From: a virus
IMG/VR virus record: IMGVR_UViG_3300036046_000013
Location: 1-42,602 of that record
Direction: 5' to 3' (one strand)
DNA length: 42,602 nt
Made by a program: the position numbers and the translations under genes
In this document: piece by piece, positions 1-42,602 of the stretch
Layout of the letters: the number at the start of each line of letters is the position of its first letter
How positions within the stretch are numbered: position 1 is the stretch's first letter
Notes under the pieces: model-generated
Told to the model about the DNA's origin: nothing
The model's input: the letters and a program-made list of their open reading frames with translations, nothing else
Databases searched by the model: none

Positions 1-127
1 CGGGCAACGCTGGCGAAAGACTACGGAACAACCGCCGTTGCTTACATGATAGCGAATGCAAAAGTCTTCGGATTGTAGCGCCGAAACAACAAAGCAACTT
101 CAAGCCGCCTTCGGGCGGTTTTTTTTT
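1..127. repeat. Terminal redundancy, left copy (identical to 42476-42602)
   Basis: Bases 1-127 are identical to the last 127 bases of the window. The copy holds the last 25 codons of the primase gene (stop at 76-78) and its terminator. A 127-base exact overlap at the ends of a contig is what a de Bruijn assembler with k=127 leaves on a circular molecule, so I read this as an assembly overlap and not as a biological terminal repeat. The unique genome is then about 42,475 bp. Confidence 0.9.
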
Positions 128-128
128 T
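103..128 (+). terminator. Intrinsic terminator after the primase gene
   Basis: A hairpin with a CCGCC / GGCGG stem and a TTCG loop is followed by ten T. It lies 25 bases after the primase stop at 78. The same structure is seen at 42578-42602. It separates the primase transcript from the early block that starts at the promoter just downstream. Confidence 0.85.
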
Positions 129-138
129 CGTTCGAAGC

Positions 139-166
139 TTGACAACGTAGTTTTACGGCGTAGAAT
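139..166 (+). promoter_or_regulatory. Early sigma70-type promoter P1
   Basis: TTGACA at 139-144 and TAGAAT at 161-166, with a 16-base spacer, lie directly after the terminator and 40 bases before the first early gene. The bases after the -10 box (ACAAATCATC) resemble those of the other early promoters at 517, 1377, 3592 and 5102. Confidence 0.8.
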
Positions 167-205
167 ACAAATCATCTTAACCAGCAGCCGAAAGGAAAAG
201 ACGCA

Positions 206-421
206 ATGCAAAAGCTTAACATTAACCGTTCTATCGTCGAAGTTACGAAGAATGAAGGTAAGGAAGTTCAACGGCTTAAAGCTCTATTGGAAGCCAGCCG
301 GGAACAGGCCGAACGCGCCGCCGATATTTGGATGCGAAGTGCGCCAGACGACAAGGCCGCAGCGCGACGCAAGGCAGTTTGCCGGGCTTTGGGTCTGCCG
401 GATACCGTGCGCTTCGTGTAG
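206..421 (+). CDS. Small hypothetical early protein, 71 aa
   Basis: I do not recognise this protein. It is basic, mostly predicted helical, with an Ala/Arg/Glu-rich middle (residues 20-56) and a short hydrophobic end. It has no cysteine pair, signal peptide or membrane segment. The ATG at 206 is preceded by AAAGGAAAA at a good distance, and the gene has its own strong promoter at 139-166 and a hairpin after its stop. It is therefore a single-gene early unit, the type that in phages often encodes host-takeover proteins; that role is inference only. Confidence 0.75.
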   Translation: MQKLNINRSIVEVTKNEGKEVQRLKALLEASREQAERAADIWMRSAPDDKAAARRKAVCRALGLPDTVRFV

Positions 422-465
422 CCCTGCCTGCGGCCCGCGCCGGGGCCAATCCGACCGACCGAAAC

Positions 466-488
466 AGCCCGCCTAGTGTGGGCTTTTC
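466..488 (+). terminator. Hairpin/terminator containing the TGTGGGC motif
   Basis: AGCCC (466-470) pairs with GGGCT (480-484) around a nine-base loop, GCCTAGTGT, followed by TTTTCTT. It comes 45 bases after the stop of the 71-aa gene. The 3' arm and loop form one copy of the dispersed TGTGGGC motif (477-483). A hairpin with nearly the same loop occurs at 14375-14397. Confidence 0.55.
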
Positions 489-516
489 TTCGTCTGCAAA
501 AAGTTGCGTCGAACAC

Positions 517-544
517 TTGACGAAGTTTAATCGTAGCGTATAAT
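517..544 (+). promoter_or_regulatory. Early sigma70-type promoter P2
   Basis: TTGACG at 517-522 and a perfect TATAAT at 539-544 with a 16-base spacer. The start of the transcript (TCAATCATCG) matches the early-promoter family. It drives the 72-aa gene at 578. Confidence 0.8.
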
Positions 545-577
545 TCAATCATCGCAACGAACAACGAAGGAACCAAA

Positions 578-796
578 ATGCAAAACGTCAAAACTTCCGC
601 CAAGATTACCGAAGGCAAAGCAACCGACCTTATCTTTAACGCTTGCCGCGCCAACGAAGCCAGCGCCGATTGGAAGAACGCCGAAGGCTATGCCGTAACC
701 TTCAAGCTTTGCGCCGACGGTACGCACGAAGCCGCCTTGCGCGACCCTTCCGGCGAAGTCGTCGCATTGGCTAATGTTGATTCGTTCGATTGCTGA
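578..796 (+). CDS. Small hypothetical early protein, 72 aa
   Basis: I do not recognise this protein. It is soluble and has a beta-rich C-terminal half: residues 35-66 alternate in a way that suggests strands (AVTFKL, HEAALRD, EVVALANV). Cysteines occur at about 23, 46 and 72 and do not form a metal motif. The ATG follows GAAGGAACC, and promoter P2 lies 34 bases upstream. A GGGGC-TTCG-GCCCC hairpin follows the stop. Confidence 0.75.
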   Translation: MQNVKTSAKITEGKATDLIFNACRANEASADWKNAEGYAVTFKLCADGTHEAALRDPSGEVVALANVDSFDC

Positions 797-805
797 AACC
801 GGGGA

Positions 806-821
806 AGGGGCTTCGGCCCCT
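806..821 (+). terminator. UUCG hairpin between early genes
   Basis: AGGGGC and GCCCCT pair around a TTCG tetraloop. No T-run follows, so it may attenuate transcription or protect the RNA 3' end and not terminate fully. It lies between the 72-aa and 73-aa genes, and a minus-strand TGTGGGC copy (826-832) follows at once. Confidence 0.4.
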
Positions 822-853
822 ACCTGCCCACATTGACCCGCGAAGGTGCAACC

Positions 854-1075
854 ATGATTCGAACCCAATACAGAAAGCCCGGAACAGCAAAAGCCCGATA
901 TGTTCGAAAAGCAATCGGCCAAGACTTCTATAAATGGTGCGAACAATCCGCCGAAGATTCACGTTACGACATAGCACAAGGAACATGCGAAGCGGAAGAT
1001 TTACCGAAAGACATTCGCCAAAAGTGCGATGAATACAACGGCAGTTTTTACGCTTGCGAATGGCCTTTGTCTTAA
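854..1075 (+). CDS. Small hypothetical early protein, 73 aa
   Basis: I do not recognise this protein. It is rich in Cys (four, at about 29, 45, 58 and 68) and in aromatic and charged residues, with no regular CxxC pair. I chose the ATG at 854 over an upstream TTG because AAGGTG sits eight bases before it. The same AAGGTG-type site precedes the starts at 1431 and 5501. It is read with the 72-aa gene across a hairpin and ends just before a strong terminator. Confidence 0.75.
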   Translation: MIRTQYRKPGTAKARYVRKAIGQDFYKWCEQSAEDSRYDIAQGTCEAEDLPKDIRQKCDEYNGSFYACEWPLS

Positions 1076-1082
1076 ATGCTAC

Positions 1083-1107
1083 GACCGCTTCAGCGGTCTT
1101 TTTTTTT
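1083..1107 (+). terminator. Strong intrinsic terminator
   Basis: GACCGC and GCGGTC pair around TTCA, followed by nine T. It closes the first early block and isolates the non-coding AT-rich stretch that follows. Confidence 0.9.
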
Positions 1108-1376
1108 ATCTACGTCATGCCTTTGTTTAAACTTCGGTATAATGATTTATAAGGCAAAAGAACGGCTAAGTCGTTGAATATAATAGGATTGAACGTTTAT
1201 AAGGATTTGACCCCTAGACCCCTTGCCCGCCTGCACTCTTAATCAAAAGCTACTATTGATAAACTGTCTTTTTAGGTATTATATTTTGTTATATTATTAT
1301 ATATCCTTTGTTTTCAATGACTTAGCGACTATACGAACCCTTCAATCCGTATAACAGAAGACTTTTAATAAAAAGC
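1108..1376. other. AT-rich non-coding region, candidate replication origin or leader
   Basis: This is the only gene-free stretch longer than 300 bases (1076-1430 in all), in a genome that otherwise has almost no gaps. It is clearly more AT-rich than its surroundings, above all at 1240-1320 with runs of TATAT/ATTATT. I see no ORF with a ribosome site. It holds TATAAT at 1138-1143 without a good -35, two copies of TTTATAAGG (about 1146 and 1195), and a paired GACCCC/AGACCCC at about 1208-1222. One copy of TTGATAAAYTGTCTT lies at 1256-1270 and its partner at 1384-1398. An AT-rich element with short repeats next to early genes fits an origin, but nothing here proves it. Confidence 0.35.
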
Positions 1377-1398
1377 TTGACACTTGATAAATTGTCTT
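1256..1398. repeat. Direct repeat pair TTGATAAAYTGTCTT
   Basis: The 15-mer TTGATAAACTGTCTT at 1256-1270 recurs as TTGATAAATTGTCTT at 1384-1398, 128 bases apart with one mismatch. The second copy fills the spacer of the promoter at 1377-1405. Together with the -35 box it forms an inverted GACA...TGTC. This is where a repressor or activator would bind; no protein is identified. Confidence 0.45.
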
Positions 1399-1405
1399 GT
1401 ATGCT
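1377..1405 (+). promoter_or_regulatory. Early sigma70-type promoter P3
   Basis: TTGACA at 1377-1382 and TATGCT at 1400-1405 with a 17-base spacer, and an early-family start region (TCAACAATTG). It leads the block of genes from 1431 onwards. The spacer carries the repeat described at 1256-1398, so this promoter may be regulated. Confidence 0.75.
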
Positions 1406-1430
1406 TCAACAATTGATTAAAGGTGAAGCC

Positions 1431-1574
1431 ATGCAACAACCGAAGAAGCGCAAAGGTCGTCGCAAAGGCGTTTTGTCGAAAGACGCGAATTGCAAGAAGT
1501 GCGGTCGAAGTTTGCCGCCGAATACAAAGATTTGCCCGCAATGTTTGGGCGATACAGGATTGCGAACTAAGTAA
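1431..1574 (+). CDS. Zinc-ribbon protein, 47 aa
   Basis: A very small basic protein. Residues 4-14 are almost all Lys/Arg, and a four-cysteine zinc ribbon follows: CKKC at about 22-25 and CPQC at about 36-39. The pattern of a basic tail plus ribbon suggests nucleic-acid binding, but the target is unknown. I chose the ATG at 1431 over earlier in-frame starts because AAAGGTG lies eight bases before it. It is first in the block behind promoter P3 and 12 bases ahead of the next gene. Confidence 0.75.
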   Translation: MQQPKKRKGRRKGVLSKDANCKKCGRSLPPNTKICPQCLGDTGLRTK

Positions 1575-1586
1575 GGAGTTTTTATA

Positions 1587-1883
1587 ATGACTGAACAAAC
1601 GAAGAAATACGCAGTTATTGACGCTTCGCCGAAGGCGCTTGCGTTGTGCGACGCTTCAACGTTGAAACAAGACGAACGTTTGGAAGACAAAGCGAACGCA
1701 AAATATCCGTTTAATTCGTTGCTTGTTGGCGAATCGTTCGCCGTTCCTTTTGCTGACGCTAGCCCCGGAACGTTGCAAAGCTTGCGCAGTTCGGCAACGT
1801 CTTATAGCAAATGGCTAAAGCGAAAGTATCGTGTTTTCGTACATAACGAATTTGCTTGTATTGAAGTTGCCCGCGTTGCTTAA
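1587..1883 (+). CDS. Hypothetical protein sharing a domain with the gene at 5186, 98 aa
   Basis: Residues about 39-98 match the C-terminal domain of the 207-aa protein at 5186-5809. Shared features are YPF..L.VG.SF.V, a Ser-rich LxSxxS(S)A..Y stretch, then F(I/V)V and a final (A)RV. So the phage carries two copies of this small domain of unknown function, one alone here and one behind a second domain. The ATG follows AAGGAGTTTTTATA. The stop overlaps a short TGCCC...GGGCA hairpin with a TGTGGGC copy. Confidence 0.75.
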   Translation: MTEQTKKYAVIDASPKALALCDASTLKQDERLEDKANAKYPFNSLLVGESFAVPFADASPGTLQSLRSSATSYSKWLKRKYRVFVHNEFACIEVARVA

Positions 1884-1918
1884 TGTGGGCATAAAATCAA
1901 CTTGAAAAGGGCTTTACA

Positions 1919-2110
1919 ATGGCAGATATTGCAGACGTAACAGACGAACGAACAGAAGTTCAAATTTCCGCCGATGTTGCAGAAATACAACGCAAGGCGC
2001 AGGCGATGCCAAAAGGCGAACCCGGCGAATGCGTGAAGTGTGGCGAAGATATGCAGCGCCTTGTTAATGGCGTTTGCTGCCCTTGCCGCGACCGTTTTAA
2101 ATTGCCGTAG
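1919..2110 (+). CDS. TraR/DksA-like zinc-finger protein, 63 aa
   Basis: An acidic N-terminal helix (residues 1-33) is followed by a four-cysteine finger, CVKC at about 38-41 and CCPC at about 54-57, and a basic end. Length and layout match TraR-type members of the DksA/TraR family. These enter the secondary channel of RNA polymerase and change promoter choice without DNA binding. Family assignment rests on the pattern only. It is preceded by AAAGGG and lies between small early genes, where a modifier of host transcription would be expected. Confidence 0.6.
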   Translation: MADIADVTDERTEVQISADVAEIQRKAQAMPKGEPGECVKCGEDMQRLVNGVCCPCRDRFKLP

Positions 2111-2121
2111 GAGTAACGAAA

Positions 2122-2268
2122 ATGTCGAATTGTTGCAATGGGAATTGTCGTCAAGGTCGCGACTGCCCGAATCGTCAAGTCGGCTTTAATTGGCCGTTGA
2201 TTGGCGTTGTTGCCGTTTGCTTTGTGTTTTGGGGCGTTGTTATAGCCATTGCTAAGGCGGTTTTATGA
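2122..2268 (+). CDS. Small Cys-rich single-pass membrane protein, 48 aa
   Basis: The N-terminal 17 residues hold five Cys in the pattern NCCNGNCRQGRDCP. A hydrophobic segment at about residues 22-45 is long enough to span the inner membrane once. Small proteins with a CxxxCxQGRxCP head and one membrane helix are widespread in phages of proteobacteria; their role is not known to me. It has a GGAG site ten bases upstream, and its stop overlaps the next start in TTATGA, so translation is probably coupled. Confidence 0.65.
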   Translation: MSNCCNGNCRQGRDCPNRQVGFNWPLIGVVAVCFVFWGVVIAIAKAVL

Positions 2269-2774
2269 CGCCCGACCAACTGGCAAAGAACGGCAGCGAA
2301 GCGGCGCACCAAACAGCATTGTTCGCGTTTTGCGCCGTAGCTTGCCAACATGGCTTTGCGGTTGCTTGGGATTGGGCCGCAGGCGCAGGCATTGAAGCGG
2401 CGAAGTCTTCGCGTTGCAATCGTGCCTCGGTGCCGGAACTTCGTTGGTTGCACCATATCCCGAATGGCGGAAGTCGCGGCGACGATGAAAAGTCGCGTCG
2501 TATTCGCGGCGCACAAATGAAGGCGCAAGGCGTGCGCCAAGGCGTCGCCGATTTGTCGTTGCCAGTTCGTCGCGGCGCATGGTCGGGCCTTTATATCGAA
2601 ATGAAGAAGCCCGACGAAAAGCCAAAGCGCGAAGGCAGTAAAGGCGGCGTTTCTGACGAACAAGCCGAATTCGGCGAATTTGTCAAGGCGCAGGGCTTTG
2701 GCTGGTGCGTCTGCTATAGCTGGCGCGAAGCCGCCGAAGTTATCGAACAATACTTGACCTATTCGACGAAATGA
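2265..2774 (+). CDS. VRR-NUC domain nuclease, 169 aa
   Basis: A PD-(D/E)xK-type nuclease of the VRR-NUC family. Visible features are HHIPNGG (about residues 65-71), a helix ending in GVRQGVADL with the Asp, then LYIEMKKP with the E-x-K pair (about 111-118), and the late SDEQAEFGEFVKAQGF helix. VRR-NUC enzymes cut branched or structured DNA, and phage versions are usually single-domain like this one. The start overlaps the 48-aa gene by four bases. It may help resolve replication or packaging intermediates or degrade host DNA; the substrate is inference. Confidence 0.85.
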   Translation: MTPDQLAKNGSEAAHQTALFAFCAVACQHGFAVAWDWAAGAGIEAAKSSRCNRASVPELRWLHHIPNGGSRGDDEKSRRIRGAQMKAQGVRQGVADLSLPVRRGAWSGLYIEMKKPDEKPKREGSKGGVSDEQAEFGEFVKAQGFGWCVCYSWREAAEVIEQYLTYSTK

Positions 2775-2812
2775 ATTATCGTTGAATTGCCAACTTTGAA
2801 GGAGTAAGCGAA

Positions 2813-3139
2813 ATGAAAAAGCTTGTTGCATTGCTTGCGCTGTTCGTATCGTTTGCAGCATTTGCCGACGATGCGCAATACGTCGCAGCTTCTAAGAAGG
2901 CGGCGGGCATTTTGCTTCGCGCTTCGTTGAATGACCCGGATTCGCTAGTAGTCGAAAGCGCGACAATCTATCGTCGAAACGGGCCGTTCGCCAATATCTG
3001 CGGAACGCTGCGCGCGAAAAACGCATTCGGCGGATACGTTCGACAATACTTCGTCGTAAGCGAAGAAAGCGGAACGTACATCGGCCCGATTCCGCCAACG
3101 TATTTCAAACGCGAATGTTCAGGGGAAGTTATAGAATGA
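2813..3139 (+). CDS. Exported small protein with signal peptide, 108 aa
   Basis: Residues 1-18 form a classical Sec signal (KK, a hydrophobic core rich in Leu/Ala/Phe, then AFA before DD), so the mature protein should be periplasmic. The mature part contains NICGTLRAKNAFGGYVRQYF-like features around residues 62-82. I have seen such a CG.LR.KN.FGGY core in small exported phage and bacterial proteins of unknown role. It could act in superinfection exclusion, but nothing proves this. AAGGAG precedes the ATG, and the stop overlaps the next start (ATGA). Confidence 0.75.
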   Translation: MKKLVALLALFVSFAAFADDAQYVAASKKAAGILLRASLNDPDSLVVESATIYRRNGPFANICGTLRAKNAFGGYVRQYFVVSEESGTYIGPIPPTYFKRECSGEVIE

Positions 3140-3366
3140 TTGATTCCGCAAAAATTCTTGCCGAAGTTAAGGCGAACCGCGAACGCTTGGACAACTGCCC
3201 GAAACATGCGTTCGACTATCCGCAAGACCGCGCGTTGCGCTTCGGCGAAAAGCTGACTTGTCGCAACTGTGGCGGCGTAATGGATGCGGTGCAAGCGTTC
3301 CGTTACTGCCAAGGCTTCGAAGCCGCAGGCGGCGACCCGAACGAAGTTATACCGGGCTTTCGATAA
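3136..3366 (+). CDS. Hypothetical Cys-containing protein, 76 aa
   Basis: The start overlaps the upstream stop in ATGA, so the two are translationally coupled. A single CRNCGG pair (about residues 42-47) and an isolated CPKH (about 21-24) could together bind one metal as C..H..C..C. The rest is helical and charged. I cannot name a family. The start at 3136 is chosen for the coupling; a longer upstream ORF begins at a codon with no ribosome site. Confidence 0.65.
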   Translation: MIDSAKILAEVKANRERLDNCPKHAFDYPQDRALRFGEKLTCRNCGGVMDAVQAFRYCQGFEAAGGDPNEVIPGFR

Positions 3367-3376
3367 GGGGCAAAAC

Positions 3377-3595
3377 ATGGTTGCAACATACAAAGATATA
3401 ACGAAGCTTAAACATGCAAAGATGATTGCGAAGGAAAGCGGCTGTTTTATCATCGAACGCGGCGATTACGACAACAAAGAATATATTTTGTATCGTGAAA
3501 ACAAGTTCGGGCCGAATGTTCGCATCGGCAAGCGTTCAACCGTCGAAGGCATTTTGTCGCTAACGAAGAAAGCGACCGCAACCGAAAAAGCTTGA
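3377..3595 (+). CDS. Hypothetical protein, 72 aa
   Basis: A small basic protein, not recognised. It shows a helix (residues 8-18) followed by strands (CFIIERG, EYILYRE, VRIGKRS), which fits a small alpha/beta fold. AAGGGG is placed eight bases before the ATG at 3377. It is last in the block that begins at 1431, and the next promoter starts at its stop codon. Confidence 0.65.
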   Translation: MVATYKDITKLKHAKMIAKESGCFIIERGDYDNKEYILYRENKFGPNVRIGKRSTVEGILSLTKKATATEKA

Positions 3596-3620
3596 CAACT
3601 TCGAAGTTTGTTCGTATCAT
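3592..3620 (+). promoter_or_regulatory. Early sigma70-type promoter P4
   Basis: TTGACA at 3592-3597 and TATCAT at 3615-3620 with a 17-base spacer, and an early-family start region (TGAACCATCG). The -35 box overlaps the stop of the 72-aa gene. It drives the gene at 3653 and the dCMP deaminase gene. Confidence 0.8.
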
Positions 3621-3652
3621 TGAACCATCGAACGAACAAAGGAGTTCAAGCC

Positions 3653-3922
3653 ATGCAAACAACGGTCAAAGTTCTAGGAGGTTTGGAAATTACCGTAGAA
3701 TTTACGGCTTGCGCTGCCGAACCAGACGTAGGGCTAATGTCGGATTACTTCGAAGATTGGTCGATTGTTGAAATCGCAGGTCGCCCGCTTCGCAAGAAAG
3801 AATCCGCCGATTGGATTTACAAGCGTCTTTCGAAGCGCGATAATCAAGCGATTGAAGAAGCTATTTATAAGGCGATGGACGATGCAAAATACGACTATTT
3901 CGACGAACCGGATTTCGACTAA
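3653..3922 (+). CDS. Hypothetical acidic protein, 89 aa
   Basis: Not recognised. It starts with a beta strand pair (VKVLGGLEITVEF) and ends in an acidic tail (DDAKYDYFDEPDFD). A strong AAAGGAG precedes the ATG at 3653. It is the first gene after promoter P4. Its last 41 bases overlap the start of the dCMP deaminase gene in another frame. Confidence 0.7.
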   Translation: MQTTVKVLGGLEITVEFTACAAEPDVGLMSDYFEDWSIVEIAGRPLRKKESADWIYKRLSKRDNQAIEEAIYKAMDDAKYDYFDEPDFD

Positions 3923-4496
3923 ATCGCTTTGCCCGGTATGCAATGGCGTTTGCGGCGTCGAAGTTGCGCCCGGCGATTGGTTCGACTGCGACCGCTGCGA
4001 CGCAACCGGACACATTGAACCGGGCCGCGTCATTTATACCGACCGCGCCAGCCTGCCGAAATGGGATGCGCGCTTTCTGGAACTAGCCGAACATATCGCC
4101 GCTTGGTCGAAAGGCCCGCGAAAGCGTATTGGCGCGGTTATCGTTCGGCCTGATAGGTCTATCGCGTCGCTTGGCTACAATGGCCCGCCGCGCGGCTTCG
4201 ACGACGAAGCGTTTTTGGCAATGACGCGCGACGAACAACATTCCGTCGTAATCCATGCCGAAGACAACGCATTGCGCCAGACGCACGAAGCCGAATCGGT
4301 CGCAGGCTTTACCCTGTACGTTTCGCCTCTGTTCCCTTGCGCGTCATGCGCCGACAAGATAGCAAAGGCCGGAATCGCCCGCGTCGTCGCTTATTGTGGG
4401 CACATTTCGCCGGATTGGCGCGCGTCTGCCGAAGAAGCGGAAAGAATTTTTATCGAACATGGCGTAGAATGCTTGTTCATGTTTGAAGGGGCTTGA
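3882..4496 (+). CDS. dCMP deaminase family protein with N-terminal zinc ribbon, 204 aa
   Basis: The C-terminal domain carries the cytidine/deoxycytidylate deaminase signature: HAEDN at about 125-129 (zinc His and catalytic Glu) and PCASC at about 152-156 (two zinc Cys). It should convert dCMP to dUMP and feed dTTP synthesis for phage DNA. Ahead of it, residues 17-45 form a separate Cys4 ribbon (CPVC...CDRC...GH) of DnaJ type, which ordinary dCMP deaminases lack. The ATG at 3882 lies inside the upstream gene with only a weak AAGGCG site, so translation may be coupled. A later start would delete the ribbon. Confidence 0.85.
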   Translation: MQNTTISTNRISTKSLCPVCNGVCGVEVAPGDWFDCDRCDATGHIEPGRVIYTDRASLPKWDARFLELAEHIAAWSKGPRKRIGAVIVRPDRSIASLGYNGPPRGFDDEAFLAMTRDEQHSVVIHAEDNALRQTHEAESVAGFTLYVSPLFPCASCADKIAKAGIARVVAYCGHISPDWRASAEEAERIFIEHGVECLFMFEGA

Positions 4497-4497
4497 A

Positions 4498-4851
4498 ATG
4501 GTAACGCATAAAGACGTAATGGAATGTTGGTTAGTTCGCGACGAAATGGGCAACGTTCTTCAAGTGAATACAGAACAGTTCGCAGCGCCGAAGCTTGTTC
4601 TTACCGAAGGCAGCGTTTCGCCCGAATGGTTTAACGTTCTTCGCGCGTCGGCTGTAATGTATCAACAGCTTTCGCACCAATTCCAAGCGTTACAATCGCT
4701 TATCGACCTTGGCGAAATCGTCGGCGTTAATGAAGAACTATTGTCGCATTTTAACAACATGCAAAACGGCATACTTCTTGCGCAGCGTGTAGCAATCGAA
4801 GGCGTCGAAAAAGTCGCCGTAGCTATTGACGCACAAAAGAAAGTCGGTTAA
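4498..4851 (+). CDS. Hypothetical protein, 117 aa
   Basis: A mostly helical soluble protein. Residues about 48-115 look like a long helical bundle with Gln, Leu and Val at regular spacing (YQQLSHQFQALQSLI). No family is recognised. It starts one base after the dCMP deaminase stop, with GAAGGGG ahead, so it belongs to the same transcript. Confidence 0.7.
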   Translation: MVTHKDVMECWLVRDEMGNVLQVNTEQFAAPKLVLTEGSVSPEWFNVLRASAVMYQQLSHQFQALQSLIDLGEIVGVNEELLSHFNNMQNGILLAQRVAIEGVEKVAVAIDAQKKVG

Positions 4852-4884
4852 GCTTCCGTCATGTTCAACGAAAGGGGTTCCCAC

Positions 4885-5097
4885 ATGAAGCGCAAACTTG
4901 TAACAATTGCCGCGTTCGTCGGCTTCTTCGCCGCCTTCGGCTTTGTCGGTGCGATGGATGCCGAAGACGCCGAACAGCAAGTAGCGTTGTATTGTGACAA
5001 CGTGAAGTCGGGTCTTTGGCCGGATTACGAAGGAACTTACGTTTCGGAATGTGAAAAGACGCACGGCCCGAAAAATTCTTCGAAAAAATTTCGTTGA
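4885..5097 (+). CDS. Small exported protein, 70 aa
   Basis: An N-terminal MKRK followed by a hydrophobic segment (residues 6-23, rich in Phe, Ala and Val) acts as a signal peptide or membrane anchor. The remaining 45 residues are acidic and hold two Cys, in YCDNV and SECEK, around WPDYEGTY. Small exported phage proteins with a YC..V..G.WPDY.GTY..(E)C core are common and unassigned. Together with the gene at 2813 this gives the early region at least two cell-envelope proteins. AAAGGGG precedes the ATG. Confidence 0.7.
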   Translation: MKRKLVTIAAFVGFFAAFGFVGAMDAEDAEQQVALYCDNVKSGLWPDYEGTYVSECEKTHGPKNSSKKFR

Positions 5098-5101
5098 ACG
5101 C

Positions 5102-5129
5102 TTGACAGTCGGAAAATTAAGCGTAGAAT
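5102..5129 (+). promoter_or_regulatory. Early sigma70-type promoter P5
   Basis: TTGACA at 5102-5107 and TAGAAT at 5124-5129 with a 16-base spacer, and an early-family start region (TCAAATCGTC). It gives the 207-aa gene its own transcript of about 700 bases, closed by the terminator at 5846. Confidence 0.8.
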
Positions 5130-5185
5130 TCAAATCGTCGTAACACAAGCGACATTCATTTAACCTTTGCAAAGGAGTTCTAAAA

Positions 5186-5809
5186 ATGGCTACTTCCAAA
5201 TCCGCAGGTAAGAAGGCCGGTCGTCGCGCCGCTGACCCGGTGGCAGTTATCGACCTTGCCGCAATCGTTGCAGCCGGTGCCAACGGCATTTATACTTCGC
5301 CCGAAGTGCATACGCCGTTGCTTGAAGCCGGTTTGGTCGAAATTAACCCGGCCATGACCAACGAAGCGGGCGAAATCGCAACCCGCGCAACGCAAAAAGG
5401 CATTGAAAGCCTTGACAACAGCAACGGTAACGGCAACAATGCACCTACCGAAGCAACTTCCGAAACCGCCGTTACCGGCAAAACTGAAAAGGTGAAAACC
5501 ATGTTCCAAATCGAAGACAACGTTCCCGTTCCTGCAATTTCCGGTCGCGGTCGCGGCGGCGAAACCTACCCGTTCGAACAACTGGCAGTCGGCCAAAGCT
5601 TCTTCGTCGCCAACAGCGAAAGCAAGCCGAATGCCGCTAAGTCGCTGGCTTCGACCGTTTCCAGCGCGACGGCCCGTTATGCCGTGCCTTCCGCCGATGG
5701 CGCGACCAAGACCAACAAGAAGGGCGAAACCGTGCCCGTCATGGTCGAAACCCGCAAGTTCATTGTTCGCAGCGTCGAAGGCGGCGCGCGTGTCTGGCGC
5801 ACGCAGTAA
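5186..5809 (+). CDS. Two-domain early protein, 207 aa
   Basis: Domain 1 (residues about 1-75) is Lys/Ala-rich at the start and then reads IDLAAIVAAG..GIYT..E....LLEAGLVEINP, which looks like a small winged-helix-like unit. An Asn/Gly linker (about 78-88) follows. Domain 2 (about 128-207) starts YPFEQLAVGQSFFV and is related to the whole C-terminal part of the 98-aa protein at 1587. A strong AAAGGAG and promoter P5 suggest high expression. No function is known to me. An internal start at 5501 may give domain 2 alone. Confidence 0.75.
   Translation: MATSKSAGKKAGRRAADPVAVIDLAAIVAAGANGIYTSPEVHTPLLEAGLVEINPAMTNEAGEIATRATQKGIESLDNSNGNGNNAPTEATSETAVTGKTEKVKTMFQIEDNVPVPAISGRGRGGETYPFEQLAVGQSFFVANSESKPNAAKSLASTVSSATARYAVPSADGATKTNKKGETVPVMVETRKFIVRSVEGGARVWRTQ
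5501..5809 (+). CDS. Probable internal start: C-terminal domain alone, 102 aa
   Basis: Within the 207-aa gene an in-frame ATG at 5501 is preceded by AAAAGGTGAAAACC. This is the same AAGGTG-type ribosome site that serves the starts at 854 and 1431. The shorter product would begin MFQIEDNVPVP, which is how stand-alone versions of this phage domain usually begin, and would carry the YPF..L.VG.SF domain. I infer that both forms are made. Confidence 0.45.
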   Translation: MFQIEDNVPVPAISGRGRGGETYPFEQLAVGQSFFVANSESKPNAAKSLASTVSSATARYAVPSADGATKTNKKGETVPVMVETRKFIVRSVEGGARVWRTQ

Positions 5810-5845
5810 GCGCCCCGGTCGCCCTTCGGGGCTTCCAGACAACAG

Positions 5846-5871
5846 GCCCGGCCATTGCGCCGGGCTTTTTC
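5846..5871 (+). terminator. Intrinsic terminator before the lysis genes
   Basis: GCCCGG and CCGGGC pair around an eight-base loop, followed by TTTTTC. A second weaker hairpin (GCCCC/GGGGC, about 5812-5832) lies between it and the stop of the 207-aa gene. Confidence 0.85.
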
Positions 5872-5901
5872 TTGCCTATACGACGACTATTCGGTTATAC
5901 T
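5872..5901 (+). promoter_or_regulatory. Candidate promoter of the lysis cassette
   Basis: TTGCCT at 5872-5877 and TTATAC at 5895-5900 with a 17-base spacer (or TATACT at 5896 with 18), directly after the terminator and 57 bases before the holin gene. It is weaker than the early promoters. It may start the lysis or late transcript. Confidence 0.45.
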
Positions 5902-5956
5902 TCGCCCCAATTGCGCCGCCCATTGCGCCCGAATTTGACCGAATGGAAATTAAAAG

Positions 5957-6304
5957 ATGCCAGAAAAAGACCCGAATAATACGGCGTATTTCGTCGAATG
6001 GATGCGGCAGCTTATGCCGTATTTATCAACGTTCTTTCTTTCAACATGGGGCGGCGTTGTGAATCATATTACGAAGCTTCGTAACGGTCGAAAGAAGTTC
6101 CAAGCTAAAGAACTTGTTTTCGATTTGGTCGTTTCTACGTTCGCGGGTTTGATTACGTTTTATTTCTGCCGGGCTGCGGGCGTTTCCGAAACTATGTCGG
6201 CGGTATTAATCGCTATTTCCGGGCACATGGGAACGCGCGCAATTGCCGGATTTGAAACTATTTATCGGCGAGTCATAGGGGCGAAAGAAAATGAACAAGC
6301 TTAA
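5957..6304 (+). CDS. Holin-like protein, LydA/holin superfamily III type, 115 aa
   Basis: Two to three hydrophobic segments can be seen: about residues 18-32, 52-70 and 78-95. A glycine-rich helix near the end reads ISGHMGTRAIAGFE, as in LydA-like phage holins. Such proteins form lethal holes in the inner membrane and so time lysis. The ATG at 5957 has only a weak AAAAG site. The gene overlaps the next holin-like gene by 14 bases, and the endolysin and spanin genes follow. Confidence 0.75.
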   Translation: MPEKDPNNTAYFVEWMRQLMPYLSTFFLSTWGGVVNHITKLRNGRKKFQAKELVFDLVVSTFAGLITFYFCRAAGVSETMSAVLIAISGHMGTRAIAGFETIYRRVIGAKENEQA

Positions 6305-6584
6305 ACTTGAACTTATCGAAGATTGGCGCAATTTCTGGCGCTTTTGGTCGGTTCGTCTTGGCATAATCGGTTCGGCGCTTACCGGCTTTCTTATCGCATT
6401 TCCCGACCAAGCTTTGCAGGCTTGGGCGTTGCTGCCCGCCGATTTGAAGGCGTATCTTCCCGAACGTTATATGCCGCTTGTCGGCGTCGCAATCTTTGTT
6501 CTTTCGTTGATTGCCCGCGTTATCAAGCAATCGAAGTTGCAACCGAACCAAGGGGCGGAAGATGATAAACAGTCGCAAGCTTGA
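6291..6584 (+). CDS. Second small membrane protein of the lysis cassette, 97 aa
   Basis: Two predicted membrane helices (about residues 21-38 and 61-80) flank an amphipathic loop, with charged ends. Size and topology match a class II holin or antiholin, and similar proteins (DUF7940-type) sit beside endolysins in other phages. It overlaps the upstream holin-like gene by 14 bases and the endolysin gene by 23. Which of the two membrane proteins is holin and which antiholin cannot be told from sequence. Confidence 0.7.
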   Translation: MNKLKLELIEDWRNFWRFWSVRLGIIGSALTGFLIAFPDQALQAWALLPADLKAYLPERYMPLVGVAIFVLSLIARVIKQSKLQPNQGAEDDKQSQA

Positions 6585-6993
6585 AGACTTGAACCCGATT
6601 GTCGCAGCGAAAGCGGCGGCGTTTCTTGACCGTTGCAAGGCCGAAGGTATCGACATTCTTGTTACTTCGACGTATCGCGACGCCGAATCGCAAAACGCAC
6701 TTTACGCCCAAGGTCGAACCGCGCCGGGTAAGAAAGTAACGAACGCGAAAGCCGGGCAAAGCTGGCATAACTGGCGCGTTGCATTCGACGTCGTACCGCT
6801 TCGCAACGGTAAGCCGGTTTGGGGCACTACTGGCGAAGATTTGAAGCTTTGGCAGCGAATCGGTGCAATTGGCAAAGCTTGCGGGCTGGAATGGGCGGGC
6901 GATTGGCGAACCTTCCGCGAATTCCCGCATTTCCAATATACAGACGGGCTTACCTTGGCCGATTTTCAGGCCGGGCAAACGTTGAAGGCTTGA
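6562..6993 (+). CDS. Endolysin: M15-family peptidase (VanY/L-Ala-D-Glu type), 143 aa
   Basis: The zinc peptidase motifs of family M15 are present: S-W-H-N (His at about 69), an Asp in AFDVV (about 76), and the late F-P-H-F (His at about 123). Such phage enzymes cut peptide bonds in the cell wall, mostly L-alanyl-D-glutamate. No signal peptide is seen, so release needs a holin. The ATG at 6562 is chosen for GGGGCGGAAG ahead of it and for overlap with the upstream holin-like gene. Confidence 0.88.
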   Translation: MINSRKLEDLNPIVAAKAAAFLDRCKAEGIDILVTSTYRDAESQNALYAQGRTAPGKKVTNAKAGQSWHNWRVAFDVVPLRNGKPVWGTTGEDLKLWQRIGAIGKACGLEWAGDWRTFREFPHFQYTDGLTLADFQAGQTLKA

Positions 6994-6996
6994 ACC

Positions 6997-7311
6997 ATGA
7001 CCGCAATCATTCTTGCAGGCTTGAAACGCTTTGGCGGCTGGATTCTGGCCGCTTTGTCGCTTGCCGGGGCGTTGTTCGTCGCCATGCGGTCTTCGCGTAG
7101 TGTGGGCAAGGCCGAAGCGCAAGTAGAAGCCGCGCAAGCGGAAACCAAGCGTAACGAAGAAATCGCAGTTCGCGAAATCGACGCCGCACGCGACGCAGCA
7201 AAAACCGAAGTTGAAACCGTGAAAGGGGCGAACGATGTTGCAACGAATGTTAATCGGCTTGATGCTGGCGACGCTGCTAACAAGCTGCGCGATAAATGGT
7301 CGCGGGATTAA
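6997..7311 (+). CDS. Rz: i-spanin (Rz-like), 104 aa
   Basis: An N-terminal membrane anchor (about residues 13-29) is followed by a long Ala/Glu/Lys-rich coiled coil (about 35-85). That is the build of inner-membrane spanin subunits, which span the periplasm and fuse the two membranes in the last step of lysis. The gene follows the endolysin by three bases. The Rz1-like lipoprotein gene begins inside its 3' end in another frame, as in lambda. Confidence 0.85.
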   Translation: MTAIILAGLKRFGGWILAALSLAGALFVAMRSSRSVGKAEAQVEAAQAETKRNEEIAVREIDAARDAAKTEVETVKGANDVATNVNRLDAGDAANKLRDKWSRD

Positions 7312-7465
7312 AGAAGCGACTGAAACAAAAACCGTCGTAATTGATACCGCTTGCAAATGGGTTCAACCGATTTTGATTTCGAAAAAAGACGTATTGACAG
7401 ACGGAACCGCAAGGCAAATTCTAGCGCATAACGAAACATGGGCGAAGAACTGCGAAAAGCAATAA
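7235..7465 (+). CDS. Rz1: o-spanin lipoprotein (Rz1-like), 76 aa
   Basis: A lipobox, LTSC, at about residues 15-18 predicts acylation and placement in the outer membrane. The short mature part contains a second Cys pair. It starts within the Rz-like gene in the +1 frame, overlaps it by 77 bases and has AAAGGGGCG ahead of the ATG. A partly nested Rz/Rz1 pair is diagnostic for phages of Gram-negative bacteria. Confidence 0.85.
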   Translation: MLQRMLIGLMLATLLTSCAINGRGIKEATETKTVVIDTACKWVQPILISKKDVLTDGTARQILAHNETWAKNCEKQ

Positions 7466-7469
7466 GCGG

Positions 7470-7498
7470 CTGACAAAGCCTAGCCGTTGCGGTATAGT
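7470..7498 (+). promoter_or_regulatory. Promoter of the packaging and structural genes
   Basis: CTGACA at 7470-7475 and TATAGT at 7493-7498 with a 17-base spacer. It lies between the Rz1 stop and TerS. Its start region (CTTACAAAAG) lacks the early-promoter consensus, so it may be regulated differently. Confidence 0.65.
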
Positions 7499-7528
7499 CT
7501 TACAAAAGACTTTTGAAGGCTTGCCGCC

Positions 7529-7984
7529 ATGACCGAACAGGAAGAAAAACTAAAATTTGCGGAAGCGATGATTTCCGCAAATATGAATCCGCTAGAAGCC
7601 GGGCAATTGGTGCATCCGGCTAACTTCAATCGCGCGGCGCAAATCGCGTCAATGTGGCACAACGACGCCGAAGTTAAATCGCTAATTGCGCAAATCAAAA
7701 AAGCCGCGCAAGCCGAAACGGGCGTTTCAGAAGACGAAAAATATGTAGAAGAAAAACTAAAACATATTATCGAAAATTGCCCGCACGCCGACGACCGAAT
7801 TAAAGCCCTTGATAAGCTTATGGAATTGAAGGGGCTTTCGAAGAAACCGCAAACCGGCCCCGCCGTGCAAGTCGTAATCCCGCGCGCTATCGAAGTTCCG
7901 ACGCATGGAACCGATGAAGAATGGGAAGCCGCCGCAGCAAAGCAACAACGGGAATTGCTGAATGTTAGCCGCAGCCGACACTAA
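7529..7984 (+). CDS. terS: Terminase small subunit (probable), 151 aa
   Basis: A helical protein directly ahead of TerL with a 23-base overlap. The N-terminal part (about 1-75) describes a helix-turn-helix-like region (AEAMISANMNPLEAGQLV, then NRAAQIASMW). The centre (about 90-110) gives a helix with IKALDKLMELKGL, which is typical of small terminase subunits. These recognise phage DNA and load the motor. The assignment depends mostly on size, fold pattern and position. Confidence 0.75.
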   Translation: MTEQEEKLKFAEAMISANMNPLEAGQLVHPANFNRAAQIASMWHNDAEVKSLIAQIKKAAQAETGVSEDEKYVEEKLKHIIENCPHADDRIKALDKLMELKGLSKKPQTGPAVQVVIPRAIEVPTHGTDEEWEAAAAKQQRELLNVSRSRH

Positions 7985-9578
7985 AGACGCAAGCCAAATC
8001 GCAGAAGAAGCGATTAAGTCGGCGCGTATGTCGTCGGCTATCGCGGCAATGCCGCAACCTGAAATCGTTTGGCGACCGCTGCCCGGTTCGCAATCTATCG
8101 CGCTTGATTCCCGCGCCGACCATACCTTATATGAAGGCGCACGCGGCCCCGGAAAGACTGTAACGCAGCTTATGCGATTCCTTCGCCATGTTGGCAAAGG
8201 ATACGGCCAATTTTGGCGCGGCGTTATTTTCGATTTGGAATTCGACAACTTGGCCGGTCTTGTCGCCGAATCGAAAAAATGGTTCGGCAAATTCGGCGAC
8301 GGTGCGAAGTTTCTTGAAAGCGCATCCCAATATAAATGGGTTTGGCCTACTGGCGAAGAACTGTTGTTTCGCCATGTTAAAAAGATTTCGGATTACGAAG
8401 GCTTCCACGGTCACGAATACCCGTTTATTGGCTGGAACGAATTAACGAAGCATAAAAGCGGCGACCTTTACGATAAGTTTATGTCGGTCAATCGGTCGTC
8501 ATTCGACCCGGCAACGAATACGCCGAAGAACGACAAAGGCGAATATTTGACGCCGAACGGTCTTCCGCTGCCGCCGATTCCGCTTGAAGTATTTTCGACG
8601 ACGAACCCAAGCGGCCCCGGCCATAATTGGGTTAAGCGTCGTTTTATCAATGCAGCCCCGCGCGGAACCGTCGTAAGAACGAAGATTGAAATTTTCAATC
8701 CGCAGACGCAACAAAACGAAATCGTCGTTCGAAGCCAAGTCGCTATCTTCGGTTCATATCGCGAAAACAAATATCTTCCGCCCGGATACATTGCCGAACT
8801 TGAAAGCATTAAAGACCCGAATTTGCGTAAGGCTTGGCTTTATGGCGATTGGGACGTTACCGCAGGCGGCGCGCTTGATGATGTTTGGGATTCGCGAATT
8901 CATATCGTACCCCGCTTCGTAATTCCCGCAGGCTGGCGAATTGATAGGTCTTTCGATTGGGGTTCGTCGCATCCGTTTTCGGTCGGTTGGTTTGCCGAAG
9001 CTAACGGCGAAGAAGCGCAAATTATCGTCGGCGACGAAGTATTTTCGTTTTGCCCGCAACCGGGTTCGTTGATTCAGCTTTTTGAATGGTACGGGGCCGA
9101 AGAAATCGGAACGAACAAAGGTCTAAAGCTTTCAGCGCCAGACGTAGCGCAAGGCATTATCGACCGTGAAGTTTCATTGATGGCGAACGGCTGGATTTCG
9201 TCGCAGCCTTGGCCCGGCCCGGCTGATAATCAGATTCGCGACGTTCGCGAAGCCGACGTAGAAACAATCGAAGCCAAAATGTCGAAGAAGGGCATTCGCT
9301 GGCTTGAGTCCGACAAATCGCCCGGTTCGCGACGCAACGGCCTTCAATTAATACGCGACCGCTTAGAAGCCGCTGTTAAAAACGAAGGGCCGGGGTTATA
9401 CTTCATGGCAAATTGCGTTACTTCGATTGAGATTTTGCCCACACTGCCGCGCGACAAAGACAAAATCGACGACGTTGATACAGACGCCGAAGACCATTGT
9501 TACGATATGGTACGTTATCGGGTTTTGAAGGGTTCGAAGCGCAGCGCGTCGAAGTTTAAAGTAATCATGCCAAGTTAA
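7962..9578 (+). CDS. terL: Terminase large subunit, 538 aa
   Basis: The packaging motor ATPase and nuclease. The Walker A loop is GARGPGKT at residues 59-66. The likely Walker B strand and acidic residues are in YPFIGWNELT (about 150-159). The nuclease domain begins at FDWGSSHPF (about 328) with a metal-binding Asp, and further acidic residues lie in DAEDHCYDM near residue 510. The length is normal for the family. It cuts concatemers and drives DNA into the prohead through the portal, whose gene follows 13 bases later. Confidence 0.93.
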   Translation: MLAAADTKDASQIAEEAIKSARMSSAIAAMPQPEIVWRPLPGSQSIALDSRADHTLYEGARGPGKTVTQLMRFLRHVGKGYGQFWRGVIFDLEFDNLAGLVAESKKWFGKFGDGAKFLESASQYKWVWPTGEELLFRHVKKISDYEGFHGHEYPFIGWNELTKHKSGDLYDKFMSVNRSSFDPATNTPKNDKGEYLTPNGLPLPPIPLEVFSTTNPSGPGHNWVKRRFINAAPRGTVVRTKIEIFNPQTQQNEIVVRSQVAIFGSYRENKYLPPGYIAELESIKDPNLRKAWLYGDWDVTAGGALDDVWDSRIHIVPRFVIPAGWRIDRSFDWGSSHPFSVGWFAEANGEEAQIIVGDEVFSFCPQPGSLIQLFEWYGAEEIGTNKGLKLSAPDVAQGIIDREVSLMANGWISSQPWPGPADNQIRDVREADVETIEAKMSKKGIRWLESDKSPGSRRNGLQLIRDRLEAAVKNEGPGLYFMANCVTSIEILPTLPRDKDKIDDVDTDAEDHCYDMVRYRVLKGSKRSASKFKVIMPS

Positions 9579-9591
9579 AGGAAAAATCAAA

Positions 9592-11106
9592 ATGCCGAAC
9601 GTTGCGTTTATTCGCCCCGAACTATCGAAGCTTCTTCCGCTTTACATTCTGATTCGCGATTGTATTTCCGGCGAACCGACCGTAAAAGCGGCGCGAACGA
9701 CTTATCTTCCCATGCCGAACGCGGAAGACCAATCGAAAGAAAATAAAGCCCGTTACGAATCGTATTTGAAACGGGCCGTTTTCTATAACGTAACCCGTCG
9801 AACGTTGGCCGGTCTTGTCGGTCAAGTTTTCATGCGCGACCCGGTTGTTAAGCTTCCGTCGCTATTGAAGCCGGTTGAATTGAACGCCAGTGGAACCGGC
9901 GTCAATTTGATTCAACAATCGAAGAAGACGCTTTCGCTTACGCTGGCGTATTCACGCGCCGGGCTGTTGGTCGATTATCCCGAAGTTCAAGAAGGCGGCG
10001 CGTCGATTGCTGACCTTGAAGCCGGGCGCGTTCGTCCGACAATTACGACGTATTCGCCGCAAGAAATTATCAATTGGCGACTGACCGAACGCGGGGCCGA
10101 AGAAATCTTGTCGCTTGTCGTATTGGCCGAAGCTTATTGTTTCGCCGATGATGGTTTCGAAATGAAAAACGCCGCGCAATTCCGCGTTTTGAAGCTGGAT
10201 GAAAACGGCGAATACGTTATGGAAATTTGGCAGGAACCGCAACCGACTTCATGGGACGGCTACAAAACGCCGAAAGGAAATTTCCAGCTTTCGAAGGTTC
10301 TTCGCCCGCGCGGGGCCGATGGCAACCCGCTTCGCGAAATCCCGTTTATGTTTGTGGGCAGCGAAAACAACGACCCGGCCCCGGACAATCCGAATCTTTA
10401 CGATTTGGCTTCGTTGAATATCGCGCATTATCGTAATTCGGCGGATTACGAAGAATCTTGTTACGTTGTCGGACAACCGACGCCGGTTCTTACTGGCTTA
10501 ACCGAAGAATGGGTTAAAGACGTTTTGAAAGGAACCGTCGCGTTTGGTTCGCGCGGCGGCATTCCGCTTCCGGTCGGCGGCGACGCGAAGTTGCTTCAAG
10601 CGACTGAAAACACGATGATTAAAGAAGCGATGGAAGCCAAAGAACGGCAAATGGTCGCACTTGGCGCAAAACTTGTCGAACAAAAGCAAGTTCAACGAAC
10701 CGCGTTCGAAGCTAAGGTAGAAGCAACGTCGGAAGGTTCGACGCTTTCCAGCACGGCGAAAAACGTTCAAGCCGCTTACGTTTGGGCGCTGCAATGGTGC
10801 GCCCGTTTTGTCGGCGTAGCTGAAACCGGAATCGTTTTCGAATTGAATACAGATTTCGACATTGCCCGCATGACGCCGGAAGAACGCGCCCAAGCGATTA
10901 AAGAATGGCAAAGCGGCGCAATTACCTTTGAAGAAATGCGCGCGGTTCTTCGCAAGTCTGGCACGGCCACCGAAGACGACGCGAAGGCAAAAGAAGCAAT
11001 CGCGCAAGAAACCGCAACAGCAATGGCACTTGCGACGCCGCAGAATGTGCCGGGCGATGGCAACAACAATTCGAATAATAATTCGAACAACAATGCCGGG
11101 GCTTAA
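9592..11106 (+). CDS. Portal protein (DUF4055 type), 504 aa
   Basis: Position between TerL and the head morphogenesis gene, length, and a conserved N-terminal start fit portal proteins of the DUF4055 family. Notable stretches are YLKRAVFYNVTRRTLAGLVGQ (near 60-80), a YSPQEIINWR strand (near 153) and IPFMFVGSEN (near 245). Portal forms the 12-fold ring at the head vertex through which DNA passes. The C-terminus is a low-complexity Asn/Gly tail (about 488-504). AAAGGAAAAA precedes the ATG. Confidence 0.88.
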   Translation: MPNVAFIRPELSKLLPLYILIRDCISGEPTVKAARTTYLPMPNAEDQSKENKARYESYLKRAVFYNVTRRTLAGLVGQVFMRDPVVKLPSLLKPVELNASGTGVNLIQQSKKTLSLTLAYSRAGLLVDYPEVQEGGASIADLEAGRVRPTITTYSPQEIINWRLTERGAEEILSLVVLAEAYCFADDGFEMKNAAQFRVLKLDENGEYVMEIWQEPQPTSWDGYKTPKGNFQLSKVLRPRGADGNPLREIPFMFVGSENNDPAPDNPNLYDLASLNIAHYRNSADYEESCYVVGQPTPVLTGLTEEWVKDVLKGTVAFGSRGGIPLPVGGDAKLLQATENTMIKEAMEAKERQMVALGAKLVEQKQVQRTAFEAKVEATSEGSTLSSTAKNVQAAYVWALQWCARFVGVAETGIVFELNTDFDIARMTPEERAQAIKEWQSGAITFEEMRAVLRKSGTATEDDAKAKEAIAQETATAMALATPQNVPGDGNNNSNNNSNNNAGA

Positions 11107-11108
11107 TC

Positions 11109-12191
11109 ATGGGAATAGCGGATAACCGCCGTTTGTACGATATAGCGACGCGGCATCAAATCTATATCGAAGGTGTTAAAGTTCAAATGGCCCGCGAATT
11201 TAATTTCGTATTGGCCGAATTGCGCTTGGAATTGAACAAGCTTCTTCGCCGCGTTAAATATAAGACGCTTGACGGCCTAACGAAAGCCGAACTAAACCGT
11301 TTTGTCGTTTCGCTGCGCGATTCACAATCGAAGGTTTATAACGCATATACGCAACAAGTCTTGAAGCAACTTAAAGACTTCATGGCCGCAGACTTGGAAG
11401 TTTCGCGCCGTGCGTATGTGCAAAGCGTCTTGCAAGACGATTCCGAAAGCATCGTAAGCGACGAACGCGCCGTTCGTTTTCTTGAAGAAGAAAACAACCA
11501 AACCGCAGCAATTCCGCTTTTTGGATTGGCCGCAATTACCGGAAATGACGAACGGCTTTGGTCGGCTGTAACGAACGCGCCGATTCCGGCAAACGGAATT
11601 TATCTAGTTCCTTTTATCAAAACGTTTTCAACTTCCGCGCAAGCTGGCGTCGAAAACATTGTTCGCAAAGCTTGGGCTAATGGTTGGACGCTAGAAGAAA
11701 CGATTTCCGCAATTACCGGCGAAGACGTACGGCAAGGCACTTCGTCGCAGTTGCAGCGCGTCGGCGTTCAAGCTTCGGCAGTATTGGCGACCGCAGTTCA
11801 ACACGTTTCGGCAATCGTCGGGGCTGGCGTAATGTCGGCGCTGTTCGGTTGGTATATGTGGCATTCGGTAATTGACAACGCAACGACCGAAATTTGCAGA
11901 AGCCGCAACCGGCATCGTTACCGCTACGGGGCCGGGCCGATTCCGCCCGCGCATATTCGGTGCCGTTCGCACATTGCGCCCATTGTGGGAACAGATGACA
12001 TAGCCGCCGAATCGTTTTATACTTGGTCTGTTAATCAACCCCAAGACGTTCAAGACGACATTTTGGGCGAAGCTGACGCCGAAGCATTGCGAAACGGAAG
12101 TTTGAAAGAAAAAGACTTGGCCGGGTTCGAATCCCGCCCGCTTACACTGGCAGAATTCCGCCGCAAGATTAACGAAATTCTTTCCCGCTGA
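11109..12191 (+). CDS. Head morphogenesis protein (SPP1 gp7 / Mu F-like), 360 aa
   Basis: The C-terminal third contains the signature of the family: WHSVIDNATTEICRSR, then a PPAHIRCRS motif (about residues 250-295), with paired Cys and His. The N-terminal part is long and helical. Members travel with the portal, are present in few copies in the head and act in assembly or DNA delivery. It starts two bases after the portal stop. Confidence 0.87.
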   Translation: MGIADNRRLYDIATRHQIYIEGVKVQMAREFNFVLAELRLELNKLLRRVKYKTLDGLTKAELNRFVVSLRDSQSKVYNAYTQQVLKQLKDFMAADLEVSRRAYVQSVLQDDSESIVSDERAVRFLEEENNQTAAIPLFGLAAITGNDERLWSAVTNAPIPANGIYLVPFIKTFSTSAQAGVENIVRKAWANGWTLEETISAITGEDVRQGTSSQLQRVGVQASAVLATAVQHVSAIVGAGVMSALFGWYMWHSVIDNATTEICRSRNRHRYRYGAGPIPPAHIRCRSHIAPIVGTDDIAAESFYTWSVNQPQDVQDDILGEADAEALRNGSLKEKDLAGFESRPLTLAEFRRKINEILSR

Positions 12192-12226
12192 TTCGGTGAA
12201 TCGGCATAACTTTAGGAGTCCTAAAA

Positions 12227-12928
12227 ATGGCACTGAAAAAGAAACTTTCCAAAGCTGAATACGAAAAGCTTTCCGATACCATCAAGGCGGAATATATCGA
12301 AGACGGCGACGGCTTCCGCCTTGACATTGACGGCGACGAAGATACGGGCGCATTGAAGCGCGCAAAAGACCGCGAAGCCCAATTGCGCCGCGACGCCGAA
12401 GCGAAGTTGCGCGAAGCGCAAGAAGAACTTGACCGTATCAACGGCGACGACGCCCGGAAGAAGGGCGATATTGCGACGCTTGAAAAGTCTTGGCAAAAGA
12501 AGCTTGACGATACCAAAGCCGAATACGAAGGCAAGGTTTCCAAGCTGACCGCCCACACAACGAAAACGCTTGTCGATAACGTTGCAACGCAAATCGCAAC
12601 GAAAATCAGCAACGCCCCGGCGCTGTTGCTGCCGCATATCAAATCGCGTTTGCAAGCGGATTTCGAAGGCGACGCCCCGGTTACGCGCGTTTTGGACAAA
12701 GACGGCAAGCCTTCCGCAATGACGGTCGAAGAATTGGCCGCTGAATTTGTTGCAAACAAGGATTTTTCTGCTATCATTACCGCATCCAAGGCTAGCGGCG
12801 GTGCCGGTAAGCCTTCGAACAATAGCGGCGGCGGTGCCCCGAACAATTCCGATAAACCCGCCGACCTTGCTTCGATGAACCCCGCACAACTTGCGGAACA
12901 TATCAAAGCTTCGAAGGCAACCGATTAA
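12227..12928 (+). CDS. Capsid scaffolding protein, 233 aa
   Basis: A highly charged protein with a central coiled coil (about residues 40-115, dense in Glu, Lys and Arg) and a Ser/Gly/Asn-rich linker (about 185-210) before a short C-terminal helix (DLASMNPAQLAEHIKASK). That is the usual build of phage scaffolds, whose C-terminal helix binds the capsid protein. It lies 12 bases ahead of the capsid gene and has a TAGGAG site. Confidence 0.85.
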   Translation: MALKKKLSKAEYEKLSDTIKAEYIEDGDGFRLDIDGDEDTGALKRAKDREAQLRRDAEAKLREAQEELDRINGDDARKKGDIATLEKSWQKKLDDTKAEYEGKVSKLTAHTTKTLVDNVATQIATKISNAPALLLPHIKSRLQADFEGDAPVTRVLDKDGKPSAMTVEELAAEFVANKDFSAIITASKASGGAGKPSNNSGGGAPNNSDKPADLASMNPAQLAEHIKASKATD

Positions 12929-12940
12929 GGAAACTGAATC

Positions 12941-13912
12941 ATGGCACTTTCTGACCTTGCCGTTTATTCCGAATACGCTTACGCTTCGATGACCGAAGTT
13001 TTGCGCCAGCGTATCGACCTGTTCAACGCTGCAACGGGCGGCGCGATTACGCTTCGTTCCGCCGCGCATCAAGGCGACTTTTCCGACGTTGCATTTTTCG
13101 CCAAGATTTCCGGCCTTGTTCGCCGCCGTAATTCCTACGGTTCCGGCAGCGTCGCCGAAAAGAAGTTGGCGCATCTTGTCGATACGATGGTTAAGGTTGC
13201 AGCCGGTACGCCGCCTGTTCGCCTTGACCCCGGCCAATTCAAATGGATTCAGCAAAACCCGGAAGTCGCGGGCGCTGCCCTTGGGCAACAACTGGCCGTC
13301 GATACGATGGCCGATATGCTGAACGTTGGTCTTGGCGCTTCTTACGCCGCGCTTTCGGCCCAATCCGCCGTCGTTTATGACGCTACCGGCAACACTTCGC
13401 CCGAAGATACGTTGTCGTTTAGCAACCTGAACAACGGCCAAGCCAAGTTCGGCGACCAAGCTTCGACGATTTCCGCTTGGGTTATGCACTCGAAACCCAT
13501 GTTCGACCTGTACGGCAAGAACTTGACCAACGCGGCGCAGCTTTTCAATTACGGCAATATCAACGTAATTCGCGACCCGTTCGGCAAGCTTCTTGTTATG
13601 ACCGATTCCCCGAATCTGGTTATTACCGGCACGCCGAACAATTACGCGGTTCTCGGCCTTGTTCCGGGCGCGGTAATTATCGACCAAAACAACGATTACA
13701 CCGCGAACGAAGAAGCGAAGAACGGCGACGAAAATATCATTCGCACTTTCCAAGCCGAATGGTCTTACAACGTCGGCGTTCGCGGCTTCGCTTGGGACAA
13801 GACCAACGGCGGCAAGTCGCCCAACGACGCGGCTTTGCTGACCGCGACCAATTGGGACAAATACGCGACTTCACACAAAGACCTTGCCGGGGTCGTCGTC
13901 AAAGTCAAATAA
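12941..13912 (+). CDS. Major capsid protein, 323 aa
   Basis: Position after the scaffold gene and before a UUCG hairpin, plus size and composition (Ala/Gly/Asn-rich, balanced charge), identify it as the major head protein of the HK97 fold. Regions about 180-230 (WVMHSKPMFDLYGKNL...NVIRDPFGKLLVMTDSP) resemble the P-domain and A-domain of single-gene capsids in such phages. The coding sequence is rich in preferred codons (TTC, GGC, AAC), as expected for the most abundant protein. Confidence 0.88.
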   Translation: MALSDLAVYSEYAYASMTEVLRQRIDLFNAATGGAITLRSAAHQGDFSDVAFFAKISGLVRRRNSYGSGSVAEKKLAHLVDTMVKVAAGTPPVRLDPGQFKWIQQNPEVAGAALGQQLAVDTMADMLNVGLGASYAALSAQSAVVYDATGNTSPEDTLSFSNLNNGQAKFGDQASTISAWVMHSKPMFDLYGKNLTNAAQLFNYGNINVIRDPFGKLLVMTDSPNLVITGTPNNYAVLGLVPGAVIIDQNNDYTANEEAKNGDENIIRTFQAEWSYNVGVRGFAWDKTNGGKSPNDAALLTATNWDKYATSHKDLAGVVVKVK

Positions 13913-13925
13913 TTGACCGAACGGG

Positions 13926-13947
13926 AAGGGGCTTCGGCCCCTTTCTT
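13926..13947 (+). terminator. UUCG hairpin after the capsid gene
   Basis: AAGGGGC and GCCCCTT pair around TTCG and are followed by TCTT. It probably lowers transcription past the capsid gene or stabilises the capsid mRNA end, which keeps the capsid-to-connector ratio high. Confidence 0.6.
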
Positions 13948-13976
13948 CCTTGTAACTTCGATTGGAGTTTGAACCC

Positions 13977-14366
13977 ATGAAACCCGCAAAAATCCTGTTC
14001 TTCGTTGATGGCGTCGCCCCGACCCCGGAAGACTACGAAGCCGCTTCGAAGCTGACCGCGCAAGTTGTTTTCCGCAACGCCCGCGCCGTTCCATCCGAAG
14101 GTGCGTTGGAAGAATGCGACGGCGTAGCCGGTTGCATTCCCGGCCCTTACGCCGAACTTCCGACCGCCGAAGAAGCCATTAAGGCCCATGCCGCCAAGCT
14201 GGCCGAACTGGCGAAGAAGGTAGGCGACGCCCCGGCCCCTAAAACCCCGGCCAAGGCCGCAGGCAAGCCCGCCAACGCCCCGCAGGCTGGCGCGCAGGCC
14301 CAAGCCCCGGCAACCGGCCAGAAGCCCGCAGCGGCCCCGGCTTGGACGCCCAACGCCCCGCAGTAA
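13977..14366 (+). CDS. Small protein next to the capsid gene, 129 aa
   Basis: The N-terminal 75 residues give a compact alpha/beta unit (KILFFVDGVAPT..., AQVVFRNARAV) with two Cys. The C-terminal 50 residues are an Ala/Pro/Lys-rich flexible tail. Proteins of this type behind the capsid gene may be head decoration or structural accessory proteins, but I cannot assign one. The ATG at 13977 is chosen over a TTG at 13962 because GGAG lies between them. Confidence 0.7.
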   Translation: MKPAKILFFVDGVAPTPEDYEAASKLTAQVVFRNARAVPSEGALEECDGVAGCIPGPYAELPTAEEAIKAHAAKLAELAKKVGDAPAPKTPAKAAGKPANAPQAGAQAQAPATGQKPAAAPAWTPNAPQ

Positions 14367-14374
14367 GCCCGGAA

Positions 14375-14397
14375 CCTGCCCGCTTAGTGTGGGCAGG
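14375..14397 (+). terminator. Hairpin with GCTTAGTGT loop
   Basis: CCTGCCC (14375-14381) and GGGCAGG (14391-14397) pair around the nine-base loop GCTTAGTGT. There is no T-run. The loop is nearly identical to that of the hairpin at 466-484, and both contain the dispersed TGTGGGC motif. Confidence 0.5.
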
Positions 14398-14427
14398 CGG
14401 CAACCGTAACGAACGAAGGTTAAAACG

Positions 14428-14949
14428 ATGGCAATTACAATTACAATCGAAGACGGTTCCAACGTAGCCAACGCAAATTCGTTCGTTACGATTGCCGAAG
14501 TTCGCGCATACGCTGCCGAACGCGGCGTTTCGTTGTCTGCAACGGATGACGACGTAGCCGTTCAAATCATAAAGGCCAAAGACTATTTGGAATCGTTCGC
14601 AAATCGCTATCAAGGCGAAATCGCGAACGAAGACCAGCCGTTGCAATGGCCGCGAATTGACGTTTATATCAGCGGAAGCGAAACCGCTTTTCCTTCGAAC
14701 GCAATTCCGAAGCAACTCAAAGCCGCCCAATGCGCGACCGTTCTTGCGATTAACGAAGGCGTTGATATTATGCCGAATTATTCGGCGTCTGATTTTGTCG
14801 TAGAAGAACGGGTAGGCCCGATTACAACGAAATACGCCGACCCTTCGAAAGTTGGAATTACGCCCACATTAACCAGCGTTGAAGCCCTGTTGCAACAGTT
14901 GTTCGGTTCAACAATGACCGGCTTTGCGCTTCGAACTTTCCGGGTTTGA
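14428..14949 (+). CDS. Head-tail adaptor protein (DnaT-like family), 173 aa
   Basis: The start ITIEDGSNVANANSFVTIAE and the helix AEVRAYAAERG are typical of phage proteins annotated as 'DnaT-like ssDNA-binding'. These sit between capsid and tail genes and more probably act as connector (adaptor) proteins. The middle shows LQWPR, as in gp6-like connectors, and a C-terminal helix at about 150-160. The position fits the first neck protein bound to the portal. Confidence 0.75.
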   Translation: MAITITIEDGSNVANANSFVTIAEVRAYAAERGVSLSATDDDVAVQIIKAKDYLESFANRYQGEIANEDQPLQWPRIDVYISGSETAFPSNAIPKQLKAAQCATVLAINEGVDIMPNYSASDFVVEERVGPITTKYADPSKVGITPTLTSVEALLQQLFGSTMTGFALRTFRV

Positions 14950-14950
14950 T

Positions 14951-15331
14951 ATGGGCCGTTTCGACCGTCAAATTCAAACAGCAAAGCGGCTTATTGCCAA
15001 GAACGGGCAGGCTGTTAAATGGCGCATTGTTCGCGATGCGGCCCCGGCTGACCCGTCGCAGCCTTGGAAGCCGACGAATCCCGCAACGCCGGTCGAACAT
15101 GACGTAACGATTTGTTTTCTTACCGTTGATAAAGAAACTTACGAATCGCTTTCATACATGACGAACGGCGAAGTTCCAATGGGCGCAGTTTTGGGCCTAA
15201 TGGGCGCGGTCGATTTCGAACCGTCGTTGAAAGACGTTGTTATTCGCGACGGCAAAGAACTTCGGTTGTTCAATATTGAAGAATTGAACCCGAACGGGCA
15301 AACGATACTTTATACGATGGTTTTTAAATGA
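14951..15331 (+). CDS. Neck / head-closure protein (probable), 126 aa
   Basis: It begins one base after the adaptor stop and ends in an ATGA overlap with the next gene. The opening RQIQTAKRLIAKNGQAVKWR followed by strands (VTICFLTV, VVIRDGKELRLFNIEEL) resembles small beta-barrel head-closure proteins. The assignment relies on order and fold pattern. The start at 14951 is chosen over an upstream ATG inside the adaptor gene. Confidence 0.65.
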   Translation: MGRFDRQIQTAKRLIAKNGQAVKWRIVRDAAPADPSQPWKPTNPATPVEHDVTICFLTVDKETYESLSYMTNGEVPMGAVLGLMGAVDFEPSLKDVVIRDGKELRLFNIEELNPNGQTILYTMVFK

Positions 15332-15780
15332 CAACGACGTTTAGCGGCGCGACCGACGAAATTTGCGGGGCTTTTTGGCAGACTTGGAACGCTGCCGAAA
15401 CGTCTTCGCTTGTCGGTTATGTGCCGGATGTTCGTTGGCCGTTGGTCGAAGAACCAGCCGAACCCGATTCTTCGAAGTATTGGGCGCGTTTGTCGATTCA
15501 AACCGTATTCGAAGAACAAACGGCGTTAGCCGGTAACGACGGCAAGCGACGTTATACCGCTTCGGGTTTGGTTTTTGTGCAAATCTTTTGCCCGAAGTCT
15601 ATTTCGAATTCTGGCGAAGTTGGCCGAAAGCTTGCAGAAATTGCCCGCAATGCTTATCGCGGCAAAGCTACGCCGAACAAGGTTTGGTTTCGCAATGTAA
15701 GGATTAACGAACTATCGCCCGAAAACCTGTTCTATCGGTTTAACGTCGTTGCCGAATTTGAATACGACGAAACAGCATAA
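15328..15780 (+). CDS. Tail terminator / completion protein (DUF4128-like), 150 aa
   Basis: Its start overlaps the upstream stop (ATGA). A YTASGLVFVQIFCP strand (about 71-85), a helix of SGEVGRKLAEIARNAYRG type and a last FNVVAEFEYDE strand fit the small alpha/beta tail terminator proteins that cap the tail tube. It sits directly ahead of the tail tube gene, as these genes usually do. Confidence 0.7.
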   Translation: MTTTFSGATDEICGAFWQTWNAAETSSLVGYVPDVRWPLVEEPAEPDSSKYWARLSIQTVFEEQTALAGNDGKRRYTASGLVFVQIFCPKSISNSGEVGRKLAEIARNAYRGKATPNKVWFRNVRINELSPENLFYRFNVVAEFEYDETA

Positions 15781-15792
15781 GGAGTTTTCCAA

Positions 15793-17322
15793 ATGACTAA
15801 CAAAATTGATTCGAACATTACCGGGCTTGCCTTCGCGGAAGAAGAATCGTTGAAGACCCTTCCGGCAACGCCGGTTTGGTACGGGCTGGAACCGAATAGC
15901 TATTCGGATTTCGGCGGCGAACTTTCGACCGTCGCGCGTGCGCCCATCGACCCTTCGCGCCAAAACAAGAAAGGTACGATTACCGACCTTGACGCTTCGG
16001 GCGGTTTCAACATTGATTTTACGAAGTCGAACCTTGTTCGCTTGCTGCAAGGCTTCTTCTTTGCCGACGCCCGGCAACTGCCTTCGACGCAGGCGCTTAA
16101 TGCTGCGGCTGTTCCGCTGACCGGCGTAACCGCTTCGTCGAAGACCTACGCCGCAGCTTCGGGCCTTGGCAGCTTTGCCGCAAACCAAATCGTTTTCGCT
16201 TCCGGCTTCACGAATGCGGCGAACAACGGTCTTAAAACCGTCGCTTCTTCGACTGCCGGAACCGTTGTCGTAAATGAAACCCTGACCGACGAAGCTTCGC
16301 CGCCTGCCGCTGCCAAGCTGGAAACGGTCGGCTTTCAGTTCGCAAGCGGCGATATTAGCTTGGCCGTTACTTCGGGCATTCCGTCGCTTGTTGCAACCGC
16401 TGCCGACTTTACGACCCTTCCCGGCCTGATTCCCGGCCTTTGGGTCTTCATTGGCGGCGATGCTGCGGGAACCCGCTTCGCTAATAATGTGGGCTATGCG
16501 CGCATCAAGTCGATTGCCGCAAAAGCTATCGTTTTCGACGATACCAGTTTCACCCCGGCGACCGAAGCCGGTACGGGCAAAACGATTCGTTTGTTCGTCG
16601 GAACCGTCGTCAAAAACGAAAAAACGCCGTCGCTTATCAAGCGTCGTTCTTACAACATCGAACGGCAATTGGGCAGCGGCCCGACTTCGACGCAAGCCGA
16701 ATATTTGGAAGGCGCAGTAGCGAACGAATTTACGTTGAACGTTCCCCAAGCCGACAAGCTTAACGCCGATTTGACTTTCGTTGCGTGCGACAATACGCAC
16801 CGCAGCGGCGAAGCTGGCGACGAAATCAAGGGCGGAACCCGCGTCGGCGTTGCTGGCGAAGATGCCTACAATACTTCGTCGGATATTTACCGAATCAAAA
16901 TGTCGGTAATCGACCCGGCTTCTTCCAATCCTTCGGCGCTGTTCGGCTACGTTTCCGAAGCGAACGTTTCGATTAACAACAACGTTTCGCCGAACAAGGC
17001 AATCGGAACGCTTGGCGCTTTCGATACCAGCGCCGGGAATTTCGAAGTTGGCGGTTCCATTACCGCTTACTTTACGACGATTTCCGCCGTTCGCGCTGTT
17101 CGTCAAAACGCCGACGTTGGCTTGTCGATTATCGGCGCTTCGAAAAACGCGGGCTTCGTCTTCGACATTCCGTTGCTTGGCCTTGGCGGCGGTCGTCTGA
17201 ATGTCGAAAAAGACGCGCCGATTACCGTTCCGCTTGAACCGGCAGGCGCGGAAAACGCGAACGGTTATACGATGCTTTACGAAGCGTTTTCTTACTTGCC
17301 AAGTGTGGCAATGCCCGATTAA
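15793..17322 (+). CDS. Major tail tube protein, 509 aa
   Basis: The N-terminus (about 1-100: FAEEESLKTLPATPVWYGLEP... DASGGFNIDFTKSNL) and the region about 260-330 (SYNIERQLG, YLEGAVANEFTLNVP) are typical of phage tail tube proteins of this size. Such proteins stack as hexamers and form the tube. At over 500 residues it is longer than lambda gpV, and the central Ala/Thr/Gly-rich part (about 105-235) looks like an inserted outer domain. AAGGAG precedes the ATG, and a strong terminator follows. Confidence 0.85.
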   Translation: MTNKIDSNITGLAFAEEESLKTLPATPVWYGLEPNSYSDFGGELSTVARAPIDPSRQNKKGTITDLDASGGFNIDFTKSNLVRLLQGFFFADARQLPSTQALNAAAVPLTGVTASSKTYAAASGLGSFAANQIVFASGFTNAANNGLKTVASSTAGTVVVNETLTDEASPPAAAKLETVGFQFASGDISLAVTSGIPSLVATAADFTTLPGLIPGLWVFIGGDAAGTRFANNVGYARIKSIAAKAIVFDDTSFTPATEAGTGKTIRLFVGTVVKNEKTPSLIKRRSYNIERQLGSGPTSTQAEYLEGAVANEFTLNVPQADKLNADLTFVACDNTHRSGEAGDEIKGGTRVGVAGEDAYNTSSDIYRIKMSVIDPASSNPSALFGYVSEANVSINNNVSPNKAIGTLGAFDTSAGNFEVGGSITAYFTTISAVRAVRQNADVGLSIIGASKNAGFVFDIPLLGLGGGRLNVEKDAPITVPLEPAGAENANGYTMLYEAFSYLPSVAMPD

Positions 17323-17336
17323 TTCGGGTATCATTC

Positions 17337-17363
17337 AAGGGCGGGAACTTCCCGCCCTTTTTC
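17337..17363 (+). terminator. Intrinsic terminator after the tail tube gene
   Basis: AAGGGCGGG and CCCGCCCTT pair around AACTT, followed by TTTTC. It should reduce transcription into the chaperone and tape measure genes, which are needed in smaller amounts than the tube protein. Confidence 0.85.
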
Positions 17364-17386
17364 TTAACTTCGAAGGAGTTTCCAAA

Positions 17387-17812
17387 ATGTCGCTTTACAA
17401 ACAATTCAAAACGAACGCCGAAAAAGAAACCGAAGGCGTCGAAATCGAATTCAACGAAGCAACCAACGACGACGGTTCCGTTCCGACTTTCGTTATTTCG
17501 CGCATGGGCAAGGCAAACAAGCGTTACACGAAGGCGCTTGAAGCTGCGACCCGGCCTTATCGTCGTCAAATTGAACTTGGCACGATGAAAAACGAAGTCG
17601 CCGAAGAAATCTTCTTGAACGTGTTTGTCGATACGGTCTTGAAGGGCTGGAAGAACGTTCGCGACGAAAACGGGGCCGAACTGCCTTGCAGCAAACAAAC
17701 CGCCGTCAAGCTGTTTCAAGACCTGCCGGAAGTTTATGAACGGCTGCAAGAAGAAGCCAAGCAATCGGCCAATTTCCGCGATTTGGCTTTGGAAGAAGAA
17801 GCAAAAAACTAA
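17387..17812 (+). CDS. Tail assembly chaperone, short form (gpG-like), 141 aa
   Basis: Lies between tail tube and tape measure genes, as do lambda G/T and their equivalents. It is a charged helical protein, with a conserved-looking FVISRMGKANKRYTKALE stretch (about 35-53) and a helix of VFVDTVLKGWKNV type (about 79-91). The ATG at 17387 has AAGGAG ahead. The last sense codons read GCA AAA AAC before TAA and form a -1 slippery heptamer, so a fraction of ribosomes should read on into the next frame. Confidence 0.85.
   Translation: MSLYKQFKTNAEKETEGVEIEFNEATNDDGSVPTFVISRMGKANKRYTKALEAATRPYRRQIELGTMKNEVAEEIFLNVFVDTVLKGWKNVRDENGAELPCSKQTAVKLFQDLPEVYERLQEEAKQSANFRDLALEEEAKN
17803..17809 (+). promoter_or_regulatory. 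-1 programmed frameshift site A AAA AAC
   Basis: The heptamer A AAA AAC is in phase with the zero frame (gcA AAA AAC TAA) and immediately precedes the stop. A -1 slip continues with CTA AAC GAA into the open frame that ends at 18156. This frame has no ribosome site of its own. The heptamer is one of the most efficient slippery sequences known, and frameshifting at this place is conserved in siphophage tail chaperone genes. Confidence 0.88.
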
Positions 17813-18156
17813 ACGAAGTTTTGGCGTATCTGTTGGAACTTGGCCCAATCGAACAGAATATAGCTAAACAAGCTATGCGGTCGGGCCAGCCAATACCCGA
17901 CCGCATAGCCAACGCGCCAGAACTTGAAGTAGGTTTGCAACTGTATATCCAAGCTTTCTTCGACTTGGATTCGGAAAGGTCGCACGGCATGGCCCCGACG
18001 CCGATTCCTTGGACAAGTATAGCGCAATATGCAAGGGCTTTCGAATTTGACGAAGAACAAACCGAAGATTTGTTCTTTCATGTTCGAAGATTGGATGCCG
18101 AACATTTAAAGCGAATTTCGGCGAAGATGGAAAGTAAAACAAAGGCTAAGAAGTAA
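17809..18156 (+). CDS. Tail chaperone frameshift extension (gpT-like part), 115 codons
   Basis: The open frame is read through the -1 shift at 17803-17809. The fused product would be 141 plus 115 residues, about 256 aa. The extension is helical, with Glu/Gln-rich helices and a Lys-rich end. Its only possible independent start is TTG at 17821, which lacks a ribosome site. In lambda the T part of gpGT binds the tube protein and brings it to the tape measure. Its stop overlaps the next start (TAATG). Confidence 0.85.
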   Translation, partial: LNEVLAYLLELGPIEQNIAKQAMRSGQPIPDRIANAPELEVGLQLYIQAFFDLDSERSHGMAPTPIPWTSIAQYARAFEFDEEQTEDLFFHVRRLDAEHLKRISAKMESKTKAKK

Positions 18157-18590
18157 TGTCGAAAGGTTTGTTAGATTTGGCGGCAAGCATGGAACGGAAG
18201 GCGAAAGCAATCGACGCCGCCGCGTCGCAACTTGCCGTCGAAACTGCGCAAACCATTGTCGGCGACTTAGCCTTTAAAACGCCGGTTGATACTTCGCAAG
18301 CTTTGTCGAACTGGATTGTAACGCTCGATTCGCCTTCCGACGCGAAAATTAAGCCATATTATCCGGGCGAAGGCGGTTCGACGCAGAAAGCCAGCGCAGC
18401 CGAAACAATTAACCAAGCGCGAAAAGTTCTTGCCGGTAAAAAGCCGGGTCAAAAAATTTATATTACGAATAATCTTCCGTACATTCGCCGTTTGAATGAC
18501 GGTTATTCGAAGCAAGCCCCTGCGGGTTTTGTCGAACGGTCGGTTTTAATTGGCCGTAAGATGAAAAAGAATTTCAAGATTAAGGATTAA
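18156..18590 (+). CDS. HK97 gp10-like tail protein, 144 aa
   Basis: Features of the HK97-gp10 family are visible. There is a long N-terminal helix (ERKAKAIDAAASQLAVETAQTIV), the motif TPVDTSQALSNW (about 42-53), where these proteins have TP..TG.L..S, and NNLPYIRRLNDGYSKQAPAG (about 105-124), the family's 'Y...LE.G.S.QAP.G' signature. The family joins head and tail or completes the tail tube. Its place between chaperone and tape measure genes is less usual than before the tail tube gene. TAATG start. Confidence 0.85.
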   Translation: MSKGLLDLAASMERKAKAIDAAASQLAVETAQTIVGDLAFKTPVDTSQALSNWIVTLDSPSDAKIKPYYPGEGGSTQKASAAETINQARKVLAGKKPGQKIYITNNLPYIRRLNDGYSKQAPAGFVERSVLIGRKMKKNFKIKD

Positions 18591-18595
18591 AAGAA

Positions 18596-21500
18596 ATGGC
18601 AGACGAAAATATTAGCATTGAAATTGCCGACAAAGTTTCGCCTTCCATTTCGAACAAGCTTTTAAAGATTGCCGAAAATGCGCGAAACGCAGATAACGCC
18701 GTTCAACGTTTGAAAACGCAACTTGCGTCGTTGAATACCAGCGCGCTTTCGCAAATTCAAAGCGCAGCCAACAGCGCAACGCAAGCAATTAACCAAAGCG
18801 CAATCGCCGCGCAACGTCTGGCGACTGAGCAACAGCGCACCGCAGGCGCAGCCGCCCAAGCCGCCGCAGCGCAGACGCGCGCAACGACCGCCCAAACGCA
18901 AGGCCAAACGGCAGCGCAACAACTGGCGACCGCTACGGCCCGCACGGCGACCGAACAGCAACGCAGCGCGACCGCAGCGCAAAAGCTGGCAACTGAACAG
19001 CAACGAACCGCCGCCGCACAATCGCAGGCCCAAGCCGCAGCCGACCGGGCCGCGCTTGCCGCGCTTCGTCTTCAACAGGCCCAAGACCGGGCCGCGCAAT
19101 CGTCGCGCAACGCCGCTTCGTCTATTATGTCGTTCGTTCGCGGAGCTGCTGCCCTTGTGGGCGTCGGTTTGTCTGCGAATGCGATTCTTAGCGCCGCCGA
19201 TGCTTATACGGTATTGCAAAATAAATTGCAAAACGTATCGGAAAGCGAAGCGCAAGTAAATGAATTGACGAATCGACTTTTCGAAACTGCCAATCGAACC
19301 CGAACGCCAGTTCAAGAAACGGCGCAGGCATTTACGCGCTTCGATATGGCATTGAAAAACCTTGGCAAGTCGCAAGACGATTCGTTGCGGCTTACCGAAA
19401 CGGTTAATAAAATGCTTGTCGTATCTGGCGCAACTTCAAACGAAGCCGGTTCGGCCTTGCTGCAATTGTCCCAAGCTTTCAACAAGGGCAAACTAGACGG
19501 CGACGAATTCCGTTCGGTTATGGAACTTATGCCGAACGCCGCCGACGCAATCGCGAAGCGTCTTAAAGTAACGCGCGGCGAACTGTTGAAACTTGCGCCA
19601 GAAGGTAAGATTACCGCAAAGGTAATGTTAGAAGCTTTCCAAGACGCAGCGGCGGGCATTGATGCGAAATTTGGAAAGACCGTGCCCACATTGTCGCAGG
19701 CGATGACCGTTCTTCGCAACAATGCGACGCAGACGTTCGGCGAAATTAATAAACAGCTTGGAATTACGGCGGGTCTTTCGAAGGCTATTATTTTCCTTGG
19801 CGAAAATATGAAGACGGTTGCGCTAATCGCCGCCGTTCTTGGCGCTGCGCTGTTGGTCGCATTTGGCCCGGCTTTGGTCGGTATGCTTTCGGCTGCAACG
19901 TCTGCCGTTTGGGCCTTTACCGTCGCACTTGCTGCAAATCCTATCGGCTTGCTTGTCGTCGGCATTACCGCAGCAATTGCCGCGCTTGCGTTGTTTGGCG
20001 ATGAAATAAAAGTAAGCGAAGACGGGTTGGTTACGCTGAAAGATACGGCTTTGGCTGTTTGGTCTTTTATTGCCGATGGCGCGGGCGTTGCTTGGTCGTA
20101 TATTAAGGAAGGTTGGAACGCTGCAATCGACTTTATCAGCGCCAAGACTGACGGTTGGGGCGAAAAGTTCCGCGACGTTGGTTCGTTTGTATTGAACTTC
20201 GCAAAGACCGTTGTTAATGGTTATATCGGCCTTTGGGTCGGCGCTTATAACGCCGTCGTCGGCGGCTGGCAGCTTTTCCCGGCTGCAATGAAAGATATTT
20301 TCGCAATGGCGCTTAATAGCGTCGTTGGCATTACCGAAAAAATTGTAAATGCTGCGCTTGAAGGCATTAACAAAATTACGTCGCTTGCAAACCAAGGCGC
20401 GGAAAAACTAGGTATCGGAAAAATCTTCGATTCCGACTTGGGCGTTTCGCTGGATAAATACAAAATGGAAGTTACCGGCGCGGCTTCGGATTTAGCCGGA
20501 ACGGTAAAAACCGCATTTTCTAGCGCATTTAATACCGATTTTATCGGAAACGCAGTCGGCGCAATTGACAAGCGCGCCCGCGAAATTAGCGCAGCCCGTC
20601 GCGCCGCAGAAGGTGCGCAAACTGGCAACTTGCGCGGAACCGGCACGCCCGGCAAAGAAGGCCCGGACGCCGAAGCTTTGAAAGCTGCACAAAAGCGCGC
20701 CGACGAAATGGCAAAAGTAAATCGCGCGCTTGACGAAGAATTGACCGCGCTTCAACGCTTGGGGCCGGAATACGCCGTTTCCAATCGTTTGCTTGAAATT
20801 GAAAATAACTTGCTTGATAAGAAAATCAAGCTTACGGATAGCGAACGCGAATCTATCCGCAAAAAGCTTCAAGCGATTCAAGACCAAAAGGCGGCGAACG
20901 CGCTTGCCGACATTAATAAAGAACTTGACCAACAATCGCAGATTTTGGCGAAGCTTGGGCCGCAACAGGAAATCGAACAACAAATGTTGCAGTATCGAAA
21001 CGACTTTTATTCAAAAGGTCTTGTTTTGACGCAGCAACAAACCGAAGCATTGCAAAAGCGGCTTGAAACGTTGCAGCAAGAACGCGCCGTTTCGCAAGAA
21101 TTGAACAAGATTTATGCCGAAACCGAAGGTAAGAAGATTTCGCTTCAACAGCAAACCGAAGCGTTGAACCAAGCTTATCAACGCGGCTTGATTAATCTTG
21201 ACGCTTATTCGAACCGACTTGTAAAAATCGGTTTGGATATGACGAACCTTAAACTTCAAATGGGCGAAGGAACGTTTAACGACGTAATGGTTTCTTCGCT
21301 AGGTTCGATTGTTTCGCAGTATGAAGGCGTAATGTCGGGGCTTTCTTCGGCCTTCGGCGACTTCTTCACTTCATTTACAGACGGCTTTGCAAACAGCGTC
21401 GGTCGGGCTATCGTTTATTCGGAAAACTTGGGCGACGCACTTAACAGCGTTGCCAAAGAAGCTTTGGCCGGTCTTATTTCCGCACTTGTCAAGCTTGGCA

Positions 21501-22129
21501 TTCAATGGGTTGTAAATGCCGCCCTTGGTCAATCCTTGGGTGCGGCTGCGCTTGCGTCGCAAACGGCCATGAGTACGGCAGCGGCAGCGGCTACGGCGGC
21601 GGCTTGGGCACCGGCTGCGGCTATGGTATCCCTTGCCAGTTTCGGGGCCAACAGCGCCCCGGCAATGGCCGGAATCAGCGCGACGACGGCGCTTTCCGAA
21701 GGCTTGGCCCTTGCCAGCATGGCAGGTTTTGAAATGGGCGGATATACGGGCAATGTGGGCACGAAGGAAATTGCCGGGCTTGTTCATGGTCGCGAATTCG
21801 TTTTCGACGCGGCTTCGACGCAACGTATCGGCGTTAACAATCTTGAAGCAATCCGCAACGGCGCTTCGTATGTTGCTTCAAACAGTTCTTCGGCGGGTTC
21901 GGGTTCTTCCGGCGCTGCGGTAAGCGTCAATATTGAAAATTACGGCACTTCGAAAGATTTTGAAGTTCAACAAATTAGCGAAACCGATATTCGAATCATT
22001 GCACGCGACGAAGCGCGCAACATGGTTCAAAAGGAAGCGCCGGGCGTAGTTGCTGCGCAAATCAGAAATCCGAATTCTAGCGTTTCCAAGTCGCTTAATC
22101 AAAATACCAAAACGGAAAGAAGGCGGTAA
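18596..22129 (+). CDS. Tape measure protein, 1177 aa
   Basis: This is the longest gene, in the expected position. Residues about 70-175 are an Ala/Gln/Thr coiled coil built from repeats of ATEQQR(T/S)A. A conserved tape measure domain follows (about 200-370: NELTNRLFETANRTRTPVQETAQAFTRF, ELMPNAADAIAKRL). Hydrophobic segments lie at about 400-465, which may enter the host membrane on DNA ejection. More coiled coil (about 690-880) and an Ala/Gly-rich hydrophobic part (about 950-1040) come after. At about 1.5 angstroms per residue the tail would be near 175 nm, a rule-of-thumb inference. Confidence 0.92.
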   Translation: MADENISIEIADKVSPSISNKLLKIAENARNADNAVQRLKTQLASLNTSALSQIQSAANSATQAINQSAIAAQRLATEQQRTAGAAAQAAAAQTRATTAQTQGQTAAQQLATATARTATEQQRSATAAQKLATEQQRTAAAQSQAQAAADRAALAALRLQQAQDRAAQSSRNAASSIMSFVRGAAALVGVGLSANAILSAADAYTVLQNKLQNVSESEAQVNELTNRLFETANRTRTPVQETAQAFTRFDMALKNLGKSQDDSLRLTETVNKMLVVSGATSNEAGSALLQLSQAFNKGKLDGDEFRSVMELMPNAADAIAKRLKVTRGELLKLAPEGKITAKVMLEAFQDAAAGIDAKFGKTVPTLSQAMTVLRNNATQTFGEINKQLGITAGLSKAIIFLGENMKTVALIAAVLGAALLVAFGPALVGMLSAATSAVWAFTVALAANPIGLLVVGITAAIAALALFGDEIKVSEDGLVTLKDTALAVWSFIADGAGVAWSYIKEGWNAAIDFISAKTDGWGEKFRDVGSFVLNFAKTVVNGYIGLWVGAYNAVVGGWQLFPAAMKDIFAMALNSVVGITEKIVNAALEGINKITSLANQGAEKLGIGKIFDSDLGVSLDKYKMEVTGAASDLAGTVKTAFSSAFNTDFIGNAVGAIDKRAREISAARRAAEGAQTGNLRGTGTPGKEGPDAEALKAAQKRADEMAKVNRALDEELTALQRLGPEYAVSNRLLEIENNLLDKKIKLTDSERESIRKKLQAIQDQKAANALADINKELDQQSQILAKLGPQQEIEQQMLQYRNDFYSKGLVLTQQQTEALQKRLETLQQERAVSQELNKIYAETEGKKISLQQQTEALNQAYQRGLINLDAYSNRLVKIGLDMTNLKLQMGEGTFNDVMVSSLGSIVSQYEGVMSGLSSAFGDFFTSFTDGFANSVGRAIVYSENLGDALNSVAKEALAGLISALVKLGIQWVVNAALGQSLGAAALASQTAMSTAAAAATAAAWAPAAAMVSLASFGANSAPAMAGISATTALSEGLALASMAGFEMGGYTGNVGTKEIAGLVHGREFVFDAASTQRIGVNNLEAIRNGASYVASNSSSAGSGSSGAAVSVNIENYGTSKDFEVQQISETDIRIIARDEARNMVQKEAPGVVAAQIRNPNSSVSKSLNQNTKTERRR

Positions 22130-22131
22130 TT

Positions 22132-22623
22132 ATGGCACTTTCTAAATTCATTCTTCCGCCCGACAATTCGCAATATTCCGTAACCGACGGAAAAGAAGTC
22201 GTCGCAACGCAACTTGACGGCGGCGCGGCGCGCTATCGTCGCGATATTTTGGGCGCAACTTCAACAGTTGATGCGGCTTGGATTTTAGGAACGAACGATT
22301 ACAAATACATGCGTTCTTTTTATCGCGCTTTGACTTTGAAAGGCGCAAAACCGTTTCTAATCGACTTAATTTTAGACGAACCCGCATTGACGGAACATAA
22401 AGCGTATTTCGTGCCGGGAAGCTTTCAGCTAACAGGGCAAAAAGGCTTAACGTATTGGGTTTCGGCGCAATTAGAAGTTTATCCGGCTGAAATTGATTAC
22501 GATTATGAAGCCGCTTTTGCTGCGCTTTATGGGGAACTTGGCGAAAACTGGCAAAATTTGTTTTTAATTTTTGAAGAAAATTTCGATATTGAAATAAACC
22601 AAACTTTGCCGGGAATTGTTTAA
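22132..22623 (+). CDS. Minor tail protein of the tail tip module, 163 aa
   Basis: Directly after the tape measure gene, in the place of lambda M or distal tail genes. Visible are an RYRRDILGATSTVDAAWILG stretch (about 34-53) and KPFLIDLILDEPALTEHKAYFVPGSF (about 77-102). These recall tip proteins in which strands lead into a beta-sandwich. The C-terminus is acidic and aromatic. It is co-translated with the DUF1833 gene, whose ATG follows its stop directly. Confidence 0.7.
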   Translation: MALSKFILPPDNSQYSVTDGKEVVATQLDGGAARYRRDILGATSTVDAAWILGTNDYKYMRSFYRALTLKGAKPFLIDLILDEPALTEHKAYFVPGSFQLTGQKGLTYWVSAQLEVYPAEIDYDYEAAFAALYGELGENWQNLFLIFEENFDIEINQTLPGIV

Positions 22624-23124
22624 ATGACGACATACGCCGAATTTTTCTTAAAGTCGAAATCAAGCATTGTTCAACTTGAAACGCTTGAAATTTCGCATCC
22701 GAATTTTACAAAAACGTATCGTATTGTTAGAAATGCGGTCGAAGGCGTTACGCTTATTCTTGAAAACGGCAGTTCGGCGACGTTTGATTATTACCCGCTT
22801 CAAATCGAAAACGCAGGGGTTCGCGACGATTTAGACCAGTCGATTAAAATAAACCTTGGCGATTTGGGCGAAGTATTGCCGAAAGAACTTGACGAAGTTT
22901 CTTCGAATAACGGTTTCGGAATTAAACCGATTGTTATTTATAGAACTTATCGTTCTGACGATTTAACGCGACCGTTGTTCGGGCCGGTAACTCTTGAAGT
23001 TTCGACATTTGCTTTCAATCGAGAAGGTTCTGCGTTTGAAGCTAAAGCCCCTTCGCTGAATATTAACAAAACTGGCGAAATTTATTCGCTTGACCGTTTT
23101 CCAATGTTGCGGGGTTTTCTATGA
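22624..23124 (+). CDS. Tail tip protein, DUF1833 family, 166 aa
   Basis: The order of elements matches DUF1833 proteins found between tape measure and NlpC/P60 genes in siphophages: an N-terminal YAEFFLKSKSSIVQLETLEISHP-type stretch, then VRNAVEGVTLILENG, a LQIENAGVRDDLDQSIKI-type strand, and the late VTLEVSTFAFNREGSAFEAKAP-type region. It is thought to be a tip component near lambda gpL in position. The stop overlaps the next start. Confidence 0.82.
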   Translation: MTTYAEFFLKSKSSIVQLETLEISHPNFTKTYRIVRNAVEGVTLILENGSSATFDYYPLQIENAGVRDDLDQSIKINLGDLGEVLPKELDEVSSNNGFGIKPIVIYRTYRSDDLTRPLFGPVTLEVSTFAFNREGSAFEAKAPSLNINKTGEIYSLDRFPMLRGFL

Positions 23125-24140
23125 GTAATTCAGTTTTCGACGTAGCGTTAGAAAAACGTTTCGCGGATTCGCCGGAAATTGCAACAATTGACGTTACTTC
23201 CGGGGATACGCTTTTAATTCGCGATTCTGCAACCGGCGCGGTTATGCGAATGCCTTTTTCGACGCTTTCCGCTGCTATTTCCTTAGCGTTCGCGTCGTCT
23301 TTTGCGTCGCTAGTTGATGGCAAAGTTCCGGCTTCGCAATTGCCGTCATTTGTCGATGATGTTCTAGAATATGCAAATTTGGCCGCATTTCCCGCAACTG
23401 GCGAAAGCGGTAAAATTTACGTCGCAATTGATACGAACAAAACTTATCGTTGGTCGGGTTCGGCTTATGTCGAAATTTCGCAATCGTTGGCGTTGGGCGA
23501 AACTTCTTCAACAGCTTATCGCGGCGACCGTGGAAAAACAGCATACGACCATTCACAAGCAACAGGCAACCCGCACGGAACGACAAAAAGCGACGTTGGT
23601 TTATCAAGCGTAACTAACGACGCACAATTAAAAATTGCGTCGAATCTTTCCGATTTGAACAATGCCGTAACGGCCCGTTCAAATTTAGGCGTTCCGGCTT
23701 CGGCTTCGCCAGTAATGACGGGGCGCGAAACGCTTTCCGTCGATACTAAAGATATTTGGTATCGTAAAGTTTTTCGTCTGGCTGTTTCAACTTGGACGAC
23801 AATAGCAACTTTCAATCCCTCGGGCGGCGCAAATGAATATTTATCCGGATTTATTGAAGTTCGGGCAAGCGGTTATCTTGTTTCAAATTCGAACAGCGGC
23901 GCGAATTATGCGCGTTGGTATTACAACGTTATAAACGGCGTTGTTACTGTTTCGCAAGTTGGAACCGATGTAAGCGCCGGAACTTTCCCGCCGAAAATAA
24001 GGCTTGTCGAAGATACCGGAACAATAAAAGTTCAAGTCGAATCGAACAATACAACGTATAATCAATATATAACCGCATTCGTTCAAGCTTTTTTAATAAG
24101 CGGCTTTATAAATGCAACGTCTTGGACAATAACGGATTGA
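23121..24140 (+). CDS. Short tail fibre-like protein inserted in the tip module, 339 aa
   Basis: The N-terminal 60 residues hold a capsid- or tail-attachment-like start. Residues about 80-125 hold a GSAYVEISQSL segment, and about 145-165 hold GNPHGTTKSDVGLSSVTN. The motif NPHGTT..DVGL..V.N recurs in many tail fibres, where it precedes trimeric stalks. The C-terminal 140 residues are a beta-rich domain that probably binds the host or another fibre. The gene sits between DUF1833 and NlpC/P60 genes, which are normally adjacent. It overlaps DUF1833 by four bases. Confidence 0.75.
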   Translation: MSNSVFDVALEKRFADSPEIATIDVTSGDTLLIRDSATGAVMRMPFSTLSAAISLAFASSFASLVDGKVPASQLPSFVDDVLEYANLAAFPATGESGKIYVAIDTNKTYRWSGSAYVEISQSLALGETSSTAYRGDRGKTAYDHSQATGNPHGTTKSDVGLSSVTNDAQLKIASNLSDLNNAVTARSNLGVPASASPVMTGRETLSVDTKDIWYRKVFRLAVSTWTTIATFNPSGGANEYLSGFIEVRASGYLVSNSNSGANYARWYYNVINGVVTVSQVGTDVSAGTFPPKIRLVEDTGTIKVQVESNNTTYNQYITAFVQAFLISGFINATSWTITD

Positions 24141-24142
24141 TT

Positions 24143-24493
24143 ATGTCGATTGACGAATTTTTTAAAAAGAAATACAATCGCGAAACGTACAATTGCGCGC
24201 ATTTTGCTTCGGAAGTCTGGCAGCATTTGACCGGCGAAAGCATAGCCCACAAGTTAGCGGGCCTTCTGGAACCGCCCAAAACGCGGCATGTGCGTTTTGA
24301 CCTACGGCGGCAATTCGTGCGGCTGGAAGCCCCGGAATCGCCTTGTCTGGCGCTTATGCAACGCCGGGGAAGCGCCCCCCATGTGGGCATCTTTCTTCGC
24401 GGGCGCGTTTTGCATATTCACGAAATGGGCGTAGAATTTCAACCGATTGACGTTGCTTCGCGCGGCTTCGAAAGAATAGGGTTTTACAAATGA
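24143..24493 (+). CDS. NlpC/P60-like tail tip peptidase (probable), 116 aa
   Basis: YNCAHFASEVW (about 14-24) carries the Cys of a papain-like NlpC/P60 or C40 active site (C..F...VW), and APHVGIFLRGRVLHI (about 85-99) supplies the His. Such proteins sit before J-like genes (lambda K) and are thought to cut peptidoglycan or to help assemble the tip. The middle (24240-24390) uses CGG, CTG and GTG codons much more than neighbouring genes. The ATG at 24143 lies two bases after the upstream stop. Confidence 0.75.
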   Translation: MSIDEFFKKKYNRETYNCAHFASEVWQHLTGESIAHKLAGLLEPPKTRHVRFDLRRQFVRLEAPESPCLALMQRRGSAPHVGIFLRGRVLHIHEMGVEFQPIDVASRGFERIGFYK

Positions 24494-27393
24494 AAAAAGT
24501 AACGTTGGCTTTAAATCCGCTTGACCCCGAAACTTGGACGACGCACGAAGTTTCGGATATTCGCGATTTTCTTATGCAACAGTTCGAAGAATGGCCTTCG
24601 ACTGCGCGAATTTATAACGAACAGGTTTCAACCGCAACCGACGTGACGCCTATCAACGAAGGCGATATTAAACGTTTGGGCGAACTAGACGGGCCTTTTT
24701 ACGTCGTTGTATATCCAGCCGACCCGGTAACAATCATTGTCGCAATTGTTGCCGTTGTCGTTGTCGCGGCTGTTGTTATGGCAGCGCAACAGCCGCCAAC
24801 GCCGACGCTTCGCAATACGCAAAACCAATCGCCGAATAACGAACTTTCGGAACGCAGCAATAAGCCGCGCCCGAACGCACGAATTCCCGATATTTACGGA
24901 ACCGTTCGTTCTACGCCCGACCTTATCGCAGTTCCTTACAAAATCTTCGAAAATAACGAAGAAGTCGAATATTCTTATATGTGCATCGGGCGCGGCGAAT
25001 ACGACGTTCCGACGCTTGGCGTTCGCGATGATACCACGCGCGCAATTGATATTGCCGGAACATCGGTCGAAATTTATTCGCCTTTCACTTCGCCGAATTC
25101 TGGCGACGCGCCGCAACTTAGAATCGGAACCGCAATCAATACGCCAATTTTGAACGTCGTTCGTTCGAATTCGGTAAATGGTCAAGTATTGCGCGCACCG
25201 AACGACCAAAACTTGCGCGGCAATTCGAACATTCGTTTTTCTGCGCCAAACGAAATTCAGTTGAACCCCGCTGCGGGTCTTGACTTTACCGACAAGTTCG
25301 CCGCAGGCGATACGCTTACGGTTGCCGGGGCTGCGGAATATGATAGTTATTTGATCGAAACGCGAAATATTGTTGCCTTCAACAGCGGTTATTTTCGTTT
25401 TGAAATTCCGTCTTCTACGCTGCCTTCCGTTTATTCGGCTGGCAAAGAATGCGTTTTGACCGGCGCGCAGTTTTCACAATACGACGGCGACGGCTTTTAT
25501 TCGGCATCGTATGACCTTTCGGGCATTTACGAAATTGCTTCGGTTGCGCTTGAATCTGAAACAATAACGCCGGAATTCGGCGCACCTTATACGCAATATT
25601 ATTGCCGTATAAATCTAGTTTCCCCCGCTTCGGTAAATCCGAAATGGTCGGAAGCCAACGGCAGCACTTCGACAAGCGCAGGCGTTCGCGTTCGCGTTCC
25701 GAACGGCGCAGAAATTTACAATCTTTCCGGCGTTTATGAAATTCTTTCAGTTTCTGATACCGTTGTAACGCTTTCTAATCCTTCGGTTGTTAATCCTCAA
25801 TGGGGTTCAATTACTGTTACGAATTACATTAGCCCAATTCTTTCAACAACCGGGCCTAAATGGGTCGGGCCTTTCGTTCTTGAAAAAACCGATTTGTCGC
25901 AAGTATTCGCGAACTTCGTTGCATTAAACGGCCTTTACAAAGACGACGGCAAGAATCAACAACGCTTCGACGTTACTTGCGAAATTGAATTAACGCCGCT
26001 TAACGCCGACGATTCAGCGCGCGGCCCGGCTGAAACCTTCCAAGCGACTATCGAAGGTTCCGCGACATATCGTAGCACGCGGGCGGTTACGCTGAAAGCC
26101 AATCCCACATTTATCGGGCGTTGCGCCGTTCGAGCGCGTCGCGTTACGCCTTCCGATTTGGCTTTCGAAGGTTCCGTAGTCGATGAAATCAAATGGCGCG
26201 ACGTTTATTCCGTTTCGCCAGTAACCAAAACGCATTTTGGAAACGTTACAACCGTTCAAGCCGTAACCTATGCTACTTCCGGCGCACTTGCGCTTAAAGA
26301 ACGAAAATTGAACATGCTTGCAACGCGAAAACTTCCGCTTCGCGTAAGCGGTTCGACTTTTACAAGCGAACTTTACCCGACGAACAACGCCGCCGAAATT
26401 ATTTCCGCTGTTTGCCTTGATGCTTATATCGGAAATCGTCAAGCTTCCGAAATCGACTTCGACGCTGTTTATAATGCGGTTGCCGAAGTTGAAGATTACT
26501 TCGGAAGTAGTTTTGCGACTGAATTTTGTTATACGTTTGATTCGAACAATCTTTCGTTTGAAGAAACAGTTAAGTCGATTGCCGACGCCGTATTTTGCAC
26601 GGCATACCGTCGCGGCAATATTATAAAGCTTTCTTTTGAAAAGCAAACCGAAGATTCGACGTTGTTGTTCAATCATCGAAACAAATTGCCGGGTTCAGAA
26701 ACGCGAACCATCCGTTTTGGTAATGAAGGCAATTACGATGGGGTTTCATTTAAATACATCGACCCAAACGACGACGCGCAAGTTACTTATTACATTCCCG
26801 AAGACCTTTCGGCAGTAAATGCAAAAGAAATTGAAAGCTTGGGAATTCGCAATAAGTTTCAAGCGCACATGCACGCTTGGCGCATTTGGAACAAGATTCG
26901 TTTTCAAAACGTAATTACCGAATTCACGGCAACGCAAGAAGCGGATTTGTTGGTAAATAACGACCGAATTTTGGTTGCAGATAATACGCGACCGGATACA
27001 CAAGACGGCGAAGTTATTTCGCAAAATGTTTTAGAACTTGTCGTTTCGCAAAATCTTAATTTTGGCGGTTCGTCTTCTTATACCGCATTTATTCAACTTT
27101 ACGACGGAACAATCGACGCAATACCAGCGGTTGCCGGTTCGTCGCCCCGTAAGTTGGTTTTGTCGCGTGCGCCGCGTTTGCCGCTGGCCCTTGACGATGA
27201 TTTGTACGCCCGAACAACTTTTATTCTTGTGGGCAATGACGAATCGCGCCAAAATGCGTTCTTGGTTAGTGAAAAAGAATCGCAATCTAATTTTACTTCT
27301 GTTGTTCGTGCCGTAAATTACGACGACAGATATTATAGCAACGACAAAGATTTCGTTAATGGTATCATTGACGAAAACGGCAACGTCGTTTAA
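24490..27393 (+). CDS. Tail tip / host specificity protein (J-like) with gpI-like N-terminus, 967 aa
   Basis: A long tip protein after the NlpC/P60 gene, overlapping it in ATGA. Residues about 1-75 plus a hydrophobic segment (about 79-98, almost all Val/Ala/Ile) look like the lambda gpI assembly protein fused to the N-terminus. The NPxARIPDIYGTVR region (about 128-141) and the beta-rich body are of J type. It forms the tip that contacts the receptor. It contains the only GATC of the genome (25353-25356). A second half with Ile/Asn/Asp-rich strands leads to a short C-terminal tail. Confidence 0.82.
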   Translation: MKKVTLALNPLDPETWTTHEVSDIRDFLMQQFEEWPSTARIYNEQVSTATDVTPINEGDIKRLGELDGPFYVVVYPADPVTIIVAIVAVVVVAAVVMAAQQPPTPTLRNTQNQSPNNELSERSNKPRPNARIPDIYGTVRSTPDLIAVPYKIFENNEEVEYSYMCIGRGEYDVPTLGVRDDTTRAIDIAGTSVEIYSPFTSPNSGDAPQLRIGTAINTPILNVVRSNSVNGQVLRAPNDQNLRGNSNIRFSAPNEIQLNPAAGLDFTDKFAAGDTLTVAGAAEYDSYLIETRNIVAFNSGYFRFEIPSSTLPSVYSAGKECVLTGAQFSQYDGDGFYSASYDLSGIYEIASVALESETITPEFGAPYTQYYCRINLVSPASVNPKWSEANGSTSTSAGVRVRVPNGAEIYNLSGVYEILSVSDTVVTLSNPSVVNPQWGSITVTNYISPILSTTGPKWVGPFVLEKTDLSQVFANFVALNGLYKDDGKNQQRFDVTCEIELTPLNADDSARGPAETFQATIEGSATYRSTRAVTLKANPTFIGRCAVRARRVTPSDLAFEGSVVDEIKWRDVYSVSPVTKTHFGNVTTVQAVTYATSGALALKERKLNMLATRKLPLRVSGSTFTSELYPTNNAAEIISAVCLDAYIGNRQASEIDFDAVYNAVAEVEDYFGSSFATEFCYTFDSNNLSFEETVKSIADAVFCTAYRRGNIIKLSFEKQTEDSTLLFNHRNKLPGSETRTIRFGNEGNYDGVSFKYIDPNDDAQVTYYIPEDLSAVNAKEIESLGIRNKFQAHMHAWRIWNKIRFQNVITEFTATQEADLLVNNDRILVADNTRPDTQDGEVISQNVLELVVSQNLNFGGSSSYTAFIQLYDGTIDAIPAVAGSSPRKLVLSRAPRLPLALDDDLYARTTFILVGNDESRQNAFLVSEKESQSNFTSVVRAVNYDDRYYSNDKDFVNGIIDENGNVV

Positions 27394-27409
27394 ACTTGGA
27401 GAAAGCAAA

Positions 27410-30292
27410 ATGTCCCAATTGCCCATTGACGAAGCAATTAATCGTTTCAAGGAAAACGAAGAACGCTTCGATAAGTTCGTCAATGACGAACAAGGTTACA
27501 CTTCTTCCAGCGGTCAAAATGTCGAAAGCGTCCCGGCTTTCCTTGAACGGGTCGAAGGCGAAATTAACGCAACCGGCGCAATCGCAATAACCGAAGCCAA
27601 CAAAACGGCGGCGGCGGCTTCCGCTACGGCGGCGGCGGGGTCGGCTTCGACCGCTTCGACCGGGGCAACCAATGCCACAAGCGCCAAGACGGCGGCGGAG
27701 ACAGCCCGCGACGCCGCGATTGCAGCGGCGGCGGGGGTATCGGCTGGCGGCGTCGTTGGCAAGGCAACCAAGGCGCTTCTAGATGCCGATTTGGCGCATC
27801 CTGCCGATACGGTCGGCTATGTCACCAACGACAGCACGGCGGCGAACAACGGCCTTTATCGCAAAACCGGCGCTTCGGGGGCCGGGTCTTGGGTTGCTTC
27901 GTCTTTCGACCGTGTTGCAGTTGTCGAAGGCCGGACGACAGCCCTTGAAAAAATCCCGTTCTTCAATCCGGGCGTAAATTCGGTTTTGCAAAACGTCGAA
28001 AGCTTGCGGCTTTTTGGCGCAAACATGCAAAAGTTTTATCATGTTTCCAACTTTTTTTATAACGACGTTGGTTCGCGATTTAACTTTGTCGTCGTCGAAT
28101 CTGACGACGCAAACGGAACTAACGCCCGCGAAGTTGCAAAATTTCAAACAGGTTCGGAAGTTTCCAGTTATTCCGGCTTGAAAGAATTTTCGCTTATTTC
28201 GCTGAACAGTTCGGGCATTACCGGAACGCTTGTAATCAACTTTACAACCGCCCCGGCAAATTGGGCCATTTACAGCCAAACTTATTCAACGACCGGAATT
28301 AACGCGCTTGCGTTTGGTTCTTCGACCGCTTCCGACGCTTCTGTTAATTCAAAAATCGACGCGAAGTTTAATGCAAATTCGCTTCTTACTTCCGGTTTGA
28401 AAGTTCCGTTTGTTGATGAAATGACGACGGAACTTTTGCGCAAGTGCGTTAAAGAAATTTGGATGTACGGTTGCGACCCGACGCATGATTACATTATCAA
28501 CGGCTTTTCGGTTGAACAGTTCGCCGGTTTGCCTTTGACGCGCTTTCTTTTCACAATTCACGACCTTACTTCCGGTCTTAATGTTTGCCGTTATTCGTAT
28601 TCGATTGCTTCGGCATCGGAAACAGTTTCGCAATTTGCCGCAATGGTTCCGAAACAAGTTAAATTGTCCGACGCGGCAATTTCCAACAAGTCGAATATTT
28701 ACGCCGTTGCTACGCTTGATTTGTCGCAATACCCGTCGTTTTCGGCAAACGCTTATACAACAATGGTTCAAGCCGGAATCAGTAAAAAGCGCACTTTGTC
28801 CGATGAACAAATTTCGGATTATTTGCAGCGCGATATATGGCATGAACGAATCCCGGTCGGCGCGGGTCAAACTTATACGACGCTTCGGGCCGCTGTTGAA
28901 AGCTTGCACATTTCGCCAGCCGACAAAACTTGCAACCGTTCGCATTACAACAACCAAATTTTGATTGATTTGATTGACGACGGAACTTATAACGCAACGT
29001 TTCTTGAAATTCCTGAATTTGTTTCGGTTCGCGGCAACGGTGTTGATAGAACTATTATCGTTAAAGAAAACAACGATACCGACGCAATGCTTGAAGCCCA
29101 CAAAGAAACAAAGTTTCTTGATTGTACGATTGTTTCGGATACTGGCGACGGCGGTTCTTGGGCCGGTGAATATTGCATTCATTCCGACGACGTAAACCGC
29201 GCAAGCCTCCCGGAAGGCAAACAGCAAAACCGACGCCTTCGGCAATTGTTCAAACGAATGAAGCTTGTTGCCGGTGAAAACCAAAACACTTGGATTTTCG
29301 GTTGCGGCGTTTCTAGCGGCGAAACAATCAAGTTTGAAGACGTTATTGCCGAACATTTGAATCCGAACGCTTCAACGGCGGCGTTTGGTTTTCACAATAC
29401 AGGCCCGACGATTTCGTTTCCAACAATTCCGAACAGCTACAAACCTTTCTTGGTTGAAATGTCCGGTTGCCGTTCGCCGGATAATACGCAATTTGGCGTT
29501 TATTTGCAAACGTTGGAACCTACGGCGGTTGGTCGTCTTGTGTTGAATAATTGCGATTTCAATTTGATTTTTCAAACTATCGCCGGAAGCGGCGAAGTTG
29601 TAACCGACAAAGCAAAAGACCGCTTCGGTTGGGAAATCGGCGGCGTTCATGCCGGGCCGATATTCCAAAGCGACCCCGAAGGTATGATTGTTCTTGCCAC
29701 TACGCCCGGCGCGGCTGTTTCTGGAACAGCGGCGGCGGTTATCTTCGGCGCTGTTGATGAATTGGGCCGGGGTGATTTGTGGGTTAAAACTGGAACGACA
29801 AAAAGCCTTGGCGCGCGTCTTGGTGACTGTTCGACCGTAAATAAAACATTGACAATCGCCGGTCAAAGTCACGTTTTTAATACGAACTTGACGGCGGTTA
29901 GCAATTCAACGATTATTGCTGCAATCAATGCCAGCATTACGAACAATCCGGTTTCCGAAAAAGATATTCAATTGGAAATTTACCCTAATACCGGATTTAC
30001 GCGGCGAATGCTGAATTCAACCGGCGCGACGATTCAGGCGGGGCGATTTGTCAAACGAACCGGCGCAAAAACAATTGCACCGGCCAGCGGCGACGATGAT
30101 ATTTACGGTTTCGTTTATCGCGATATTCTGAACGGAAAAACCGGAAACGTTGTAATCAAACGCAAAATTTATTCCGCTTATCTTTCCGGGGCAACTTCCG
30201 AAGGTAAGTTCGGAATAACAAACGGTCTTGTTGATTACGCCAACGCAACGCGAAAAGGTTTTGTCGCAGGCGGAATAATAAATTTGTATTAA
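27410..30292 (+). CDS. Large tail fibre / possible depolymerase, 960 aa
   Basis: Residues about 60-115 form an Ala-rich coiled coil (AAAASATAAAGSASTASTGA type) as in lambda-like side fibre shafts. About 130-170 read DTVGYVTNDSTAANNGLYRKTG, a small beta unit common to fibres. The middle (about 480-680: GQTYTTLRAAVESL, ILIDLIDDGTYN, VSVRGNGVDRTIIV) looks like the start of a pectin-lyase-type right-handed beta-helix, as in capsule or LPS depolymerases. No catalytic residues can be named. I chose the ATG at 27410 for GGAG ahead of it; an upstream ATG lies in the J-like gene. Confidence 0.8.
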   Translation: MSQLPIDEAINRFKENEERFDKFVNDEQGYTSSSGQNVESVPAFLERVEGEINATGAIAITEANKTAAAASATAAAGSASTASTGATNATSAKTAAETARDAAIAAAAGVSAGGVVGKATKALLDADLAHPADTVGYVTNDSTAANNGLYRKTGASGAGSWVASSFDRVAVVEGRTTALEKIPFFNPGVNSVLQNVESLRLFGANMQKFYHVSNFFYNDVGSRFNFVVVESDDANGTNAREVAKFQTGSEVSSYSGLKEFSLISLNSSGITGTLVINFTTAPANWAIYSQTYSTTGINALAFGSSTASDASVNSKIDAKFNANSLLTSGLKVPFVDEMTTELLRKCVKEIWMYGCDPTHDYIINGFSVEQFAGLPLTRFLFTIHDLTSGLNVCRYSYSIASASETVSQFAAMVPKQVKLSDAAISNKSNIYAVATLDLSQYPSFSANAYTTMVQAGISKKRTLSDEQISDYLQRDIWHERIPVGAGQTYTTLRAAVESLHISPADKTCNRSHYNNQILIDLIDDGTYNATFLEIPEFVSVRGNGVDRTIIVKENNDTDAMLEAHKETKFLDCTIVSDTGDGGSWAGEYCIHSDDVNRASLPEGKQQNRRLRQLFKRMKLVAGENQNTWIFGCGVSSGETIKFEDVIAEHLNPNASTAAFGFHNTGPTISFPTIPNSYKPFLVEMSGCRSPDNTQFGVYLQTLEPTAVGRLVLNNCDFNLIFQTIAGSGEVVTDKAKDRFGWEIGGVHAGPIFQSDPEGMIVLATTPGAAVSGTAAAVIFGAVDELGRGDLWVKTGTTKSLGARLGDCSTVNKTLTIAGQSHVFNTNLTAVSNSTIIAAINASITNNPVSEKDIQLEIYPNTGFTRRMLNSTGATIQAGRFVKRTGAKTIAPASGDDDIYGFVYRDILNGKTGNVVIKRKIYSAYLSGATSEGKFGITNGLVDYANATRKGFVAGGIINLY

Positions 30293-30294
30293 TC

Positions 30295-30319
30295 AAAAGC
30301 CCGCTTCGGCGGGCTTTTT
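30295..30319. terminator. Bidirectional terminator between convergent transcripts
   Basis: AAAGCCCGC and GCGGGCTTT pair around TTCG, with T-runs on both strands (TTTTT on plus, TTTT on minus). It lies between the fibre gene (+) and the polymerase gene (-), which converge here with a 29-base gap. Confidence 0.92.
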
Positions 30320-30321
30320 CT

Positions 30322-32391
30322 TTAGAAGAATAGAGAAGCGGTTTCGGCTTTTCGCAACGCCCCGCAATCGTAAAGCATTTCGATTGCTTCTTTGACATAC
30401 CAATCGTAATTAACATCGCTTGGGAATTCTTCGGGCAAATCCATTAAAGGCCGTGCGCCTTCCGTCTTGCCGACTTTGTTTCCGCTGCCCACATAGGCAA
30501 TATAACCGGCTTCGCCCTTCGGATAATACCAACGAACGACCTTGCCAAGATAAAGGCCGTTCTTTTCGCCGCCGCCTTTAACGTTTTTGACAGATACGAA
30601 ACGGCGAATATCTTTGCAATCGCGAATCGTCTTTTCGACCGGAACGCCGTTCTTTAAATACTGCAAAACAGCGTCTGTGCAAATCAGCGTTTCCGGGTTC
30701 TTTGAAAGAATCGAATTCAAAGCGGAACCGCGTTCGGAATATGTGCCTTTGGTCTTGCATCCTAATTGTTCGTCTAAGAAGCGCGCTTCGGGGTCGCCGC
30801 CGTCTTCCTTGATTGCGATATAGGAATTAACGTCGCGGCTATAAACTGCCTTGTATCGCGTTTCTTCGGTTTTGAAGTTGGTTCGATGTTCCCATTCAGC
30901 AATAATCGCTCTTACTTCGTTATGCCGGTCTTTGTGATACTTCGAAACAATGCCGTCTGTATTGCCAGAAATAACCGAAATGCCCGCTTCTTCTAACATT
31001 TCGATAAGCATAAGCAAAACAAGTTGCCCGGTAATCGTAACTTGCAACATAAGTTGCGGCGCGTAAAGCGTCGAATATTTGTTGCCAAGTTTGCCGAAGC
31101 TTCCGTTAATCGTAATCTTCAAGCTATCGGCAATTGTCTTCCAGCGTTTCGCCCCGGCCTTGTCGCCCGCCTTCTTGGCCTTTGCAGCTTCCGCCTTTGC
31201 ATGAATGCGGGTTTCGACAATCTGGTTATAAACCTGCAAGAATGCTTCGCCCAAGTGTGGCGGGAAAAGCCTTTGATTAAGGATGATGCGCGGATAAAAC
31301 GATTCTACGTCGTTATCCGCGATAATAATTTCATCGGTTGCGAAATGGGCTATTTTCTTTTCGTTCGAATGAAGCCCTCCCATGCCAAGTTTATAAATAC
31401 TGCCGCCGATGCTTACTTTAAGCTTTTCCAGTTCGGGCGGCATGATTGGCGAACCCAAGCCGTCGAGGTAAAAGCGCGCGTCGCGTACCGTCTGCAATAC
31501 GGCTTGAAGCTGCGGCGACCGATACGAAATGAAGTCGGGCACGTTGTAAGCCAAGACCGTATCGGCTTCTAGTGTGGGCTTGCGCGGATAATAGCCTAGA
31601 ACCTTTTGCAGTTCGCTATTAATTACGGCTTCGGCTACTTGGGCATCCGATTTGCTGCGAAGGTCTATGCCGTATTCGTCGGACATTTCCATTCGCAATT
31701 TAAGTTCGGGCGCAAGTTCGTTAAAAAGAAGTTCGGTATTCGCTAAATCGTTGCAGCAATACGGGCGCACTATAGCGGCATCTTCCGCCGTTAAAATGTG
31801 CGATTCTGGAAACGGCAAGTCTTGCATTCGCGCCGCGTGCAAGCGCCCGGCGTAAAGCTTCAATGAAGCCGGGTTAGCCGATACGCCGCCATTTACCGGG
31901 CAGACGTTGAACAAGTCGATATGATTGTAACGCCCGATTTGAATTCGATATTTCTTTTCAATATCAAACGGCGTAACCTTTTTCGTTCCCCAATTCTGCC
32001 CGCTTTTGATGATGAAATCCGACGCTTCTTTAAGGTCGTTGCAGCTTAAACCAGCGGCGGCAAGTTCAACCATTGGAATATCGTAAGTCGAACTATTGAA
32101 GCCCACAAGGCAAAAGCGCCAAAGCATCCAACGAAGCTTCATTGGGTTAAAGTCAAAGTCGGGCGAACGTTCAAAAGCTACAAACTTTCCGTTCGCAAGA
32201 CATTTAAACGCGACGTAGAAAAAATTACGGTAAGTTTCAACGTCAAAGACGAAGACGCTTCCGGCTGGAACCGACATTAGTTCTTCGTCTGTCATAAATT
32301 CAACAGGCCGAAGCGCAAGCCGCATTGCCGACGAAAGCTTGTCGATTTTGCGGTTCGCTTTTGTTACGATAAAGCCGTTCGCGTCTAGCAT
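30322..32391 (-). CDS. DNA polymerase, family B type with 3'-5' exonuclease, 689 aa
   Basis: Exonuclease motifs: FDVET (Asp50, Glu52), FNSSTYD (about 98-104) and Y-x3-D (Tyr211 to Asp215). Polymerase motifs: A is DNDVESFYPRII (about 359-370), B is KITINGSFG (about 425-433), C is GNTDG (about 476-480). In motif C the usual first Asp of DTD is Asn477; the metal-binding second Asp479 is kept. At 689 residues it is compact for the family. It copies the phage genome with the clamp-like protein encoded just upstream. AAGGAAAA precedes the ATG, and a consensus promoter lies in the preceding gene. Confidence 0.9.
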   Translation of the reverse strand: MLDANGFIVTKANRKIDKLSSAMRLALRPVEFMTDEELMSVPAGSVFVFDVETYRNFFYVAFKCLANGKFVAFERSPDFDFNPMKLRWMLWRFCLVGFNSSTYDIPMVELAAAGLSCNDLKEASDFIIKSGQNWGTKKVTPFDIEKKYRIQIGRYNHIDLFNVCPVNGGVSANPASLKLYAGRLHAARMQDLPFPESHILTAEDAAIVRPYCCNDLANTELLFNELAPELKLRMEMSDEYGIDLRSKSDAQVAEAVINSELQKVLGYYPRKPTLEADTVLAYNVPDFISYRSPQLQAVLQTVRDARFYLDGLGSPIMPPELEKLKVSIGGSIYKLGMGGLHSNEKKIAHFATDEIIIADNDVESFYPRIILNQRLFPPHLGEAFLQVYNQIVETRIHAKAEAAKAKKAGDKAGAKRWKTIADSLKITINGSFGKLGNKYSTLYAPQLMLQVTITGQLVLLMLIEMLEEAGISVISGNTDGIVSKYHKDRHNEVRAIIAEWEHRTNFKTEETRYKAVYSRDVNSYIAIKEDGGDPEARFLDEQLGCKTKGTYSERGSALNSILSKNPETLICTDAVLQYLKNGVPVEKTIRDCKDIRRFVSVKNVKGGGEKNGLYLGKVVRWYYPKGEAGYIAYVGSGNKVGKTEGARPLMDLPEEFPSDVNYDWYVKEAIEMLYDCGALRKAETASLFF

Positions 32392-32404
32392 CTTTTATTT
32401 TTCC

Positions 32405-33538
32405 TTAAAACGGTATGTCGTCGTTTTGGTCGTCTTCGGCATTATACGCTGTTTCGCTTCGTCTGTCAATTCCCATTAAAACGCCGCGCAGGTTTTCACC
32501 GAAGAAATAAGCTTTGTTCTTTTCGGCGTCAAAATGAACGTTTTTAAATCCATGTTCGACGGCAAGAAGAAGCTTTGCGTTAAAGCCCATGCCTTCGGGC
32601 AAGCCTTCAATTTTGTAAGTCGAAGCTTCGGTTTCGCGTTCGTTGGAAGACAAGAAACCATTTTCGAAGAAAACAATTCCGTTTCGGCTAAAGCTTTCGA
32701 TTGCGCGAACTGCCTTGTAAAATTCATCGGGCAAAGGCCAAGGATTCACGCTTTCGCAGTCGAAAACCGTTTGATAATTCGGGTAACGTTCGGCGAAAAG
32801 TTGCGTCTTTATAAACGAACCATCTTCGAACCAAAACGTCGCAGACGATGACGAAAAGCCGAAGCCGGTAAGCGTCTTGTCTGCCTTGGCAATGGCGACC
32901 GCCGACGCCTTGGGAATCAATAGGCCGGGCGGAAGGTCTATGCCGTGCCAGTATTCCAGCAACGCGGCCCCGTTGGTCGCTACGGCGCTTCCGGCTTGCA
33001 GTAAGACCCCGGCAAGGTGCGCATGTTGCGCCCCGTCAGTCGCCAGCCCCATAACCGCTTCGAAGGCCGTTTTAATTCGGTCGTCGATTACTGCTATGTT
33101 TTCATCCGGGCCGGTAATCGAAAGCTCGTTGAAGTCTGCGCAAGGAATAAGCGCCTTGAATGCGCCAGAAACAACGGTAAGCGCATTCGGCGAAAGTTGC
33201 GTAATTGACAGTTCTTCGCCGACTTTCGAAAGCGCGTCGATAAGCTGCAACGTATGCGGGCAAGCGTTCAAGTCTTCTTCGACTTTTGTTGCAACGGTAA
33301 GAATTCCGTTCGACGCTGCCGCCCAATTGCCGGAAATGATGCCGAATTGTTGGTTCGGCGCGCCCGCCTTCTTTTGTGCAACGGCAATAAACTTCAAAGC
33401 TACAAGCAAAGACGCCGCAGGGTTCGGGGCTGCGGTCTTCTTGGCACTTTGACGCCGGGCGCGATGCTTCTTCGCTGGCGCTGGCGCGGCGGCTTCTTCG
33501 GGAATTGGAACGTTATTTTCAATTTGCGTTGTTGTCAT
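32405..33538 (-). CDS. Beta-clamp-like DNA polymerase processivity factor with SSB-type C-terminal tip, 377 aa
   Basis: After a Pro/Ala/Lys-rich N-terminal tail (about 1-45), the body has the rhythm of DnaN-type sliding clamps. The most specific part is FEDGSFIKTQLFAERYPNYQTVF (about 250-272), where DnaN has the R..G.FPDY..V segment. The FFEN/YFFGENLRGVLMGID end corresponds to the last strands. After this comes YNAEDDQNDDIPF, an acidic tail ending exactly like bacterial SSB (DDIPF). I chose the ATG at 33538, with AAGGGGCG ahead, over one seven codons earlier. It overlaps the small MazG-like gene by 20 bases. Confidence 0.78.
   Translation of the reverse strand: MTTTQIENNVPIPEEAAAPAPAKKHRARRQSAKKTAAPNPAASLLVALKFIAVAQKKAGAPNQQFGIISGNWAAASNGILTVATKVEEDLNACPHTLQLIDALSKVGEELSITQLSPNALTVVSGAFKALIPCADFNELSITGPDENIAVIDDRIKTAFEAVMGLATDGAQHAHLAGVLLQAGSAVATNGAALLEYWHGIDLPPGLLIPKASAVAIAKADKTLTGFGFSSSSATFWFEDGSFIKTQLFAERYPNYQTVFDCESVNPWPLPDEFYKAVRAIESFSRNGIVFFENGFLSSNERETEASTYKIEGLPEGMGFNAKLLLAVEHGFKNVHFDAEKNKAYFFGENLRGVLMGIDRRSETAYNAEDDQNDDIPF
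32441..32469 (-). promoter_or_regulatory. Perfect consensus promoter inside the clamp gene
   Basis: Read on the minus strand, TTGACA (32464-32469) and TATAAT (32441-32446) are separated by exactly 17 bases. It lies within the last 25 codons of the clamp-like gene, and the TAT AAT codons are part of its acidic tail. It would give the polymerase gene its own strong transcript. Confidence 0.8.
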
Positions 33539-33758
33539 GTTTCGCCCCTTCTTGGTCAAGTTTGGAAATCGCCGCTTGAAGATAGTTCGCCATATCCAAG
33601 GCTTCTTCTAGCGCATGTTGCAGCCATTCGCGCAACGAAAGCGGGTTATTGTCGGTCGTTACGCCGTATTTTGCAAGCCCGACGATTGAACGTTGCAATA
33701 ACATTTCGCGGTTCTTTTCTACGTTCGAATCGGGCGATTTGGTAATTTCGTTTGTCAT
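33519..33758 (-). CDS. Small MazG-like all-alpha protein, 79 aa
   Basis: Helical protein with KYGVTTD...PLSLREWLQHALEEALDMANYLQAAI. The EExxD...Y motif (about 50-58) resembles the metal-binding helix of all-alpha NTP pyrophosphohydrolases, and 'W..H..EE..D...YL' proteins of this size are frequent in phages. It could clean up or balance nucleotides, but the single short motif makes a non-enzymatic role possible. It starts three bases after the helicase stop and overlaps the clamp gene. Confidence 0.6.
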   Translation of the reverse strand: MTNEITKSPDSNVEKNREMLLQRSIVGLAKYGVTTDNNPLSLREWLQHALEEALDMANYLQAAISKLDQEGAKHDNNAN

Positions 33759-33761
33759 GTT

Positions 33762-35420
33762 TCACCATTCAGCGGAAAGAATTTCAGGATACTTCTTATT
33801 TGTATGAACGCGAATTCGATTCGGAACCCGCAATTCTGATACACGGCGCAAAGCTTCGTAAGTCGTCGGCGGCGGTTCTTCGGCGTGCCGTTGCCGCCAC
33901 CAATCGCGGGCGCGCTTGCCGACTAGGCCGGGATGTTCAAGACAAACCCATTCGTTGAACATTTGAAAGCCGCAGAAATACGAAACTTTCATCGAAGGCG
34001 GCGAAGCTAAAACGCCTTGTTCGTTCCGTTTTTCGTGCAAGTTGTAAATTACTTTTTGAACGTTGAAGTATTCAATAACCGGCGCGTCGGAACGGATAAC
34101 TTCGCCTTGAAACGAACTTGCAAAGATTTTGGTTTCGAACGTGAATTCGGTTCCGCAGTTGCAACAAAAGCGCGCCGAAGCATGATTATAGACGCCGCAG
34201 TTTTCGCAAATACGAACCGGCGCGTCGCCGGGCGTGCCTTTACCGGGCTTGCGCGGTTTAACCGGGTCGTTGATAGGCCCAAGGCGTCGAACGTTTCCGG
34301 CGAAGTCAAGGAACAAGCAATTTTCCTTGCCGGTTTCGGGGCTTGGTCGCGTACCGCGCCCGCCCTTTTGAACGTGTTTGCCGGGGCTTGTTGTGGGCTG
34401 AAAGTCGGCGATAAGGTCGATTGCCGGGAAGTCGTAACCCGTCGTATATTTGTTCATGCCCACAAGGGCGCGATATTCGCCAGCTTCGAACGCCGCCATT
34501 CGCTTATCGTTTTCGTCGTCTTTAATCTTCGAATGGCTGGCAATGGCCGGAATGCCGAACGAATTTAAAATGGCGGCGATATGTTCGCAGTTCTTAACGC
34601 CAGCGGCGAAGATAAGCCAATGTCGCCGGTCGTAACCAAGTTCGCAAGTTTCGCGCAAACCTTTGTAAATAACTTTTTCGGCTTCTTCTTCGGCTTGTTT
34701 GCTGTTGAAATCGCCGCTTGAAATTCCAAGGTTTGACGTATCGACTTTCGTTGTTGTTGGGCGCGAAATCAGCGGCGACAAATAGCCTTCGGCAATAAGA
34801 CGGTTAAAAGCTTCGATGCCGGTTATATCGTAACAAACATCGGTAAAAATCCCGCCTTCGTCGGTAATCATGCCTTGTTTAAGCCGATACGGCGTCGCAG
34901 TAAATCCGATTACTTTAAGATACGGATTTATTTTCTTCAATTCTGCGATAACGTATTGGTATTGCGTATCTTCGTCGGGGCTTAACAAATGGGCTTCGTC
35001 GATAATCAGCAAGTCGCGCCATCCAAAATGGCGCAAATGCGGCGGCGTGTTATCCGTTTGTTTCAACGCGCGTTCAATTGCCTTTGCGACGGATTGAACG
35101 CCGCCAAATACGATAGGCATAATCATATCGCGCGAATTTAAACCCGCTGAATAGATGCCCATTGGCGCAACCGGCCAAACCGACAAAAGCTTTTCGGCAT
35201 TCTGCGAAATCAGCTTCTTAACGTGCGTAAGCATCATTACACGTTGATTCGGCCAATATCCGAAAATCTTTTTAATAAAGTTCGCGATTACAACCGACTT
35301 TCCGGTTCCGGTCGGCATGGCGACGACGGGGTTTCCCGCCCCGCCCCGCTGGAAGTAATCGAAGATTGCGAATTCGGCTTCGTCTTGATACCAACGATTC
35401 GCATAAACTACGTTAGACAT
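33762..35420 (-). CDS. Superfamily 2 DNA/RNA helicase (DEAH type), 552 aa
   Basis: Walker A is MPTGTGKS (35-42), motif II is DEAH (141-144), motif III is GFTATPYR (about 174-181), and motif VI is QKGGRGTR (about 360-367, Q..GR..R). C-terminal to the helicase core lies a Cys4 ribbon, CENCG...CCNCG (about 410-428). It resembles RadD/YejH-like enzymes. Likely roles are fork remodelling or recombination with the neighbouring Cas4-like nuclease, whose gene overlaps its start by eight bases. Confidence 0.87.
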   Translation of the reverse strand: MSNVVYANRWYQDEAEFAIFDYFQRGGAGNPVVAMPTGTGKSVVIANFIKKIFGYWPNQRVMMLTHVKKLISQNAEKLLSVWPVAPMGIYSAGLNSRDMIMPIVFGGVQSVAKAIERALKQTDNTPPHLRHFGWRDLLIIDEAHLLSPDEDTQYQYVIAELKKINPYLKVIGFTATPYRLKQGMITDEGGIFTDVCYDITGIEAFNRLIAEGYLSPLISRPTTTKVDTSNLGISSGDFNSKQAEEEAEKVIYKGLRETCELGYDRRHWLIFAAGVKNCEHIAAILNSFGIPAIASHSKIKDDENDKRMAAFEAGEYRALVGMNKYTTGYDFPAIDLIADFQPTTSPGKHVQKGGRGTRPSPETGKENCLFLDFAGNVRRLGPINDPVKPRKPGKGTPGDAPVRICENCGVYNHASARFCCNCGTEFTFETKIFASSFQGEVIRSDAPVIEYFNVQKVIYNLHEKRNEQGVLASPPSMKVSYFCGFQMFNEWVCLEHPGLVGKRARDWWRQRHAEEPPPTTYEALRRVSELRVPNRIRVHTNKKYPEILSAEW

Positions 35421-36504
35421 TCTGCGTTATCGCCTTATAGTTTCCGCAAGCTTGCGGGATATATTCTTTCGGAATAATCGCGTTATGCGTTTCGCAAAAC
35501 CAATTCGCGTTTTCGACTGGCCGGGCAAATGCGCAGCTTCGGCAATTCTTTTCGGGAATCGCGCCTTTGTGGCAAATATCTTTCATTGCACAATAGCCGC
35601 ATTTATGAAACGTCGGATTATCCGACAAGCGCGCGGGCGGCGTCTGCGACGTAATGATTTGTTCGGCCTTGATAATCATTTGTTTGCCAAGTTGATGATT
35701 CAGCTTGACGACTTCAACATGCAATGAATCGTCGTTCTTGTTGATGTTCAAATAAACGCAATAACGAAAATTGTATTTCTTGCCATACGTCGAAGTTTGC
35801 GCGAAATGTTCGGGCTTTGCGATTGGCATTCCGTCGTCTGCCAGTTTGTTAAAACCCGCGCCGGTTCCGTTCGTCTTGAATTCCAACAAAACGGGTTCTT
35901 CGATACCGTAGCGTTCGGGCAAAATTGCGATGCCGTCAAGCGACCCGCCGAAATGACCCATAACGTCGGAAATGCGATATTGCGGGAATTCCAGCCCGTC
36001 AGCTTTGGCGCGGGCAATGTGGGCACGAAACGCCGGGTTTTCCGGCAAAATGCGTTCGGCCAGCCCGTCGCCTTCTTCGTTTGGGCCTAGAATGCAATAC
36101 GAATCGCTTTCGGCATGATACGCGAAGCCTTCGTAGTTTTCGAACCAAATTTTAAAGCCGATGCCTTCCAGCCATTCAACGAACCGGGCTTCTTCGCGAT
36201 GCCCACGATTGAACAAGCGTTGTTGCCGCCCGGTTGTCTTTTCGTGAAGACACCAGCGAAAGATATACCAAAGATAACGCTTGCATTCGCGACCGATAAG
36301 GCTTGCGCCAAGGTGCGAACGGTGCCCGCCGTCGTAAGTGCGAACGCAATATTCGTCAATGTCTTCAAGAATGCGTTTTGCAAGTGCCTTTGCAACGCCC
36401 GGCGCGTCAAGGCTAACGGCTTGCTTTCCGGCGTCGGATACCTTCGGCGGTTCTTCGTTGTTCTTCGCGCTGTTCGCGTTCAAATTGCTTTCTTGATTTT
36501 TCAT
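35413..36504 (-). CDS. PD-(D/E)xK exonuclease, Cas4/RecB-like, 363 aa
   Basis: Active-site features are RSHLGASLIGRECKRYLWY (about 60-78), an Asp in GGSLDGIA (about 189-196), and the E-x-K motif LLEFKTNG (about 205-212). Cysteine motifs near the end (CGYC...C and CRSCAF, about 297-325) may hold an iron-sulfur cluster or zinc, as in Cas4. A second Cys pair follows. In phages such nucleases resect ends for single-strand annealing, which fits the Sak4-like ATPase nearby. The first 92 bases overlap the preceding gene in another frame. Confidence 0.82.
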   Translation of the reverse strand: MKNQESNLNANSAKNNEEPPKVSDAGKQAVSLDAPGVAKALAKRILEDIDEYCVRTYDGGHRSHLGASLIGRECKRYLWYIFRWCLHEKTTGRQQRLFNRGHREEARFVEWLEGIGFKIWFENYEGFAYHAESDSYCILGPNEEGDGLAERILPENPAFRAHIARAKADGLEFPQYRISDVMGHFGGSLDGIAILPERYGIEEPVLLEFKTNGTGAGFNKLADDGMPIAKPEHFAQTSTYGKKYNFRYCVYLNINKNDDSLHVEVVKLNHQLGKQMIIKAEQIITSQTPPARLSDNPTFHKCGYCAMKDICHKGAIPEKNCRSCAFARPVENANWFCETHNAIIPKEYIPQACGNYKAITQNV

Positions 36505-36937
36505 CTTTCTTCGCCTTGCGCCGAACTAATGCGGCATAGTTGTTTGAAAAGTAATCCGCCGAAAGCGTCGCAACGTCTTTCAATTGGTCTTTACTTAGCC
36601 ATGAAATATGGCATTGCGACGGGTCGATTCCCAAGGTTAGCGCAAGCCAGTTGTAAGCCTTGGAACGCGGCATTAAACCGCTTTGCCAAAGCTTATCGAA
36701 TTCTTCATGCGCCTTCGTTCTAAGCTGCCGCGTTGCGCGGTCGGCCATTCGCCCTAACGGAATTACGGTGCCCGGATGACAACCGACCGCCGCGCGGCAA
36801 TCGTTGCAATAATAGATTTTCGGCCATTCGCCGTAAATCCTGCCGTAAATTCTATCGTTCGTCGTTAATTCGATATTCAACGAACAACAGTTATCGCAAT
36901 GCGTCGGCGTTGGCAATGCGTCTTTAATTCGGTTCAT
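36413..36937 (-). CDS. Zinc-finger protein, DUF3268 family, 174 aa
   Basis: CDNC (about 18-21) and CNDC (about 48-51) form a zinc ribbon, followed by RAAVGCHPGTVIPLGRMADRATRQLRTKAH. The W-x-S-G-x-M-P-R-S-x-A-Y-x-W-L-A motif (about 89-104) is typical of DUF3268. The C-terminal 35 residues are almost all charged (Arg/Glu/Lys) and overlap the nuclease gene. Function is unknown. Its place in recombination operons suggests DNA binding. Confidence 0.78.
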   Translation of the reverse strand: MNRIKDALPTPTHCDNCCSLNIELTTNDRIYGRIYGEWPKIYYCNDCRAAVGCHPGTVIPLGRMADRATRQLRTKAHEEFDKLWQSGLMPRSKAYNWLALTLGIDPSQCHISWLSKDQLKDVATLSADYFSNNYAALVRRKAKKDEKSRKQFEREQREEQRRTAEGIRRRKASR

Positions 36938-36970
36938 TCTATAAATTCTTCTTCCTTATGTTTCAGAAAC

Positions 36971-36990
36971 AACGGGGCCGAAGCCCCGTT
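36971..36990 (-). terminator. Hairpin after the DUF669 gene
   Basis: On the minus strand AACGGGGC and GCCCCGTT pair around TTCG, followed by GTTTCTG. The T-run is short, so termination may be partial and allow read-through to the DUF3268-nuclease-helicase-clamp genes. Confidence 0.6.
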
Positions 36991-37002
36991 GCACGCTACG
37001 AA

Positions 37003-37731
37003 TTAACGTTGGCCCCAAGGTGCGCCGCCTGCCGGGGCTGCGCCGCCTTGTTGCTGACCCCATGCCGGGGCATTGCCTGCCGGTTGCTGCGGCTGTTGGG
37101 GCTGCTGCGGCTGGCCCCAAGCGGGCGCACCGTTGCCAGCCGGGGCGGCGGGCTGTTGCGGTTGCTGCGCAGGCTGACCGCCCCAAGCCGGGCCGTTGCC
37201 GGGCTGCTGCGTCTGCGCTGCGGGCTGTTGGGGCTGCTGCGGCTGGCCCCAAGCGGGCTGCTGCGGCTGGCCGAAGCCTTGCGGTTGGGCTTGCTGCTGG
37301 CCTTGGCCCGCCTTGCCGGGTTCGTTGCCGTTAATGTCGAAAACGCGCTTAACTTCGGTATAACCCTTTTGCCGCGCTTCGTCGCCCTTTTGGAAATCGA
37401 CTTCGACGATAAACGGGATATTGTGCAATTGCTGCGTATCTTGCACATTGAAGACGCCGACAACGTGGCAGACGGCGGAAAGCTGACGGTGCGCAATTTC
37501 GACCGTCTGTTGGTTTTGATGGTACAGGTTCAGACGGTAAGCGCCGACGCTGCCAGCGGAAGGGCCGTCAATAATCTTCAAGTTCAGTTGAAGATAACCG
37601 CCGTCGTTCTTCGAATTCGCCTTGACTTCCGACGATTCGATAATAACGGGATGCTTGCCGACCGGAAGACCGCCAACGCCTTGGGTCGGGTCGTATTGTT
37701 GCGCGTTGAACGCTTGCAGAAGTTGTGCCAT
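37003..37731 (-). CDS. DUF669-family recombination-associated protein (SSB-like), 242 aa
   Basis: Residues 1-135 have the DUF669 pattern: PVGKHPVIIESSEVKANSKNDGGYLQLNLKIIDG at about 24-57, then strands to about 125. DUF669 proteins are found beside phage recombinases and may bind single-stranded DNA. The C-terminal 100 residues are a Gln/Pro/Gly/Ala repeat with recurring PAWGQPQQP and APAWGQ units, ending GGAPWGQR. This copies the disordered linker of SSB but lacks the acidic DDIPF tip. AAAGGTG precedes the ATG. Confidence 0.75.
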   Translation of the reverse strand: MAQLLQAFNAQQYDPTQGVGGLPVGKHPVIIESSEVKANSKNDGGYLQLNLKIIDGPSAGSVGAYRLNLYHQNQQTVEIAHRQLSAVCHVVGVFNVQDTQQLHNIPFIVEVDFQKGDEARQKGYTEVKRVFDINGNEPGKAGQGQQQAQPQGFGQPQQPAWGQPQQPQQPAAQTQQPGNGPAWGGQPAQQPQQPAAPAGNGAPAWGQPQQPQQPQQPAGNAPAWGQQQGGAAPAGGAPWGQR

Positions 37732-37792
37732 TGTGTTTCACCTTTTCGAAAAGATTTCAACCGTTAAAGGCCGTTGATTTCGCCTATACAGA

Positions 37793-37803
37793 ATCATAAC
37801 ACG
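37793..37803 (-). promoter_or_regulatory. Candidate extended -10 promoter of the DUF669 gene
   Basis: On the minus strand TGT TATGAT (extended -10, box at 37793-37798) lies between the ATPase stop and the DUF669 gene. No good -35 box is seen. Confidence 0.35.
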
Positions 37804-37811
37804 TTTTCGCG

Positions 37812-38492
37812 TTACGACATGCATTTTTTGAAAACTTCGCCAAGATTCGGCGGTTCAAGTTCAGCAAGACGCCCGGAACGGTCGCGCGCCATGATTCCAA
37901 ACGTCGGAAGCGCGCGAATTGCGACAACAGGTTTTGCCGTGCCGGGAATATTCGCTTCGGCAATGTGCAAAATTTCGTCGTAAAGGTGCGGAACCTTTAC
38001 GTTCAAATCTTGACCCGGAAAATACGGGCGTTTCATAGCTACGCCGTTTTCGTCAGCGGTAACTTGCTTCGCAATCAAATAGATATGCTTTTGCGGCAGG
38101 TAATAAAGTTTGTTGATAATATCCATTACCCGACGCGACATTTCGCCGTAAGCCTTGCGACCGTCTTTATTACGGTTAAGTTCTTGCGTCAAAATGATTT
38201 CGGCCAATTGCGAAACCGAATCAATGCCGACCGTATCGAAGTTCGCAGCTTCGCGCGATTCGAACAGCCATTTAAAGAATTCGTCGATACGTTCCGGCGT
38301 GTATGCGTCCCAAGCCGGAATATTCGTTGCGTCGCGCATTGACAACATGCCGGGTTCTACGACGCAAAGAACGGGCCGGGGCGCGGTCTTGATAAGCGGC
38401 GTCTTGCCGGTGCCGGGCGGGCCATAGGCCAGCGCCTTAACGCCGAAGCGTTGCGCCAGTTCCGAAGCTGGCTTTAAATTGGACATTTGCAT
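37812..38492 (-). CDS. AAA/RecA-like ATPase, Sak4-type single-strand annealing protein, 226 aa
   Basis: Walker A is GPPGTGKT (24-31). An acidic Walker B-like strand appears in FDTVGIDSVSQLAEIIL (about 94-110), and a YLIAKQVT strand follows at about 148-155. Size and pattern (APRPVLCVVEPGMLSM, NIPAWDAYTPERIDEFFKWL) match the phage AAA_24/Sak4 group, RecA-like core proteins that promote annealing with an SSB partner. The DUF669 protein is encoded next. Its start overlaps the winged-helix gene by 56 bases, with AGGAAG ahead. Confidence 0.82.
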   Translation of the reverse strand: MQMSNLKPASELAQRFGVKALAYGPPGTGKTPLIKTAPRPVLCVVEPGMLSMRDATNIPAWDAYTPERIDEFFKWLFESREAANFDTVGIDSVSQLAEIILTQELNRNKDGRKAYGEMSRRVMDIINKLYYLPQKHIYLIAKQVTADENGVAMKRPYFPGQDLNVKVPHLYDEILHIAEANIPGTAKPVVAIRALPTFGIMARDRSGRLAELEPPNLGEVFKKCMS

Positions 38493-38796
38493 TTCTTCGC
38501 TTCCTATAAATTCGCGCCCTTGCTTGTGGGCTTGTTGCCTTCGGATAAGGTTCGTCTTCGCCGTCGCCGTATTCGTTCAAGCGCCAAACCGGAACTTTCG
38601 GGCCGTGCCCAAGTTTGGGCGTCTTCCAATCTTCAACGAATACGGCTTTTCTTTCGTGAAGAATTTTCAAGTAAGGCCGAACGTTTCGAATATTGATGCC
38701 CAAAAGTTCGGCCAACTGATAGGAAGTTAGCCCGCCCTTATCTTTCAAGAATCGTTCGATAAGGGCTAAGGCCGATTGTTCTTCCCGTCGCCGCAT
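38437..38796 (-). CDS. Winged helix-turn-helix DNA-binding protein, 119 aa
   Basis: Residues about 8-60 form a clear winged helix: helix IERFLKDKG, turn, LTSYQLAELLGINIRNVRPYLKILHERKAV, then a strand pair VFVEDWKTP...VPVWRL. The C-terminal part is basic (RARIYRKRRNANV). It should bind DNA and may regulate the phage operons or act in replication. It starts at the TAATG overlap with the upstream gene. Confidence 0.78.
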   Translation of the reverse strand: MRRREEQSALALIERFLKDKGGLTSYQLAELLGINIRNVRPYLKILHERKAVFVEDWKTPKLGHGPKVPVWRLNEYGDGEDEPYPKATSPQARARIYRKRRNANVQFKASFGTGATLRR

Positions 38797-39236
38797 TACT
38801 TCGATTTCGGCGCGACCAGTTCAAGCGACGGCGCAGCTTCTTTCGAAGTAACAACTTCGTCAATCATCTTCTTGAACTTTTCGGGAAGCTTCTTGTATTC
38901 GGAAACGGAAAGTTCCGGCTTCCATTTAACCAGACGTTCGGCGATAAACTGGCCTTCAGCCCCGGCCTTTTCAATCTTCGACAAGACCTTATCAACGGCG
39001 TCGTTTTCGTTGTTCAGATTGCGCGAAATCTTGAAAACGGCTTTCAGCTTGTAGCCGTTGCCAAGTTCGAAGTTTTCGGTTCCTTCGCGCAGGGCTTCCG
39101 GGTCGAACTGGAAGGCTTCGGCCAAGACTTCGTGACGCAACGCGGCTTCGGCGTCTTTCGCAGCGGCAAGCGCCTTAACTGCGGCTTCCCAAGCCAGAAT
39201 CTTAGCGTCGCGATTTGCGGTTTCGTTGAATGACAT
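38796..39236 (-). CDS. Hypothetical replication-module protein, 146 aa
   Basis: The N-terminal half is helical (ILAWEAAVKALAAAKDAEAALRHEVLAEAF). The centre has strands (TENFELGNGYKLKAVFKISRNL) and the second half is again helical, Lys-rich (VKWKPELSVSEYKKLPEKFKKMI). Similar proteins occur next to phage recombination genes under DUF7173-like names; I am not certain of the family. The ATG at 39236 is chosen for AAGGAAC. It is the first gene of the operon behind the promoter at 39290. Confidence 0.65.
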   Translation of the reverse strand: MSFNETANRDAKILAWEAAVKALAAAKDAEAALRHEVLAEAFQFDPEALREGTENFELGNGYKLKAVFKISRNLNNENDAVDKVLSKIEKAGAEGQFIAERLVKWKPELSVSEYKKLPEKFKKMIDEVVTSKEAAPSLELVAPKSK

Positions 39237-39289
39237 AATTTCGGTTCCTTTTCGGTTAGGCCGCCGCACAATTGCGCCGGTATGGTTGA

Positions 39290-39318
39290 ACTATACGACG
39301 GCCCTTCGATGTTGTCAA
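39290..39318 (-). promoter_or_regulatory. Promoter of the replication/recombination operon
   Basis: On the minus strand TTGACA (39313-39318) and TATAGT (39290-39295) are 17 bases apart. The start region TCAACCATAC matches the early-promoter family seen on the other strand. It overlaps the 3' end of the MazG-like gene. Confidence 0.8.
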
Positions 39319-39911
39319 GCGGTTTCGGAAATTTTTTCGTTGCTGCCTTCTTCCAGAATACGACGTTCGCCGAAAAGGTCGCGATTGTTCGCGTCGTATT
39401 CGGTGAAACGTTCGGGGAAGCGATGACGAAGCTTCGCGATGTTGGTTCGCTGGATGCCGTCGAACGTCAGCCCACAAGCGCGGGCCAAAAGCGCATCGTA
39501 CCAAAAGCCGTCCCCGACTTCTTCGCCAGCGTTGGCAACGTCGAAGGGTTCGCCATGAACGGCGGTTTTGTGCAACAGTTCCAGAAGTTCGCCCGCTTCG
39601 GTCGCCTTGCCGATAATTGCATGAATGATATTGCGGGCCTTTTCGTCTTCTTCCGGCACGTCGGAAATCCAGTCGGGAAGCTTCGCGCAATTCTGCGAAA
39701 CGTCGCGAACGCCCAACGCCAGCGGGCCAAGGTCGCGACCGTAGAAAAGCGCCTTTTTAATACGGTCAAGCGCGGAAAGTGCGTCGATTGCGTCTTGAAG
39801 AACGGCGGCAAAGTGCGCCAGCGGTACGCGGTCGCCGTAGAAGTGCGGCGATGCGGTCAAATGCGCTTCGGCTACATAGTCGAAGGGTCGTTGTTCGTTC
39901 GGTTGGTTCAT
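39315..39911 (-). CDS. MazG-like nucleotide pyrophosphohydrolase, 198 aa
   Basis: The metal-binding helices of MazG-type enzymes are visible: KATEAGELLELL (about 102-113, EAxEL type) and NAGEEVGDGFWY (about 126-137, EExxD type). A RTNIAKLRHRFPERFTEYDA region at about 155-174 is typical of phage members. Such enzymes hydrolyse NTPs to NMP and pyrophosphate and may remove alarmones or odd nucleotides. It is the first leftward gene, with its own strong promoter and AGGGG ahead of the ATG. Confidence 0.82.
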   Translation of the reverse strand: MNQPNEQRPFDYVAEAHLTASPHFYGDRVPLAHFAAVLQDAIDALSALDRIKKALFYGRDLGPLALGVRDVSQNCAKLPDWISDVPEEDEKARNIIHAIIGKATEAGELLELLHKTAVHGEPFDVANAGEEVGDGFWYDALLARACGLTFDGIQRTNIAKLRHRFPERFTEYDANNRDLFGERRILEEGSNEKISETA

Positions 39912-39960
39912 GCGAAGCCCCTATGTTCGATGCCCCGGCCCCATGCCGTTGCTGTAGAGC

Positions 39961-39989
39961 ATCATAAGGGGAACTCGGTAGGTTGTCAA
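39961..39989 (-). promoter_or_regulatory. Divergent early promoter, leftward
   Basis: On the minus strand TTGACA (39984-39989) and TATGAT (39961-39966) are 17 bases apart. It drives the MazG-like gene. Its -35 box is the left arm of the inverted repeat at 39984-40001. Confidence 0.85.
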
Positions 39990-40001
39990 TAGGCATTGAC
40001 A
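39984..40001. promoter_or_regulatory. Inverted repeat / operator between divergent promoters
   Basis: TGTCAAT-AGGC-ATTGACA is a perfect inverted repeat with 7-base arms and a 4-base centre. Both arms contain the full -35 boxes of the two divergent promoters. One dimeric protein bound here would cover both -35 elements at once. Part of the symmetry follows from two consensus -35 boxes, but the extra T/A at the inner end of each arm does not. Confidence 0.6.
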
Positions 40002-40024
40002 GTAGGAAACACGGCGGGTATGAT
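39996..40024 (+). promoter_or_regulatory. Divergent early promoter, rightward
   Basis: TTGACA (39996-40001) and TATGAT (40019-40024), 17 bases apart. It drives the HTH gene and the primase gene, whose transcript ends at the terminator at 103-128 (42578-42602). Confidence 0.85.
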
Positions 40025-40059
40025 GCGGGCAATACATGAAACACGGTAGAAGGTGCGGA

Positions 40060-40248
40060 ATGCAACTAGACGAACTGATAAAGCGGCTTCGGGCCGCAGC
40101 GGAAGCGAAGTCGCTTCGCACCTTGGGGCGCGAATGCGGCGTATCGCATGAACTTATCCGAAAACTATTGAAGGCAGGCGACGAAGTATCAATTACAGTT
40201 GCAAGCTATAACAAAATCGACAAGGGCTTGCGGAACAATGACAATTGA
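40060..40248 (+). CDS. Small helix-turn-helix protein, 62 aa
   Basis: KRLRAAAEAKSLRTLGRECGVSHELIRKLLKAG (about 7-39) reads as a helix-turn-helix of the Cro/transposase type: a helix, then TLGRECGVSHELIRKLL. The position directly behind the divergent promoters makes it a candidate regulator of both. The ATG at 40060 is chosen for AGAAGGTG ahead. It overlaps the primase start by 11 bases. Confidence 0.7.
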   Translation: MQLDELIKRLRAAAEAKSLRTLGRECGVSHELIRKLLKAGDEVSITVASYNKIDKGLRNNDN

Positions 40249-42553
40249 AAACATACCGCAGGAAATGCGGATTTATAAACAATGGGTTTGTTGGCGTTTT
40301 GAAGATATAGACGGGCCGAAGCCGACGAAGGTTCCTTATTCGCCGCTTACCGGCAAGCTTGCCAGCGTAACCGACCCGAATACATGGGCCAGCTTTGAAC
40401 AAGCGGCGCACGTTCTAACGACAACGAATTGGTATAACGGAATTGGCTTCGTATTGACCGAAGCCGACCCGTTCGCTTTTATCGACTTGGACGATACAAA
40501 GGGCGACCAAACGGCGTTAGACCGTCAAATTAAGATTTACAACGAATTCGATTCGTTCGCCGAACGTTCGCCGTCTGGTTCCGGTCTTCATATCATCATC
40601 AAAGGCGCTTTGCCTTCCGGGCGTCGCCGTTCCCATATTGAAATCTATTCGTCGGCGCGTTATATGACGATGACCGGCGACATTTACCGCAACGCACCAA
40701 TTCGCGAATATAACGAACTGTTGAATATTCTTTGGTCGCAAATGGGTTCGGGTTCGGTCGCTGCCGCCGTATATGCTGGCGTCGCCGAAGCGAAAGAAAG
40801 CGACGAAGAAGTTATAGCCCGCGCGACTGCCGCAGCCAACGGCAAGAAGTTTGCCGACCTTTACGCGGGCAACTGGCAAGACTATTACCAATCGCAATCC
40901 GAAGCCGATTTCGCGTTGGTTGATATTGTCGCGTTTTATTCGCAAAATCGGGCGCAGATTTCCCGAATATTCCGCGCGTCTGGCCTTGGGCAACGGGAAA
41001 AGGCGAAGCGTAACGATTACGTTTCGTATATGTTGAACAAGTGTTTCGACCGCATGTTGCCGCCCGTCGATATTGACGGATTGCGCAACCAACTTAACGC
41101 AGCTATTGAAGCCAAGCAACGCGAAGAACAAGCGCAAGCAATGGCCCCGAAGATTGCTTCGCAAGTTCGACAAGTTGAAATGCCGAAGCCGAAAAGCGAT
41201 GTTTATTCGGTTCCGCCCGGATTGGTCGGCGAAATCGCGCAATTCATCTTCCAGCAAGCGCCGCGCCCGGTGCCCGAAATCGCCTTGGCCGGCGCGCTTG
41301 GTTTGATGGCCGGTATTGTGGGCAGGGCTTACAACGTATCGGGAACCGGCCTTAATCATTACGTCATGCTTCTAGCGCCTACCGGAACGGGTAAAGAAGC
41401 AATCGCAAGCGGCGTCGATAAGCTTATGGGCGCAGTCATTCGAACTGTTCCCGCTGCAACGGATTTTATCGGCCCTTCTGAAATCGCATCGTCGCAAGCT
41501 GTTATTAAGTATATGTCGAAAGGCCCGACAAGCTTTGTTAGCATGGTCGGCGAATTCGGTATCTATCTTCAACAAATGGCAAGCCCGAATGCCCCTTCGC
41601 ATTTGTTGGGGCTTCGTCGTTTCATGTTGGACGCATACAACAAAAGCGGCGAAGGTAAAGTTTTAAGGCCGTCGATTTATTCCGACCGCGAAAAGAATAC
41701 GTCGGCAGTTCTTGCGCCGTCTTTTACGATTCTTGGCGAATCAACGCCAGAAAAGTTTTACGAAGGCTTGCACGAAGGCTTGATTTCCGAAGGTCTGTTG
41801 CCGCGCTTTACGACGATTGAATATCACGGCGACCGCCCGGCATTGAATCCGCATCATACGCACGCGCAACCAAGCTTCGAAGTTATCGACAAGCTTTCGA
41901 CCGTCTGCGCGCACGCGCTAATGTTGAACAGCCAACATAAGGCCGTGCATGTTGGATTTGCGCCGGAAGCGAAAGCAATGTTCGATGAATTTGACCGACA
42001 TTGCGATTTGAACATCAACAGTTCAGATAAAGAAGTTCGCCGCCATTTGTGGAACCGGGCGCATATTAAAGCAATGAAGCTTGCGGCGTTGGTTGCCGTT
42101 GGCTGCAACCCTTACAACCCGGTTATTTCCGCAGACGTTGCAGCATGGGCGACGAATCTTATTGTCGCAGACGTTCGCAATCTGCTAGACCGCTTCAACG
42201 CTGGCGAAATTGGCATAGACAACGACGAAACGAAACAGCTTGCCAAGGTAATTTCGACGATGAAAGAATTTGTCGTTTCGCCTTGGCCGGAAGTTGTCAA
42301 GTATGCGGGCGAAGGTATGTCGAATTTGCATTCGAACCGCATTGTTCCTTATAGCTTCGTTCAACGCAAACTAGCCGCCGTTGCTGTTTTCCGCAAAGAC
42401 CGCATTGGGTCAAGCGGTGCAATAAAACGGGCCTTGAAGACGCTTTGCGAACGGGGCGACCTGCAAGAAGTTAGCCGGGCAACGCTGGCGAAAGACTACG
42501 GAACAACCGCCGTTGCTTACATGATAGCGAATGCAAAAGTCTTCGGATTGTAG
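40238..42553 (+). CDS. PrimPol / DUF3987 primase-helicase, 771 aa
   Basis: The N-terminal domain resembles archaeo-eukaryotic primases of NrS-1 polymerase type. Features are an early YKQWVCWRFE...KVPYSP segment (13-35), FIDLDD with the metal Asp residues (81-86), SGSGLHI (113-119, S-x-H motif) and a following IEIYSSARYMTMTG (134-147). The C-terminal half is a DUF3987-type ATPase with Walker A APTGTGKE (about 379-386). It should both prime and unwind DNA at the fork. A helicase and primase in one chain removes the need for host DnaB/DnaG. The ATG at 40238 lies inside the HTH gene end. Confidence 0.85.
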   Translation: MTIENIPQEMRIYKQWVCWRFEDIDGPKPTKVPYSPLTGKLASVTDPNTWASFEQAAHVLTTTNWYNGIGFVLTEADPFAFIDLDDTKGDQTALDRQIKIYNEFDSFAERSPSGSGLHIIIKGALPSGRRRSHIEIYSSARYMTMTGDIYRNAPIREYNELLNILWSQMGSGSVAAAVYAGVAEAKESDEEVIARATAAANGKKFADLYAGNWQDYYQSQSEADFALVDIVAFYSQNRAQISRIFRASGLGQREKAKRNDYVSYMLNKCFDRMLPPVDIDGLRNQLNAAIEAKQREEQAQAMAPKIASQVRQVEMPKPKSDVYSVPPGLVGEIAQFIFQQAPRPVPEIALAGALGLMAGIVGRAYNVSGTGLNHYVMLLAPTGTGKEAIASGVDKLMGAVIRTVPAATDFIGPSEIASSQAVIKYMSKGPTSFVSMVGEFGIYLQQMASPNAPSHLLGLRRFMLDAYNKSGEGKVLRPSIYSDREKNTSAVLAPSFTILGESTPEKFYEGLHEGLISEGLLPRFTTIEYHGDRPALNPHHTHAQPSFEVIDKLSTVCAHALMLNSQHKAVHVGFAPEAKAMFDEFDRHCDLNINSSDKEVRRHLWNRAHIKAMKLAALVAVGCNPYNPVISADVAAWATNLIVADVRNLLDRFNAGEIGIDNDETKQLAKVISTMKEFVVSPWPEVVKYAGEGMSNLHSNRIVPYSFVQRKLAAVAVFRKDRIGSSGAIKRALKTLCERGDLQEVSRATLAKDYGTTAVAYMIANAKVFGL

Positions 42554-42602
42554 CGCCGAAACAACAAAGCAACTTCAAGCCGCCTTCGGGCGGTTTTTTT
42601 TT
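42476..42602. repeat. Terminal redundancy, right copy
   Basis: Exact repeat of bases 1-127. It contains the end of the PrimPol/helicase gene and the start of its T-run terminator. The run has 9 T here because the window stops, and 10 T at the left end. It shows that the genome closes into a circle. Confidence 0.9.
42578..42602 (+). terminator. Intrinsic terminator after the primase gene (right copy)
   Basis: The same CCGCC-TTCG-GGCGG hairpin and T-run as at 103-128; the window ends in the T-run. Confidence 0.85.

Follow-up and report, generated by a model that had tools for sequence, protein, structure and literature searches.

A phage sliding clamp ending in an SSB-type docking tip, with the same tip on other proteins of related phage replication blocks

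The locus described here raises the question of why the sliding clamp of a phage should end in the peptide through which bacterial SSB docks its partners, and which proteins such a peptide would bind at the phage fork. The window analysed is an entire virus record of 42,602 bases, in which the clamp gene is divided as follows.

32405..33538, minus strand: sliding clamp gene (phrog_947), 377 aa, ATG start, TAA stop, from ORF translation, profile and fold
33419..33538, minus strand: N-terminal extension of the clamp, residues 1–40, basic and Pro/Ala-rich, predicted to be mostly disordered (pLDDT 49–69)
32465..33418, minus strand: clamp body, residues 41–358, predicted DnaN-type fold (pLDDT mostly >90; Foldseek E 3e-18)
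32408..32464, minus strand: acidic tail, residues 359–377, the IDRRSETAYNAEDDQNDDIPF region past the last strand, predicted to be disordered (pLDDT 45–49)
32408..32425, minus strand: SSB-type tip NDDIPF, residues 372–377, abutting the stop codon, from translation, alignment and end controls

The translated reading frame ends in SETAYNAEDDQNDDIPF, with DDQNDDIPF lying directly 5' of the TAA, and its last five residues, DDIPF, are those of E. coli SSB, which ends DDDIPF (PMC5872125); the translation thereby bears out what an earlier, sequence-only reading of this DNA had stated. Fourteen or more host proteins dock on the C-terminal peptide of SSB (SSB-Ct), and their pocket reads the carboxylate of the terminal Phe together with the acids upstream of it (PMC5872125).

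The same reading had taken the protein for a DnaN-type clamp. The phrog_947 profile, “DNA polymerase processivity factor”, matches residues 34–358 with an E of 1e-70, the tail lying outside the matched stretch, and a Pfam search of the protein gave no clamp hit and nothing useful; comparison with the PDB by phmmer returned only hits to HlyB, which were dismissed as chance. The AF2 model, made with 56 relatives, has a mean pLDDT of 90.4 and a pTM of 0.83, most of the body being above 90, and Foldseek matched this body in the PDB to DnaN clamps or DnaN-containing complexes, the best match having an E of 3e-18 and a TM of ~0.7. With high confidence the body is thus predicted to have a DnaN-type fold, as had been proposed, which rules out the candidate of a bacterial SSB with an OB-fold ssDNA-binding body. 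The likeness to the bacterial beta clamp extends across the whole body, but the identity to DnaN is 14–15%, and the window clamp serves a family B polymerase and has extensions at both its N- and C-termini. Among named phages, Septimatrevirus and relatives come closest (the clamp is 75% identical to that of LPPA15 and ~66% to that of phage 73), and their counterparts of the Septimatrevirus type are annotated as “replicative clamp”. By profile, gene order and fold the window clamp is a member of phrog_947, the processivity factor or replicative clamp of Septimatrevirus, Lokivirus and Queuovirinae; it differs from many members in having the tail.

The last 19 residues are predicted to be disordered (AF2 pLDDT 45–49), and conservation within them is confined to their end. 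In the first alignment, which was not selected for the tip and whose six clamps are 50–66% identical to that of the window, I-P-F is invariant (6/6), and the linker before it differs among the same six in length and sequence; the conservation claimed beforehand for the tail was thereby found, for its end. In a set of 33 tip-bearing clamps the linker ranges from 2 to 91 residues, D stands at −5 in 32/33, D or E at −4 and I or V at −3, the P and F being fixed partly because this set was chosen by the tip. Of the 7,742 ORFs in the fetched loci that reach 40 aa, most of them spurious, 61 end in an acid followed by [ILV]PF; the permuted control ends P[ILV]F, FP[ILV], [ILV]FP, PF[ILV] and F[ILV]P occur in none, nor do the substituted ends [ILV]AF, [ILV]SF, [ILV]PL and [ILV]PW, and [ILV]PY occurs in 2. 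These counts bear on the simplest explanation, chance or drift, by which an acidic, disordered C-terminus would have come to end in IPF by accident. Acidic tails are indeed common in disordered regions and the tip is lost in some relatives, but the score of 61 to 0 against permuted ends, the invariance of IPF across clamps of 48–66% identity and its recurrence on unrelated carriers make this explanation hardly credible, and a chance origin is regarded as refuted by the conservation. In two clamps very close to that of L017 (L018 and L025), DDNFPPF replaces YEDDIPF, a rapid change of the tip within one clade, and this end resembles NDYPPF, the end of the SSB of phage HK620.

A leftward replication block has the clamp as its last gene but one; in order it comprises MazG, DUF7173, Sak4, DUF669 SSB, DUF3268 protein, Cas4-like nuclease, SF2 helicase, 79-aa protein, clamp, family B polymerase. 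The features that enter the argument, including a primase/helicase on the other strand, are these.

30322..32391, minus strand: family B DNA polymerase (phrog_1252), the next gene downstream of the clamp, from profile search
30325..30339, minus strand: polymerase C-terminus ASLFF, resembling a clamp-binding motif in sequence, putative in function
33519..33758, minus strand: 79-aa protein (phrog_11184) between helicase and clamp, from profile and synteny
33762..35420, minus strand: SF2 helicase, a relative of E. coli RadD (phmmer E 1e-46)
37003..37731, minus strand: DUF669 SSB-like protein (phrog_6015), ending APWGQR, without the SSB tip, from profile and C-terminus
37812..38492, minus strand: Sak4-like annealing ATPase (phrog_124), which may be a partner of the tip within the phage, from profile
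40199..42553, plus strand: primase/helicase (phrog_3022) with NrS-1 HBD and DUF3987 domains, from profile

Ends of the FF, LF or LFD kind are present in 54/64 polymerases of the set, and by analogy the polymerase C-terminal motif would bind the clamp. Neither profiles nor a Walker-A scan detected a clamp loader in the window, where, helicases aside, the Walker-A motif was matched only in the terminase, in Sak4 and once, by chance, in the tape-measure protein. In many phages the annotation of the RadD-like helicase goes no further than DNA helicase or restriction subunit. The DUF669 SSB-like protein of the window ends GGAPWGQR, in keeping with the earlier statement that it has no tip, and the SSB tip is found on none of the phage DUF669 SSBs (0/66). 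These share another C-terminal pattern, P(A)WGxR-like, at 58/66 loci, which is perhaps a docking tip specific to the phages.

The clamp is not the only protein on which the tip is found. In divergent relatives it stops at its last strand, and the tip stands instead at the C-terminus of a protein of ~65–90 aa with four invariant cysteines in the pattern CxxC...C...PP...C. This small protein belongs to phrog_23504, a family without a function, and a Pfam search with it gave no hit. Its gene usually abuts the SF2 helicase gene at the end of the latter or overlaps it there, a linkage that holds even where a queuosine gene cassette parts it from the clamp. In a tblastn search with one member, 82 phage records were matched, and among the matches listed 60/60 reach the tip. 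AF2 gave a weak model for the small protein (pLDDT 72, pTM 0.43) and Foldseek found no match with it; zinc binding may be inferred only from the four cysteines. In phage Shy the counterpart of the 79-aa protein is flanked by the tip-bearing small protein on one side and the clamp on the other; by this comparison the slot of the small protein is empty in the window, the gene being missing between helicase and 79-aa protein in the clade of the window. An intact ORF of this type is left unannotated in several records, for example at 2911–3216 in Sphingomonas phage Eidolon (L190) and at 6455–6685 in L078.

A third kind of carrier is the helicase itself. In Nonagvirus 9g (L195), a phage of E. coli, the helicase (1318–3321) ends GKELPPDFDDDIPF and the SSB of E. 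coli ends NEPPMDFDDDIPF, that is, PPDFDDDIPF against PPMDFDDDIPF, with DFDDDIPF common to both; on the clamp region of 9g the tip was not found. Capture of this helicase tail from an ssb gene was considered and rejected: the best E. coli matches of the last 102 bases are ssb genes (77.6% over 49 bases), but with E = 3 they are not significant. The Seuratvirus helicase (Seurat, L103, 2748–4724) has an acidic C-terminal extension ending DDPDYVPF, which is kept in >30 related records. The clamp ORF of Seurat, short at 246 aa, is probably either an N-terminally truncated annotation or a variant. At one further locus (L058) a Cas4-like nuclease, 3616–4641, ends LDSDIPF, and the small protein there has the tip as well. 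Read from these sequences, the tip is not specific to the clamp; conservation applies to the presence of a tip near the fork, which most of the divergent relatives have on another protein.

This spread of carriers weighs on two further explanations. The C-terminus of DnaN adjoins the peptide pocket, and the tail might regulate the clamp itself, folding onto its own pocket or onto the DNA-facing basic surface and thereby gating the polymerase, much as the SSB tail competes for its own DNA site. The polymerase end ASLFF, likewise a short hydrophobic C-terminal peptide, would suit such gating, but the AF2 model shows the tail disordered and undocked, the tip is found also on proteins that are not clamps, and linkers spanning 2–91 residues would have to be accommodated, which together make self-regulation very improbable. 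By the other explanation the tip-bearing clamp or small protein would be a decoy, titrating host repair and restart proteins off the host SSB and so blocking replication restart or nuclease attack. A mimic of high affinity would compete through the same pocket, and one tip on differing carriers would serve equally; every carrier found belongs, however, to the replication and recombination block (clamp, helicase, helicase-linked small protein, one Cas4 nuclease), and none is a free-standing early inhibitor gene, so that a decoy is considered quite improbable.

Across 77 scored loci the tip is carried by the small protein only in 34, by the clamp only in 28, by both in 3 and by neither in 12; it is kept in most of the clade of the window and is absent or altered, both carriers being counted, in those 12, of which 5 have near-tips such as DDNFPPF, DDEIQF, SSNDIPF and DDISV. 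It is on neither carrier in L032, L034, L035, L047, L072, L083 and Ab_SZ3, and there it must be dispensable or replaced. In one clade (L070, L071, L073, L074, L076 and L086) the small protein still follows the helicase and ends YGCECFELKG, without the tip, and the clamps have a 77-residue linker and DDDDVPF; as judged from these ends, the small protein of this clade has lost its tip and the clamp has gained one. In L049 and L050 the end left on the small protein is IPF without the acids, and the clamp ends DDDIPF or EDDIPF. By raw counts the exclusivity of the carriers has a Fisher p of 2e-8. On the tree there are ~3 informative independent switches, all 3 in the opposite sense and 0 in the same (sign test p 0.25), and because only these 3 are informative the mutual exclusivity of the tip carriers is taken as suggestive and not proven.

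The residues of the tip were also compared with those of host SSBs. In a sample of 80 alphaproteobacterial SSB loci, those of Rhodobacterales end DDEIPF in 55/60, and those of Sphingomonadales end DDDVPF in 8 and DDDIPF in 4. E before IPF is found in phages of Rhodobacter, on the clamp, and of Sulfitobacter, Paracoccus and Aminobacter, on the small protein; phage lineages with gamma- or betaproteobacterial hosts have D there in 10/11 and E in 1/11, the contrast giving a one-sided Fisher p of 0.013 in what is a small, hand-picked set. The DDVPF clamp tips of L062, L071 and L076 agree with the Sphingomonas SSB tip, although these phages are linked to that host through a clade adjoining Sphingomonas phages and not through identified hosts of their own. 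Mismatches are also found: Sphingomonas phages of known host have NDIPF, DEIPF, DKIPF and VIPF against DDDVPF in the host, a Rhizobium phage has GDIPF, and a Vibrio phage has QLYIPF, which is not acidic. The phage tips thus appear to follow the host SSB tips in part, and since the set is small and hand-picked this is support and not proof.

In the model preferred here, the DUF669 SSB, having no tip, would replace the host SSB on the phage fork, and because the phage's own SSB lacks it the tip would have been moved to another fork protein, namely the clamp in the window and the small cysteine-rich protein or the RadD-like helicase in relatives. A tip on such a protein would restore the hub, drawing host proteins that dock on SSB-Ct to the phage fork. 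Support for mimicry comes from the tip being conserved while the linker varies, and from its presence on several carriers of the block and on none of the DUF669 SSBs. Molecular mimicry of the host SSB-Ct by the tail of the clamp is considered probable, the binding of host proteins being predicted from the likeness; the explanation as a whole, in which host SSB-binding proteins are recruited by this mimicry, is held with modest confidence.

As to the host protein that would be recruited, the chi subunit (HolC) of the host clamp loader is favoured among the clients, since the phage has a ring clamp for which no clamp loader was found, along with its own primase/helicase and polymerase; recruitment of chi would let the host loader load the divergent phage ring. 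In E. coli the contact between SSB-Ct and chi stimulates loading of beta (PMC11253446), and chi (PF04364) is present in 7/7 Rhodobacterales and Sphingomonadales genomes tested, both of which are reasons for this preference. Chi is present in only 2/14 control genomes, being rare outside Proteobacteria among these controls, and the tip is also present in a Synechococcus phage, so that chi cannot easily be the partner everywhere and there would be other clients too, possibly PriA, RNase HI, RecQ, RecO and others. Chi as the main partner of the tip is therefore a doubtful, if attractive, proposal.

The strongest rival is a partner within the phage, the decoy and self-regulation being less likely. 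A phage protein would here bind the tip, Sak4 being the likeliest receptor and the RadD-like helicase a possible one, and the contact would bring recombination functions to the complex of clamp and polymerase. In HK620, Sak4 depends on the terminal hexapeptide NDYPPF of the cognate SSB of that phage (PMC5928155); Sak4 is encoded in the window, and the clamps of the close relatives L018 and L025 end DDNFPPF, which is near NDYPPF. The phage helicase is RadD-like, and RadD of E. coli uses the arginines R21, R49 and R145 to bind SSB-Ct (PMC10238739). As regards Sak4, however, the tip-less relatives L010, L032, L034, L035 and L047 retain it. As regards the helicase, R21 and R49 are not conserved in 69 phage helicases, and only R145, which adjoins a helicase motif, is kept as K or R (67/69); with two of the three arginines unconserved, a RadD-type pocket on the phage helicase was rejected, a verdict that is not final because the alignment is gapped around R49. 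A purely internal ligand would, moreover, leave the match of E before IPF to the Rhodobacterales SSB unexplained, unless the partner coevolves. Docking within the phage is accordingly judged unlikely, and recruitment of host proteins is kept as the preferred reading. Its most far-reaching form can be put forward only as a tentative possibility: the tip may be a portable label that is worn by the clamp, phrog_23504 or the RadD-like helicase, follows the host SSB tip, and hijacks the host SSB interactome, chiefly the clamp loader, for a replisome whose SSB has no tip.

The earlier proposal that an SSB-type docking peptide hangs on the phage fork has thus stood in part. The tip-less DUF669 SSBs of the phages (0/66), the alternative carriers and the partial match to host tips speak for it; the tip did not prove specific to the clamp and some relatives have none, and binding to host proteins stays a prediction beside which a phage partner is possible. 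The likeness to the bacterial SSB-Ct (DDDIPF) lies in the C-terminal position, the acidic residues with I-P-F, the disordered linker and the last five residues held in common with E. coli, and the differences lie in the carrier, which is a DnaN-fold clamp, a small Cys protein or an SF2 helicase and not an OB-fold SSB, and in the binding, which is predicted here. HK620 likewise has an SSB-like C-terminal tip, NDYPPF, in a replication and recombination module containing Sak4, but there the tip is on the SSB, and the DUF669 SSB of the window phage has none. Gp2.5 and gp4 of phage T7 have acidic C-terminal tails ending in Phe, which bind the phage polymerase. Phe-ending acidic tails on more than one replisome protein are a feature shared with T7, in a comparison that does not extend to I-P-F, and the partner of the T7 tails is a phage protein. 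No report of such a tip on a clamp was found in the open-access literature searched, which agrees with the earlier statement that no described clamp with such a tail was known. Clamp and tip are each of a known kind; their union, the alternative carriers and the matching to the host are, as far as the open-access literature shows, undescribed.

If true, the mimicry would explain how phages that encode a polymerase, a clamp and an SSB but lack a clamp loader can make use of host replication proteins. It would also give a first hypothesis of what phrog_23504, the family of the small protein, and the helicase tails in 9g- and Seurat-type phages do, and it would provide natural mimics of SSB-Ct directed against proteins that are studied as antibacterial targets.
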